Below are positions 1 through 45,025 of a stretch of 45,025 nt of DNA, piece by piece (within the stretch, counting starts at the first letter, position 1; every line of letters starts with the position of its first letter). Source of the stretch: Bacilli bacterium (GTDB lineage: Bacteria > Bacillota_I > Bacilli_A > RF39 > UBA660); contig JAFRZY010000003.1 in NCBI GenBank assembly GCA_017442305.1, forward strand, positions 1-45,025, read 5' to 3'. A program made the translations under genes and the position numbers. The notes under the pieces are model-generated. The model was given only the letters and a program-made list of their open reading frames with translations, had not been told where the DNA came from and did no database searches.

Positions 1-1
1 A

Positions 2-1768
2 AGTATAGTAGCAGTACTCCTAGTAATAATCGGAGTAACATATGCATACTGGTTAGTAACAAAAACTCAAACAAACCAAAATGTAATATCATCAGGATGT
101 TTAGATATATCGCTTACTGGTGAGAAAAACGATATTGAACTACAAGACCAGTTTCCGTTAAGCGATGAAGATGGAATGAAACTAATTCCATATGAATTTA
201 CAGTAACAAATAACTGTAATACATCAGTAGATTATCAAGTTAATTTAGAGAGTTTAGGTACAGAATCAGAAGCAATAATCTCAACTGCTTTAAAAGTGGC
301 TTTAGATAGTAATGTTAAATTATTAAGCTCTGGCGGAAGTGCTGAACCTACAGTAACCGATGCGTATGAATCGCATTCAATAGCAGCAGGAAGATTAGCA
401 GCTGCATCAACAACTAGCGATGAAGATACAGTAACATATAAATTACGCATATGGATAGATGAGGATGCCCCAATAAGTGAACAAAATAAAACATATACCG
501 GAAAAATAAGTGTAACAGTAGGACAAGGTGTGGTAGTGCCTTATGAGAAAGGAACGCTTGCATATAATATATTATCTAATTATGGTGGAATTAAAGCTAT
601 GGAATCAATAAGTACAGACCATCTTGTAGAAGCGATAACTGAAACAGCTAATTATCATATTTCAATATCAAGTAATTATTACTATGCAACAGAAGCAACG
701 TATGATGAAGAAGCAGGAAAGTATACATTAAGTGGGACCTTAGTACAAGCAACTACAACAGAATGTCAAAATGGAACAAAAGAATGTGGGAAATACACAT
801 TAATGAACGCGAGCCCAATATATAGTAGTGAAACATTATATGAAGTAATAGATTTCAAAAGTAGTGGGACCAGTGTAATAGTAAATAAAATGCAATATAC
901 AACAGAATTTGGTAAGGGAACAATAGCATCAGAAGCTGGGGTATATAAAACACAAGATGATTCAGGTGACTCATATTATTTCAGAGGAGATGTAAAAAAT
1001 AATTATGTTAAATTTGGAACGTATGCTAAAGATGCCGTTTTAAAAAAATGTACAGGTAATAATACTGTTGATTGTTCAGCTTCAACTAATTTTGAAATAT
1101 TAGCTGGAAGTCCAATGTATTGGCGAATTATACGTATCAACGGAGATGGAACTATTCGTATGATCTATGACGGAACTGAACCTGTTGAAAATGGTACACC
1201 GCATGTTGCTGCAATAGATGCACTTTCTCAAAATTATAGTTCTGTATATCCTGATAACGTTAATAACGTAACATATTTAGATGAATTACAGACATCGGTA
1301 GATAATTGGTATACAAATTATTTGCAAACTAATTATGAGCAATATATAGCTGATAGTATTTTTTGTGAAGATAAAGAATCAATTAGCGCTGGAACTTTAG
1401 AATATAATACAAGAATATTCGTTGAACATAAACCTAAACTAACTTGTACTCAAGAAGAAGGTAAGCTAACAGTAGCAAATGGAAAATTAATTAATCCAAT
1501 CGGATTAATAACATTAGATGAAGCGATTATGGCTGGAATCTCCACTTTTAATTATAATACTTCTAGCAATAATTATTTGTACTCTGGCACGCCTTATAGT
1601 ACAATTTCTAACATAGGTTATGCAGAGTATATTATCTCCGGAAATAGTGGGATTTATTCTACAGATTTATATTATGATCATGAAGTTCGTCCAGTCATTA
1701 ATATAAAATCAGATATATTATTTAATGGCTCTGGAACAATAGATGATCCATATGTTTTAGCTTCATAA
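2..1768 (+). CDS. Large cell-surface protein, paralogue 1 (5' end outside window)
   Basis: The reading frame is already open at the window edge. Alignment with the complete paralogue at 24763 shows that only about 11 N-terminal residues are missing, so the full protein would be about 599 residues; the internal ATG at 176 is not the start. The visible N-terminus is a hydrophobic segment ending in TYAYWLV, followed by a conserved domain with two Cys (GCLDIS and TVTNNC). Further on come a variable middle and a C-terminal part with the motif WRIIRINGDGTIR. The N-terminus resembles TasA/camelysin-like secreted fibre proteins with SipW-type signals, which is a resemblance and not a family assignment. 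It is probably anchored or exported at the cell surface. The paralogues share the N-terminal domain and diverge after it. A terminator follows directly. Confidence 0.75.
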   Translation, partial: SIVAVLLVIIGVTYAYWLVTKTQTNQNVISSGCLDISLTGEKNDIELQDQFPLSDEDGMKLIPYEFTVTNNCNTSVDYQVNLESLGTESEAIISTALKVALDSNVKLLSSGGSAEPTVTDAYESHSIAAGRLAAASTTSDEDTVTYKLRIWIDEDAPISEQNKTYTGKISVTVGQGVVVPYEKGTLAYNILSNYGGIKAMESISTDHLVEAITETANYHISISSNYYYATEATYDEEAGKYTLSGTLVQATTTECQNGTKECGKYTLMNASPIYSSETLYEVIDFKSSGTSVIVNKMQYTTEFGKGTIASEAGVYKTQDDSGDSYYFRGDVKNNYVKFGTYAKDAVLKKCTGNNTVDCSASTNFEILAGSPMYWRIIRINGDGTIRMIYDGTEPVENGTPHVAAIDALSQNYSSVYPDNVNNVTYLDELQTSVDNWYTNYLQTNYEQYIADSIFCEDKESISAGTLEYNTRIFVEHKPKLTCTQEEGKLTVANGKLINPIGLITLDEAIMAGISTFNYNTSSNNYLYSGTPYSTISNIGYAEYIISGNSGIYSTDLYYDHEVRPVINIKSDILFNGSGTIDDPYVLAS

Positions 1769-1783
1769 TCATAGGTAAAACCT

Positions 1784-1823
1784 AGGAGGAGGTGTAAAGT
1801 TAACTTTGCTCTTCCTTTTTTTT
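1784..1823 (+). terminator. Intrinsic terminator after surface protein 1
   Basis: A two-part stem (AGGAGGA with TCTTCCT, then GTAAAG with CTTTGC around a TTAA loop) is followed by eight T. The purine-rich arm looks like a ribosome binding site but has no start codon in range. The T tract runs straight into the parE promoter. Confidence 0.75.
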
Positions 1824-1833
1824 ATGTTATAAT
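1805..1833 (+). promoter_or_regulatory. parE-parC promoter (extended -10)
   Basis: TATAAT is preceded by TGT, an extended -10, with a weak -35 (TTTGCT) 17 bases upstream. The -35 lies inside the 3' arm of the preceding terminator, so terminator and promoter share bases. The leader to the parE ATG is only about 12 bases. Confidence 0.65.
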
Positions 1834-1851
1834 TACTTTGGTGAATAGATA

Positions 1852-3756
1852 ATGGCAAAGTATGATGAAACATCGATAAAAATATTAGAAGGATTAGAAG
1901 CAGTTAGAAAACGTCCTGGAATGTATATTGGTAGTACTGATAAAAGAGGTCTACATCATCTAGTTTGGGAAATTGTCGATAATTCTATTGATGAAGTTAT
2001 AAATGGTTATGGAAGTCACATTAAAATTACTTTAAATAAAGATGGTAGTGTAACAGTATCGGATAATGGTCGTGGGGTACCAATTGGAATGCATGCTAGT
2101 GGTAAATCAACACCAGAAGTTATATATACTATTTTGCATGCAGGTGGTAAATTTGAAGAAGGTGGCTATAAAGTATCTGGAGGTTTACACGGTGTAGGAG
2201 CATCTGTTGTTAATGCATTAAGTAAAAGAATGGATGTAACTATTTATAAAGAAGGCAAAATATCCAATATTAGATTCTGTGATGGTGGAAAAGTTGAAAG
2301 TCCACTTAAAACTATTGGTGAGTCAAAAAAAACAGGAACAACAGTAACATTTTTACCAGATCCTGAAATTTTTAAAACAACTAATTTTTCATATACAACA
2401 ATTTGCGAAAGAATGCAAGAAAGTGCTTTCTTACTTTCTGGTTTAACTGTAGAAGTTATTGATGAAGAAGATGATCGTAGTAGTAAATTTTACTATGAAA
2501 ATGGTTTAATTAATTTTGTTGAATATATTAATGAAGATAAAAAAGTGTTGCATAAAGTAATTAACTTTAATGGAACTAAAAATGGAATTGAAGTAGAAAT
2601 TGCTATGCAATATTCTGAAAGTTATAACGAAAATATTTTATCGTTTGTTAATAATGTTAAAACTAGTGATGGAGGTTCTCACGAAGTTGGTTTTAAAACA
2701 GGTTTAACTAAAGCCTTCAATGACTACGCTAAAGCAAATGGTTTAATTAAAGGCAAAGATGGTGGATTTGACGGAGCTGATGTAAGAGAAGGGTTAAGTG
2801 CTGTAATTAATTTACGAATTCCAGAAGCACTATTGCAGTTTGAAGGTCAAACAAAAGGAAAACTGGGAACTCCAGAAGCACGAAGTGTAACCGAAAGTGT
2901 AACATACGAAAATTTAAAATTCTTTTTAGAAGAAAATAAAGAAATCGCGTTAACTATTATAGATAAAGCTGCTAAAAGTAAAGAGGCTCGCGAAGCTGCT
3001 CGTAAAGCTAGAGAGGCTGCTCGTAGTGGCAAAACTAAAACCGCTAAAGATAAAGTTATAATTGCTAAACTAGCGCAAGCAACAGGCAAAGTTGCTCGTG
3101 ATAACGAACTATTCCTAGTCGAAGGTGATTCGGCAGGTGGTTCAGCTAAAACAGGAAGAGATAAAGTACATCAAGCAATACTTCCTCTTCGTGGTAAAGT
3201 ATTAAACTGTGAAAAAGCGAGTAGTAATGATATCAATAGTAATGAAGAATTAAAACTATTAACTTATGCAATTGGTGCTGGTATTGGTGCTGATTTTGAT
3301 TATGAAGAAAGTAACTATGGTAAAGTAATTATTATGACCGATGCCGATGTCGATGGTGCTCATATTCAGATTTTACTTTTAACATTCTTCTATCGTTTTA
3401 TGCGACCATTAATTGAGCAAGGGATGCTTTACATAGCAAATCCACCGCTTTATGCGATTGATTATGGTAAATCAAAAGAATATGTGGCAACAGATGAAGA
3501 ATTAGAAGAAGTAAAAGCTAGAGCAAAAGGAAACTATAAAATAATGCGCTTTAAAGGTTTAGGAGAAATGGATTACGATGAATTATGGGAAACAACAATG
3601 AACCCTGAAACTCGTAGTTTAATTAAAGTAACTATTAATGATGCAGCGTTAGCCGAAAAACGTGTTCACGTATTAATGGGTGATAAAGTAGAACCTCGTA
3701 AAGAATGGATCGAGGAAAATGTTGACTTTACTATGGAAGATAATTTCAGGAGGTAA
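1852..3756 (+). CDS. parE: DNA topoisomerase IV subunit B (ParE)
   Basis: ATPase subunit of topoisomerase IV, which decatenates daughter chromosomes together with ParC. The GHKL ATPase domain shows the VDNSIDE helix (Asn44), DNGRG at 71-75 and the lid GGLHGVG at 110-116. The TOPRIM domain has EGDSAGGSA starting at Glu424 and the metal-binding DADVDG at 497-502. The C-terminus has the family's conserved RFKGLGEM segment. The start MAKYDETSI, the 634-residue length and the partner gene two bases downstream favour ParE over GyrB. The KSKEAREAARKAREAAR stretch is typical of Firmicutes ParE. It is probably transcribed with parC from the promoter directly upstream. A second gyrase pair is expected elsewhere but is not in this window. 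Confidence 0.95.
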   Translation: MAKYDETSIKILEGLEAVRKRPGMYIGSTDKRGLHHLVWEIVDNSIDEVINGYGSHIKITLNKDGSVTVSDNGRGVPIGMHASGKSTPEVIYTILHAGGKFEEGGYKVSGGLHGVGASVVNALSKRMDVTIYKEGKISNIRFCDGGKVESPLKTIGESKKTGTTVTFLPDPEIFKTTNFSYTTICERMQESAFLLSGLTVEVIDEEDDRSSKFYYENGLINFVEYINEDKKVLHKVINFNGTKNGIEVEIAMQYSESYNENILSFVNNVKTSDGGSHEVGFKTGLTKAFNDYAKANGLIKGKDGGFDGADVREGLSAVINLRIPEALLQFEGQTKGKLGTPEARSVTESVTYENLKFFLEENKEIALTIIDKAAKSKEAREAARKAREAARSGKTKTAKDKVIIAKLAQATGKVARDNELFLVEGDSAGGSAKTGRDKVHQAILPLRGKVLNCEKASSNDINSNEELKLLTYAIGAGIGADFDYEESNYGKVIIMTDADVDGAHIQILLLTFFYRFMRPLIEQGMLYIANPPLYAIDYGKSKEYVATDEELEEVKARAKGNYKIMRFKGLGEMDYDELWETTMNPETRSLIKVTINDAALAEKRVHVLMGDKVEPRKEWIEENVDFTMEDNFRR

Positions 3757-3758
3757 TT

Positions 3759-6275
3759 ATGGCAGAAAAAGGATTTTTAGATAAAATATTTGATTTCTCC
3801 CTAGAAGAAATTATGGGAGATCGTTTTGGTAAATACTCTAAAGAAATTATCCAAGATAGAGCTCTTCCAGATGTTAGAGATGGTTTAAAACCTGTACAAA
3901 GAAGAATTCTTTATTCTATGTATACTGATCATAATACATATGATAAACCTTATCGTAAATGCGCTAAAGCAGTAGGGGATGTTATGGGTAATTACCATCC
4001 ACATGGAGACTCTTCTATATATGGCGCAATGATCCGTATGTCTCAAAAATGGGTAATGCGAGAAGCTTTTGTTGATGTTCATGGTAATAACGGTTCAATA
4101 GATGGTGATGGTCCAGCAGCGTATCGTTATACAGAAGCAAGACTTACTAAGCTTGCTAATATGATGTTAAAAGATATTAACAAAGATACTGTAGAAATGG
4201 CTTACAACTATAGTGATACTTTATTTGAACCAACCGTACTGCCAGCTGCATTTCCTAATCTTTTAGTGAACGGTTCTACAGGAATATCAGCTGGTTATGC
4301 AACAAATATTCCGCCACATAATTTAGGTGAAGTAATTGATGCAACTATTAAACGTATTGAAAACCCTAATTGTCGTTTAGATACAATTTTAGAAATAATA
4401 AAAGGACCAGATTTCCCAACTGGTGGTGTAGTAGAGGGTAAAGATGCTTTACGTAAAGCTTACGAAACCGGTAAAGGTAAAGTTGTTCTAAAATCTGACA
4501 TTGAATTAGTAAAAGAAAAAGGAAAAAACTTAATAGTTGTTAAAGATATACCTTATGAGGTTGTTAAAGAACAATTAAGACTTAAGATAAATGAAATAAG
4601 AGTAGAAAAGAAAATCGAAGGCATAGTTGAAGTTCGTGACGAATCAGATCAAGATAACATGGCTAAATTAGTTATTGAGCTAAAAAAAGATGCTAATTCT
4701 GAACTTATTTTAAACTATTTACTAAAAAATACAGACTTACAAGTAAACTATAACTATAATGTAGTAGCAATAGTAAACAGACGCCCTAAAACATTAGGGA
4801 TTTTAGAAATATTAGATGCTTTTATTAATCATCAAAAAGATGTAATAACAAGAAGAACAAAGTTTGAACTTGATCATGCACTTGCAAGGCTTCATATTTT
4901 AGAAGGTTTAAAAAGAGCAATGTCAATATTGGATGAAGTAATTAAAGTAATTAGAGCAAGTAAAAATAAAGCTGATGCAATCGAAAATTTAGTTGAAGAA
5001 TTTGATTTTACAAAATTGCAAGCTGATGCAATTGTAACAATGCAATTATATCGTTTAACTAATACAGATGTAGAAATACTAGAAGATGAAATGGCTAAAT
5101 TAAAACAAAATTGTGAAATTTGGAATAAAATATTAGAAAACGAAGAAGCACTAAAACATGTTATTAAAACAGAATTAAAAATAGTCAAAAAAGAATATGC
5201 AACTCCACGACGTACTCAAATTAAAGATGAAGTTACAGAAATAAAAATTGATATGACTTCGATGATTCCAAAAGAAAATGTAGTAGTGGTAGTAACTAAT
5301 GAAGGTTATGTAAAACGTGTTAGTTCCAAGTCTTATGCTTCAGGAAATGGTGAAGAAACAACTCTTAAACCAGGAGACTTTGTAACGGGATTATATGAAG
5401 TCACAACTTTAGATACATTGCTTGTATTTACAAACTTAGGAAATTATTTATATATACCAGTTCATAAAATTCCTGAAGTAAAATGGAAGGAATTAGGTAA
5501 ACATGTTAATAATATAATTACTTTAGCTCCGGAAGAAAAAGTAATAGGTTCACTAATTTTTGATGATAAAGATAACGAAATAATTTTATTTACTAAAAAT
5601 GGGTTAGTAAAGAAAACTAAACTTGAAGATATGATAGTAAGCAGATGGTCTAAACCAATGACCGCTATAAAATTAAAAGATAATGATGAACTTATTAGTG
5701 TAAAACGAAATAACGAAAAAGTTTTATTAGTAACTAGAAATGGTTATTACTTAGAATATTTTGCTAATGAAATTCCAACTGTTGGTCCAAAAGCAAGTGG
5801 TGTTAAAGGAATCAACTTAAAGGATGATTGTTTAGTCTCTGGTTTATCACTAGATGAAAATGCTGAATATTTAACAGTATTTACAAACAATAAAACAGCA
5901 AAAAGAATAAAATTATCAGATTTAGCAATGCTTAGTCGCGCTAAAAAAGGTAATTTATTAATGAAAAAGACAAAAACTGTAACATACTTAGTTAATAATG
6001 CTTTTATTGGTGATGCTCGTGATATAGTTTGTATGAAAGCAGATAGTGAAATAAAGGAAATAAAAAATAGTGAAATTTCTATTATGGATTTAGCAAGTAC
6101 TGGATCTACTATTTCTAAATATAATGTTGAAATTGCATTCATAAAAGTAGAAAAAGAGTCTTACTTAAAAAAACAATCTAAAGAAGTTGGTTCTCTTGTA
6201 GCAGAAGAAACAAAACCAGAACCCAAAGTTCAAGAACTTACTTTAGATGACTTCTTAGATGATTTTAAAATTTAA
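3759..6275 (+). CDS. parC: DNA topoisomerase IV subunit A (ParC)
   Basis: DNA-cleaving subunit of topoisomerase IV. The active-site Tyr124 sits in AYRYTEARL, and the quinolone-resistance region reads HPHGDSSIYGAM (80-91) with the usual Ser/Asp pattern. The opening segment RFGKYSKEIIQDRALPDVRDG matches ParC rather than GyrA, which normally has YLDYAMSVIVSRALP. The C-terminal beta-pinwheel repeats are present and lack an obvious GyrA box. The ribosome binding site AGGAGG lies at the very end of parE, and only two bases separate the two genes, so they are likely translationally coupled. At 838 residues it is close to the family's normal length. Confidence 0.95.
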   Translation: MAEKGFLDKIFDFSLEEIMGDRFGKYSKEIIQDRALPDVRDGLKPVQRRILYSMYTDHNTYDKPYRKCAKAVGDVMGNYHPHGDSSIYGAMIRMSQKWVMREAFVDVHGNNGSIDGDGPAAYRYTEARLTKLANMMLKDINKDTVEMAYNYSDTLFEPTVLPAAFPNLLVNGSTGISAGYATNIPPHNLGEVIDATIKRIENPNCRLDTILEIIKGPDFPTGGVVEGKDALRKAYETGKGKVVLKSDIELVKEKGKNLIVVKDIPYEVVKEQLRLKINEIRVEKKIEGIVEVRDESDQDNMAKLVIELKKDANSELILNYLLKNTDLQVNYNYNVVAIVNRRPKTLGILEILDAFINHQKDVITRRTKFELDHALARLHILEGLKRAMSILDEVIKVIRASKNKADAIENLVEEFDFTKLQADAIVTMQLYRLTNTDVEILEDEMAKLKQNCEIWNKILENEEALKHVIKTELKIVKKEYATPRRTQIKDEVTEIKIDMTSMIPKENVVVVVTNEGYVKRVSSKSYASGNGEETTLKPGDFVTGLYEVTTLDTLLVFTNLGNYLYIPVHKIPEVKWKELGKHVNNIITLAPEEKVIGSLIFDDKDNEIILFTKNGLVKKTKLEDMIVSRWSKPMTAIKLKDNDELISVKRNNEKVLLVTRNGYYLEYFANEIPTVGPKASGVKGINLKDDCLVSGLSLDENAEYLTVFTNNKTAKRIKLSDLAMLSRAKKGNLLMKKTKTVTYLVNNAFIGDARDIVCMKADSEIKEIKNSEISIMDLASTGSTISKYNVEIAFIKVEKESYLKKQSKEVGSLVAEETKPEPKVQELTLDDFLDDFKI

Positions 6276-6279
6276 TTCT

Positions 6280-6321
6280 AAATCACTTATTAAATCATAA
6301 AATTTAATAGGTGATTTTTTT
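6280..6321 (+). terminator. Terminator-like hairpin that also holds the ylbD ribosome binding site
   Basis: A 16-bp stem (AAATCACTTATTAAAT with ATTTAATAGGTGATTT, one G-T wobble) and a six-base loop are followed by seven T, then at once by the ATG of the next gene. The 3' arm contains the GGTGAT ribosome binding site. The element can therefore either end the parEC transcript or hide the ylbD site in read-through RNA. Confidence 0.7.
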
Positions 6322-6681
6322 ATGACAAAAAAAGACGATTTTAAAAACTTTGTAAAGTCAAAACCAGAATTAGTAAACTTTATAAAAAACGGTGAAATGA
6401 CATGGCAAAAATTTTATGAAATATATGATATCTACGGTGAGGATGAAGCTGCATGGCGAGGTTATTCAAATAACAGTTCAACAAGCTTAACAAATAGTAT
6501 TAGTTCGATTACGGATATGGTCAAAAAGATAGATGTAGAATCAATCCAAAAACATATTAATACAGCGCAAAAAGCACTGGGAGTAGTGCAAGAATTAACT
6601 GCAAAACCTGCTAGTTCATTAACTAATATTGCAAAAGGTCCCATTAACCCTCGACCTTTAAATAAATTCTTTGAGGACTAG
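6322..6681 (+). CDS. ylbD: YlbD-like putative coat-associated protein
   Basis: A 119-residue soluble protein whose N-terminus (KKDDFKNFVKSKPELVNFI, then MTWQKFYEIYDIYGED) follows the pattern of Bacillus YlbD, annotated as a putative spore coat protein. The residues Trp, FYE and the GE(D/E) turn are the recognisable core. The C-terminal half is low in hydrophobicity and probably helical. Its start is set by GGTGAT seven bases upstream. It is followed one base after its stop by a YlbE-like gene, the same order as in Bacillus, which supports both assignments. The molecular role is not known. A sporulation link is inferred from the family and from the other sporulation genes in this window. Confidence 0.65.
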   Translation: MTKKDDFKNFVKSKPELVNFIKNGEMTWQKFYEIYDIYGEDEAAWRGYSNNSSTSLTNSISSITDMVKKIDVESIQKHINTAQKALGVVQELTAKPASSLTNIAKGPINPRPLNKFFED

Positions 6682-6682
6682 T

Positions 6683-6904
6683 ATGGATATAAACTTACAA
6701 ATGGAACTCAAAAAAAACGAAAAAATGTATAACTTTTTAAAAGAAAATTCTTACTGGATTAAAGAATTAAATCGTAATCCAGAAAGTTACAAAAAATTTG
6801 TCCAAGAAATGAAAATTAAATATAAACTACGCCCAACAGATAAAGTTAATGAAGTGATAGATAATATAGATCTTATTAGTACTGTTTTACAAACTTTAAA
6901 ATAA
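6683..6904 (+). CDS. ylbE: YlbE-like small protein
   Basis: A 73-residue protein matching the YlbE-like family, which in Bacillus follows ylbD. The recognisable core is WIKELNRNPESYKKFVQEM, comparable to the W-x-R-K-L-x-R-N-P pattern of that family. A TTG start 12 bases earlier is possible, but the ATG was chosen because GAGG sits six bases before it. It begins one base after the ylbD stop, so the two are surely co-transcribed. It has no membrane segment or signal peptide. No biochemical role is known. Confidence 0.65.
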   Translation: MDINLQMELKKNEKMYNFLKENSYWIKELNRNPESYKKFVQEMKIKYKLRPTDKVNEVIDNIDLISTVLQTLK

Positions 6905-6919
6905 CTTTACATATACATC

Positions 6920-6948
6920 TTGATTTTCTTAAATTAATGTTATATACT
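6920..6948 (+). promoter_or_regulatory. Promoter of the prepilin gene
   Basis: TTGATT and TATACT are separated by 17 bases, and the -10 lies about 30 bases before the gene start. AGGAAAGG is the ribosome binding site. The promoter makes the prepilin gene a separate transcription unit from ylbDE. Confidence 0.65.
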
Positions 6949-6977
6949 TAAATCATGATAGGAAAGGTAGATGTTAT

Positions 6978-7427
6978 ATGAAAAGATTAACAAAAAAAGG
7001 ATTCACTTTAGTAGAACTTTTAGCAGTTATCGTAGTATTAGCTGTTATTATGTTGCTTGCCGTAAACGCTGTTATTCCACAAATGAATAAAGCTAGAAAG
7101 AATGCATTTGTAACTGAAGCAAACGCTTTTATTGATGCTGCAGGTACATATTATCAAAATGCAATGTTAACTGGTGAAACTGGTATTACAGCAGCTGGTG
7201 GTTGCGTTGATGTATCAAAATTAATTGGTGAATATATCGAAAAAGATGGAGATGATTACGCAGGAAGCGTAAAAATTGAAATTGATAATGCTACAAATAA
7301 AGCAACATATACTATTTGGTTATCAAACGGCCAATATCAAATAGAAGGTAAGAAAAGTGCTGAATTAAATGAATCTGTAGTTAAAGATTTTACTGCTGCA
7401 GCTTCAACAACTTGTTCAGCTAGTTAA
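6978..7427 (+). CDS. Type IV prepilin-like / ComGC-like pseudopilin
   Basis: The N-terminus KKGFTLVELLAVIVVLAVI is a textbook class III prepilin signal. A prepilin peptidase would cleave between Gly8 and Phe9, and Glu13 is the conserved +5 glutamate. The first 30 residues form the hydrophobic assembly helix, and the remaining 110 form a small globular head. Two Cys (76 and 146) could close the head with a disulfide. Its 149 residues are slightly more than ComGC. No pilus ATPase, platform protein or peptidase lies nearby, so this is an orphan pilin gene that must use machinery encoded elsewhere. It has its own promoter and terminator. It might serve in DNA uptake or adhesion; the sequence does not decide between these. 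Confidence 0.8.
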   Translation: MKRLTKKGFTLVELLAVIVVLAVIMLLAVNAVIPQMNKARKNAFVTEANAFIDAAGTYYQNAMLTGETGITAAGGCVDVSKLIGEYIEKDGDDYAGSVKIEIDNATNKATYTIWLSNGQYQIEGKKSAELNESVVKDFTAAASTTCSAS

Positions 7428-7444
7428 TAATTAACTAATGTTAA

Positions 7445-7474
7445 AAGAAAACGTTGCAAAGCAACGCTTTTTTT
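7445..7474 (+). terminator. Terminator after prepilin gene
   Basis: CGTTGC and GCAACG pair around an AAA loop and are followed by seven T. The flanking A run can extend the stem into the T tract. Confidence 0.8.
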
Positions 7475-7484
7475 GTGGTATAAT
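7454..7484 (+). promoter_or_regulatory. nfo promoter overlapping the terminator
   Basis: TGGTATAAT is an extended -10 box starting right after the terminator T tract. The best -35 (TTGCAA) lies in the terminator stem, at a long 19-base spacing. The TG extension probably makes the -35 less important. Confidence 0.5.
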
Positions 7485-7501
7485 TTCTATAGGTGGTATA
7501 G

Positions 7502-8407
7502 ATGATTATAGGAAGTCATGTTTCTTTTAGAGAAACTCAATTATTAAGTTCTGTAAAAGAAGCTTTAAGTTATGGAGCTAATACTTTTATGTTTTATACA
7601 GGAGCTCCCCAAAATACTATGCGTAAAGATATTAATAAAGAGTACACAGAAGAAGCAAAAAAACTAATGTTAGAAAATAACATTAATATTAATAACGTTA
7701 TTTGTCATGCGCCATATATTATAAATCTTGCCAATCGTAGCAGTGAAGAAAAATGGAATTTTAGTATTTCATTTTTAATACAAGAAATTCATCGTTGTGA
7801 AGAGTTAGGAGTTAAATATATAGTTTTACATCCTGGTAGTGCTGTAGGAATAACTAAAGAAGAAGGAATCAAAAATATTGTTGATGCTTTAAATTACATA
7901 ATTAAAGAAGACGATGAATGCATGATACTTTTAGAAACAATGGCAGGCAAAGGTACTGAATGTGGATCAAGTATTGAAGAAATATCAGCTATAATAAATG
8001 GCTTAATTTTAAAGGATAAAATTGGTGTATGTATCGATTCATGTCATATAAATGATGCAGGCTATGATATAGGAGGTATTGATTCATATTTAGATGAATT
8101 TGATAAATTAATTGGGCTTGAAAGAATTAAGTGTGTGCATTTAAATGATAGTAAAAACTTAGTTGGAACTCATAAAGATCGCCATGCAAACTTTGGCTTT
8201 GGTGAAATCGGATTTGAAAAACTAATGAACGTAGTAAATCATCCTAAATTAAAAGATGTTCCTAAAATTTTAGAAACACCTTATATTGGAGATTTTGATG
8301 AAGATAAAAATAGAATTTACCCGCCATATAAATTTGAAATTGAAATGATTAAAAGTAATTCATTTAATCCCAATTTATTAGAAGAAATTCGAGCCTATTA
8401 TAAGTAG
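7502..8407 (+). CDS. nfo: Endonuclease IV (AP endonuclease)
   Basis: Class II apurinic/apyrimidinic endonuclease that nicks DNA 5' to abasic sites in base excision repair. The zinc-ligand set of the TIM-barrel family can be placed: His69 (CHAPY), His110 (LHPG), Glu145 (LLETMAG), Asp179 and His182 (IDSCH), His213 (VHLND), Asp226 and His228 (HKDRH), and Glu258 (ETP). The length of 301 residues is normal. It has its own extended -10 promoter. Its 3' end overlaps the convergent YqfT-like gene by 10 bases. The nfo-yqfT neighbourhood is also seen in Bacillus, where Nfo protects spores. Confidence 0.95.
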   Translation: MIIGSHVSFRETQLLSSVKEALSYGANTFMFYTGAPQNTMRKDINKEYTEEAKKLMLENNININNVICHAPYIINLANRSSEEKWNFSISFLIQEIHRCEELGVKYIVLHPGSAVGITKEEGIKNIVDALNYIIKEDDECMILLETMAGKGTECGSSIEEISAIINGLILKDKIGVCIDSCHINDAGYDIGGIDSYLDEFDKLIGLERIKCVHLNDSKNLVGTHKDRHANFGFGEIGFEKLMNVVNHPKLKDVPKILETPYIGDFDEDKNRIYPPYKFEIEMIKSNSFNPNLLEEIRAYYK

Positions 8408-8658
8408 TTACGATATTTTTGGGAGTATTCGTTAAATAACTTCTTAATTTTAATAAAATTCTCTTCGGAGAATTTTTCTTTATATCTTTCTAAATGTAAC
8501 AGATTAGGATTTCCGATTACTTTCTCCCAGTTTTTCTTTACAAAATCATAAGTAAATTTAAGCTCATCTTCTGATAAATTTATATTTTTAGATAAAGCAA
8601 ATGTATTAACTTGTTCTATACTTAAATTTTGCATATATCTGCTTATTAAATTAAACAT
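8398..8658 (-). CDS. yqfT: DUF2624 / YqfT-like protein
   Basis: An 86-residue soluble, mostly helical protein. The pattern (an N-terminal helix with an NLSIEQVNTFA-type segment, then a second helical unit ending in KKLFNEYSQKY) resembles DUF2624, represented by Bacillus YqfT. Position beside nfo supports this, because yqfS (nfo) and yqfT are neighbours in Bacillus, although here they face each other. GGTGAT precedes the ATG. Its stop codon lies inside the end of nfo, a tail-to-tail overlap of 10 bases. Its function is unknown, and assignment by similarity alone is only moderate. Confidence 0.6.
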   Translation of the reverse strand: MFNLISRYMQNLSIEQVNTFALSKNINLSEDELKFTYDFVKKNWEKVIGNPNLLHLERYKEKFSEENFIKIKKLFNEYSQKYRNYL

Positions 8659-8720
8659 ATTATCACCTAATATATTGTATGAAAAATATAAAAAAATAAA
8701 TACTAACTATAGGTGGTTTG

Positions 8721-10691
8721 ATGCGAAAAAAAACTTTTTATGTTTGTATAAGTATTGTAATTCTTTTTTTTGTAGTAGTAATAATGAGAATAGGGTATTT
8801 AGCATTTTTTAAAGGCAATTTTTATCAAACAAAATTAAAAGAAAAAACCGAAATATATTTAGAGGGATTATCGTCACCTCGCGGTAGAATATTAGATGTT
8901 AATGGCAAGGTCATAGTTGATAACATTGGAATAAAACAAGTTGTTTACAATAAATTAAGTGGCATAAATACGCAAGAAGAAATAGAAATTGCGTATAAAC
9001 TGGCTAATATGCTAACGATAAACTATGAAGAAAACGTTTATGAAACAAAAAAGTTCTGGTTAATTAATAATAAAGATACTGCTAAATCTTTGATAACTGA
9101 AGAAGAGTACCGACTTTTGGAAGAAAGAAAAATCACAATGGATGAAATAAACTCATTAAAATATGAAAGGGTTACGGATAAATTACTAGAAGTATACTCA
9201 GTTATTGATAGAAAAGCTGCCCATATTTATGCTCTTATGAATAAGGGGTATTCTTATGAAAAGAAAATAATTACAACTGAAGTAAGTGATTTTGAATATG
9301 CAAAGATAATGGAAGCTAAAATAAAAGGAATCACCGGAGAAATGAGTTGGGAAAGAACTTATCCGTATGGCGATTCTCTAAAAACAATTTTAGGTTCAGT
9401 AGGAGGTGTACCTGCTGAAGAAAAAACATATTATTTAAATAATGGTTATAGTTTAAATGATATCGTTGGTATTAGTTATCTTGAAAAAGAATACGAAGAA
9501 TATTTACGAGGAGAAAAAGCTTTATATAAGGTAAATAAAGATAATACGCTTACTATTATTAAAGAAGCGAAAAAGGGTAATGATTTAATCTTATCAATTG
9601 ATATTGAAATTCAAATGAAAGTAGAAGAAATACTAAAAGAAAAAATTTTGATAGCAAAAAGTGAAGCTAACACTGAATATTATAAAGAAAGTTATGCTGT
9701 AATAAGTGAACCTGACACTGGAGCTATCAAAGCCATGGCGGGGATTCGTCTTATTGGTGATAAACAAAATCCTTCATGGCAAGATGTGTCAACAAATATA
9801 ATTAATACATCTTATACTCCGGGCTCTGTAGTAAAAGCAGCTTCTATGACTGTTGGTTATAAAGAAAATGTAATAGAAAAGGGTAAAAAAATTAAGGATG
9901 GTTGTGTTAAATTATATTTGGTTCCAGAAAAATGTTCATATAAAAAATTAGGCTATTTAGATGATATTGGAGCTTTAAGAAATTCTTCTAATTACTACCA
10001 ATTTATGATTGCTATTAATCTTGTGGGTCAAAAATATAAGTCAAATATGGAACTTAAAGTTAGTGAAGAACACTTTAAAATTTATCGTGATGTATTTGCC
10101 TCTTTTGGTTTAGGTGTTAAAACCGGTATAGATCTACCTAATGAGCAAGTAGGTATTACTGGAAAAAAAGTAGCTGCAGATTTGCTCTTAAATTTAGCTA
10201 TTGGGCAATATGATACGTACACACCAATTGAATTAGTCCAGTACATAAATACTGTAGCAAATAATGGAATTAAAAAAAGGCCAACTTTAATGCATAAAGT
10301 AGTAAATAATTTCAATAAGCCTATACTAGAAAATAAATATCCAGAACTTAGTAAAGTAGATATTAAAGAAGAAAATATTTTAAGAATTAAACAGGGATTA
10401 CATGAGGTTTTAACTTTAGGAACCGGAAGAGGACATATAGATGTAAAATATAATCCTGCAGGTAAGACTGGAACTAGTGAATCTTTTTATGATTCAAATT
10501 CCGATGGTAAAGCAGATGTAGCTACTATATCATCTTTGTTTGTCGGATTTGCACCAGTAGACGATCCTAAATACAGTATAGTGGTAATTAGCCCTAATGT
10601 TAGTCATAATAATACCAATTTTGAATATAAATCTAAAGTAAATAGGCATATAAGTAAGTCTATAACAGATTTTCTCTTTGAAAATTACTAA
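8721..10691 (+). CDS. Class B penicillin-binding protein 2 (MrdA/PbpA-type transpeptidase)
   Basis: Monofunctional peptidoglycan transpeptidase, membrane-anchored by one N-terminal segment (about residues 6-28). The dimerisation (pedestal) domain follows with the SPRGRILDVNG motif. The catalytic domain has all three penicillin-binding motifs: SVVK with nucleophile Ser369, SSN at 422-424 and KTG at 582-584. The segment SKYPYG/YPYGDSLKTILG-type linker and an overall 656 residues fit PBP2/PbpA of the elongation or outgrowth complex rather than the division PBP. The ATG was chosen over a TTG one codon earlier because AGGTGG lies at the right distance. The neighbouring rpmG promoter lies in its last codons. 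SpoVD-like roles in spore cortex synthesis are possible, but no PASTA domain is visible. Confidence 0.88.
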   Translation: MRKKTFYVCISIVILFFVVVIMRIGYLAFFKGNFYQTKLKEKTEIYLEGLSSPRGRILDVNGKVIVDNIGIKQVVYNKLSGINTQEEIEIAYKLANMLTINYEENVYETKKFWLINNKDTAKSLITEEEYRLLEERKITMDEINSLKYERVTDKLLEVYSVIDRKAAHIYALMNKGYSYEKKIITTEVSDFEYAKIMEAKIKGITGEMSWERTYPYGDSLKTILGSVGGVPAEEKTYYLNNGYSLNDIVGISYLEKEYEEYLRGEKALYKVNKDNTLTIIKEAKKGNDLILSIDIEIQMKVEEILKEKILIAKSEANTEYYKESYAVISEPDTGAIKAMAGIRLIGDKQNPSWQDVSTNIINTSYTPGSVVKAASMTVGYKENVIEKGKKIKDGCVKLYLVPEKCSYKKLGYLDDIGALRNSSNYYQFMIAINLVGQKYKSNMELKVSEEHFKIYRDVFASFGLGVKTGIDLPNEQVGITGKKVAADLLLNLAIGQYDTYTPIELVQYINTVANNGIKKRPTLMHKVVNNFNKPILENKYPELSKVDIKEENILRIKQGLHEVLTLGTGRGHIDVKYNPAGKTGTSESFYDSNSDGKADVATISSLFVGFAPVDDPKYSIVVISPNVSHNNTNFEYKSKVNRHISKSITDFLFENY

Positions 10692-10705
10692 TTTTCTGTT
10701 ATAAT
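10677..10705 (+). promoter_or_regulatory. rpmG-efp promoter
   Basis: TTTGAA and TATAAT are 17 bases apart, and TGT forms an extended -10. The promoter overlaps the stop codon of the penicillin-binding protein gene. Confidence 0.65.
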
Positions 10706-10737
10706 ACTTATGGACTTGAAAAAGGAGGTAAGAAATT

Positions 10738-10902
10738 ATGGCTAAAAACGAAAATAGAAACTATGTTACAATGAGATGTAGTGAATGTAAAACAGAATTA
10801 CGTCCAACTAACAAAAATAAGAAAAATACTCCAGAACGTTTAGAAATCAAAAAATATTGCAAGAAATGTAAAAAAGTTACAGCTGCAGTAGAAAAGAAAT
10901 AG
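10738..10902 (+). CDS. rpmG: 50S ribosomal protein L33
   Basis: A 54-residue basic protein of the large ribosomal subunit. It has the family pattern NYVTMRCSECK with two CxxC pairs (Cys14/Cys17 and Cys41/Cys44), so this is the zinc-binding form of L33. The C-terminal KKYCKKCKKVT matches the family end. AAGGAGG precedes the ATG at ideal spacing, and an extended -10 promoter lies about 35 bases upstream. It is followed 15 bases later by efp, so the two translation genes probably share a transcript. Many Firmicutes also carry a zinc-free L33 paralogue; none is seen in this window. Confidence 0.93.
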   Translation: MAKNENRNYVTMRCSECKTELRPTNKNKKNTPERLEIKKYCKKCKKVTAAVEKK

Positions 10903-10917
10903 TAGAAAGGTGATCCT

Positions 10918-11478
10918 ATGAACATTAATATTAATGATATTAAAAATGGAATGACTATCATTATTGACGGAAATTTATGTTTAATTCAAGAGTTTCAACA
11001 TGTTAAGCCTGGTAAAGGACCTGCTTTTGTACGTATCAAATTAAAAAATTTAAGAACTGGATCAATTGTTGAAAACACATATAATACTAATATTAAAGTA
11101 GAAAGAGCACATGTTGATCGTATGGCAATGCAATATTTATATAGTGATGGAGAAAACTATGTATTTATGAATAATGAAACATATGAACAATTAGAAGTTC
11201 CAGCAAGTAAATTAGAAGAAGAAAAGAAATTCATTAAAGAAGGATTAGACATTCAAATTAACTCTTATAATGGAGAAATAATTGGTATTGAACTTCCTGA
11301 AAAAATCGAATTCGAAGTAATTGAAACAGAACCAGCCGTTAAAGGTAATACTACTAATAACGCTCAAAAAGATGCTAAAATCGAAACTGGTTATGTTGTT
11401 AAAGTACCTTTATTTATTAATGAAGGGGAAAGAATTATTATTTCAACTAAGGACGGAAAATATTCAAGTAGAGCATAA
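10918..11478 (+). CDS. efp: Translation elongation factor P
   Basis: EF-P enters the ribosomal E site and rescues ribosomes stalled at consecutive prolines. The tRNA-mimicking protein has its three beta domains in 186 residues. The modification loop reads KPGKGPAF with Lys33 at the tip, matching the position modified in Firmicutes. VERAHVDRMAMQYLY and the C-terminal GERIIISTKDGKYSSRA are family signatures. AAAGGTGAT is the ribosome binding site. The gene lies just behind rpmG, and its stop codon is inside the loop of its own terminator. The modifying enzyme gene is not visible here. Confidence 0.96.
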   Translation: MNININDIKNGMTIIIDGNLCLIQEFQHVKPGKGPAFVRIKLKNLRTGSIVENTYNTNIKVERAHVDRMAMQYLYSDGENYVFMNNETYEQLEVPASKLEEEKKFIKEGLDIQINSYNGEIIGIELPEKIEFEVIETEPAVKGNTTNNAQKDAKIETGYVVKVPLFINEGERIIISTKDGKYSSRA

Positions 11479-11491
11479 TTGCTCTTTTTTT
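11470..11491 (+). terminator. efp terminator containing the stop codon
   Basis: AGAGCA and TGCTCT pair around TAAT and are followed by a T run. The TAA stop of efp straddles the stem and loop, so no spare bases separate gene and terminator. Confidence 0.85.
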
Positions 11492-11533
11492 ATTTCTAAA
11501 AATATGATAGGATAAGCATCACTAGGGGGTATT

Positions 11534-12082
11534 ATGAAAGAAAAAGAAGAATTGTTTTTGCAAAAATTAACTGATGAAGATATTTTTAGAGGATATAGAC
11601 AAATTATTGAAATTAATAGTGAATATTATGCCACATATATTATTAACATTATGAATTACGCTATAAAAAAATCTAGATTAATAATATTTAAAGATCAATT
11701 AAGGGTTATTTTAAATTTGCTTGTTTATAAATATAATACATTTTTATATCCGGAGTATAAAAATGTAGAACTTGAAGACGAATTTAGAGCAGTATATCAT
11801 TTTATTAAAGACTTTAAAAATATTCAAAGAGAATTTGCCTCTTTATTAGGTAAAGATATATATACGCCAGAAGAAGCTGCTGATTTATATTTATATTATT
11901 TTACTTTATTAACCATACATAATAATATTTTTGATAAGTTTGAAGATGAATTAAAAAAAGATAATCTTGCTAATATGCGATTTAATTTATATTTTCCTTA
12001 TGATACGACAATTAGTGATGATATTACTACTTTTCAAGGCGTAACTAAAATGGTTCGGAATTTAAAAAAAGAAGATAATTAG
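11534..12082 (+). CDS. Unknown helical protein
   Basis: A 182-residue protein that I do not recognise. It is rich in Ile, Leu, Tyr and charged residues, has no signal peptide and no clear membrane segment, and looks almost entirely helical. Aromatic clusters recur (EYYATYIINIMNY, LYLYYFTLL). No catalytic motif is evident. GGGGG precedes the ATG by a few bases. It faces an equally unknown gene (stop at 12086), and the two share a perfect bidirectional terminator. Base composition matches the neighbours, so there is no sign of recent transfer. I would call it hypothetical. Confidence 0.7.
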   Translation: MKEKEELFLQKLTDEDIFRGYRQIIEINSEYYATYIINIMNYAIKKSRLIIFKDQLRVILNLLVYKYNTFLYPEYKNVELEDEFRAVYHFIKDFKNIQREFASLLGKDIYTPEEAADLYLYYFTLLTIHNNIFDKFEDELKKDNLANMRFNLYFPYDTTISDDITTFQGVTKMVRNLKKEDN

Positions 12083-12104
12083 TTATTAGTAATTATCTTC
12101 TTTT
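12067..12104. terminator. Shared bidirectional terminator
   Basis: A perfect 14-bp inverted repeat (AAAAGAAGATAATT with its complement) surrounds a 10-base loop that holds both convergent stop codons. Its ends give T runs on either strand, so it ends both flanking genes. Confidence 0.85.
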
Positions 12105-12490
12105 ATATTTTTTAATATAGTTTGGTAATTTCTTTTTTCCAATTCTGTAATAATAAATTTATTGTTTACCATAATGTCATGTAACTCGTCACTAATGCTT
12201 TGATTTTGTAATTTGTCTAAAAATTCTAATTGATCTTTTGTGTAATAATTTTTATCTTCGTTATTTAAATTGAAACTGTCTGGATAATCAAAACACATTT
12301 TTAGAACACTAGAAAAATCATGAGCATGTTGATGTTTATTACCAATATTAAATGAATAATACAAACTAGTTTTAGCGTAATTTTCAAAAATCCAATCAGT
12401 AGGGACAGGATTATTAAATATTTCGCCAGAATTAAAATCCATATCTTTCCATAAGCCGTCTTCTAAATATTGCGGAACAATTTTTTTCAT
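12086..12490 (-). CDS. Unknown small protein
   Basis: A 134-residue soluble protein of unknown function. It has Trp-rich N-terminal segments (DGLWKDMDF, PTDWIFENYAKTSLYYSFN), a histidine cluster (KHQHAHDFS) around residues 53-59 and an acidic, Asn-rich middle. No signal peptide or membrane segment is present. GAGTGG precedes the ATG on the reverse strand. The histidines might bind metal, but that is only a guess. It converges on the unknown gene ending at 12082 and shares its terminator. Composition is like that of its neighbours. Confidence 0.65.
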   Translation of the reverse strand: MKKIVPQYLEDGLWKDMDFNSGEIFNNPVPTDWIFENYAKTSLYYSFNIGNKHQHAHDFSSVLKMCFDYPDSFNLNNEDKNYYTKDQLEFLDKLQNQSISDELHDIMVNNKFIITELEKRNYQTILKNIKEDNY

Positions 12491-12537
12491 TTAACCACTC
12501 CTATAATTATAATACCAAATTTTAAATTATAATAAAT

Positions 12538-12560
12538 AAAAAAACGACTAAAAGTCGCTT
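12538..12560 (-). terminator. tRNA-Arg terminator
   Basis: Read on the reverse strand, CGACT and AGTCG pair around TTT and are followed by seven T, about 10 bases after the encoded CCA end. Confidence 0.8.
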
Positions 12561-12570
12561 TATTATTAAA

Positions 12571-12647
12571 TGGTGACCCCGAGGTGATTCGAACACCTGA
12601 CCGATCGCTTAGAAGGCGATTGCTCTATCCAGCTGAGCTACGAGGTC
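12571..12647 (-). tRNA. tRNA-Arg (anticodon UCU)
   Basis: A complete 77-base tRNA with an encoded CCA tail. The acceptor stem GACCTCG/CGGGGTC has one G-U pair. The D arm reads AGCTCAGCTGGATAGAGC. The anticodon arm ATCGC-CTTCTAA-GCGAT places TCT at positions 34-36. The T arm is GGTGTTCGAATCACC. UCU reads AGA, the Arg codon favoured in this AT-rich DNA. It is a single gene with its own promoter and terminator. Confidence 0.97.
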
Positions 12648-12661
12648 GTCAACTAATAATG

Positions 12662-12690
12662 ATTATATAATAAAATACGAAAATTAGCAA
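12662..12690 (-). promoter_or_regulatory. tRNA-Arg promoter
   Basis: On the reverse strand TTGCTA and a perfect TATAAT are 17 bases apart, with the -10 about 15 bases before the mature tRNA 5' end. Confidence 0.8.
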
Positions 12691-12729
12691 TCTTTTTTTA
12701 CGTTTATATTTAAAATCTGGTAAAAAATA

Positions 12730-12758
12730 TTGACTATAAAATAATCTTATTTCATAAT
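12730..12758 (+). promoter_or_regulatory. Promoter of unknown gene at 12775
   Basis: TTGACT and CATAAT have a 17-base spacer. The expected start point falls close to the GGTGAT ribosome binding site, so the leader would be very short. Confidence 0.5.
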
Positions 12759-12774
12759 TAAGATGGTGATAAAT

Positions 12775-13455
12775 ATGAATATTATGCAAAATATTAAAGA
12801 TTATCAGCAAACTTTTAGCGCTTTAACTAAAGATGGAATAACTCTTGATGAATACTTAGAAGAAAATAATATCCCTGCTTTAGAATTTTTGCGTTATGTC
12901 GGATTAAATGAATACTTAGTAAAAGAATTTAATTATGATGAAATGACTAAATTAGCTATGCGCTTTGCGAGTGGCAAATTACCTAGGCTATCAACACAAT
13001 TTTATGTTAGTCGAAATACTATTGCAATAGATAATAATTGTGGAAGTATTATTATTAATCGAGATGATGTTACATTTATTGATGAAAGTAAAGAAATTCT
13101 TGTTAATGGTATTTCAGAAATTCTAGATACTACAACTTATAGCCTTACATACTCTAATATAAACAAAAAAAATATAATAGTTGAAAATATCGAAACTGAT
13201 GATAGAAAAATTTTAAAGGTAAAAGCCCATCAAACTATATATAAAAATGACGGTGAAGTTATCTCGGATAATTTATATGATATGACTATTAATTACGCTA
13301 ATAATTTAAGAATAAAAAATTTAATATTTCGAGCTATAAACTCTAATAGTATTTTAACTGTACCAGCAAAAGTTATTGAATCAATAAAGGCTGGTAATTT
13401 AAAGCGAGAAGATGTAGAAATTTCCTGGAGTTTTAATAATCAACAAAAAAAATAA
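12775..13455 (+). CDS. Unknown protein, 226 residues
   Basis: I do not recognise this protein. The ATG at 12775 was chosen because GGTGAT, the usual ribosome binding site here, lies five bases ahead; an in-frame ATG at 12763 precedes that site and lacks its own. The N-terminal third is helical and acidic (DGITLDEYLEENNIPALEFL). The rest alternates beta-type segments (GSIIINRDDVTFI, ILVNGISEI) and a basic C-terminus ending in SWSFNNQQKK. There is no signal peptide, membrane segment or clear catalytic motif. It is a single-gene unit with promoter and terminator, facing gerM. Composition matches the neighbours. Confidence 0.7.
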   Translation: MNIMQNIKDYQQTFSALTKDGITLDEYLEENNIPALEFLRYVGLNEYLVKEFNYDEMTKLAMRFASGKLPRLSTQFYVSRNTIAIDNNCGSIIINRDDVTFIDESKEILVNGISEILDTTTYSLTYSNINKKNIIVENIETDDRKILKVKAHQTIYKNDGEVISDNLYDMTINYANNLRIKNLIFRAINSNSILTVPAKVIESIKAGNLKREDVEISWSFNNQQKK

Positions 13456-13480
13456 AGTTTCTAAAAAAGAAACTTTATTT
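13451..13480. terminator. Bidirectional terminator between unknown gene and gerM
   Basis: A perfect 11-bp stem (AATAAAGTTTC and its complement) around a seven-base loop has an A run on one side and a T run on the other. It holds the stop of the forward gene and abuts the stop of gerM. Confidence 0.8.
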
Positions 13481-14413
13481 TTAATTTACGGCTGCAACTT
13501 GTACGCCATCGACATTAAAACTAATGTTTTTAATATCATATGAATCTCTAATGGATAGAGCAATAGAATATTTTACTTCTTCTAAAATAGATTTTTCTGA
13601 AAAATTATCAAAAACATAATTATTAAAGCTTAAAGAAATTGAATCTTCTAATATTTCATATTCAGTTAGTTCAACATTAGTGGCCAGAAAACTAATTAAA
13701 TTTGTTTGATTAATTGGGGCTGTTTTTAATTCTTCAATAATAACTTCTATTTTTTCTTTGTTATTATTTGATACTTTAGTTACAGGAACATAGTAATAAT
13801 TATCATTATGTTTACTCAAGTAATATGATGTTATGCTATTTACATTTTTAAAACTAGTTAAATCATAAATTTTATTAATACCAAAAGATCTATCTAATAC
13901 ATTTGGGAGTAAATTGTTGTTATTTGGTAATTTAGTTAACTTTTCTCCATCTATAAAAATCATTATACTTTCGATTTCTTCAATCTCTGTTAAAGAATAG
14001 ATTATAGCTTCTAACATTTTTTCAGCATTCTTATCACTGATGTTTAATAATTCTTTTGAAAAATTTACTTTTAATAACTTATTTTCAAGCGATATGTCTA
14101 ATATTTTTGTATTAGCTGGTATAATAGCTTTAAAGCCTTCAGGTATATAATCGTTTTTTTTGCTGCCAATTATTAATGATTCTAATATTTCTTTAGCTAA
14201 TTTTATCGAATCTTTTTCAGTCTTTAAAATATTGGTTCTAGCAACATATTCGTTATTATCTATTAAATAGATTGGGGTTGTTTCAACATCTATATATGAT
14301 AGGCTTTCTTTAATTTCTTTGTCATTATTTTCTGGAAAGAAGTACAGAAGGCCTAAAATTATAAGGGCTAAAGTGGCGATAATTATCCTTTTATAAGCGC
14401 TCTTTTTTAACAT
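13481..14413 (-). CDS. gerM: GerM-domain sporulation/germination protein
   Basis: A 310-residue membrane-anchored protein with two GerM-type domains, the arrangement of Bacillus GerM, which acts in spore formation and germination. The start at 14413 follows TAGGTGAT directly; a longer frame begins 15 codons upstream but has no such site. Residues 8-27 form one membrane segment. Bacillus GerM is a lipoprotein, but no lipobox Cys is visible here, so this one seems to stay anchored by its segment. The two domains (about 55-165 and 195-305) share the pattern of a beta strand, a helix with SIxxAKxxLESL and an ISLENKLLKVNFSKELL-type strand pair. It lies just downstream of gerE on the same strand with a terminator between them. 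Confidence 0.8.
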   Translation of the reverse strand: MLKKSAYKRIIIATLALIILGLLYFFPENNDKEIKESLSYIDVETTPIYLIDNNEYVARTNILKTEKDSIKLAKEILESLIIGSKKNDYIPEGFKAIIPANTKILDISLENKLLKVNFSKELLNISDKNAEKMLEAIIYSLTEIEEIESIMIFIDGEKLTKLPNNNNLLPNVLDRSFGINKIYDLTSFKNVNSITSYYLSKHNDNYYYVPVTKVSNNNKEKIEVIIEELKTAPINQTNLISFLATNVELTEYEILEDSISLSFNNYVFDNFSEKSILEEVKYSIALSIRDSYDIKNISFNVDGVQVAAVN

Positions 14414-14459
14414 ACAATCACCTATAATAAATATATTAATATATTTTGTTTTTAGCACA

Positions 14460-14482
14460 AAAAAAGTCTCTTTTGAGACTTT
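14460..14482 (-). terminator. gerE terminator
   Basis: AAAGTCTC and GAGACTTT pair around a four-base loop. On the reverse strand a T run follows, so this ends gerE before gerM. Confidence 0.8.
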
Positions 14483-14693
14483 ATTTTTCTAAAGTGATTT
14501 CTCCTAATTTTAACAATTCAACAACAGCTTGAGCTCTTCCTTTAACTCCTAATTTTTGCATTGCGTTAGAAATATGGTTTCTAACAGTTTTTTCGCTTAT
14601 GCCTAAAAATAGAGCAATTTCACTTGTTGATTTATTTAAAACTAAAAGTTCAAACACTTCGTGTTCTCTTGTAGTTAAAATACTTTTTTTCAT
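14481..14693 (-). CDS. gerE: GerE, late mother-cell transcription regulator
   Basis: A 70-residue LuxR-type helix-turn-helix protein nearly superimposable on Bacillus GerE. It contains LTTREHEVFELLV, then EIALFLGISEKTVRNHISN (the recognition region) and KLGVKGRAQAVVELLK. The whole protein is the DNA-binding domain, as in true GerE. In Bacillus it tunes coat gene expression in the mother cell after sigma-K becomes active. The ATG was chosen because GAGG lies seven bases before it; a GTG four codons earlier is possible. A sigma-K-type promoter about 50 bases upstream agrees with this timing. The gene sits between spoIIIAH and gerM in a sporulation cluster. Confidence 0.95.
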   Translation of the reverse strand: MKKSILTTREHEVFELLVLNKSTSEIALFLGISEKTVRNHISNAMQKLGVKGRAQAVVELLKLGEITLEK

Positions 14694-14740
14694 ATATTTC
14701 CTCACTTTCTTCTACAATGAGTTTTTTTAATACTTCATAA

Positions 14741-14767
14741 TATTTTATGAGGAAAAATACATATGGT
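14741..14767 (-). promoter_or_regulatory. Sigma-K-type promoter of gerE
   Basis: On the reverse strand AC, a 16-base spacer and CATAAAATA fit the sigma-K consensus AC-N16-CATANNNTA exactly. Bacillus gerE is transcribed by sigma-K, so the match is meaningful although derived from sequence alone. Confidence 0.7.
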
Positions 14768-14790
14768 GAGCAAAATGGCGTAAAAAAGTA

Positions 14791-15288
14791 TTAATTTTGG
14801 AACTTAACTGTAATATACATTCTTACATCATACATACTTTGAACGGTTCTAATTATTTTGTTAGCAATCTCCGGGGAATGATCATTACTAGCAATTACAA
14901 TGCTTATTTGATCTCCGTCAATTTTTACAAAACTATCTAGTTTATGAGTCTCTTTAATTTTTGCTTCTATTTCATCTTCTTTACCCTTATTTGTATTTAA
15001 AGCTTGTAAAGAATTATAAGCATCATTTTTTTCTTCAAGAGTAGCACTGTCATCAAGTAATACTGTTTGCAACTTTTCCATTTCCGCTAAAACGTTTTCT
15101 TCTTCTTGAACGCGAAGTGCTACTAAAACGTTACTACTAGACACCTCAACTGTAGCAACATCTTCTTTATTATTTACATCTTGAGCCAATGCGGCAAGTG
15201 CATCATCTGACATTGTTAAATAATAAATACTTAATACTAATATAAGTGAAAAAAGTGTTATAAACCATAAATTTTGTTTATTTATCAT
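14791..15288 (-). CDS. spoIIIAH: Stage III sporulation protein AH
   Basis: A 165-residue bitopic protein matching SpoIIIAH, the mother-cell partner of forespore SpoIIQ in the channel across the engulfment space. The N-terminus NKQNLWFITLFSLILVLSIYYLT is the conserved membrane segment. A charged coiled-coil stretch (about 60-110) follows, then the YscJ/FliF-like ring-building domain ending in IIRTVQSMYDVRMYITVKF. GGAGGG precedes the ATG. In Bacillus it is the last gene of the eight-gene spoIIIA operon; here it stands alone beside gerE. Either the operon is split or the other genes are elsewhere. Confidence 0.88.
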   Translation of the reverse strand: MINKQNLWFITLFSLILVLSIYYLTMSDDALAALAQDVNNKEDVATVEVSSSNVLVALRVQEEENVLAEMEKLQTVLLDDSATLEEKNDAYNSLQALNTNKGKEDEIEAKIKETHKLDSFVKIDGDQISIVIASNDHSPEIANKIIRTVQSMYDVRMYITVKFQN

Positions 15289-15315
15289 AAATATCCCTCC
15301 TAGTAAATCTATTAA

Positions 15316-15343
15316 ATAATATGGGCTTTTCCTAAAAATATGA
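15316..15343 (-). promoter_or_regulatory. Possible sigma-E promoter of spoIIIAH
   Basis: On the reverse strand TCATATT and CATATTAT lie 13 bases apart. The first fits the sigma-E -35 pattern and the second matches six of eight bases of the -10 (CATACAMT). The spacer is one base short of the usual 14-15, so this is tentative. Confidence 0.4.
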
Positions 15344-15363
15344 AAAATTTTTATTAAAAAAAA

Positions 15364-15392
15364 GGAAAACTAATATTTTTCGGCAATATAAG
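15364..15392 (+). promoter_or_regulatory. Shared upstream motif / promoter of the bacteriocin cassette
   Basis: GGAAAA and TATAAG are 17 bases apart, and the 13-base string AATATAAGAATGA stands just before the ribosome binding site. The same elements at the same spacing precede the YhcG-type nuclease gene at 37688. The -35-like box does not fit the standard TTGACA. Confidence 0.5.
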
Positions 15393-15409
15393 AATGAAGG
15401 GAGGTTTTA

Positions 15410-17467
15410 ATGAAGGTTGTAAAACAAAGAGATTTGAAAGATTGTGGCGTATGTTCGCTTTTATCGATAATAACCCACTTTGGTGGATATGTTTCATTGG
15501 AAAAGCTTAGAATTGATACATATACCACCAAAGAAGGAACAAATGCTTATAACTTAATAAAAGCTGCAAAAAGCTATGGTTTTGATTCTTATGGGATTAA
15601 AATAGATGAAAATACTTTATTTAGTGAAAATATAGTATTACCAGCTATAGCGCATTTGCATCTTAAAAATGGATCGGAACATTTTGTGGTTATTTACAAA
15701 ATAAATAAAAACAAATTAATAATTATGGACCCAAGTAAAGGAAAAGTAATTATGTCTAAAAAAGAATTTTTATCGCTTTGGAGTCATGTTTTAATTTTAT
15801 TCCACCCACAACATAAAATTTTAAAATATGCTAAAGAGAGAAAATTAACAAATTTGTTTTTAGAAATAGTTAAAAGTCAAAATAAATGTATTCGTAAATT
15901 AGTTATCACAAGCTTACTATTAACAATAGTTTCAATTTTAACAAGTTATTATTTTAAAATAGGACTAAATGCAATTACAAATAATGTTTACTTGAATTCT
16001 ATTAAATATATTACGTTATTATTTTTTGTACTAACTATTTTTAAAATCATGTTCCAGTATTTACGAAATTATTTCGAAAACCATTTAAATAAAAATATTG
16101 ATATTCATTTGTTTATAAATTTTTTTGAACATCTTTTTAATCTCCCTTTAAGTATAATCCAAAATAGAACTTTGGGAGAGATTGTTACCAGAGTAAATGA
16201 GTTAACTGATTTAAAAACTTTATTTACAGAATTATTTGTTACAATTTTTCTTGATTCTATTTTGGCATTTTCAAGCATGATCTTGTTATTAATAATAAGT
16301 AAAGAACTATTTTTTATTCTTTGTATAGCGCTTTTATTTTATTTATTAATTGGGATAATTTTTTACAAGATTAATTATCGTAAAATCATGCTAAACATCG
16401 AAAAAGAGGTTGATTTTAATACTACCTTGATAGAAAATTTAAGTATGATAAATAGTATTAAAAAACTTAATACAACAACTAGTAATATAACTAAAGTAGA
16501 AAATAAGTTGTTAAATTTTGTTAAAGATAATTTTTTGTTAACTAATTTTTTTGATAAACAAAAATTATTGAAATCTTGCATTAATGAAATAACTATATTT
16601 ATGATTAATACAATAGGATTTTATTTAATTAAAAATAAACAATTAGAAATAGTTGATTTGATAACATTTAATAGTTTAATGGGATTTTATTTTGAATCAA
16701 TTAAAAATACGATAGATATGTTACCAAAAGTTAGTTACTTAAAAGCTACTTTTTACAAACTAAACGATTTTCTTTCTAATGATATTGAGAAACTAGATGA
16801 TACAAAAGAAAACTTACTTAACAATGATATCGAAATTAAAAATTTGGATTATAGTTATAATGGCTATCAAAACATATTTACTAATTTGAATTTTAGCATA
16901 AAGGCAAATGAACATGTATTCTTAAAAGGTGATAGTGGCTCTGGTAAAAGTACAATTTGCAAAATGATTTACAGACTTCTTAATATAAATAAAGGAAATA
17001 TTTTAATAGGAGGAGTGAGTATTTCTGACTACAATTTAAATACAATACGAAATAATGTTACTTATTTATCTCAAGATGAAAATATTTACACTGATACAAT
17101 AAGAGAAAATATTATTTTTAATCGTAATATAGATTTAAAAGAATTAAAGAAAGTATGTGAAATTTGTAAATTAGAAAATATCGTGGCAACCAAACCTTTG
17201 CGATATGAAAGTTTAATAAGTAATGATGCTAATTTTATATCTGGAGGTGAAAAACAAAGAATTGTTTTGGCAAGGGCATTATTAAAATCTAGTAAAGTTT
17301 TAATTTTAGATGAAGCCATGAGTGAGGTTGATTATAAACTGGAATCCGATATTATTAAGAATATTCTAAAAACTTATAAAGAAAAAACAATTATATATAT
17401 ATCACATAAAAATCACGAAAAATTATTTGACCGAACTATATTTATAAAAGGCATGCATGAATACTGA
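15410..17467 (+). CDS. C39 peptidase-containing ABC exporter for double-glycine peptides
   Basis: A single-chain bacteriocin processing and export ABC transporter. The N-terminal C39 cysteine peptidase (1-130) has catalytic Cys12 in KDCGVCSL, His91 in SEHFVV and Asp107 in IMDPSKG, and would cut leaders after Gly-Gly. A membrane domain spans about 155-430. The nucleotide-binding domain has Walker A GDSGSGKST near 507-515, the signature SGGEKQR near 611, Walker B LILDEAMSEVD and the switch ISHK. At 685 residues it is slightly short of the usual 700-730. Its stop overlaps the accessory gene by 11 bases, and two matching precursor peptides follow, so the substrate is evident from context. It probably works as a dimer in the membrane. 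Confidence 0.93.
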   Translation: MKVVKQRDLKDCGVCSLLSIITHFGGYVSLEKLRIDTYTTKEGTNAYNLIKAAKSYGFDSYGIKIDENTLFSENIVLPAIAHLHLKNGSEHFVVIYKINKNKLIIMDPSKGKVIMSKKEFLSLWSHVLILFHPQHKILKYAKERKLTNLFLEIVKSQNKCIRKLVITSLLLTIVSILTSYYFKIGLNAITNNVYLNSIKYITLLFFVLTIFKIMFQYLRNYFENHLNKNIDIHLFINFFEHLFNLPLSIIQNRTLGEIVTRVNELTDLKTLFTELFVTIFLDSILAFSSMILLLIISKELFFILCIALLFYLLIGIIFYKINYRKIMLNIEKEVDFNTTLIENLSMINSIKKLNTTTSNITKVENKLLNFVKDNFLLTNFFDKQKLLKSCINEITIFMINTIGFYLIKNKQLEIVDLITFNSLMGFYFESIKNTIDMLPKVSYLKATFYKLNDFLSNDIEKLDDTKENLLNNDIEIKNLDYSYNGYQNIFTNLNFSIKANEHVFLKGDSGSGKSTICKMIYRLLNINKGNILIGGVSISDYNLNTIRNNVTYLSQDENIYTDTIRENIIFNRNIDLKELKKVCEICKLENIVATKPLRYESLISNDANFISGGEKQRIVLARALLKSSKVLILDEAMSEVDYKLESDIIKNILKTYKEKTIIYISHKNHEKLFDRTIFIKGMHEY

Positions 17468-17876
17468 TATACTAAATAATAAATATGCTTTATTAAATCT
17501 CAAACTTAAATATAGTGGGTTAATAATTATTTCGTTAATACTGTTTTTACTTCTTATATTTTCTTCTATCTATTATAAAACTTATGATTCTTTTAAAGTT
17601 TCGGGAATAATACATAATACTAAAATTGTCATTACGGTATTTCCTAATGATATAAATGATATTGTAAAAAGTGATTTTTTTAAGGTGAATAAAGAAAAAT
17701 ATAAATTTTCTGTCGAATCAATTTCTGAAGTAGAGTATGATGTAAATTCTAATAGTTTTTATCAAAAAGTTACTTTATCCACTTCCGGTAATTTTTTGGA
17801 TAATGAAATAGTAGATTTAACATTTTATAAAAACAAACAAAGAATAATAAACAAAGTAATTAATTTACTAAAATGA
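17457..17876 (+). CDS. Short membrane accessory or immunity protein of the bacteriocin cassette
   Basis: A 139-residue protein with one membrane segment (about 20-42) and an outside domain rich in beta strands. It overlaps the exporter gene by 11 bases and ends 11 bases before the first peptide gene, so it belongs to the cassette. The layout (short inside part, one membrane helix, then VSGIIHNTKIVITV and a C-terminal strand pair with NEIVDLTFYKNKQ) resembles a membrane fusion protein of the HlyD type from which the long coiled-coil hairpin is absent. That would make it an export helper. It could instead be the immunity protein, for which no other candidate is visible. Both readings are inference. 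Confidence 0.6.
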   Translation: MNTDILNNKYALLNLKLKYSGLIIISLILFLLLIFSSIYYKTYDSFKVSGIIHNTKIVITVFPNDINDIVKSDFFKVNKEKYKFSVESISEVEYDVNSNSFYQKVTLSTSGNFLDNEIVDLTFYKNKQRIINKVINLLK

Positions 17877-17887
17877 AAGGGGATAAA

Positions 17888-18031
17888 ATGGTTTTATTAA
17901 AAGACAAAGATTTGGTAGAGATTAATGGTGGCGGAGTAAAAAAGGGGTTATTAATAGGACTTGCTGCTTTAGGTGCTTTAGTAGCAGGAATTATTGACGG
18001 CTTGCTTCGGCCATTAAAATGTCGTAGTTAG
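17888..18031 (+). CDS. Bacteriocin precursor peptide 1 (double-glycine leader)
   Basis: A 47-residue precursor that is too short for usual gene calling. The leader MVLLKDKDLVEINGG fits the C39 leader pattern, with Leu at -12 and -7, Ile at -4 and Gly-Gly at -2/-1. The predicted mature peptide is about 32 residues, GVKKGLLIGLAALGALVAG and onwards, cationic at its start and end and strongly hydrophobic between. Two GxxxG motifs (20-24 and 34-38) suit helix-helix pairing, and a Cys stands near the C-terminus (CRS). GGGG precedes the ATG. With the next gene it looks like a two-peptide (class IIb) bacteriocin. A third Gly at 16 leaves the cut site uncertain by one residue. Confidence 0.82.
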   Translation: MVLLKDKDLVEINGGGVKKGLLIGLAALGALVAGIIDGLLRPLKCRS

Positions 18032-18040
18032 GGGGGTAAT

Positions 18041-18196
18041 ATGAAATTAAGTAATGAAGAACTGATAAAAATTAGTGGAGGAGGTATCTCTGCTTCGCTT
18101 CTAAACGCTATTTCAAGAGCGTTTACAACCGCAATAAATTTAGGACAAATTATTGGCTCGGCTATCCGGAGAATAATTTCAAAAAGTGCCTGTTAA
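18041..18196 (+). CDS. Bacteriocin precursor peptide 2 (double-glycine leader)
   Basis: A 51-residue precursor. The leader MKLSNEELIKISGG is a model double-glycine leader (LSxxELxxIxGG). The mature part would be about 37 residues, GISASLLNAISRAFTTAIN and onwards, amphipathic, with a GxxxG motif (GQIIG, 35-39), a basic patch (IRRIISK) and a C-terminal Cys. It begins nine bases after the stop of peptide 1 with GGGGGG as ribosome binding site, so the two are made together. Each partner having a GxxxG and a single Cys near the end suggests that they pair in a membrane, possibly linked by a disulfide. A terminator follows immediately. Confidence 0.82.
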   Translation: MKLSNEELIKISGGGISASLLNAISRAFTTAINLGQIIGSAIRRIISKSAC

Positions 18197-18221
18197 AAGA
18201 TTGGATTCTTCCAATCTTTTT
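18196..18221 (+). terminator. Terminator of bacteriocin cassette
   Basis: A 10-bp stem (AAAGATTGGA and its complement) with a TTCT loop and a T run starts at the stop codon of peptide 2. Confidence 0.85.
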
Positions 18222-18224
18222 AAG

Positions 18225-18253
18225 TTGCTCAAAAAAATTGCTTGTGGTATTAT
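18225..18253 (+). promoter_or_regulatory. Promoter of pyruvate-kinase-like gene
   Basis: TTGCTC and TATTAT are 17 bases apart, and TGG gives an extended -10. It sits just after the terminator of the bacteriocin cassette. Confidence 0.6.
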
Positions 18254-18274
18254 TTAACTATGGTAGGTGATATT

Positions 18275-19252
18275 ATGTTAAATAGATTATCATATATATG
18301 TACAGTAGGTCCAAGCATGGCTAATAATAGTATTTTAGAAGAAATGTATAAGTTAGGAATGGATACGATAAGATTTAATATGTCTTATAATCATCCTAAA
18401 TTGTATGATTTAATCACTATTGCTAAGGAATTTAAACAAAAACATTCAGATGTTGCCTTGCTTATTGATTCGGCTGGCCCTGAAATTAGAGTGTTAATAG
18501 ATGAACCTTTAGAGTTTTCGGCAAATGATCTTATCACGATAGGTAAAGACTTTAAATTAACAATCAGTGATTTAGCTTTGCTAAATATAGGAGATTTAAT
18601 TTATTTAAAAGATGGAGATTATATCTTAGAGGTAATAGAAAAAGGAACAGATACTGCTATATGTAAAGCATTAACTGCTGGCGTTATAAAAAACAATTTT
18701 AAAGTCTATAATGAAAGCTTATATAATGCTTTGCCATTTTTATCAGAATATGATGAAGAATGTATAAAATTAGCGTGCGAAAATCCTGTAGATTATTTTG
18801 CAGTATCATTTGTTAGAAATGCTGATAATATTTTGCAAGTTAAAGATATGTTAAAAAAATATGGTAGAGAAGATATAAAAATTATAGCTAAAATCGAAAC
18901 TCCTAGAAGTTTGGCAAATCTAGATGAAATTATTGATGTTAGTGATGAAATTATGATTGCTAGAGGAGATTTAAGTACTCTTACTCCTAGGGCTAATATA
19001 GCGCATTATCAAAAATACATATGTCAAAAATGCCAAGAAAAAAATAAACCAATTATGTTAGCAACTGGAGTTTTGGCTTCAATGGAACAAAAAGAAGAAC
19101 CGACAATTGCGGAAATACTTGATTTATATAATATAGTTTTAGATGGTATAACTAAAATAGTATTTACAAGCGAAACTTCAGTATCAATCGATCCTTTGGA
19201 TGTTTTAAGCACCGCCAATAAAATCTTTGATACTGTAAAAAAGAAAAATTAA
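18275..19252 (+). CDS. Short divergent pyruvate-kinase-like protein
   Basis: A 325-residue relative of pyruvate kinase. The start at 18275 follows TAGGTGAT; a longer frame starts 11 codons earlier without such a site. The barrel is recognisable: YICTVGPSM, IRFNMSYNH, GPEIRV, SFVRNADN, IIAKIETPRS with the essential Lys, and IARGDLS with the metal Asp. It lacks the whole C-terminal allosteric domain of the usual 470-580 residue enzyme. Several active-site positions differ: SAGPEIR instead of TKGPEIR, and LATGVLASM instead of TATQMLxSM. It may be a slow, unregulated kinase or have another job. It is a single-gene unit between the bacteriocin cassette and rpsU. Confidence 0.7.
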   Translation: MLNRLSYICTVGPSMANNSILEEMYKLGMDTIRFNMSYNHPKLYDLITIAKEFKQKHSDVALLIDSAGPEIRVLIDEPLEFSANDLITIGKDFKLTISDLALLNIGDLIYLKDGDYILEVIEKGTDTAICKALTAGVIKNNFKVYNESLYNALPFLSEYDEECIKLACENPVDYFAVSFVRNADNILQVKDMLKKYGREDIKIIAKIETPRSLANLDEIIDVSDEIMIARGDLSTLTPRANIAHYQKYICQKCQEKNKPIMLATGVLASMEQKEEPTIAEILDLYNIVLDGITKIVFTSETSVSIDPLDVLSTANKIFDTVKKKN

Positions 19253-19256
19253 AGCT

Positions 19257-19285
19257 AAAGATTAGAGAAAATCTAATCTTTTCTT
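19257..19285 (+). terminator. Terminator after pyruvate-kinase-like gene
   Basis: AAAGATTAGA and TCTAATCTTT pair around GAAAA and are followed by a short T-rich run. The run enters the rpsU -35 box. Confidence 0.8.
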
Positions 19286-19312
19286 GTAAAATAAAGAATG
19301 TAGTGTTATAAT
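19284..19312 (+). promoter_or_regulatory. rpsU promoter
   Basis: TTGTAA and TATAAT are spaced by 17 bases with TGT before the -10 (extended -10). It is placed at the end of the previous terminator. Confidence 0.75.
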
Positions 19313-19344
19313 TAACTGTAGAAAAAACGAAGGGAGGGAATAAA

Positions 19345-19530
19345 ATGACAAAAGTAGTGGTTCAAGATGGCAACGTTGATATTGCTCTTAGAAAATTTAA
19401 AGTTAAAGTCGCTAGAAGTGGTGTCCCTTCTGAATTAAAGAAAAAGAAATACCATGAAAAACCAGGGGTTAAAAGAAGAAACGCAAAAAAAGAAATGATT
19501 AAAAATTCACGTAAACATAGAAATTATTAA
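19345..19530 (+). CDS. rpsU: 30S ribosomal protein S21
   Basis: A 61-residue, very basic protein of the small ribosomal subunit. The pattern VVVQDGNVDIALRKFKVKVARSG and the Lys/Arg-rich tail ending in KNSRKHRNY are typical of Firmicutes S21. GGGAGGG precedes the ATG, giving strong translation. It starts the rpsU-yqeY pair seen widely in Firmicutes, with yqeY 12 bases downstream. Its own extended -10 promoter lies 33 bases upstream of the ATG. S21 helps initiation through contact near the anti-Shine-Dalgarno end of 16S rRNA. Confidence 0.96.
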   Translation: MTKVVVQDGNVDIALRKFKVKVARSGVPSELKKKKYHEKPGVKRRNAKKEMIKNSRKHRNY

Positions 19531-19542
19531 TAAGGTGATTAT

Positions 19543-19977
19543 ATGAATGAATTAATAGCAACTGATTTGAAAGAGGCTATGAAAAATGGCGATAAATTTA
19601 CTTTATCAGTATTAAGAATGTTAAAGAGTGCATTGCAAAATGAACAAATAAATAAAAAACATGATCTTACAGATGAAGAAATTATGCAAGTTGTAAAAAA
19701 GCAAGTTAAAGTACGTAAGGATTCAGTTAGTGAATACCAAAAATACAACAAAGAAGAATTAGTTGCTTCTTTAGAACAAGAAATTGACATTTTATCCAAA
19801 TATTTACCTGAAGAAATGTCTTTAGAAGAAATTGAAAGAATAATCGATGAAGTATTTAGTGAATTAAAACCAACAAGTATGAAGGATATGGGTGGAGTAA
19901 TGAAAGAATTAAACATCCGTATTAAAAATACTGATATGAGTTTAGTTAGTACTAAAGTTAGAGAAAGACTTAATTAA
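19543..19977 (+). CDS. yqeY: GatB/YqeY domain protein
   Basis: A 144-residue helical protein of the YqeY family, related to the tRNA-binding tail domain of the amidotransferase subunit GatB. Recognisable parts are LKEAMKNGDKFTLSVLRML near the start, QVKVRKDSVSEYQK in the middle and LSKYLPEEMS followed by MKDMGGVMKEL near the end. It follows rpsU at 12 bases, as in Bacillus. The role is not settled; tRNA-related activity is inferred from the GatB link. AAGGTGAT is the ribosome binding site. Its stop codon lies inside a palindromic terminator. Confidence 0.92.
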   Translation: MNELIATDLKEAMKNGDKFTLSVLRMLKSALQNEQINKKHDLTDEEIMQVVKKQVKVRKDSVSEYQKYNKEELVASLEQEIDILSKYLPEEMSLEEIERIIDEVFSELKPTSMKDMGGVMKELNIRIKNTDMSLVSTKVRERLN

Positions 19978-19988
19978 GTCTTTTTTTT
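19964..19988 (+). terminator. rpsU-yqeY terminator
   Basis: The palindrome AAAGACTTAATTAAGTCTTT is followed by six further T. The TAA stop of yqeY sits in its centre. Confidence 0.85.
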
Positions 19989-20022
19989 ATTTTTGTTATC
20001 ATATACTTTATTGGTGGATACT

Positions 20023-20274
20023 ATGCACATATTAAAAAATCTGAAAAACTATTTGTATGATCAAAACTATATAGTTAATATTTATGATAATTATCTTTAT
20101 TTATATAATTATGTGGAATTAATAACATTAAACGATACTAAATTAAAATTAAAATTTGCAACATTCGAGATTGAAGTAGATGGCAAAAATTTTTTGGTCA
20201 CTAAAATGACTTCTAGAGAAATGCTAATTCAAGGAATTGTTGAAAATGTGAGGTTTAAGCGATGCGAAATATAA
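20023..20274 (+). CDS. yqfC: YqfC-like sporulation protein
   Basis: An 83-residue protein of the YabP/YqfC family. The pattern is short beta strands (YLYLYNYVELITLND, KLKLKFATFEIEVDG, LVTKMTSREMLIQGIVENVRF) with the closing GIVENVxF segment typical of the family. The ATG after GGTGG was chosen; a frame ten codons longer lacks a ribosome binding site. It overlaps yqfD by 13 bases, and the same pair occurs in Bacillus, where both are sigma-E dependent. About 20 bases upstream CATATACT matches seven of eight bases of a sigma-E -10, but no clear -35 is seen. The exact role in sporulation is not known. Confidence 0.75.
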   Translation: MHILKNLKNYLYDQNYIVNIYDNYLYLYNYVELITLNDTKLKLKFATFEIEVDGKNFLVTKMTSREMLIQGIVENVRFKRCEI

Positions 20275-21434
20275 TAAGAGAGTCGAAAATCCATTATATA
20301 TGGATTAGAACCGAAACAAATAACTATAGTAAATTGATTTTAAAGTTAAGTAAAACCGGTATTAATGTTCATGATATAAAGTATCTTGATAATTGCGTGT
20401 TATTAAAAATCTTAAAAAAAGATTTTAAACAAGTGCAAAAATTTTTAATCAGCTATGACTTTAAGAAAGAAAAAGAAGCTGGTATTTTTAATTTGAAAGA
20501 AAAAATAAAAAAATATAATCGCTTTATTATTGCGGTTATCTTTGGAATTATACTAATTATTTTTTTTAGTAACATCATAGTTAAAGTAAATGTAATTCAC
20601 TCAAAGAAAGAAATAAGAGAATTAGTTACGAGTGAACTTGAAGAATTAGGAATAAAAAGACTTACCCTTAAAAAGAACTATAAAGAAATAGAAAAAATAA
20701 AAAAAGAGATTCTAGAAAAATACCCAGATCGTTTAGAGTGGCTTGAAATAGAAGTGGATGGTATGGTATACAATGTTAGAATTGAAGAAAGAATTATAAC
20801 GGATACTAAAACAGAAAACAAATATTGCCATGTAGTTGCAGAAAAATCTGGAGTCATAAGAAAAATTGTTACCTCTAGGGGAGTGGCTAACGTAAATCTT
20901 AATAGTTATGTTGCAAAAGGTGATATATTAATAAGTGGGGAAGTAAAATTAAATGAAGAGATAAAAGATAATGTGTGTGCGGATGGTAAAGTATATGCAG
21001 AGATTTGGTATACCGTTGATGTATCTTTACCATTAGATTACGAAATTGTAACTAAAACCGGAAAGATGCGTTATAACTTAATGTATAAGGACAATGTGGG
21101 AGAATACATTATACTAAATAGTAGATTAAAAAATAAAGTTGTTGAAAATCAGGAAATATTCAGTTTGTTAGGAAGAAAATTTTATTTACAAAAAGAGTAT
21201 GAAACTATAGTAACAAAGAAAAAATATATCGAAGAAGAAGCTTTAGAGATGGCTTTAAAATTAGCTCGTGAAAAAGTCAATGTTAAATTAGAGGAAACAG
21301 AGCATATAATCGCTCAAAAAGTTTTGAAAAAAAGTATAAATGATAGTAAAATGATATTAGAAGTATTTACTTCCGTAGAAGAAAATATAGGAACAATAGA
21401 AGAATATACATTAGAGAATTTAAAAGGAGAATAG
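20262..21434 (+). CDS. yqfD: Sporulation protein YqfD
   Basis: A 390-residue membrane protein of the YqfD family. The N-terminal cytoplasmic part (1-85) is followed by one membrane segment (about 88-108, FIIAVIFGIILIIFFSNII). A large outside domain then carries the family patterns ELEELGIKRLTLKKNY, LEWLEIEVDGMVYNVRIEER and VAEKSGVIRKIVTSRGVANV. YqfD is conserved in spore formers and is expressed in the mother cell; its biochemical role is unclear. It overlaps yqfC at its start and ends just before the VanZ-like gene, whose ribosome binding site lies in its last codons. Confidence 0.88.
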   Translation: MRNIIRESKIHYIWIRTETNNYSKLILKLSKTGINVHDIKYLDNCVLLKILKKDFKQVQKFLISYDFKKEKEAGIFNLKEKIKKYNRFIIAVIFGIILIIFFSNIIVKVNVIHSKKEIRELVTSELEELGIKRLTLKKNYKEIEKIKKEILEKYPDRLEWLEIEVDGMVYNVRIEERIITDTKTENKYCHVVAEKSGVIRKIVTSRGVANVNLNSYVAKGDILISGEVKLNEEIKDNVCADGKVYAEIWYTVDVSLPLDYEIVTKTGKMRYNLMYKDNVGEYIILNSRLKNKVVENQEIFSLLGRKFYLQKEYETIVTKKKYIEEEALEMALKLAREKVNVKLEETEHIIAQKVLKKSINDSKMILEVFTSVEENIGTIEEYTLENLKGE

Positions 21435-21436
21435 TG

Positions 21437-22057
21437 ATGATCTGGAAAGTAGTAGATAAAACGTTAGATAGTATATGGCCAATGTTAACAATATTTATTG
21501 TAGTAATAGTAGCTTCTAGAATAGCTTATTTGTCACAACATCGTGAAAGAATACATTATTATCAAGAATTTTTAAAATTATTTTTTATAGTTTATATTTT
21601 AATTCTTTATGGACTTTTAACTAATACTGAAATTAATAATAATGGTGGAATGAATTTGGTCCCTTTTACCGAAATATTCCGTTATGAAGTTGGTAGTGAA
21701 TTATTCATATTTAATGTTCTAGGTAATATTTTAATCTTTGTGCCATTTGGTTATTTTATATCGCATTTTATAAATGCCAAAAAAATATGGCCGATTCTTT
21801 TTGTTTCGTTAATTACTAGTACAACAGTAGAATTTGTTCAATTACAAATTGGTCGTTCATTTGATATCGATGATATTATTTTAAATACAATAGGAGCAAT
21901 ATTTGGTTACTTATTATATGTTGGCTTAACTGCTATAAAAAGACATTTGCCTGGCTTTTTACAAAAAGACTTTATCTATAACTTAATTTGTTTTATAATA
22001 ATAGCCGCAATTGTATTTGTAATATTAAATAGATTTGGATTAGGTTTTGGATTATGA
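21437..22057 (+). CDS. VanZ-like membrane protein
   Basis: A 206-residue protein with about five membrane segments and the VanZ-like core: LVPFTEIFRYE, FNVLGNILIFVPFGYFI, TTVEFVQLQIGRSFDIDDIILNTIGAIFGYLL. VanZ itself raises teicoplanin tolerance, but most family members have no known substrate. The ATG after AAAGGAGA was preferred to the GTG one codon earlier. It overlaps ybeY (ATGA junction), so it is part of the operon. In Bacillus this place, between yqfD and ybeY, holds phoH and yqfF. The VanZ gene seems to have replaced them here. Confidence 0.88.
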   Translation: MIWKVVDKTLDSIWPMLTIFIVVIVASRIAYLSQHRERIHYYQEFLKLFFIVYILILYGLLTNTEINNNGGMNLVPFTEIFRYEVGSELFIFNVLGNILIFVPFGYFISHFINAKKIWPILFVSLITSTTVEFVQLQIGRSFDIDDIILNTIGAIFGYLLYVGLTAIKRHLPGFLQKDFIYNLICFIIIAAIVFVILNRFGLGFGL

Positions 22058-22494
22058 ATGAATATGAAATAACAGATAATTATGGATATGAAAATTATGA
22101 ATATTTAAATGATGTTATAGATGCCGCTTTAAAACATGAAAAGGTAGATAATGCAATATTTTCAATCATCTTTGTTTCGGATGAAGAGATACATCGTATA
22201 AATAAAGAATATCGTAATATTGATCGAATCACTGATGTAATCTCATTTGCATTTGAAGATAACAACAAAATGATGTATAATAGCTTTAGATTGCTGGGAG
22301 ATATCTATATTTCTATACCACAAATGAAGCGTCAAGCAATCGAATATGGACATAGTGAAAAAAGAGAATTAGCGTTTTTAACTGTTCATGGTCTATTACA
22401 CCTTTTAGGATATGATCATATGACAGAAGAAGATGAAAAAACTATGTTTGCATTACAGGAGTTGATTTTAAATGACCAAGATATCAAGAGATGA
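22054..22494 (+). CDS. ybeY: Endoribonuclease YbeY
   Basis: A 146-residue single-strand RNA endonuclease involved in 16S rRNA maturation and ribosome quality control. The zinc motif HGLLHLLGYDH (112-122) places His112, His116 and His122. RITDVISFAFE and LLGDIYIS are further family segments. It overlaps the VanZ-like gene by four bases and dgkA by 23 bases, so translation of the three is probably coupled. The ybeY-dgkA-era order is standard in Firmicutes. Confidence 0.95.
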   Translation: MNEYEITDNYGYENYEYLNDVIDAALKHEKVDNAIFSIIFVSDEEIHRINKEYRNIDRITDVISFAFEDNNKMMYNSFRLLGDIYISIPQMKRQAIEYGHSEKRELAFLTVHGLLHLLGYDHMTEEDEKTMFALQELILNDQDIKR

Positions 22495-22879
22495 ATTAAA
22501 GAAAAGAGGGTTTAAAAGATTCTTAATGAGTTGGAAAAACTCTTTTGATGGATTTACATATGCTTACAAAAATGAACAAAGTATGTTAATTCATGCTGTA
22601 TGTACATTTTTTACAATTCTATTTGGATTAATTTTTAAAATAACATTCTCAGAATGGGCTATTATGCTTATAGCGTTAGGATTCATTTTAGGAATGGAAC
22701 TTATTAATACCGCTATTGAAGCTGTAGTAGATTTAGTTACTTTAGAAATTCATCCTTTAGCTAAAATAGCAAAAGACTGTGGTAGTGCTGCAACTTTAAC
22801 AGCAACGTTACTTGCTATTGCAATATCATTATTTATATTTGGTCCTTATTTCTTAGAATTATTTGGAATTATTATATAG
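22472..22879 (+). CDS. dgkA: Diacylglycerol/undecaprenol kinase
   Basis: A 135-residue integral membrane kinase of the DgkA family, with three membrane helices and an N-terminal amphipathic helix. The key residues are in place: KNEQSM (Glu34), MELINTAIEAVVDL (Glu76, Asn79, Glu83, Asp87) and AKDCGSAATL. Gram-positive members mainly phosphorylate undecaprenol, feeding the lipid carrier back to wall synthesis. It starts inside ybeY, and GGAG lies within that gene. era follows nine bases later. Confidence 0.93.
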   Translation: MTKISRDELKKRGFKRFLMSWKNSFDGFTYAYKNEQSMLIHAVCTFFTILFGLIFKITFSEWAIMLIALGFILGMELINTAIEAVVDLVTLEIHPLAKIAKDCGSAATLTATLLAIAISLFIFGPYFLELFGIII

Positions 22880-22888
22880 AGGTAAGAA

Positions 22889-23773
22889 ATGAGAAGTGGG
22901 TTTGTAAGTTTAATAGGGAGACCAAATGTTGGTAAAAGTACTTTAATAAATGCCTTAGTCGATCAAAAAATTGCTATAACAAGCGATAAAGCTCAAACAA
23001 CAAGGAATATAATTCAAGGAATATATAATGAACCAGATTATCAAATAGTTTTTATAGATACACCAGGGATACATAAACCAAGTAGTAAATTGGGTAGAGC
23101 ATTAAACAAACAATCTTATTCTTTTATGAAAGAAGTAGATGCTGTTTTATTTGTTATCGATGCTGCTCAAGGAATTGGCAAAGGCGACAGATTTATAATG
23201 GAAAATCTAGAAAAAAGTAAATTACCAGTAATCTTAGTAATAAATAAAATAGATAAAATAAGTGATGAAGCTCTTTTATATACTATAAATGAATACAAAG
23301 ACGTATTTCCTTTTGCAGATATTGTTCCAGTATCAGCACTAAAGAAGGATAACATCGAAAGATTAATTAAAGTTATAAAAAAATATTTAAAAGATGAAGT
23401 TAAATATTTTGAAGATGATCTAGTAACAAGTAATAGTATACGTTTTATGGTTGGTGAAATAGTAAGAGAAAAACTTCTTAATGTAACAATTGAAGAAGTT
23501 CCTCATAGTTTAACTTGCCAATGTGTTAGTTACAACGAAAAAAAAGATATTGTACATATCAATGTGGATATTATTGTAGATCGAGATTCTATAAAGAAAA
23601 TAGTAATTGGTAAAAATGGTGATAGATTAAAACAAATTGGCTCTTTAGCTCGTAAAGAAATTGAAGAGTTAGTTGATAAAAAAGTTTATTTAGAATTATT
23701 TGTTAAAACTGTAAAGAACTGGAAAGATAAAGAAAGTTATTTAAATGAATTAGGATTTTTAGATTTTCAATAA
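22889..23773 (+). CDS. era: GTPase Era
   Basis: A 294-residue essential GTPase for 16S rRNA maturation and 30S assembly. The G1 motif GRPNVGKST (10-18), G3 DTPG, G4 NKID and G5 SAL are all present. The C-terminal KH domain contains DSIKKIVIGKNGDRLKQIG, the RNA-binding GxxG loop. AGAGGTAAG precedes the ATG. Its position after ybeY and dgkA is conserved. A long-loop terminator overlaps its last codons. Confidence 0.97.
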   Translation: MRSGFVSLIGRPNVGKSTLINALVDQKIAITSDKAQTTRNIIQGIYNEPDYQIVFIDTPGIHKPSSKLGRALNKQSYSFMKEVDAVLFVIDAAQGIGKGDRFIMENLEKSKLPVILVINKIDKISDEALLYTINEYKDVFPFADIVPVSALKKDNIERLIKVIKKYLKDEVKYFEDDLVTSNSIRFMVGEIVREKLLNVTIEEVPHSLTCQCVSYNEKKDIVHINVDIIVDRDSIKKIVIGKNGDRLKQIGSLARKEIEELVDKKVYLELFVKTVKNWKDKESYLNELGFLDFQ

Positions 23774-23788
23774 AAAAATCCTTTTTTT
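23752..23788 (+). terminator. Terminator overlapping the end of era
   Basis: AGGATTTTT in the last codons of era pairs with AAAAATCCT after the stop, around a 13-base loop, followed by a T run. Confidence 0.65.
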
Positions 23789-23839
23789 GAATAAAAACAT
23801 CAAAAGTTATTCATTATATAATTACAAAGGGTGATTATA

Positions 23840-23926
23840 ATGAATAAAAAAGAAGCATGGCAAAAATTTAGAGAAACAGGGAAAATAGAATATTACTTAA
23901 AATATAAAGAAGCAGAGAAGAAGTGA
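23840..23926 (+). CDS. yqzL: YqzL-like small protein
   Basis: A 28-residue protein, MNKKEAWQKFRETGKIEYYL and onwards, ending in KEAEKK. The pattern W-x-x-F-x-x-T-G-x-I-x-x-Y-L-x-Y-K-E matches YqzL-like proteins, and in Bacillus yqzL stands between era and recO exactly as here. AAGGGTGAT precedes the ATG. The recO GTG start follows four bases after its stop, which suggests translational coupling. Its function is unknown. It is shorter than the 40-47 residues usual for the family. Confidence 0.75.
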   Translation: MNKKEAWQKFRETGKIEYYLKYKEAEKK

Positions 23927-23930
23927 AATT

Positions 23931-24662
23931 GTGATAACTGAAGTAGAAGGTTTAATTGTAAAAGAATCTCCATATGGGGACACATCAAAAATAATTCAAG
24001 TACTTACACGTGAATACGGAATTATTAGTATAATGTGCAAGGGCGCTAAAAGCATGAAAAGCCGACTTAGATCTTTAACTATGCGTTTTACTTATGGAAT
24101 ATTTCATATCTATTATAAAGAAAATAAACTTTCTACTTTAATTACAGTTGATATAATTGATAATTTTACTAATATTAAAAATGATATAACGCTTATAAGT
24201 TATATGGCTTATTTAACTGAACTTACTACTCAAGTTATAAAACAAGGAAATGACAAAGATGTATACGAGGAATTTATTAATGGTATCATAAAAATTAATA
24301 ATAATTTAGATCCGTTAGTAATAACAAATATTTTAGAATTAAAGCTTCTTCCGTACTTAGGAGTAGGATTAAATCTAGATTCTTGTGTTAAATGTGGTAG
24401 TAAAAATAACATTATAACTATTGATGGTGATGCCGGTGGATATTTGTGTTCTGATTGCCAAATTCAAGAAAGAATAGTAAGTCCGAAAACTATTAAGATG
24501 CTCCGGATGTATTACTATGTGGATATAAAAAGTATTACGGAACTTAATATAAGTGAAGAAGTAAAAGAAGAGATAAATTTCTTCTTGGACAAATACTATG
24601 ATAGATATACCGGATTATATTTAAGTAGTAAAGAATTTCTGAAAACTATAGCAAATATATAG
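23931..24662 (+). CDS. recO: DNA repair protein RecO
   Basis: A 243-residue recombination mediator that helps load RecA at gaps together with RecR. The N-terminal OB domain reads EVEGLIVKESPYGDTSKIIQV, followed by the helical domain and a zinc site with Cys152, Cys155, Cys173 and Cys176 (CVKCG and CSDC). It starts with GTG. The order era-yqzL-recO-glyS is as in Bacillus, except that here a surface-protein gene and a T-box separate recO from glyS. Confidence 0.93.
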   Translation: MITEVEGLIVKESPYGDTSKIIQVLTREYGIISIMCKGAKSMKSRLRSLTMRFTYGIFHIYYKENKLSTLITVDIIDNFTNIKNDITLISYMAYLTELTTQVIKQGNDKDVYEEFINGIIKINNNLDPLVITNILELKLLPYLGVGLNLDSCVKCGSKNNIITIDGDAGGYLCSDCQIQERIVSPKTIKMLRMYYYVDIKSITELNISEEVKEEINFFLDKYYDRYTGLYLSSKEFLKTIANI

Positions 24663-24683
24663 TGAACAGAAATTCTTTTTTTC
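24631..24683 (+). terminator. recO terminator with long loop
   Basis: AAGAATTTCTG in the last codons pairs perfectly (11 bp) with CAGAAATTCTT after the stop and is followed by a T run. The 25-base loop contains the stop codon. Confidence 0.6.
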
Positions 24684-24704
24684 TGTAAAATAAACTATCC
24701 ACAG

Positions 24705-24732
24705 TTGACAGGCGGGGGGGGTATATTATACT
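24705..24732 (+). promoter_or_regulatory. Surface protein 2 promoter with an eight-G tract in the spacer
   Basis: A perfect TTGACA and TATACT are separated by 16 bases that contain eight G in a row (24714-24721). Loss or gain of G by slipped pairing would change the spacing directly. CTATCCACA, one base from a DnaA box, stands just upstream. The block from TGTAAAATAAA to the ATG is nearly identical to the one before the copy at 44705. Confidence 0.8.
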
Positions 24733-24762
24733 AATCCTAGATAGTAGAAAGTAGGATAGTAT

Positions 24763-26700
24763 ATGAGAAATAAAAAGACAGTAATTACGGTAACTAGTAT
24801 AGTAGCAGTACTCCTAGTAATAATCGGAGTAACGTATGCATACTGGTTAGTAACAAAGACGCAGACAAACCAAAATATAATTTCATCAGGATGTTTAGAT
24901 ATATCATTAAGTGGTGAGAAAAATGATATTGAACTACAAGATCAATTTCCATTAAGTGATGAAGACGGTATGAAGTTAACTCCTTATGAATTTACAGTAA
25001 CAAATAACTGTACAACAAGCGTAGATTATTACGTAAACTTAGAATCATTAGGAATAGAGTCAAGTGCAATAAGTGCTAGTGCCTTAAAAATAGCGCTTAA
25101 TGATAATGTAAGTATTCTAGGAGATAATTATGAAACGGATAAAACAATAAGTGAAGCATATGTAGCGCATAGAATAGCATATGGAACACTAGCTGCAAAA
25201 GATACAGAAAACGCATCAGTAACATATGAATTGCGTATATGGATAGATGCGAATGCTCCAATAAGTGAACAAAATAAAACATTCCAAAGTAAGATAAGCG
25301 TAACAGTAGGACAAGGAGTAAATAATCCATTAAAAGAAGGAACACTAGCATATGATTTAGTTTCAAATTATGGTGGAGCATCTAATGCTAAAGAAGTACA
25401 ATCTATGAAATCGACAACATATATTGAAAGTGATTGGATAGAATCATCAGCTTCTATTTGGTATGAAGATGAAATTTATTGGGGAACGGATTATGAGTAC
25501 GATGAATATACACATATGTTTACACTAACCGGAGATGTTGTTTTAGCAACACATGCAGAATGTAATGCTGGTACAAAAAATTGTGGTGAATATTTTGTTG
25601 GTACTGAAGGTGATGGTTGCGGTTATGAAGTTTGTGGATGGACAAGCAATAAATTAAGTGATGAGGTTTTATTAAAAAGAGATTATGAACTATCCCCAGA
25701 TGCATTTTTAGAACCTCAGTGGTGGAGTGCGAAATTAAAATTAACTGTAGCAACAACAACAACAATTACAGAAACAACAACAGGTTTATATAAAGCTTTG
25801 GATGATTTAGGAACTAGTTATTATTTAAAGGGCGATATAACAAATAACTATGTAAAATTTGGTAAATGGAATGAGTCAGTTGGTGGTTGGTATGGTGGTT
25901 CATTAGATTATGGCCCATTTGATACTTTAGAAGCCTGTCAAGCTGAATCAGAAAATGGAGCCCCATGGATGCCAGAAGAGTGTTTTCAAGAGATCATAGT
26001 CGCCAAAGATAGTGATATGATATGGCAAATTGTAAGAATAAATGGCGATGGAACTATAAGATTAGCCTTAGTTAAAGATGTATTAAAATCGCAATATAAT
26101 TCAATAGCCAACGATACTAAATATGTAGGATTTACATATGATGATGGAAGCGGAAATCAAATAGATAGTACCATTAAAGATGTATTAGATTTATGGTACG
26201 AAACAAATTTAAAAGGTACGTATGATAAATATATAGCTGACGAAATATTCTGTAATGATCGTAGTGCAGGTTTTTTCGATGGTGAGTATGGGTTTGATAG
26301 CAGATTGATTAAAGAAGCTGAACATTATAGTCGAATTGTTCCAACATTAATATGTAAGAATCAAGCCGATAGATATACAGTTAGTAATTCAAAAGGCAAT
26401 AGCTTATTAACAAATCCGGTAGGATTACTAACCGCTGATGAATACTTATTATCTTCGATATACGATGAAAATGCCACGAGTTATACTTTTTCAGGGCATT
26501 TATATCAATCATCACCAGAATTTTGGACAATGACTCCATCAAGCGGAACAAATGTGTATGTTATTGGCTCTATGGGAGAGGTAACTCCTAGTTCTATTGA
26601 TTTAGATAATATCGTTTATCCAGTTATCAATCTAAAAGCGGATGTTAAATTTACTGGTACGGGTGAATATGAAACTCCTTATGAAATTGTGACAGAATAA
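24763..26700 (+). CDS. Large cell-surface protein, paralogue 2 (complete)
   Basis: The complete 645-residue member of a family with three copies here. Residues 7-28 are a hydrophobic signal or anchor ending in VTYAYW. A conserved N-terminal domain follows (about 35-190) with Cys44 (SSGCLDIS) and Cys83 (TVTNNC). The middle and C-terminal parts are Trp/Tyr/Gly-rich and differ strongly from paralogue 1, with additional Cys pairs, before the shared IVRINGDGTIR motif and a final VINLKADVKFTGTG segment. The N-terminus recalls TasA/camelysin-like secreted proteins; no sortase motif is seen. A GTAGG sequence before the ATG lies in a small hairpin (ATCCTA/TAGGAT). It stands between recO and glyS, which are adjacent in Bacillus, so it was probably inserted. 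Its exact function is unknown. Confidence 0.8.
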   Translation: MRNKKTVITVTSIVAVLLVIIGVTYAYWLVTKTQTNQNIISSGCLDISLSGEKNDIELQDQFPLSDEDGMKLTPYEFTVTNNCTTSVDYYVNLESLGIESSAISASALKIALNDNVSILGDNYETDKTISEAYVAHRIAYGTLAAKDTENASVTYELRIWIDANAPISEQNKTFQSKISVTVGQGVNNPLKEGTLAYDLVSNYGGASNAKEVQSMKSTTYIESDWIESSASIWYEDEIYWGTDYEYDEYTHMFTLTGDVVLATHAECNAGTKNCGEYFVGTEGDGCGYEVCGWTSNKLSDEVLLKRDYELSPDAFLEPQWWSAKLKLTVATTTTITETTTGLYKALDDLGTSYYLKGDITNNYVKFGKWNESVGGWYGGSLDYGPFDTLEACQAESENGAPWMPEECFQEIIVAKDSDMIWQIVRINGDGTIRLALVKDVLKSQYNSIANDTKYVGFTYDDGSGNQIDSTIKDVLDLWYETNLKGTYDKYIADEIFCNDRSAGFFDGEYGFDSRLIKEAEHYSRIVPTLICKNQADRYTVSNSKGNSLLTNPVGLLTADEYLLSSIYDENATSYTFSGHLYQSSPEFWTMTPSSGTNVYVIGSMGEVTPSSIDLDNIVYPVINLKADVKFTGTGEYETPYEIVTE

Positions 26701-26704
26701 AAAC

Positions 26705-26733
26705 TTGTTAAATTTAAAAAAATAGGTTATAAT
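26705..26733 (+). promoter_or_regulatory. Promoter of the glyS T-box operon
   Basis: TTGTTA and TATAAT are 17 bases apart, starting five bases after the surface-protein stop. Transcription would begin near 26740, just ahead of the T-box. Confidence 0.75.
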
Positions 26734-26739
26734 ACACTT

Positions 26740-26858
26740 ATAAAAGTGATGACGAGTCTGGCAAACTCAGAGCTATATAGTAAAAGTGATTCTTCTAGAA
26801 TAAATAGGGTGGAACCGCGGATAATTATTCGTCCCTATATGATTCTAGGAGTTTTTTT
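26740..26858 (+). promoter_or_regulatory. Glycine T-box riboswitch, very short Stem I
   Basis: The T-box sequence TGGAACCGCGG (26810-26820) is clear. TGGA pairs with the UCCA end expected for tRNA-Gly. The terminator pairs CTAGAAT and ATAGGG with CCCTAT and ATTCTAG before a T run. Only about 50 bases precede Stem III (ATTCT-TCT-AGAAT). The best specifier is GGC (26760-26762) in the middle of a seven-base loop closed by GAGT/ACTC. Uncharged tRNA-Gly would allow read-through into the LOG-family gene and glyS. Confidence 0.88.
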
Positions 26859-26875
26859 ATTGAAAGGGTGAAAAA

Positions 26876-27415
26876 GTGAAAGTATTTATTGGTTGTTCTT
26901 CTTCTGATAAAATTGAGGAAAAATATATTAAACTGGCTTATGATGTTTCTGGTGCTATTGCAAATTGTGGTCATTCTTTAGTTTATGGTGGCGCATCATA
27001 TTCGATGATGGGAGAATGTTATAAAGCTTTTTCAGAGCAAAAAAGAGATATAATCGCGATTATGGCTGAGAAATATAAAGAAGATTTAGTTAATTTAAAA
27101 TTATCTAATAACTTCTTAGTAAAAACATCATTAGAGCGAATTGCAAGAATCTATTCAGAATCAGATTGCTTTGTTATTCTTCCGGGAGGTATAGGAACAG
27201 TTGAAGAAATGTTTAGCATTTTAGAAGAAAACAGAACTAACACATGGAAGAAGATAATAATATATAATTATGAAGGATTTTATGATTTCATAATTAATTG
27301 GTTAAATATGAATGTCAACTCAGGATTTGTTTATGAGTGGGATATAGAAAAAATACAAATAGTTGATTCAATTGAAGAATTAATAAGTGAGTTAGGAGTA
27401 GATGAAAATGAGTAA
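26876..27415 (+). CDS. LOG-family (lysine decarboxylase-like) nucleotide phosphoribohydrolase
   Basis: A 179-residue Rossmann-fold protein of the LOG/TIGR00725-type family. The signature [16 protein letters not shown] and the earlier [10 protein letters not shown] segment form the nucleotide-binding and catalytic site. Related enzymes cleave the ribose from nucleoside monophosphates or handle related nucleotides; the substrate here is not known. It begins with GTG after AAAGGGTG and overlaps glyS by eight bases, so it is the first gene of the T-box operon. Being controlled by glycine tRNA charging is unusual for this family. Confidence 0.85.
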
Positions 27416-28787
27416 AATAACAATGGAAGAATTAGTAAATTATTGTAAACAATATGGCTTTATATTCCAAGGAAGTGAAATATATAATGGACTTTCTAAT
27501 ACTTGGGATTATGGTTCATTAGGATGCGAATTAAAAGAAAATGTTCGTCGTGCATGGTGGAAAAAATTTATCCAAGAAAATCCATATAACTATGGACTTG
27601 ATTCAGCAATCTTAATGAATCCAGAAGTTTGGGTTGCATCAGGACACGTTGCTTCTTTTGCAGATCCTTTAATCGACTGTAAAAAATGTAAGAGTCGCCA
27701 TCGCGCTGATAAGTTAATTGAAGATTTTACAAAGGGATTAGAAACCGGAGATGGCTGGGATAATGAAAAGCTAGAAACTTTTATCGCGGATAATAAAGTA
27801 GCATGTCCTAAATGTGGTGCAGTAGACTATACCCCAATTCGTAAATTCAATTTATTATTTGAAACTCATCAAGGTGTTACTGAAGAGAGCAAAAATAAAG
27901 TTTATCTTCGTGGTGAAACTGCTCAAGGTATATTTGTTAACTTTTTAAATGTTCAAAGAAGTATGCGTCTTAAAGTACCTTTTGGTATTGGTCAAACAGG
28001 TAAGAGCTTTAGAAATGAAATTACTCCAGGAAACTTTACTTTTAGAACTCGTGAGTTTGAACAAATGGAATTAGAATTCTTCTGTAAACCAGGAACAGAT
28101 TTAGAATGGTTTGGTTATTATAAACAATATTGTTTAGATTTCTTAGCAGAATTAGGTCTTCAAAAAGAAAACTTAAGATTTAGAGATCATGCTAAAGAAG
28201 AACTTGCGTTCTACAGTAAAGCTACAACTGATATTGAATATTTATTCCCAATGGGATGGGGAGAACTTTGGGGTATTGCGGATCGTACTGATTATGACTT
28301 AGGAGTTCACATGGATCACTCTAAAACAGATTTAAGATACTTGGATCCTGAAACGAATGAAAAGTATTTGCCATATGTTATCGAACCATCTGTTGGTTTA
28401 GATAGATTGATTCTAGCAATTCTTACTGATGCGTACACTAAAGAAACTTTAGAAAATGGAGACGAGAGAGAAGTGCTAAAAATACATCCATTCTTAGCAC
28501 CAGTAAAAGCTACAATCTTACCTTTAGTTAAAAAATTCCATAGTGATAAAGCTAATGAAGTATACGCTTTACTATGTAAAGAATTTAATTGTAGTTATGA
28601 TGAAGCTGGATCGATTGGTAAACGTTACAGAAGATGCGATGCGGTTGGTACACCATTCTGTATTACAATTGATGATGAATCAGTAAACAATAATACTGTA
28701 ACAGTTCGTGATCGTGATACAATGGAACAAATTAAATTGCCAATTGGTGAGCTCGCAGACTATATTAATAAAAAAATTAAATTTTAA
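27408..28787 (+). CDS. glyS: Glycyl-tRNA synthetase, homodimeric type
   Basis: A class II aminoacyl-tRNA synthetase of the alpha-2 type, 459 residues. The catalytic core shows [13 protein letters not shown], motif 2 [19 protein letters not shown] and motif 3 [25 protein letters not shown] and CPKCG suggest a zinc-binding insertion near 90-140. The C-terminal anticodon-binding domain begins near 360 ([12 protein letters not shown]). The ATG at 27408 was chosen because AGGAG lies nine bases before it, while the one at 27402 is too close. Bacillus uses the alpha2-beta2 enzyme (glyQ/glyS) at this locus, so the enzyme type differs while the place is kept. Expression is set by the upstream T-box. 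Confidence 0.95.
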
Positions 28788-28790
28788 TAA

Positions 28791-28820
28791 AAACGCTAAT
28801 TTTAATATTAGCGTTTTTTT
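28791..28820 (+). terminator. glyS operon terminator
   Basis: A 10-bp stem (AAACGCTAAT and its complement) with a six-base loop is followed by a T run. Confidence 0.88.
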
Positions 28821-28894
28821 CGATATTTAAATTATTGTCTTATAAAACCATATTTTTTAAGTAATATGTGTTTCAAAAAATGAAAGATTTCAAT

Positions 28895-28923
28895 TTGCTA
28901 TGCTAAATTGGGTTTGCTATAAT
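28895..28923 (+). promoter_or_regulatory. Toxin mRNA promoter, copy A
   Basis: TTGCTA and TATAAT are 17 bases apart, with TGC giving an extended -10. The mRNA would start near 28930 and carry a leader of nearly 60 bases. The stretch from 28821 to here holds nothing else that I can name. Confidence 0.75.
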
Positions 28924-28943
28924 GCGTTTGAAACATTTAGTTG

Positions 28944-28983
28944 GTTGGGTGATTGCCGAAATCTCATAAAGAGAGGAGGCGGT
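28944..28983 (+). other. Structured leader of toxin mRNA, copy A
   Basis: GTTGGGTGATTGCC (28944-28957) can pair with GGCAACACTCAAC in the 3' UTR (29116-29128). A local hairpin alternatively pairs CCG and TCTC with GAGA and CGG and holds the ribosome binding site AGGAGG (28974-28979) in its 3' side. The same two foldings exist in copy B with compensating base changes. Confidence 0.65.
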
Positions 28984-28987
28984 ATTA

Positions 28988-29065
28988 ATGAACAAGAAAG
29001 ACTTTTTAATCATTTCTCTAGTAATTATTATCTTTCTATTAATATTTTTGCTTTTTAAGTATTAA
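28988..29065 (+). CDS. Small hydrophobic peptide, probable type I toxin, copy A
   Basis: A 25-residue peptide, MNKKDFLIISLVIIIFLLIF and then LLFKY. A short charged start leads into one uninterrupted membrane helix and a basic-aromatic end, the general build of type I toxins such as Fst, TxpA and BsrG. AGGAGG lies eight bases before the ATG. The first 13 residues are identical to copy B at 43548, and both lie in the same arrangement of promoter, leader, antisense RNA and terminator. It was not predicted as a gene because of its size. Membrane toxicity is inferred, not shown. I know of no named family with this sequence. Confidence 0.75.
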   Translation: MNKKDFLIISLVIIIFLLIFLLFKY

Positions 29066-29068
29066 TAT

Positions 29069-29104
29069 CAAAAGAAAATCACCTAATTAAGCATAATTAG
29101 GTGA
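29069..29104 (-). terminator. Antisense RNA terminator, copy A
   Basis: TCACCTAATTA and TAATTAGGTGA pair around a four-base loop. On the reverse strand TTTTCTTTT follows, so it stops the antisense RNA just after the toxin stop codon; on the forward strand there is no T run. Confidence 0.75.
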
Positions 29105-29175
29105 CACCAATTTATGGCAACACTCAACATGCGAAATTGAATGTTCCTTTTTATTTTATGAAGTTTCCTTCATCT
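29070..29175 (-). ncRNA. Antisense RNA, probable antitoxin, copy A
   Basis: A predicted RNA of about 105 bases on the reverse strand, from a strong promoter at 29182-29210 to the hairpin at 29069-29104. It is fully complementary to the 3' UTR of the toxin mRNA, including its terminator and the GGCAACACTCAAC element. Its own copy of that element reads like the toxin leader sequence, so it can also compete for the 5'-3' pairing of the toxin mRNA. Overlap at the 3' end is the arrangement of TxpA/RatA and BsrG/SR4. Confidence 0.7.
29118..29157 (+). terminator. Toxin mRNA terminator, copy A
   Basis: AACACTCAA and TTGAATGTT pair with one mismatch around a nine-base loop, and a T-rich run follows. 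Part of the left arm is also the element that pairs with the leader. Confidence 0.6.
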
Positions 29176-29181
29176 ATATAC

Positions 29182-29210
29182 ATCATAACAAAATACAAAT
29201 TGTTTGTCAA
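29182..29210 (-). promoter_or_regulatory. Antisense RNA promoter, copy A
   Basis: On the reverse strand a perfect TTGACA and TATGAT are 17 bases apart. It is stronger by sequence than the toxin promoter. It overlaps the forward promoter of the nuclease gene. Confidence 0.8.
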
Positions 29211-29228
29211 AAAAATGTATGTTAAAAT
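29200..29228 (+). promoter_or_regulatory. Promoter of DNA-entry-type nuclease
   Basis: TTGTTT and TAAAAT are 17 bases apart with TGT before the -10. Its -35 region overlaps the -35 of the antisense promoter on the other strand. Confidence 0.5.
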
Positions 29229-29253
29229 ATCAATAAGAATAGCTGGTGATAAA

Positions 29254-29958
29254 ATGAAGAAAAATAAAGTCATAGTGTCTGTAATAAGCGTATTGCTTCT
29301 TATCATAACAACTTATTATCAAGATGAAATAATGCTTTGGTATGCAAAAATAACTGGGCAATATATCACATATGGTATTGAAGAAATTCCCGAGTATAGA
29401 GGAGAACCTTATGTATATATTAATGATAATGAACCAAATTTTAAAGATGGTGATTATAAAATTAATAAAGAAAATTATAGTAAGCTTGATTATCTCGGTC
29501 GAGCAGGTGTTGCTATTGCTATAGTTAGTCTTGATACTATGCCAAAAGAAGAACGTGGTAGTATTGGTTCAGTAAAACCTACCGGCTGGCATACTGTTAA
29601 ATATGATATTGTTGATGGCAAATATTTATATAATCGTTGTCATTTAATTGGATATCAGTTGACTGGTGAAAATGCCAACGAAAAAAACTTAATAACTTGT
29701 ACGCGAGAAATGAATACTGGTGCTATGTTAGATTTTGAAAATAGAGTAGCTGAATATATTAAAACAACTAAAAATAGTGTGCTTTATAAAGTTACTCCAG
29801 TTTATAAAGATGATAATTTACTAGCTAGTGGTGTTAATATAGAAGCGGAGTCGATTGAAGACAATGACAAAGGTATTAAATTTAATGTTTACATTTATAA
29901 TGTTCAAGAAGGAATAGAAATTGATTATAAAACTGGAAAAAGTTCTTTAAGCGAATAA
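29254..29958 (+). CDS. DNA/RNA non-specific endonuclease, EndA/Sda1-like
   Basis: A 234-residue secreted or membrane-anchored nuclease with a beta-beta-alpha metal core. Residues 6-22 form a signal or anchor. The catalytic segment YNRCHLIGYQLTGENANEKN has His130 as the general base and Asn142/Asn145 as likely metal ligands, and MLDFENRVAEY with Glu162 completes the site. It is closest in pattern to streptococcal DNA-entry nuclease EndA and DNase Sda1, which read NRSH or DRGH there. The ATG was chosen because GGTGAT precedes it; the frame could extend 51 codons upstream into the antisense RNA but without a site. It may serve DNA uptake (the window has a prepilin) or nutrient scavenging. Confidence 0.88.
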   Translation: MKKNKVIVSVISVLLLIITTYYQDEIMLWYAKITGQYITYGIEEIPEYRGEPYVYINDNEPNFKDGDYKINKENYSKLDYLGRAGVAIAIVSLDTMPKEERGSIGSVKPTGWHTVKYDIVDGKYLYNRCHLIGYQLTGENANEKNLITCTREMNTGAMLDFENRVAEYIKTTKNSVLYKVTPVYKDDNLLASGVNIEAESIEDNDKGIKFNVYIYNVQEGIEIDYKTGKSSLSE

Positions 29959-29970
29959 AGAACTTTTTTT
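29937..29970 (+). terminator. Nuclease gene terminator
   Basis: AAAAGTTCTTTA and TAAAGAACTTTT pair around a short loop that contains the stop codon region, and a T run follows. Confidence 0.8.
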
Positions 29971-29975
29971 GCAAA

Positions 29976-29999
29976 TAAAAAAACTTCATAACGAAGTCT
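29976..29999 (-). terminator. rpmB terminator
   Basis: On the reverse strand GACTTC and GAAGT-type arms pair around GTTAT and are followed by seven T, just after the rpmB stop. Confidence 0.65.
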
Positions 30000-30001
30000 A
30001 A

Positions 30002-30163
30002 TTATTTTTCTAAAGTTTTTGCTTCTCTAGCACTGATTCTTACTTTAGTTCCATTAATAGTCTTTTTTTGTAAGTTTGGTTTTTGTTTATGTTTAGTTGC
30101 ATTTAAAGCATGACTTCTTCTATTACCAGATAATGGTTTTTTACTTGTTACTTTAGTTGCCAT
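30002..30163 (-). CDS. rpmB: 50S ribosomal protein L28
   Basis: A 53-residue basic protein of the large subunit. The pattern KPLSGNRRSHALNATKHKQ followed by PNLQKKTINGTKVRIS is that of L28. The usual N-terminal CxxTG zinc-type motif is replaced by KVTSKK, so this is a short form without the first Cys pair. GGAGGTGG precedes the ATG on the reverse strand. It is a single gene between the nuclease and dnaE, with its own terminator. The length is slightly below the usual 60-63 residues. Confidence 0.9.
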   Translation of the reverse strand: MATKVTSKKPLSGNRRSHALNATKHKQKPNLQKKTINGTKVRISAREAKTLEK

Positions 30164-30242
30164 ATTTATTCCACCTCCATTTGGTTTCTCTTTAAAACTT
30201 TACCATATTATATGAAATATGTCAATTTTTAATGGTTAATTA

Positions 30243-30271
30243 TTTAAAAAAAAGTTAATTGTTGCTATAAT
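30243..30271 (+). promoter_or_regulatory. dnaE promoter
   Basis: TATAAT is preceded by TGC (extended -10). TTTAAA lies 17 bases upstream as a weak -35. Confidence 0.6.
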
Positions 30272-30291
30272 TAGATTAGTGGGGTGATAAT

Positions 30292-33213
30292 ATGTTTGTA
30301 CCGTTAAAAATAACTACTGATTATTCACTTTTAAAAAGCTTAATTAAAGTAGAAGATTTATCAGAATATTTAATTAAACATAATATCACTGCGTGTGCCA
30401 TAGTAGATGAAAATTTATTTGGTGTCATGAACTTTTACAATACTTTAATAAAAAATAATATAAAACCAATTATAGGATTAGATGTAACTTTAAATGATAG
30501 TCATATTTATTTATATGCCAAAAATTATGATGGGTATCAAAGTTTATTAAAAATTAATTCTATAATAGGAGAAAAAGATTTAACTATAGAGGCTTTAACT
30601 AAGTATAACAATAATGTGTTGTGTATAATTCCGTATTCAAGTATCAATTTTTTTGATGAATTAAAAAGAGTTTATGAAGATTTGTTTGTTGGATATCAAT
30701 CCTCCCAAGAAAAGAAAGAGGCAATGCTTAAAACAAATCATGTTGTTTATTTAAATGATGTTAAATCTTTAAGAAAGAATGATTTAGAATTTTTATCATA
30801 TTTAAAAATGATTGATGAAGGTGCTACTATTAGTAGTAGTGAAAAAGAATTATTTATTAATAATTATTTAAAAGAAGATGATGAATTATCGGAATTTGAT
30901 AAAAAAACGACTTTAGATGTAGCAAACATGTTGAATGTGAAGATACCTAAAAATAATCGTTATATTCCACATTATAGTGATGAAATAGAAGATTCCTATG
31001 AGCATTTATTAAACTTAACTAAAAAAGGTTTAATGAAAAGGCTTAATAACAATGTACCTAAAAGTTATGTGGATAGATTAAAATATGAACTTTCTGTGAT
31101 TAAAAGTATGGGTTTTGTTGATTATTTTTTAATTGTCTATGATTATGTTTTATTTGCCAAAAAAAACAATATTTTAGTAGGACCGGGAAGAGGAAGTGCA
31201 GCTGGTTCTTTAGTCAGTTATTCTCTTGGCATTACAGAAATTGATCCAATAAAATATAATTTATTATTTGAAAGATTTTTAAATCCCGAGCGTATAAGTA
31301 TGCCTGATATTGATATCGATTTTGAATATACAAAAAGATATATGGTTATTGATTATGTTAAAGAACGATATGGTTACGATAAAGTGGCGCCTATTATGAC
31401 TTTTGGAACGCTTGGAAGTAAACAAGTTATAAGGGATTTAGCAAGAGTGTTAGAGTATGATTTAAATTTAATAAATAAGTTTACAAATAATTTGGATGCT
31501 AAAGAGACATTAAAAGAAAACATGAATAACGAAATAATCAAAAAATATTTTGTAAACTATCCTGAATTGAAAAAACTTTATCAAATTGCTTTAAGAATTG
31601 AAGGATTAAAAAGACATATTTCTACGCATGCTGCCGGTGTAGTAATTTCCAGTGTACCTTTGGATACAGTAATTCCTGTATGTTCATCTAATGATACCAT
31701 GCTTACAGGGTTAACGATGGAATATTTAGAAGAATTAGGACTTCTTAAAATGGATTTTTTGGCATTACGTAATTTAACTATTATAAGTAATGTACTAGAT
31801 CTAATAAAAGAAAATAAAGGTTTAGATATTAATTTGCGAGAAATTCCGTTAGATGATGAGACGGTTTATAAAATATTTCAAATTGCTGATACGGAAGGTA
31901 TTTTTCAGTTTGAATCAAGTGGAATGAAAAATGTAATGGTAAAATTAAAACCAACTTGCTTTACAGATTTAGTAGCAGCAGTAGCGTTATTCCGTCCAGG
32001 ACCTATGCAAAATATTGATTCTTTTATCCGTCGTAAAGAAGGAAAAGAAAAAATAGATTATATTCATCCGGATTTAGAAAGCATATTAAAAGAAACATAT
32101 GGTATTATTGTATATCAAGAACAAATAATGCAAATACTTGTTAAACTGGCTAGTTACTCTTATGCTGAAGCTGATAACATCCGCCGGGCTATGAGTAAGA
32201 AAAAATTAGAAATTATGGAACAAGAAAAAGAAAACTTTATTAGACGTAGTGTTGAGAATGGTTACCAAGAGGATTTGGCTAACAAAATTTACGAATTGAT
32301 TTTAAAATTTGCAAATTACGGATTTAATAAAGCACACTCTGTTTCATATGCAACTATTGGATATCAAATGGCTTATTTAAAAGCTAACTATCCAGAATAT
32401 TTTATTACAAATTTACTGAACATGAGTTTAGGTAGTGAAATTAAAACTAAAGAATATCTTGATGAAGCAAAAATTAAAGGTTTAATTATTGAAGGGCCAG
32501 ATATTAATAGAAGCACATTACAATATCAAATCAAAGAAAATGTTATTAATCTACCGTTTAATGTTATTAAAAATTTGGGCTCTCAAGCAAGTAATGCAAT
32601 TTATGAAGAAAGAATTTTAAATGGCGATTTTAAAGATTTCTTTGATTTTATTGCAAGAACCTATGGAAAAAGTGTTAATAAAAAAACTATAGAATCTTTA
32701 ATCGATGCTGGAGTTTTTAAATCATTTAAATTAAATAATCGAACTTTAAAAGAAAATATTGATATTGGTATTAATTATGCTACGCTAGTTAAAGACTTAG
32801 ATGAATCTTTAGTAATGAAGCCAACGATTAAAGAATATTCTGATTTAGATGAAGAAGATTTAAGACAAAAAGAATATGATGCTTTTGGTTTCTATATTAC
32901 AAATCATCCAGCTAGTAAATTTAAAGATAATACAATTACAAAATTAGAAGATATCAAAAAACACTTTGATAAAAATATTAAGACAGTAGTATTAATTGAG
33001 CGAATAAATAAAATAAAAACAAAGAATAATGAGGAAATGGCATTTTTAACTGCTAGTGATGAGACAGGAGTAGCTGATTTTGTTATTTTTCCAAAACAAA
33101 AAGTATTACTAGAAACAATAAAAAAAGGAGATTTAATTTTAGTTTTTGGTAGAGTTACTAAACGGTTTGATAAATATCAAATAAATATAAATAATATTTT
33201 AAAAAACAACTAA
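30292..33213 (+). CDS. dnaE: DNA polymerase III alpha subunit, DnaE-type
   Basis: C-family replicative polymerase. In Firmicutes DnaE extends RNA primers on the lagging strand before PolC takes over. The palm motif PDIDIDFE places the catalytic Asp339 and Asp341; GPGRGSAAGSLVSY and FNKAHSVSYATIGYQMAYLK are family signatures. A helix-hairpin-helix and an OB domain follow near the C-terminus. The N-terminal PHP domain reads LKITTDYSLLKS where active ones have HxH, so its metal site is lost. The 973 residues are about 140 fewer than Bacillus DnaE. GGGGTGAT precedes the ATG. polC follows 31 bases later, an unusual pairing. Confidence 0.95.
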   Translation: MFVPLKITTDYSLLKSLIKVEDLSEYLIKHNITACAIVDENLFGVMNFYNTLIKNNIKPIIGLDVTLNDSHIYLYAKNYDGYQSLLKINSIIGEKDLTIEALTKYNNNVLCIIPYSSINFFDELKRVYEDLFVGYQSSQEKKEAMLKTNHVVYLNDVKSLRKNDLEFLSYLKMIDEGATISSSEKELFINNYLKEDDELSEFDKKTTLDVANMLNVKIPKNNRYIPHYSDEIEDSYEHLLNLTKKGLMKRLNNNVPKSYVDRLKYELSVIKSMGFVDYFLIVYDYVLFAKKNNILVGPGRGSAAGSLVSYSLGITEIDPIKYNLLFERFLNPERISMPDIDIDFEYTKRYMVIDYVKERYGYDKVAPIMTFGTLGSKQVIRDLARVLEYDLNLINKFTNNLDAKETLKENMNNEIIKKYFVNYPELKKLYQIALRIEGLKRHISTHAAGVVISSVPLDTVIPVCSSNDTMLTGLTMEYLEELGLLKMDFLALRNLTIISNVLDLIKENKGLDINLREIPLDDETVYKIFQIADTEGIFQFESSGMKNVMVKLKPTCFTDLVAAVALFRPGPMQNIDSFIRRKEGKEKIDYIHPDLESILKETYGIIVYQEQIMQILVKLASYSYAEADNIRRAMSKKKLEIMEQEKENFIRRSVENGYQEDLANKIYELILKFANYGFNKAHSVSYATIGYQMAYLKANYPEYFITNLLNMSLGSEIKTKEYLDEAKIKGLIIEGPDINRSTLQYQIKENVINLPFNVIKNLGSQASNAIYEERILNGDFKDFFDFIARTYGKSVNKKTIESLIDAGVFKSFKLNNRTLKENIDIGINYATLVKDLDESLVMKPTIKEYSDLDEEDLRQKEYDAFGFYITNHPASKFKDNTITKLEDIKKHFDKNIKTVVLIERINKIKTKNNEEMAFLTASDETGVADFVIFPKQKVLLETIKKGDLILVFGRVTKRFDKYQININNILKNN

Positions 33214-33218
33214 ATAAA

Positions 33219-33227
33219 TGTTATAAT
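33219..33227 (+). promoter_or_regulatory. Possible polC promoter
   Basis: TGTTATAAT is an extended -10 box in the short gap between dnaE and polC. No good -35 is seen, so polC may also be read from the dnaE promoter. Confidence 0.45.
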
Positions 33228-33244
33228 GAAAAAGGTGTATTAAG

Positions 33245-36200
33245 ATGAGTAATGAATTAGAAAGATTTTTTGCAAGCATAAAGTATCAGTACAATGCTGA
33301 TTCATTTCAAAATGCGTCTGTAGAAAAAGTGGTATTAAATAAAAGAGAAGAAACATTTGATGTTTATTTAAATATCCCTAAAGTTATTAGTTATGAAGAA
33401 ATAACTAAGCTTTTTGAATGCGCAAAAAAAGGTATTAATGGCGATAAAAAATGCACAATAAAAATCACTTATGAAATAGTAACAGAAGAAGATGTATTAA
33501 AATATTTAAAGAGTTTAATTTCTGTTTTAGTTGAAAAAAGACCTTCATTAATTTCTTTAGAAGATAATGAAGTTAAATTAGACGATGAAATTATTATTTT
33601 AGAAGCAAGTAGTAAAGTAGAAGAATTAGAGATAAGAAAAGAATCTAAAAATATTACTAAAGCATTAATAAAATATGGTTTAGGAGAATACGAAATTACG
33701 ACAGAACTTAATGAAACCATCGAAAAAAGCATCAAGGAAGAAATAAAAGAAAGTAAAGCGGATGATGTAGTAATTGAAGCAACAAATGAACCAGTTGTTG
33801 AAGAAGATTCAAAAGTTATTTTAGGAAGACATAAAGATGGCGCTATTACAACAATTAGTAATATTATTGGTGAACAAAAAAATGTTATAGTTGAAGCCTA
33901 TATTTTTGCAGATCCAGAAGCAGTGGATCGTCCTACTCAAAAGGGTGGAAATATATATATATTTAATTTAAAAATTAGTGATAAAACAAATAGTATTTTA
34001 GCTAAGCTGGTTATGTTCGATGAAGATAAATACAAAAAAACTAAAAAAGCATTAAAAGCTGGTAATTGGTATCGGTTTCATGGCGATGTAGCGATGGATA
34101 CCTATTTAAAAGATATTGTTTTAAATATTAAAGGTATTGAGGAAATAGATTCTAAAGATGTTCATATTACTGACGATGCAGAAGTTAAAAGAGTTGAATT
34201 ACATGCTCATACTATGATGAGTATGATGGATAGTGTAGTAGATGCTAAAAAGTTAGTGAAACATGCAATTAAGTTAGGACATAAAGCAGTTGGGGTAACA
34301 GACCATTCAGCCGTTCAAGCTTATCCTGATTTATTTCACGCTGTATGCGATTATAATAAAGGCAAAGAAGGCGATGACAGATTCAAAGTTCTTTATGGTG
34401 CTGAACTAAACGTTGTTAGTGATGAAGTTGACGTTGTATTTAATAATAAAGAACATAACTTGTTAGAAGAAACATATGTAGTATTCGATACAGAAACAAC
34501 CGGGTTCTATTTTGGTACTGATCAAATGATTGAAATTGGTGCCGTAAAAATTAAAAATGGAGAAATAATTGATCGCTTTGATGAATTTATTGATCCGCAT
34601 AGACCACTTCCGAAAAAAATAATTGAGCTTACTTGCATAACGGATGAGATGGTAAGCGGAAAAGATTCTGAAGAAGCAGTAACAAAAAGATTTTTAGATT
34701 GGGCTGAAGGCTTACCGATGGTTGCTCATAACGCTAAATTTGATATTGGCTTTATGACAGCAGCATGTAATAAATATAATTTAGGTGAATTTAATTATAC
34801 AGTAATAGATACAATGAGTCTTGCTCGTATGTTAAATCCGGATTGGCCAAATCATAAATTACAAACTTTAGTAAGACGTTATAACATCGATTGGGATGAA
34901 GATGCTCATCATAGAGCGGATTATGATGCTGAGGGTACGGCTAAAGCATTTTATAAGATGGCTAAAGAAATGTATAATCGTAATATGGTTACAACTTTAG
35001 ATATAGAAAAAAATATTGATAAAGATGAACTTGTTAAATTCTCGTTCCCGTATCATGTTAGTGTCTTAGCAACTAACAAAGTTGGTTTAAAAAATTTATT
35101 TAAATTAATATCATTTGCTAATACAAAATATTTATTCCGTAATGATCAACCTAAACTTCCTAAACATGAACTAACTGATCATCGAGAAGGATTATTAATT
35201 GGTAGTGGTTGCATCAATGGAGAAATTTTTGAAGCTGCTAAAGTAAAAGAAGACGAAGAACTTGTTAATATGATGCAATATTATGATTACATAGAAGTTC
35301 AACCGATAAGAGCGTGTACTCATTTGCTACAAATGGAATCAAGTGGTTTTAAAAATGTAGTAGAATTGCAAGAACATATTAAACGAATTATCAGGGTTGC
35401 CAAAGAAGCCGGAAAAATAGTTTGTGCAACAGGTGATGTACACAACTTAACTAGTGAAGATAAAATATATAGAGACATTATTGTTGATCAAAGAGCTAAC
35501 GGAAAAATTCATCCACTTAATAGACGTGGTGTAACTGTACCAGACATGGACTTTTTAACAACAGAAGAAATGCTTGAGGAATTTAGCTTTTTAAGCAAAG
35601 AAGAAGCTTATGAAATAGTAGTAACTAACCCAAATAAAATAGCGGATATGATTGAAGAGATTGAAGTTATTATTCAAACAGGTGGAGTACCATTCTCCCC
35701 TAAAATTGAAAACTCTGTAGAAACCGTTAAAGAAATGGTTTATTCAAAAGCTAAAAGCTGGTATGGTGATCCTTTGCCTAAGTTAATAGAAGATCGTATT
35801 GAACAAGAATTAAAAGGTATTATTGGTGGAGGCTTCGACGTTATTTATTTAATTGCCCAAAAGTTGGTTAAAAAATCTAACGACGATGGTTATCTTGTAG
35901 GATCCAGAGGTTCTGTTGGTTCATCATTTGTTGCCACTATGATGGGTATAACGGAGGTTAATCCGCTTGCAGCTCATTATCGTTGTACGGAGTGTAGGCA
36001 TAGTATTTTTGAGGATGATGAAGGTAATCCGTTGGGAGCTAAATACTCAAGTGGATTTGACTTACCAGATAAAAAATGTCCAAAGTGTGGTAACAAAAAA
36101 ATGTATAAAGATGGACAGGATATTCCGTTTGCAACATTCCTTGGATTTAACGCTGATAAAGTTCCGGATATCGATCTTAACTTTTCCGATTTAAACCAAG

Positions 36201-37606
36201 CAGCAGCTCATGAATATACAAAAGTATTATTCGGAGTTGATAATGTATATCGTGCTGGTACGATTGGTACAGTTGCCGAAAAAACAGCATTTGGTTATGT
36301 AAGAAAATATTGTGAAGATTTTAATATCATGCTTCGTAATGCCGAAATTGAACGTCTTGCTAAAGGATGTACAGGAGTAAAAAGAACAACGGGTCAACAT
36401 CCAGGAGGTATAGTTGTTATTCCGGGTTATATGGATGTATATGACTTTACACCATACCAATTCCCGGCTGAAGATCCAACTAGCGCATGGCGAACAACGC
36501 ACTTTGATTACCATGCAATTGATGAAGATGTATTAAAGCTAGATATCTTAGGTCATACGGATCCAACTCAACTTCGTATGTTGCAAGATATGACAGGTAT
36601 AGATGTTACAACAGTTCCTTTAGATGATAAAGAAACGATGGAACTTTTCTTATCACCTAAATCTTTAGGTGTTACCAAAGAGCAAATTATGAATGAAACT
36701 GGTACGCTTGGAGTTCCAGAATTTGGTACTAACTTTACTATAGGAATGCTTGTTGATACTAAACCAAAAACATTTGCTGAGCTTCTAAAAATATCTGGTT
36801 TATCACACGGTACAGATGTATGGCTAGGTAATGCCCAAGATTTAATTAAAAATAAAGTAGTTCCATTTAGTGAAGTTATTGGATGTCGTGATGATATCAT
36901 GGTATATCTAATGTATCACGGAGTAGAACCGTTAAAAGCCTTCAAAATTATGGAATTTGTTCGTAAAGGAAGAGCTAGTAAAGATCCTGATGGCTGGGCG
37001 GAACATGTTAAAGTTTTACAAGAAGCTGGTATTGAAGATTGGTATATCAAATCTTGTCAAAAGATAAAATACATGTTTCCAAAAGCGCATGCCGCAGCTT
37101 ATGTTATGTCAGCCTTTAGAATAGCTTACTTTAAAGTCCATTATCCAGCGGAATATTATGCATCTTACTTCTCAACAAGATTTGATGATTTTGATTTAGA
37201 AGTAATGGTTAAAGGCTATGATGCTATTAAAGCTCGTATGACTGAAATACTTGCGAAAGGGTTTGATGCATCTAATAAAGAATCGTCAGTACTTGAAACT
37301 CTAAAACTTGCATTAGAAGCAACTGCTCGAGGATTTAAATTTGGTAATATCGATATTGAAAAGTCTCAAGCAAAAAACTATGTTATAGCGGATGACGGTA
37401 TAACCCTTATAAGTCCATTTAGAACCTTAGATGGACTAGGAGATTCAGTAGCAAATCAAATTATTAAAGAAAGAGAAGAAAAGCCTTTTTATAGTATTGA
37501 GGACTTTCAAAACCGCGGTAAAGTAAATGCAACTACTATGGAAAAACTAAGAGCTTTAGGCATATTTGGTAATTTGCCTGAATCAAGTCAATTAAGTTTG
37601 TTTTAA
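33245..37606 (+). CDS. polC: DNA polymerase III PolC
   Basis: The main replicative polymerase of low-GC Gram-positives, 1453 residues. Domains in order: N-terminal domain, OB domain (about 195-310), a PHP domain starting with LHAHT (His320 and His322 intact), a DEDD-type proofreading exonuclease inserted in it with FDTETTG (Asp415, Glu417) and HRADYDAEG, then the polymerase. The zinc module has CTECRH and CPKCG, and the palm reads PDIDLNF. The last residues SSQLSLF fit a beta-clamp-binding tail, QLSLF. Length is close to Bacillus PolC. AAAGGTG precedes the ATG. It directly follows dnaE, so both replicases may be expressed together. Confidence 0.97.
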   Translation: MSNELERFFASIKYQYNADSFQNASVEKVVLNKREETFDVYLNIPKVISYEEITKLFECAKKGINGDKKCTIKITYEIVTEEDVLKYLKSLISVLVEKRPSLISLEDNEVKLDDEIIILEASSKVEELEIRKESKNITKALIKYGLGEYEITTELNETIEKSIKEEIKESKADDVVIEATNEPVVEEDSKVILGRHKDGAITTISNIIGEQKNVIVEAYIFADPEAVDRPTQKGGNIYIFNLKISDKTNSILAKLVMFDEDKYKKTKKALKAGNWYRFHGDVAMDTYLKDIVLNIKGIEEIDSKDVHITDDAEVKRVELHAHTMMSMMDSVVDAKKLVKHAIKLGHKAVGVTDHSAVQAYPDLFHAVCDYNKGKEGDDRFKVLYGAELNVVSDEVDVVFNNKEHNLLEETYVVFDTETTGFYFGTDQMIEIGAVKIKNGEIIDRFDEFIDPHRPLPKKIIELTCITDEMVSGKDSEEAVTKRFLDWAEGLPMVAHNAKFDIGFMTAACNKYNLGEFNYTVIDTMSLARMLNPDWPNHKLQTLVRRYNIDWDEDAHHRADYDAEGTAKAFYKMAKEMYNRNMVTTLDIEKNIDKDELVKFSFPYHVSVLATNKVGLKNLFKLISFANTKYLFRNDQPKLPKHELTDHREGLLIGSGCINGEIFEAAKVKEDEELVNMMQYYDYIEVQPIRACTHLLQMESSGFKNVVELQEHIKRIIRVAKEAGKIVCATGDVHNLTSEDKIYRDIIVDQRANGKIHPLNRRGVTVPDMDFLTTEEMLEEFSFLSKEEAYEIVVTNPNKIADMIEEIEVIIQTGGVPFSPKIENSVETVKEMVYSKAKSWYGDPLPKLIEDRIEQELKGIIGGGFDVIYLIAQKLVKKSNDDGYLVGSRGSVGSSFVATMMGITEVNPLAAHYRCTECRHSIFEDDEGNPLGAKYSSGFDLPDKKCPKCGNKKMYKDGQDIPFATFLGFNADKVPDIDLNFSDLNQAAAHEYTKVLFGVDNVYRAGTIGTVAEKTAFGYVRKYCEDFNIMLRNAEIERLAKGCTGVKRTTGQHPGGIVVIPGYMDVYDFTPYQFPAEDPTSAWRTTHFDYHAIDEDVLKLDILGHTDPTQLRMLQDMTGIDVTTVPLDDKETMELFLSPKSLGVTKEQIMNETGTLGVPEFGTNFTIGMLVDTKPKTFAELLKISGLSHGTDVWLGNAQDLIKNKVVPFSEVIGCRDDIMVYLMYHGVEPLKAFKIMEFVRKGRASKDPDGWAEHVKVLQEAGIEDWYIKSCQKIKYMFPKAHAAAYVMSAFRIAYFKVHYPAEYYASYFSTRFDDFDLEVMVKGYDAIKARMTEILAKGFDASNKESSVLETLKLALEATARGFKFGNIDIEKSQAKNYVIADDGITLISPFRTLDGLGDSVANQIIKEREEKPFYSIEDFQNRGKVNATTMEKLRALGIFGNLPESSQLSLF

Positions 37607-37631
37607 AAGATGTGATTTTACATCTTTTTTT
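37605..37631 (+). terminator. polC terminator
   Basis: AAAAGATGT and ACATCTTTT pair around a six-base loop and lead into a T run, overlapping the stop codon. Confidence 0.85.
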
Positions 37632-37640
37632 AATAAAAAA

Positions 37641-37669
37641 GGAAATTACAATCTTTTCAGTAATATAAG
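37641..37669 (+). promoter_or_regulatory. Shared upstream motif / promoter of YhcG-type nuclease
   Basis: GGAAAT and TATAAG are 17 bases apart, and AATATAAGAATGA stands just before the ribosome binding site. Box identity and spacing equal those before the bacteriocin exporter at 15364-15392. Confidence 0.5.
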
Positions 37670-37687
37670 AATGAGAGGAGAATTTTT

Positions 37688-38719
37688 ATGTATACTGAAA
37701 AAGTGGTTTTAAATGAAGAAGTTAGAGCAGATTGTATTTTTAATGATATTAAAGAATTAATAAAGAGTAGCAGAAATAAAATATACACAGCTGTTAATAC
37801 AGAGATGTTAAATCTATATTGGAATATTGGTAAGATAATTATGCAAATTCAAAATGGTAAAAAAAGAGCTTCTTATGGCGAAACAATTTTAGAAGAAGTA
37901 TCTTTGATGTTAACTAAAGAGTTTGGAAAAGGATTTTCAATATGGAATTTAAGAAGAATGAGAAAATTTTACAGTTGTTTTCCAATTCGAGCAACAATGT
38001 TGCCCGAATTGAGTTGGTCACACTATTTAGAATTGATCAAAATTAAAAATAACCAGAAAAGAAATTTTTATTTTAAAGAAGCAATAAATTCTAGATGGAG
38101 CGTTAGAGAATTGCAAAGACAAAAAGATTCAATGTTGTACGAACGTCTTATACTATTAACAGATAAAGATAAAGTTAAAGAATTATCTGAACAAGGTCAG
38201 ATAATAAGAGAAAATAAAGATTTAATTAAAGATCCTTTTGTTTTAGAATTTCTTGATATTAAAGAGAATACAGATTATTTAGAATCTGACTTAGAAAAAA
38301 ATATTTTAAATCATTTAAAAGAGTTTTTACTAGAACTTGGTAAAGGTTTTAGTTATGTAGGTAATCAACTCAGAATTACCCTGGAAAGTGAACATTTTTA
38401 TCCTGATTTAGTATTTTATAATCGAATTTTAAAATGCTTTGTAATTATTGATTTAAAAATAGGTAAAGTTACTCATCAAGATATTGGCCAGATTCAAATG
38501 TATGTTAATTACTATGATAGAGAAGTGAAAACTATTGATGAAAATTCCACTATAGGTATTTTATTATCTACTAATAAGAATGAAACGATTGTAAAATATA
38601 CTTTGCCTAAAGATAATAAGACGATATTTTCTTCAGAATTCAAATTACATATGCCTACTGAACAAGAACTTACTAATATAATAGAGGATGAAAAACAAAA
38701 TATGAAGTTAAAAAATTAA
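37688..38719 (+). CDS. YhcG-type PD-(D/E)XK nuclease (DUF1016)
   Basis: A 343-residue protein with a helical N-terminal DUF1016 domain (YWNIGKIIMQIQ, then LSWSHYLELIKI) and a C-terminal PD-(D/E)XK nuclease domain. The catalytic residues are Asp240 in FYPDLVFYN and Asp255-x-Lys257 in IDLKIG, with the supporting GQIQMYVNYYD helix. Members are scattered among bacteria, often near mobile or restriction genes. They are suspected of DNA repair or defence roles, but no activity is settled. It sits alone between polC and polA, which are otherwise housekeeping genes, and carries the unusual upstream motif. This looks like an accessory insertion. Confidence 0.85.
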   Translation: MYTEKVVLNEEVRADCIFNDIKELIKSSRNKIYTAVNTEMLNLYWNIGKIIMQIQNGKKRASYGETILEEVSLMLTKEFGKGFSIWNLRRMRKFYSCFPIRATMLPELSWSHYLELIKIKNNQKRNFYFKEAINSRWSVRELQRQKDSMLYERLILLTDKDKVKELSEQGQIIRENKDLIKDPFVLEFLDIKENTDYLESDLEKNILNHLKEFLLELGKGFSYVGNQLRITLESEHFYPDLVFYNRILKCFVIIDLKIGKVTHQDIGQIQMYVNYYDREVKTIDENSTIGILLSTNKNETIVKYTLPKDNKTIFSSEFKLHMPTEQELTNIIEDEKQNMKLKN

Positions 38720-38723
38720 AACT

Positions 38724-38752
38724 TTGTTTCATATTACTTTTTAGTGTATAAT
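38724..38752 (+). promoter_or_regulatory. polA-mutM promoter
   Basis: TTGTTT and TATAAT are 17 bases apart, and the -10 lies 18 bases before the polA ATG. Confidence 0.65.
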
Positions 38753-38769
38753 ACTTATTAGGTGATAGT

Positions 38770-41352
38770 ATGAAAAAAGTAATTCTTGTTGATGGCAATA
38801 ATTTAGTTTTTAGAAGTTATTATGCAACCGCTTATAGTGGTAATATAATGAAAAACTCTAAAGGCTTTCCGACTAATGCATTATATGGTTTTATTTCAAT
38901 GATGAATAAAATTTTAACAGAAGAAAAACCAGAATACATTGCAGTAGCATTTGATATTGGTAAAAACTTTAGAAGAGAAAAATATGACTTTTACAAAGCA
39001 GGTAGAATGGAAACGCCAACTGAATTAAAACAACAAATGCCAGTTGCTAAAGAAATTTTAGAAGCAATGGGCATTAAATATTTAGAACTTGAACCTTACG
39101 AAGCAGACGATATTATCGGAACGCTTGCACGCATGGCTGAAGAAGATCCGGGTTATGATGCAACTATCATATCAAGTGACCGAGATTTATTACAGTTAAT
39201 ATCTAATCAAGTAGATGTAAAATTATTAAAATCAAAAGATTACATAAAATATAACCCAGAAACATTTTATGAAGACTATGGTATAGAACCAATTAAAATA
39301 ATTGATTTAAAAGCTTTATCCGGAGATGTTTCGGATAACATCCCGGGAGTTAAAGGTGTAGGAGAAAAGACCGCTATTAAGCTTTTACAAGAATATGGTT
39401 CGTTAGAGGGAATTTACGAAAACATTTTAAGTATTCCGGGTAAATTAAAAGAAAAATTAACAAGTGACAAAGATAATGCTTTTATGAGTAAAGAGATTGC
39501 TACTATTTATAAAGAAGTGCCATTAAACATAGTTGATTTTGAACAAATAAAATATAATGGAGTAGATGAAGAAAAATTAAGTAAAATATATGAAGAGTTA
39601 GAGTTTTTCTCGTTACTTAAGACATTTAATAAAGAAGAATCTAAACCTATTGAAAATAATTATAAAACTATTATAAATATTAGTGAATTAGTTTTAGAAA
39701 ACGAGTGTGCTTTTTATCTTGAATTAGATAACGAAAACTATCATATAGGAAACGTTATTGGTATGTCTATTAGTGATTCTACTAATTCTTATTATATAAA
39801 TAAAGATTTAATCCCAAGTGTCATACCATTGTTACAGGATAAAGTATTATATACGTATGATGTAAAGAAAAATATTGTGGCGTTAAACAAATTAAAATGT
39901 ACTATTCCGGAAGTTAACTTCGATTTAATGGTTGCGGCATATCTTCTTGAACAAAATATAAAAGAAGATATCTCTTATGTAATGCTACCTCACGGTTATT
40001 CAGTAGATTTTTGGGATATAAATAAAAAAAGAAAATTTGTAGTAGACGAAAAATATAAAAGTGATATGTGTCTAAAAAGTAAATATATATTTGATAAAAG
40101 AAAAGATTATGTTAAATCATTAAAACTAGAAAATATGTATGATCTTTATACTTCTATTGAAATGCCTCTAGCTAGTGTTTTAGCTAGTATGGAAATCGCA
40201 GGCATTAAAGTGAATAGAGATACGTTATATAATATGCGCGATGAAGTTAAAGCAAAATTAGATATTATGACTCACAGCATTTATAACTTGGCTGGTTGTG
40301 AATTTAATATCAATAGTCCGAAACAGCTAGGAGAAATACTTTTTGAAAAATTAGGATTACCTGCTAAGAAGACTAATAAATCTGGTAGTTATAAAACTGA
40401 TGCTCAGACATTACATAAGTTGCTAGATGCTCATCCAATTATTGAAAAATTGCTAGATTATCGGAATCTTGCTAAACTATATTCTACATATTTAGAAGGT
40501 TTAGATGCATACATTCGAGAAGATGATAAAATCCATACCATTTATAAGCAAACTTTAACACGTACCGGAAGACTATCATCTGTTGAACCAAATCTTCAAA
40601 ATATTCCAGTTAGACAAGAAGACGGTAGAAAAATAAGAAAAGCATTTGTGCCAACTAATGATTTATTATTAAGTATGGATTATTCCCAAATAGAACTTCG
40701 AATACTAGCACATATTTCCGGTAGCGAAGAGTTAATTAACGCTTTTTGCAATGGGCAAGATATCCATACCAAAGTAGCGGCTGATATCCACGGAATAACG
40801 GAAGAAGAAGTTACAAAGAAAATGCGTTCAACAGCTAAAGCAGTAATATTTGGTATAGTTTATGGTATTAGTGGTTTTGGTCTAGGAGAGAATTTAGAAA
40901 TTAATCCGAAAGAAGCAAAAGAGTTTATTGATAAATATTATGAACTTTATCCAGGTGTTAAAAGATACATGGATAACATTGTAAAAGAGGCATATGAAGA
41001 AGGATGCGTTAGAACTTTATTTAACCGTAAACGTACTATTGATGAATTACAAAACAAGAACTTTATGATAAGAAGTCAAGGGGAAAGAATAGCCCTTAAT
41101 ACACCGATTCAAGGAACAAGTGCAGATATAATAAAAAAAGCAATGGTGGAAGTTCATAAAGCTTTTAAAGAAAACGACATAAAAAGTAAGATGATACTTC
41201 AAGTACATGATGAACTTATTTTTGATGTATTAGAAAGCGAAAAAGAAAGAATTGTTGAAATAGTTAAAAATATTATGGAAAATACTATAAAAATTTCTGT
41301 TCCGCTTAAAGTTAGTGCTGACTTTGGGCGTGATTGGTATGAAGCAAAGTAG
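38770..41352 (+). CDS. polA: DNA polymerase I
   Basis: An A-family polymerase for primer removal and repair synthesis, 860 residues. The N-terminal 5' nuclease (1-290) has LVDGNNLVFRSYYA, YEADDIIG and SSDRDLLQL. The middle domain is the 3'-5' exonuclease fold, but its first motif reads FYLELDN instead of DTET, so proofreading is probably lost, as in Bacillus. The polymerase domain has DYSQIELRILAHISG (motif A), the RSTAKAVIFGIVYG O-helix (motif B) and LQVHDELIFD (motif C). AGGTGAT precedes the ATG. mutM follows at seven bases, forming a repair operon. Confidence 0.97.
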   Translation: MKKVILVDGNNLVFRSYYATAYSGNIMKNSKGFPTNALYGFISMMNKILTEEKPEYIAVAFDIGKNFRREKYDFYKAGRMETPTELKQQMPVAKEILEAMGIKYLELEPYEADDIIGTLARMAEEDPGYDATIISSDRDLLQLISNQVDVKLLKSKDYIKYNPETFYEDYGIEPIKIIDLKALSGDVSDNIPGVKGVGEKTAIKLLQEYGSLEGIYENILSIPGKLKEKLTSDKDNAFMSKEIATIYKEVPLNIVDFEQIKYNGVDEEKLSKIYEELEFFSLLKTFNKEESKPIENNYKTIINISELVLENECAFYLELDNENYHIGNVIGMSISDSTNSYYINKDLIPSVIPLLQDKVLYTYDVKKNIVALNKLKCTIPEVNFDLMVAAYLLEQNIKEDISYVMLPHGYSVDFWDINKKRKFVVDEKYKSDMCLKSKYIFDKRKDYVKSLKLENMYDLYTSIEMPLASVLASMEIAGIKVNRDTLYNMRDEVKAKLDIMTHSIYNLAGCEFNINSPKQLGEILFEKLGLPAKKTNKSGSYKTDAQTLHKLLDAHPIIEKLLDYRNLAKLYSTYLEGLDAYIREDDKIHTIYKQTLTRTGRLSSVEPNLQNIPVRQEDGRKIRKAFVPTNDLLLSMDYSQIELRILAHISGSEELINAFCNGQDIHTKVAADIHGITEEEVTKKMRSTAKAVIFGIVYGISGFGLGENLEINPKEAKEFIDKYYELYPGVKRYMDNIVKEAYEEGCVRTLFNRKRTIDELQNKNFMIRSQGERIALNTPIQGTSADIIKKAMVEVHKAFKENDIKSKMILQVHDELIFDVLESEKERIVEIVKNIMENTIKISVPLKVSADFGRDWYEAK

Positions 41353-41359
41353 GTGAATT

Positions 41360-42178
41360 ATGCCAGAGATAGCAGAAGTAGAAACAGTTAGAAATACTTT
41401 AAAAGAAAAAATATTAAATAAAAAAATTAAAGATGTAAATATTATATATTCTAAGATGATTGAATCAAATATAGAAGACTTTAAAACTATTTTGAAAAAC
41501 AATAGCTTTAAGGATATAAAAAGAATAGGAAAATGGCTAATCTTTGATTTAGGTAACCACTATTTATTAAGTCATTTAAGAATGGAAGGCAAATACTTTA
41601 TTAAAGGTGTAAATGAAAAAATCGAAAAACATGAACATATAATATTTACCTTTGAAGATAATACAGATTTGAGATATCATGATACGCGTAAGTTTGGACG
41701 AATGAATTTAATAAAAAAAGAAGATTTGTTAAATACTGAAGCCATAAAAAAACAAGGTTATGAACCTTTTGATAGCAAACTAACTAGCGCGTATTTATTA
41801 GAAAAATTTAAAAATAAAAAAATACCTATGAAAACCCTTTTACTAGATCAAACAATAATTAGTGGTTTAGGTAATATTTATGCAGATGAAGTATTATTTG
41901 CAGCTAAAATTAATCCTTTAAAAAAAGGGGAAGAAGTATCAGAAGATGAATGTACTAGAATTATTACTTCTTCCAAAGAAATAATAGAAGAAGCAATAAA
42001 GCTAGGTGGAACAACAATAAAAAGTTATACCTCTTCTTTAGGGGTTACTGGCAGATTTCAACAAAAATTAAAGGCACATAAAAAAGAAGGAGCACCATGT
42101 AGTAATTGTGGTAAACCGATTGTTAGAATAAAAGTAGGAGGTCGTTCTACTTACTATTGTGAAAATTGTCAAAAATAA
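41360..42178 (+). CDS. mutM: Formamidopyrimidine-DNA glycosylase
   Basis: A bifunctional glycosylase/AP lyase that removes oxidised purines such as 8-oxoguanine. The N-terminus MPEIAEVETVR keeps the catalytic Pro2 and Glu3 after Met removal. The helix-two-turn-helix segment reads SGLGNIYADEVLFAAKI, and the zinc finger uses Cys247, Cys250, Cys267 and Cys270. Length (272) is normal. GTGAATT is a weak ribosome binding site, and the gene starts seven bases after polA, so coupling is likely. In Bacillus the order polA-mutM continues with coaE, which is absent here. Confidence 0.96.
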   Translation: MPEIAEVETVRNTLKEKILNKKIKDVNIIYSKMIESNIEDFKTILKNNSFKDIKRIGKWLIFDLGNHYLLSHLRMEGKYFIKGVNEKIEKHEHIIFTFEDNTDLRYHDTRKFGRMNLIKKEDLLNTEAIKKQGYEPFDSKLTSAYLLEKFKNKKIPMKTLLLDQTIISGLGNIYADEVLFAAKINPLKKGEEVSEDECTRIITSSKEIIEEAIKLGGTTIKSYTSSLGVTGRFQQKLKAHKKEGAPCSNCGKPIVRIKVGGRSTYYCENCQK

Positions 42179-42221
42179 AAAGAAATAAATTAATCTATAT
42201 AGATTGGTTTATTTCTTTTTT
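42177..42221. terminator. Bidirectional terminator between mutM and tmcAL
   Basis: AAAAAGAAATAAA and TTTATTTCTTTTT form a long stem whose upper part continues with AATC/GATT. It has an A run on one side and a T run on the other. The tmcAL stop lies in the stem. Confidence 0.8.
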
Positions 42222-43308
42222 CATATTCTAAAACATCTTCATCTGTTAACATACTATATACCTCAGCAGCTCTTATTTCATATTTATAAATAAGTGAATT
42301 ATAATCAGTTCCTAATGTTCCTTTTAAATCTTTGCGATGTTTGTTTAAAAAGTTTTTGCCGTTTTTAGTAAAACCTAAGACTTTAATATAATCTAAATTT
42401 TTATTATAATTATCTTCCTTAGTAAAGCCGATTAAGATATGCATTAACATTCTTTTAATTTTATTATATGTATACCTTTTTGTTTTAATATTATCGATTA
42501 ATTCATCTATTGAAGTAGCTTTGCTAATAGCTTCAATAAGACGATTTTCAATCCCTTCATCAACCGTAACATATTTACTTAAATTATCATCAGTTAATAT
42601 TCGATATTTTAAAAGTTCAAAAAGTTTATCATAATTGATTGTTCCAACATTAGCATCAACTTTAGCAGGAACATATTTGGAAATATCTTCACCGTTTTTC
42701 AGTCTTTTTCTAATGTTTGAAGCGCTAACTATTTCTGAATCTAATTCTGTATCATTAAAATCATTTGTTCTTTTAATAGTATGTGGTGTTATATCAAATC
42801 CGTGATTTAATATAGCTTTAATATAAGAGATACCTAATAAATCATTGGGGTTAAATATATTTTTCTTCATATCTAATCCTTTAGCCATAGCAGTAGGGTA
42901 ATTCAGTCCTTTGTCAATTAGACTTTTAACTTTAGATTGATAATCTTTATTATTTATTTGAATATCTGCAGCTTTTTTTAATAGTTTTATATTATCTGTT
43001 TCACTGCCAAAAACAATATCTGTTACTTTAAGTCTTTCTAAAAGACAAATCGCAGCATCAGCAAAAGTATCTGCACTTTGTGAACCGTATATAAATGGTA
43101 ACTCAAGAACTATATCAACACCGTTTTCTAAGGCAATTTTAGTTTTTGATTCTTTAGATAAACACGATATATCACCACGTTCTAAAAAATAACCATTTAA
43201 AACTAAAATAATAGGTCTTTCAGGAAACATTTCTTTTACCTTATCTATATGATATTTGTGTCCATTATGAAATGGATTATACTCTGCAATTATTCCGACC
43301 GCGTTCAT
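42190..43308 (-). CDS. tmcAL: tRNA(Met) cytidine acetate ligase TmcAL (YlbM)
   Basis: A 372-residue enzyme that uses acetate and ATP to acetylate C34 of elongator tRNA-Met. The nucleotidyltransferase-like core begins with GIIAEYNPFHNGHKYHI (HxGH-type site at 14-17). It goes on with VLNGYFLERGDISCLSK, VLELPFIYGSQSADTFADAA and GSETDN. SASNIRKRL is the second nucleotide-binding segment. AGGTGAT precedes the ATG on the reverse strand. In Bacillus ylbM lies next to ylbN-rpmF; here the second toxin/antisense module separates the two. Confidence 0.93.
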   Translation of the reverse strand: MNAVGIIAEYNPFHNGHKYHIDKVKEMFPERPIILVLNGYFLERGDISCLSKESKTKIALENGVDIVLELPFIYGSQSADTFADAAICLLERLKVTDIVFGSETDNIKLLKKAADIQINNKDYQSKVKSLIDKGLNYPTAMAKGLDMKKNIFNPNDLLGISYIKAILNHGFDITPHTIKRTNDFNDTELDSEIVSASNIRKRLKNGEDISKYVPAKVDANVGTINYDKLFELLKYRILTDDNLSKYVTVDEGIENRLIEAISKATSIDELIDNIKTKRYTYNKIKRMLMHILIGFTKEDNYNKNLDYIKVLGFTKNGKNFLNKHRKDLKGTLGTDYNSLIYKYEIRAAEVYSMLTDEDVLEYEKRNKPIYID

Positions 43309-43455
43309 AAAATCACCTATACTTAATATATCATAATAAAAAAAATTTCACAATTTTAGAAATTTTGAAATGTAAACATAATTAAAATATTTTTTTGATT
43401 AAATAGATTTCGATTTTCAGTAAATTTATTAGTTAAAAACATCCAAAATTGTAAT

Positions 43456-43484
43456 TTGCAACAAAGTTTTAAGTTTGATATACT
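43456..43484 (+). promoter_or_regulatory. Toxin mRNA promoter, copy B
   Basis: TTGCAA and TATACT are 17 bases apart with TGA before the -10. The stretch from the tmcAL start to here is about 150 AT-rich bases in which I see no gene. Confidence 0.75.
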
Positions 43485-43504
43485 GCGCTTTGGAACATTC
43501 AAGA

Positions 43505-43543
43505 GTTGGGTGATTGCCAAATTTCCTCAAAGGAAGGAGGCGA
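43505..43543 (+). other. Structured leader of toxin mRNA, copy B
   Basis: GTTGGGTGATTGCC (43505-43518) can pair with GGCAACACCCAAC in the 3' UTR (43674-43686), leaving one bulged A. A local hairpin pairs GCC and TTCC with GGAA and GGC and holds the ribosome binding site AGGAGG (43535-43540). Compared with copy A, both arms have changed together. Confidence 0.65.
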
Positions 43544-43547
43544 TAAA

Positions 43548-43631
43548 ATGAACAAGAAAGATTTCTTAATAATATCTTTAGTAATTCTTATCTTCCTATT
43601 AGTATTATTACTATTTATAGTTTTAATGTGA
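43548..43631 (+). CDS. Small hydrophobic peptide, probable type I toxin, copy B
   Basis: A 27-residue peptide, MNKKDFLIISLVILIFLLVL and then LLFIVLM. The N-terminal 13 residues equal those of copy A, while many codons differ silently (GACTTT against GATTTC, TTAATC against TTAATA), which points to selection for the peptide. The whole middle is one membrane helix. It ends with TGA. It lacks the basic C-terminal residue of copy A. Promoter, leader, antisense RNA and terminators stand in the same order as in copy A. The toxin role is inferred from size, hydrophobicity and arrangement. Confidence 0.75.
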   Translation: MNKKDFLIISLVILIFLLVLLLFIVLM

Positions 43632-43664
43632 AAAGAAAAACACCTAACTAGCTCTAGTTAGGTT
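43631..43664 (-). terminator. Antisense RNA terminator, copy B
   Basis: ACCTAACTAG and CTAGTTAGGT form a near-continuous palindrome. On the reverse strand GTTTTTCTTTT follows, directly after the toxin stop codon. Confidence 0.75.
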
Positions 43665-43733
43665 AACCAATATGGCAACACCCAACCAGCGAAAATTGAG
43701 TGTTCCTTTTTATTTTATGCCAAAACTTTTGAC
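43632..43733 (-). ncRNA. Antisense RNA, probable antitoxin, copy B
   Basis: A predicted RNA of about 100 bases on the reverse strand, from the promoter at 43740-43768 to the hairpin at 43631-43664. It covers the whole toxin 3' UTR. It contains GTTGGGTGTTGCC, nearly the same as the toxin leader element, so it can both pair with the toxin 3' UTR and imitate the leader. It is matched to its own toxin mRNA; several differences from copy A would weaken cross-pairing. Confidence 0.7.
43677..43717 (+). terminator. Toxin mRNA terminator, copy B
   Basis: AACACCCAA and TTGAGTGTT pair with one mismatch around a loop, followed by a T-rich run. The string TTCCTTTTTATTTTATG is identical in copy A. Confidence 0.6.
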
Positions 43734-43739
43734 ATATTC

Positions 43740-43768
43740 AATATAGCATAAATTGCATATTGTTTCAA
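43740..43768 (-). promoter_or_regulatory. Antisense RNA promoter, copy B
   Basis: On the reverse strand TTGAAA and TATATT are 17 bases apart, at the same place relative to the toxin as in copy A. Confidence 0.7.
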
Positions 43769-43781
43769 CTTTTAGTATAAT
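43753..43781 (+). promoter_or_regulatory. ylbN promoter, overlapping the antisense promoter
   Basis: TTGCAT and TATAAT are 17 bases apart. The box pair interleaves with the divergent antisense promoter, so the two polymerases should compete. Confidence 0.7.
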
Positions 43782-43798
43782 TAATATGGTGATTAATT

Positions 43799-44263
43799 AT
43801 GGTTTTAGATATTAATAAAGTTTATGCATCTGATATTAATATAGATGAACTGATTTCCTATGAAGAAGATTTTTATAATAAATCTACTATAAAAAAATTA
43901 GATGAAGTAAAAGTAACTGGTAAACTTTCGATGAATAGTTTAGATGAGTTATGTATAGTACTTAATATAACTGGAAATATGTATCTTAGTGATGCGATTA
44001 CTTTAGAATTAGTAAAATATCCATTTAACATAGATATAGAAGAAACAATAGATAATAATGATGAATATTTTTGTGTTGAAAATAATAAAATGGATTTAAA
44101 AGAATTCGTTTGGAAAAATATCGTATTAGAAATCCCCATAAGAGTTTCGAAAGAATCTAAAGATGTACAGCTTGAGGGAGAAGGCTGGAGTCTTAACAAA
44201 GAAAACGAAGAAGAAAACGCTTTTGCTAAATTAAATGAATTATTTGAAAAAGATGAAAAATAG
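43799..44263 (+). CDS. ylbN: YceD/DUF177 family protein (YlbN)
   Basis: A 154-residue acidic protein of the DUF177 (YceD) family. The beta-rich core has KVTGKLSMNSLDELCIVLNITGN and LELVKYPFNIDIEE, followed by the conserved acidic NDEYFCVENNKMDLKEFVWKNIVLEIPIR. The two Cys pairs of many members are missing. The family lies before rpmF in most bacteria, as here, and has been linked to rRNA accumulation. GGTGAT precedes the ATG. About 150 bases separate it from rpmF. Confidence 0.88.
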   Translation: MVLDINKVYASDINIDELISYEEDFYNKSTIKKLDEVKVTGKLSMNSLDELCIVLNITGNMYLSDAITLELVKYPFNIDIEETIDNNDEYFCVENNKMDLKEFVWKNIVLEIPIRVSKESKDVQLEGEGWSLNKENEEENAFAKLNELFEKDEK

Positions 44264-44294
44264 CAAAAAAGGCTTGCTATTTTAAGGGTTTTAT

Positions 44295-44395
44295 GGGAAA
44301 ATATTGTACTAGAGGTTCCCAGAACGTATATAAGAATAGAAATGCGGTTGGCAACTTTAAGAAAATATTAAAGAAATCCATGATTACATAATCAT
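44295..44395 (+). other. Possible structured leader before rpmF
   Basis: The gap between ylbN and rpmF holds three small hairpins: GGGAA/TTCCC, CTTTAA/TTAAAG and ATGATTA/TAATCAT, the last just before AAGGAAGGAG. The ylbN stop lies in a further stem (AAATAGCAA/TTGCTATTT) with a poor T run. I see no reading frame with a ribosome binding site. It may be an untranslated leader, but I cannot assign it. Confidence 0.35.
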
Positions 44396-44413
44396 TAAGG
44401 AAGGAGTGAAAAT

Positions 44414-44599
44414 ATGGCAGTTCCTTTTAGAAGAACAAGTAAGACAAAAAAGAGAATGCGTCGTACTCATTTAAAGAAAGAAGTTGGAGCATTAACAAAA
44501 TGTTCTAAGTGTGGAGCAACTTTAAGACCACATCGTGCATGTACTAAATGTGGTAACTATAAAAATGAAGAAGTTGTTGCAGTTAAAAGCGCAGAATAA
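44414..44599 (+). CDS. rpmF: 50S ribosomal protein L32
   Basis: A 61-residue basic protein of the large subunit. The start MAVPFRRTSKTKKRMRRTH is diagnostic of L32, and the zinc form is shown by CSKCG and CTKCG (Cys30, Cys33, Cys43, Cys46). AAGGAAGGAGTG precedes the ATG. Its position after a DUF177 gene is conserved across bacteria. A terminator follows three bases after the stop, then the promoter of the truncated surface-protein gene. Confidence 0.96.
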   Translation: MAVPFRRTSKTKKRMRRTHLKKEVGALTKCSKCGATLRPHRACTKCGNYKNEEVVAVKSAE

Positions 44600-44601
44600 T
44601 T

Positions 44602-44628
44602 AAAGTGTCCGTTAGGATACTTTTTTTA
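44602..44628 (+). terminator. rpmF terminator
   Basis: AAAGTGTCC and GGATACTTT pair around GTTA with one G-U pair and are followed by a T run. Confidence 0.85.
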
Positions 44629-44650
44629 TGTAAAATAAAGATATCCACAG

Positions 44651-44677
44651 TTGACAGAAGGGGGGGGATATTATACT
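44651..44677 (+). promoter_or_regulatory. Surface protein 3 promoter with an eight-G tract in the spacer
   Basis: TTGACA and TATACT are 15 bases apart, one fewer than before copy 2, with eight G (44660-44667) in the spacer. ATATCCACA stands just upstream. The surrounding block is almost identical to 24684-24762. Confidence 0.8.
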
Positions 44678-44704
44678 AATCCTAGATAGAAAGTAGGATA
44701 GTAT

Positions 44705-44947
44705 ATGAGAAATAAAAAGATAGTTATCACAATAACAAGTATAGTAGCGGTACTCCTAGTAATAATCGGAGTAACATATGCCTATTGGTTAGTAACTAAG
44801 ACACAAACAAATGAAAATATAATTTCATCAGGGTGTTTAGATATATCATTAACTGGCGAAAAGAACGACATAACATTAACTGAGCAGTTTCCGCTAAGTG
44901 ATGAAGATGGAATGAAACTAACTTCATACGAATTAGTAATGGATTAA
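44705..44947 (+). pseudogene. Truncated surface-protein gene, paralogue 3
   Basis: An 80-residue frame that follows the surface-protein N-terminus almost residue for residue: the hydrophobic segment, TYAYWLVTKTQTN, SSGCLDISLTGEKND and the FPLSDEDGMKLT stretch. After KLTSYEL it leaves the family sequence and stops at once (VMD, then TAA), where the others continue for more than 500 residues. A good terminator stands ten bases later. Promoter and start are intact, so a short secreted or membrane peptide may still be made. It could be a deletion remnant, or a silent donor of the shared 5' end for recombination with the full copies. I favour the remnant, but the tidy terminator leaves room for a function. 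Confidence 0.65.
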
Positions 44948-44957
44948 GCAATACTAG

Positions 44958-44982
44958 ACAGCAATTTATTTGCTGTTTTTTT
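44958..44982 (+). terminator. Terminator after truncated surface-protein gene
   Basis: ACAGCAA and TTGCTGT pair around a five-base loop and are followed by seven T. The last 40 bases of the window are AT-rich, with nothing to name. Confidence 0.85.
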
Positions 44983-45025
44983 GCTGTGTAAAATTTTGTA
45001 AAATTTTTACTTTTTTTGAAAAATA

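Follow-up and report, generated by a model that had tools for sequence, protein, structure and literature searches.

A near-core, class IIb-like two-peptide secretion cassette in a family of uncultured small-genome Bacilli

Across a large clade of uncultured small-genome bacteria, we found a near-core peptide-secretion cassette in which two adjacent genes for double-glycine peptides (A and B) follow a C39-peptidase exporter. The explanation that we favour, with somewhat more confidence than doubt, is a membrane-active two-peptide system of class IIb-like type, conserved across the clade and inherited vertically, that would rely on C39 export, on pairing of A with B and, in many relatives, on a third gene, C, for immunity; "bacteriocin" is the likely label for the A-B system, but not a settled one. 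New here are the strongly conserved GxxxG motifs in both mature peptides, the joint C-terminal cysteine and the B-like gene C in relatives.

The window (the whole stretch of 45,025 nucleotides that was analysed, contig JAFRZY010000003.1 of an RF39 bacterium) carries the cassette on its forward strand. The initial annotation had proposed two adjacent precursors of 47 and 51 residues with double-glycine leaders and GxxxG motifs in both mature parts, and the reading frames bear this out. Peptide A (47 aa; sequence MVLLKDKDLVEINGG / GVKKGLLIGLAALGALVAGIIDGLLRPLKCRS) is encoded at 17888..18031, with a GG leader at 17888-17932 and the mature part at 17933-18028; peptide B (51 aa; sequence MKLSNEELIKISGG / GISASLLNAISRAFTTAINLGQIIGSAIRRIISKSAC) is encoded at 18041..18196, with a GG leader at 18041-18082 and the mature part at 18083-18193. 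For A, an in-frame ATG is also present at 17873, and AAAGGGG stands 5 nt 5' of the ATG at 17888. Mature A reads as a hydrophobic helix that contains GVKKG, GLLIG and GIIDG and ends in GIIDGxxRPxxC, and mature B as a cationic amphipathic helix with GQIIG, as part of GQIIGSAIRR, and a terminal Cys. Peptide A scored 23.0 bits against the NCBIfam model TIGR03949 (lactobin A/cerein 7B, class IIb; curated cut-off 21.5), which was matched at E<0.01 by 28 of 36 A peptides of the family. Window B reached no bacteriocin model at its cut-off, TIGR03949 included, and few B peptides among the relatives matched bacteriocin models. A PDB sequence search with A and B matched leaders or noise only; both leaders weakly resemble that of CtA, the substrate of PCAT1.

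The exporter, a C39-peptidase ABC protein of the PCAT1/ComA type (685 aa, 15410..17467), matches PF03412 (1.1e-36), PF00664 and PF00005. Its best PDB match is PCAT1 (4ry2, E 4.6e-96), full-length over the C39, TM and ATPase domains, and its QRDLKDCG, HFVVIY and DPSKG align to PCAT1; against TIGR01193 it scored 396.9 bits, below the curated cut-off of 523.85. Judged by these alignments, it is a divergent branch of the PCAT1/ComA transporters, and it is predicted to cut the leaders of A and B after GG and to export both peptides. The peptide genes had been placed directly behind the exporter. They do lie downstream of it, but not directly, since a 139-aa gene (17457..17876) that overlaps the exporter end intervenes.

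The product of this gene, companion D, consists of one TM helix and a small beta domain and matched no Pfam family. In its AlphaFold model (pLDDT 93.5), a TM helix at residues 20-39 is followed by a compact beta domain. The best Foldseek match against the PDB was the pneumococcal MFP Spr0693 (prob 0.98, E 0.043), and the adaptors MexA, MacA, ZneB and CusB were also among the top matches, none of which fell below E 0.001. With the LAB accessory protein profile, hhalign gave a weak colinear match (16.1; shuffle mean 9.2, maximum 17.9). HlyD-type accessories (AbpD, LcnD/ComB) likewise have an N-terminal TM helix followed by a beta domain and a gene that adjoins the exporter; however, they span about 380-475 residues, whereas the 139 residues of D leave no room for a coiled coil and a lipoyl domain, and sequence similarity is weak. 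Our best guess from the model is that D is probably a miniature membrane-fusion (HlyD-like) export accessory. It is present in 91 of the 115 loci with A. As a candidate immunity protein we set it aside because of its absence from the other 24, its MFP-fragment-like model and the better candidacy of C, although it could still serve as such where C is missing.

Directly 3' of B, a terminator-like hairpin (18195..18220, forward strand; MFE -13.2 kcal/mol, z -3.9) was found, which a consensus terminator scan did not list; sigma-70-like sites in the window were no commoner than in shuffles. Upstream of the exporter, two divergent genes on the reverse strand encode a GerE-like protein (14481-14705; PF00196, 2.3e-18) and SpoIIIAH (14791-15288; PF12685, 4.1e-13). 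Two further features of the window were recorded. A pyruvate kinase-like protein of 326 aa, encoded at 18272-19252, 3' of the hairpin, has the barrel domain only (PF00224) and does not reach the length of NCBI's models for pyruvate kinase, and two paralogous large surface-type proteins (176-1768 and 24763-26700) have the motif PYEFTVTNNC.TSVDY.VNLESLG in common.

Of 121 loci, 115 have a homologous A and 113 a homologous B downstream of this exporter, with the gene order unchanged. Of 291 genomes sampled from the host family, 251 have the exporter, almost always in single copy; a search of the genome's contigs with the exporter returned distant exporters only. The B profile matched 227 of 241 genomes drawn from the host order, all belonging to one family, and 205 of the 216 near-complete ones. 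In a class-wide sample, B was found in 35 of 38 own-family genomes and at full length in none of 258 genomes of other families, two of which match along the leader only; in a phylum-wide sample, matches to B extended beyond the leader in own-family genomes only. Open frames of 118-139 aa in three genomes from other families of the class (G381, G538 and G707) align with the B profile over its leader alone, and small genomes of this type may hold a class of C39 substrates with larger cargo.

Exporter and B are absent together. Ten of the 14 genomes without B lack any C39 domain, one has a marginal C39 match and three have C39 by an apparent contig start, as judged from match coordinates; C39 is present in all eight B-bearing genomes that the exporter search at E 1e-60 had failed to pick up. 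In the exporter tree (120 rows), 39 of 40 multi-member genera were monophyletic, and the neighbours across 120 loci were rpsU/yqeY downstream in 63 and sporulation genes (gerE/spoIIIAH/gerM) upstream in 34. Because the tree follows the genera, the neighbours are kept in many loci and the cassette is restricted to one family, we consider it old and vertically inherited rather than mobile. A mobile origin was also rejected on the finding that no plasmid or phage searched gave a peptide B match. Pooled pN/pS was 0.25 for A and 0.24 for B over 16 close pairs and 0.35 for C, which is present in eight of these pairs, implying that all three are real, constrained genes.

RF39 bacteria have reduced genomes and are predicted to sporulate (PMC10868615). 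In the host order, which comprises a single family, we found small genomes with Spo0A, SpoIIIAH and a single-chain GlyRS, and its class includes other very small genomes; these traits would agree with RF39. Bacteriocins are not mentioned in one RF39 genome paper, and among the publications searched on RF39 with bacteriocin or exporter topics no title or abstract describes a system of this kind.

Typical bacteriocins are patchy in distribution, and the occurrence of the cassette in about 95% of near-complete genomes, together with purifying selection, counts against our favoured explanation. Since bacteriocins are seldom conserved to a near-core degree, a non-killing role has to be weighed, in which the A-B pair would act on the producer's own population, for example by lysing siblings, remodelling the membrane or taking part in sporulation, and C would modulate it. 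The high frequency of B, the genus-following inheritance, the low pN/pS values and the recurrent sporulation or rpsU/yqeY neighbours would all suit such a physiological system. A sporulation link in particular could be suspected from the gerE/spoIIIAH genes beside the cassette in the window, yet genomes without the cassette retain Spo0A in 9 of 11 cases and SpoIIIAH in 6 of 11, so that neither correlation nor co-loss with sporulation is seen. The matches of A to class IIb models and the layout of a GxxxG pair, which is typical of class IIb, also argue against this reading, and we regard it as rather unlikely.

The family alignments define GxxDGxxRPxxC at the end of A and LGRxxGS/TxIRR plus a terminal Cys in B, with invariant GxxxG glycines; GxxxG is present in 113 of 117 A, 112 of 114 B and 47 of 47 C sequences. 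Across the family, the mature A peptides are hydrophobic, with a GRAVY of 1.16 and a median charge of +1, and the mature B peptides cationic and amphipathic (median charge +4). Exactly one Cys occurs in 104 of 117 mature A and 100 of 114 mature B peptides, which makes an intramolecular bridge impossible in these. The terminal Cys is present in both partners of 107 pairs and in neither partner of three, with no discordant pair; three apparent mismatches reported by the script end in CGN or CGR, which its regular expression misses, and were corrected by eye. The Cys-less pairs are those of loci L105 and L097 and the second pair of L101; as L105 and L101 belong to the same genus, they amount to about two independent joint losses. 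This joint presence or absence suggests an A-B disulfide through the C-terminal cysteines. Locus L101 (genome G045) has two tandem A-B pairs downstream of the exporter, the first with Cys in both peptides and the second with Cys in neither. Other unusual arrangements are an amidase-like 357-aa protein (L139:1302-2375) and a methyltransferase-like 227-aa protein (L176:5711-6394), both named by eye, between A and B, and an extra, diverged A-like GG peptide ahead of the usual A-B pair in L106 and L109.

In 47 of 113 relatives' loci, a leaderless helix ORF of 42-70 aa, which we call C, follows B, and in 45 of the 47 it begins before B has ended. Its product combines a basic N-terminus, a hydrophobic segment and a GxxxG region resembling that of B, with invariant glycines, and AlphaFold predicts a single helix at residues 9-51 (pLDDT 89.5). 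Aligned by hhalign, mature B and C gave a score of 28.8 (E 8.8e-7), compared with a maximum of 16.0 in 400 column shuffles and a score of 4.3 for mature A and C. Since it was the B profile that had first drawn attention to C, we controlled for ascertainment with unselected ORFs, namely all those of at least 30 residues starting near the B stop: 32 of 71 matched the mature-B HMM (E 0.01), as against 0 of 735 controls. C is clustered on the exporter tree. Short C-like ORFs in loci counted as lacking it (L128, L182, L199) make 47 a lower bound. The window has no C, and B ends there with the hairpin; a C profile search of the window's genome, which is 65% complete, found no match. Neither C, by profile, nor any other evident immunity gene was found in the operon of the window and 65 other loci. 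We also considered that C might be hidden elsewhere in C-less genomes; the profile matches there were B itself or weak and mostly in larger frames.

Class IIb bacteriocins include lactococcin G, plantaricin JK/EF, carnobacteriocin XY and ABP-118. As in these systems, the cassette encodes, side by side, two peptides of 30-40 residues that each have a GG leader and a GxxxG motif, together with a dedicated C39 exporter, and relatives have a one-helix gene of 42-70 aa directly downstream, comparable in size to CbnZ (42 aa) and AbpIM (55 aa). GxxxG or GxxxG-like motifs in both peptides are a criterion of the class (PMC8538875), and two different small peptides lie side by side in the window and in nearly all relatives. 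The class IIb assignment of the initial annotation thus agrees with the paired peptides, GG leaders, C39 export, GxxxG motifs and above-cut-off score of A, and sits uneasily with the near-core spread. Other differences from class IIb are vertical inheritance of a near-universal cassette in one clade, a single Cys at the C-terminus of each peptide, the absence of regulatory genes, an immunity gene that often cannot be identified, and the tiny D in place of a full HlyD-type accessory. On pMP118, analysed as a control, two peptides and a 55-aa gene show the layout seen here, but with a full HlyD accessory and regulators; we take these genes to be those of ABP-118 from their annotation, their sizes and the known features of the locus. 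When B was compared with an ABP-118 peptide, the leader alone was common to both.

CbnZ is a 42-aa, one-TM class IIb immunity protein encoded immediately downstream of its peptides (PMC6957408). Like it and the other short class IIb immunity proteins (BrcI, EnkIaz, AbpIM), C is small, has a single hydrophobic helix, predicted to lie in the membrane, and is encoded directly after the peptides. Unlike AbpIM, which visibly resembles neither its own Abp118 peptides nor C, C is recognisably similar to mature B. Mimicry is therefore not a general class IIb feature, and we rejected it as a rule for the class. Within the present family, the similarity to B points to C as a candidate immunity protein that may act by mimicry of B.

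We propose that the C39 exporter, aided by the miniature MFP-like D, would cleave A and B after GG and export them. Outside the cell, hydrophobic A would pair with cationic amphipathic B through the conserved GxxxG faces, the pair probably being locked by a disulfide between the single C-terminal cysteines, and would insert, presumably as a pore, in the membranes of siblings or of competing relatives. C, leaderless and B-like, would stay in the producer membrane and fill B's place on A, conferring immunity; a membrane-held B copy encoded right after B would most simply be a decoy on A. We put forward only tentatively the full combination of a covalent A-B heterodimer in a near-core genome with immunity by mimicry, in which C takes B's seat on A and C-less lineages have other self-protection or do not kill.

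C39/GG export also serves signals such as ComC, and the mature sequences are conserved, as they would be in a pair of pheromones whose sensor is a membrane histidine kinase or a cytoplasmic regulator. The initial annotation had named close similarity to a known signalling peptide as contrary evidence; the search returned no such match, and ComC/EntF-type models gave weak matches to few members, confined to the leader where coordinates were listed, including in the window. The window has no histidine kinase/response-regulator pair beside the cassette, both peptides carry helix-pairing motifs, and a C that copies B is easier to reconcile with a membrane partner than with a receptor, which together make a pheromone pair improbable. 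Short ORFs abound in AT-rich DNA; that A and B are merely two such frames, unrelated and with a fortuitous resemblance to leaders at their starts, is refuted by order-wide conservation, purifying selection and the conserved motifs and Cys.

The immunity mechanism of class IIb bacteriocins has been described as unknown (PMC8538875) and called "a mystery" (PMC6957408). For the favoured class IIb-like system, a putative immunity gene that visibly descends from one of the two peptides, or has converged on it, would give a direct decoy hypothesis for the GxxxG partner, and more than 40 natural A-B-C sets are available for testing it. Near-core peptide secretion in a large uncultured clade of reduced genomes further raises the question of why such small genomes retain the cassette.
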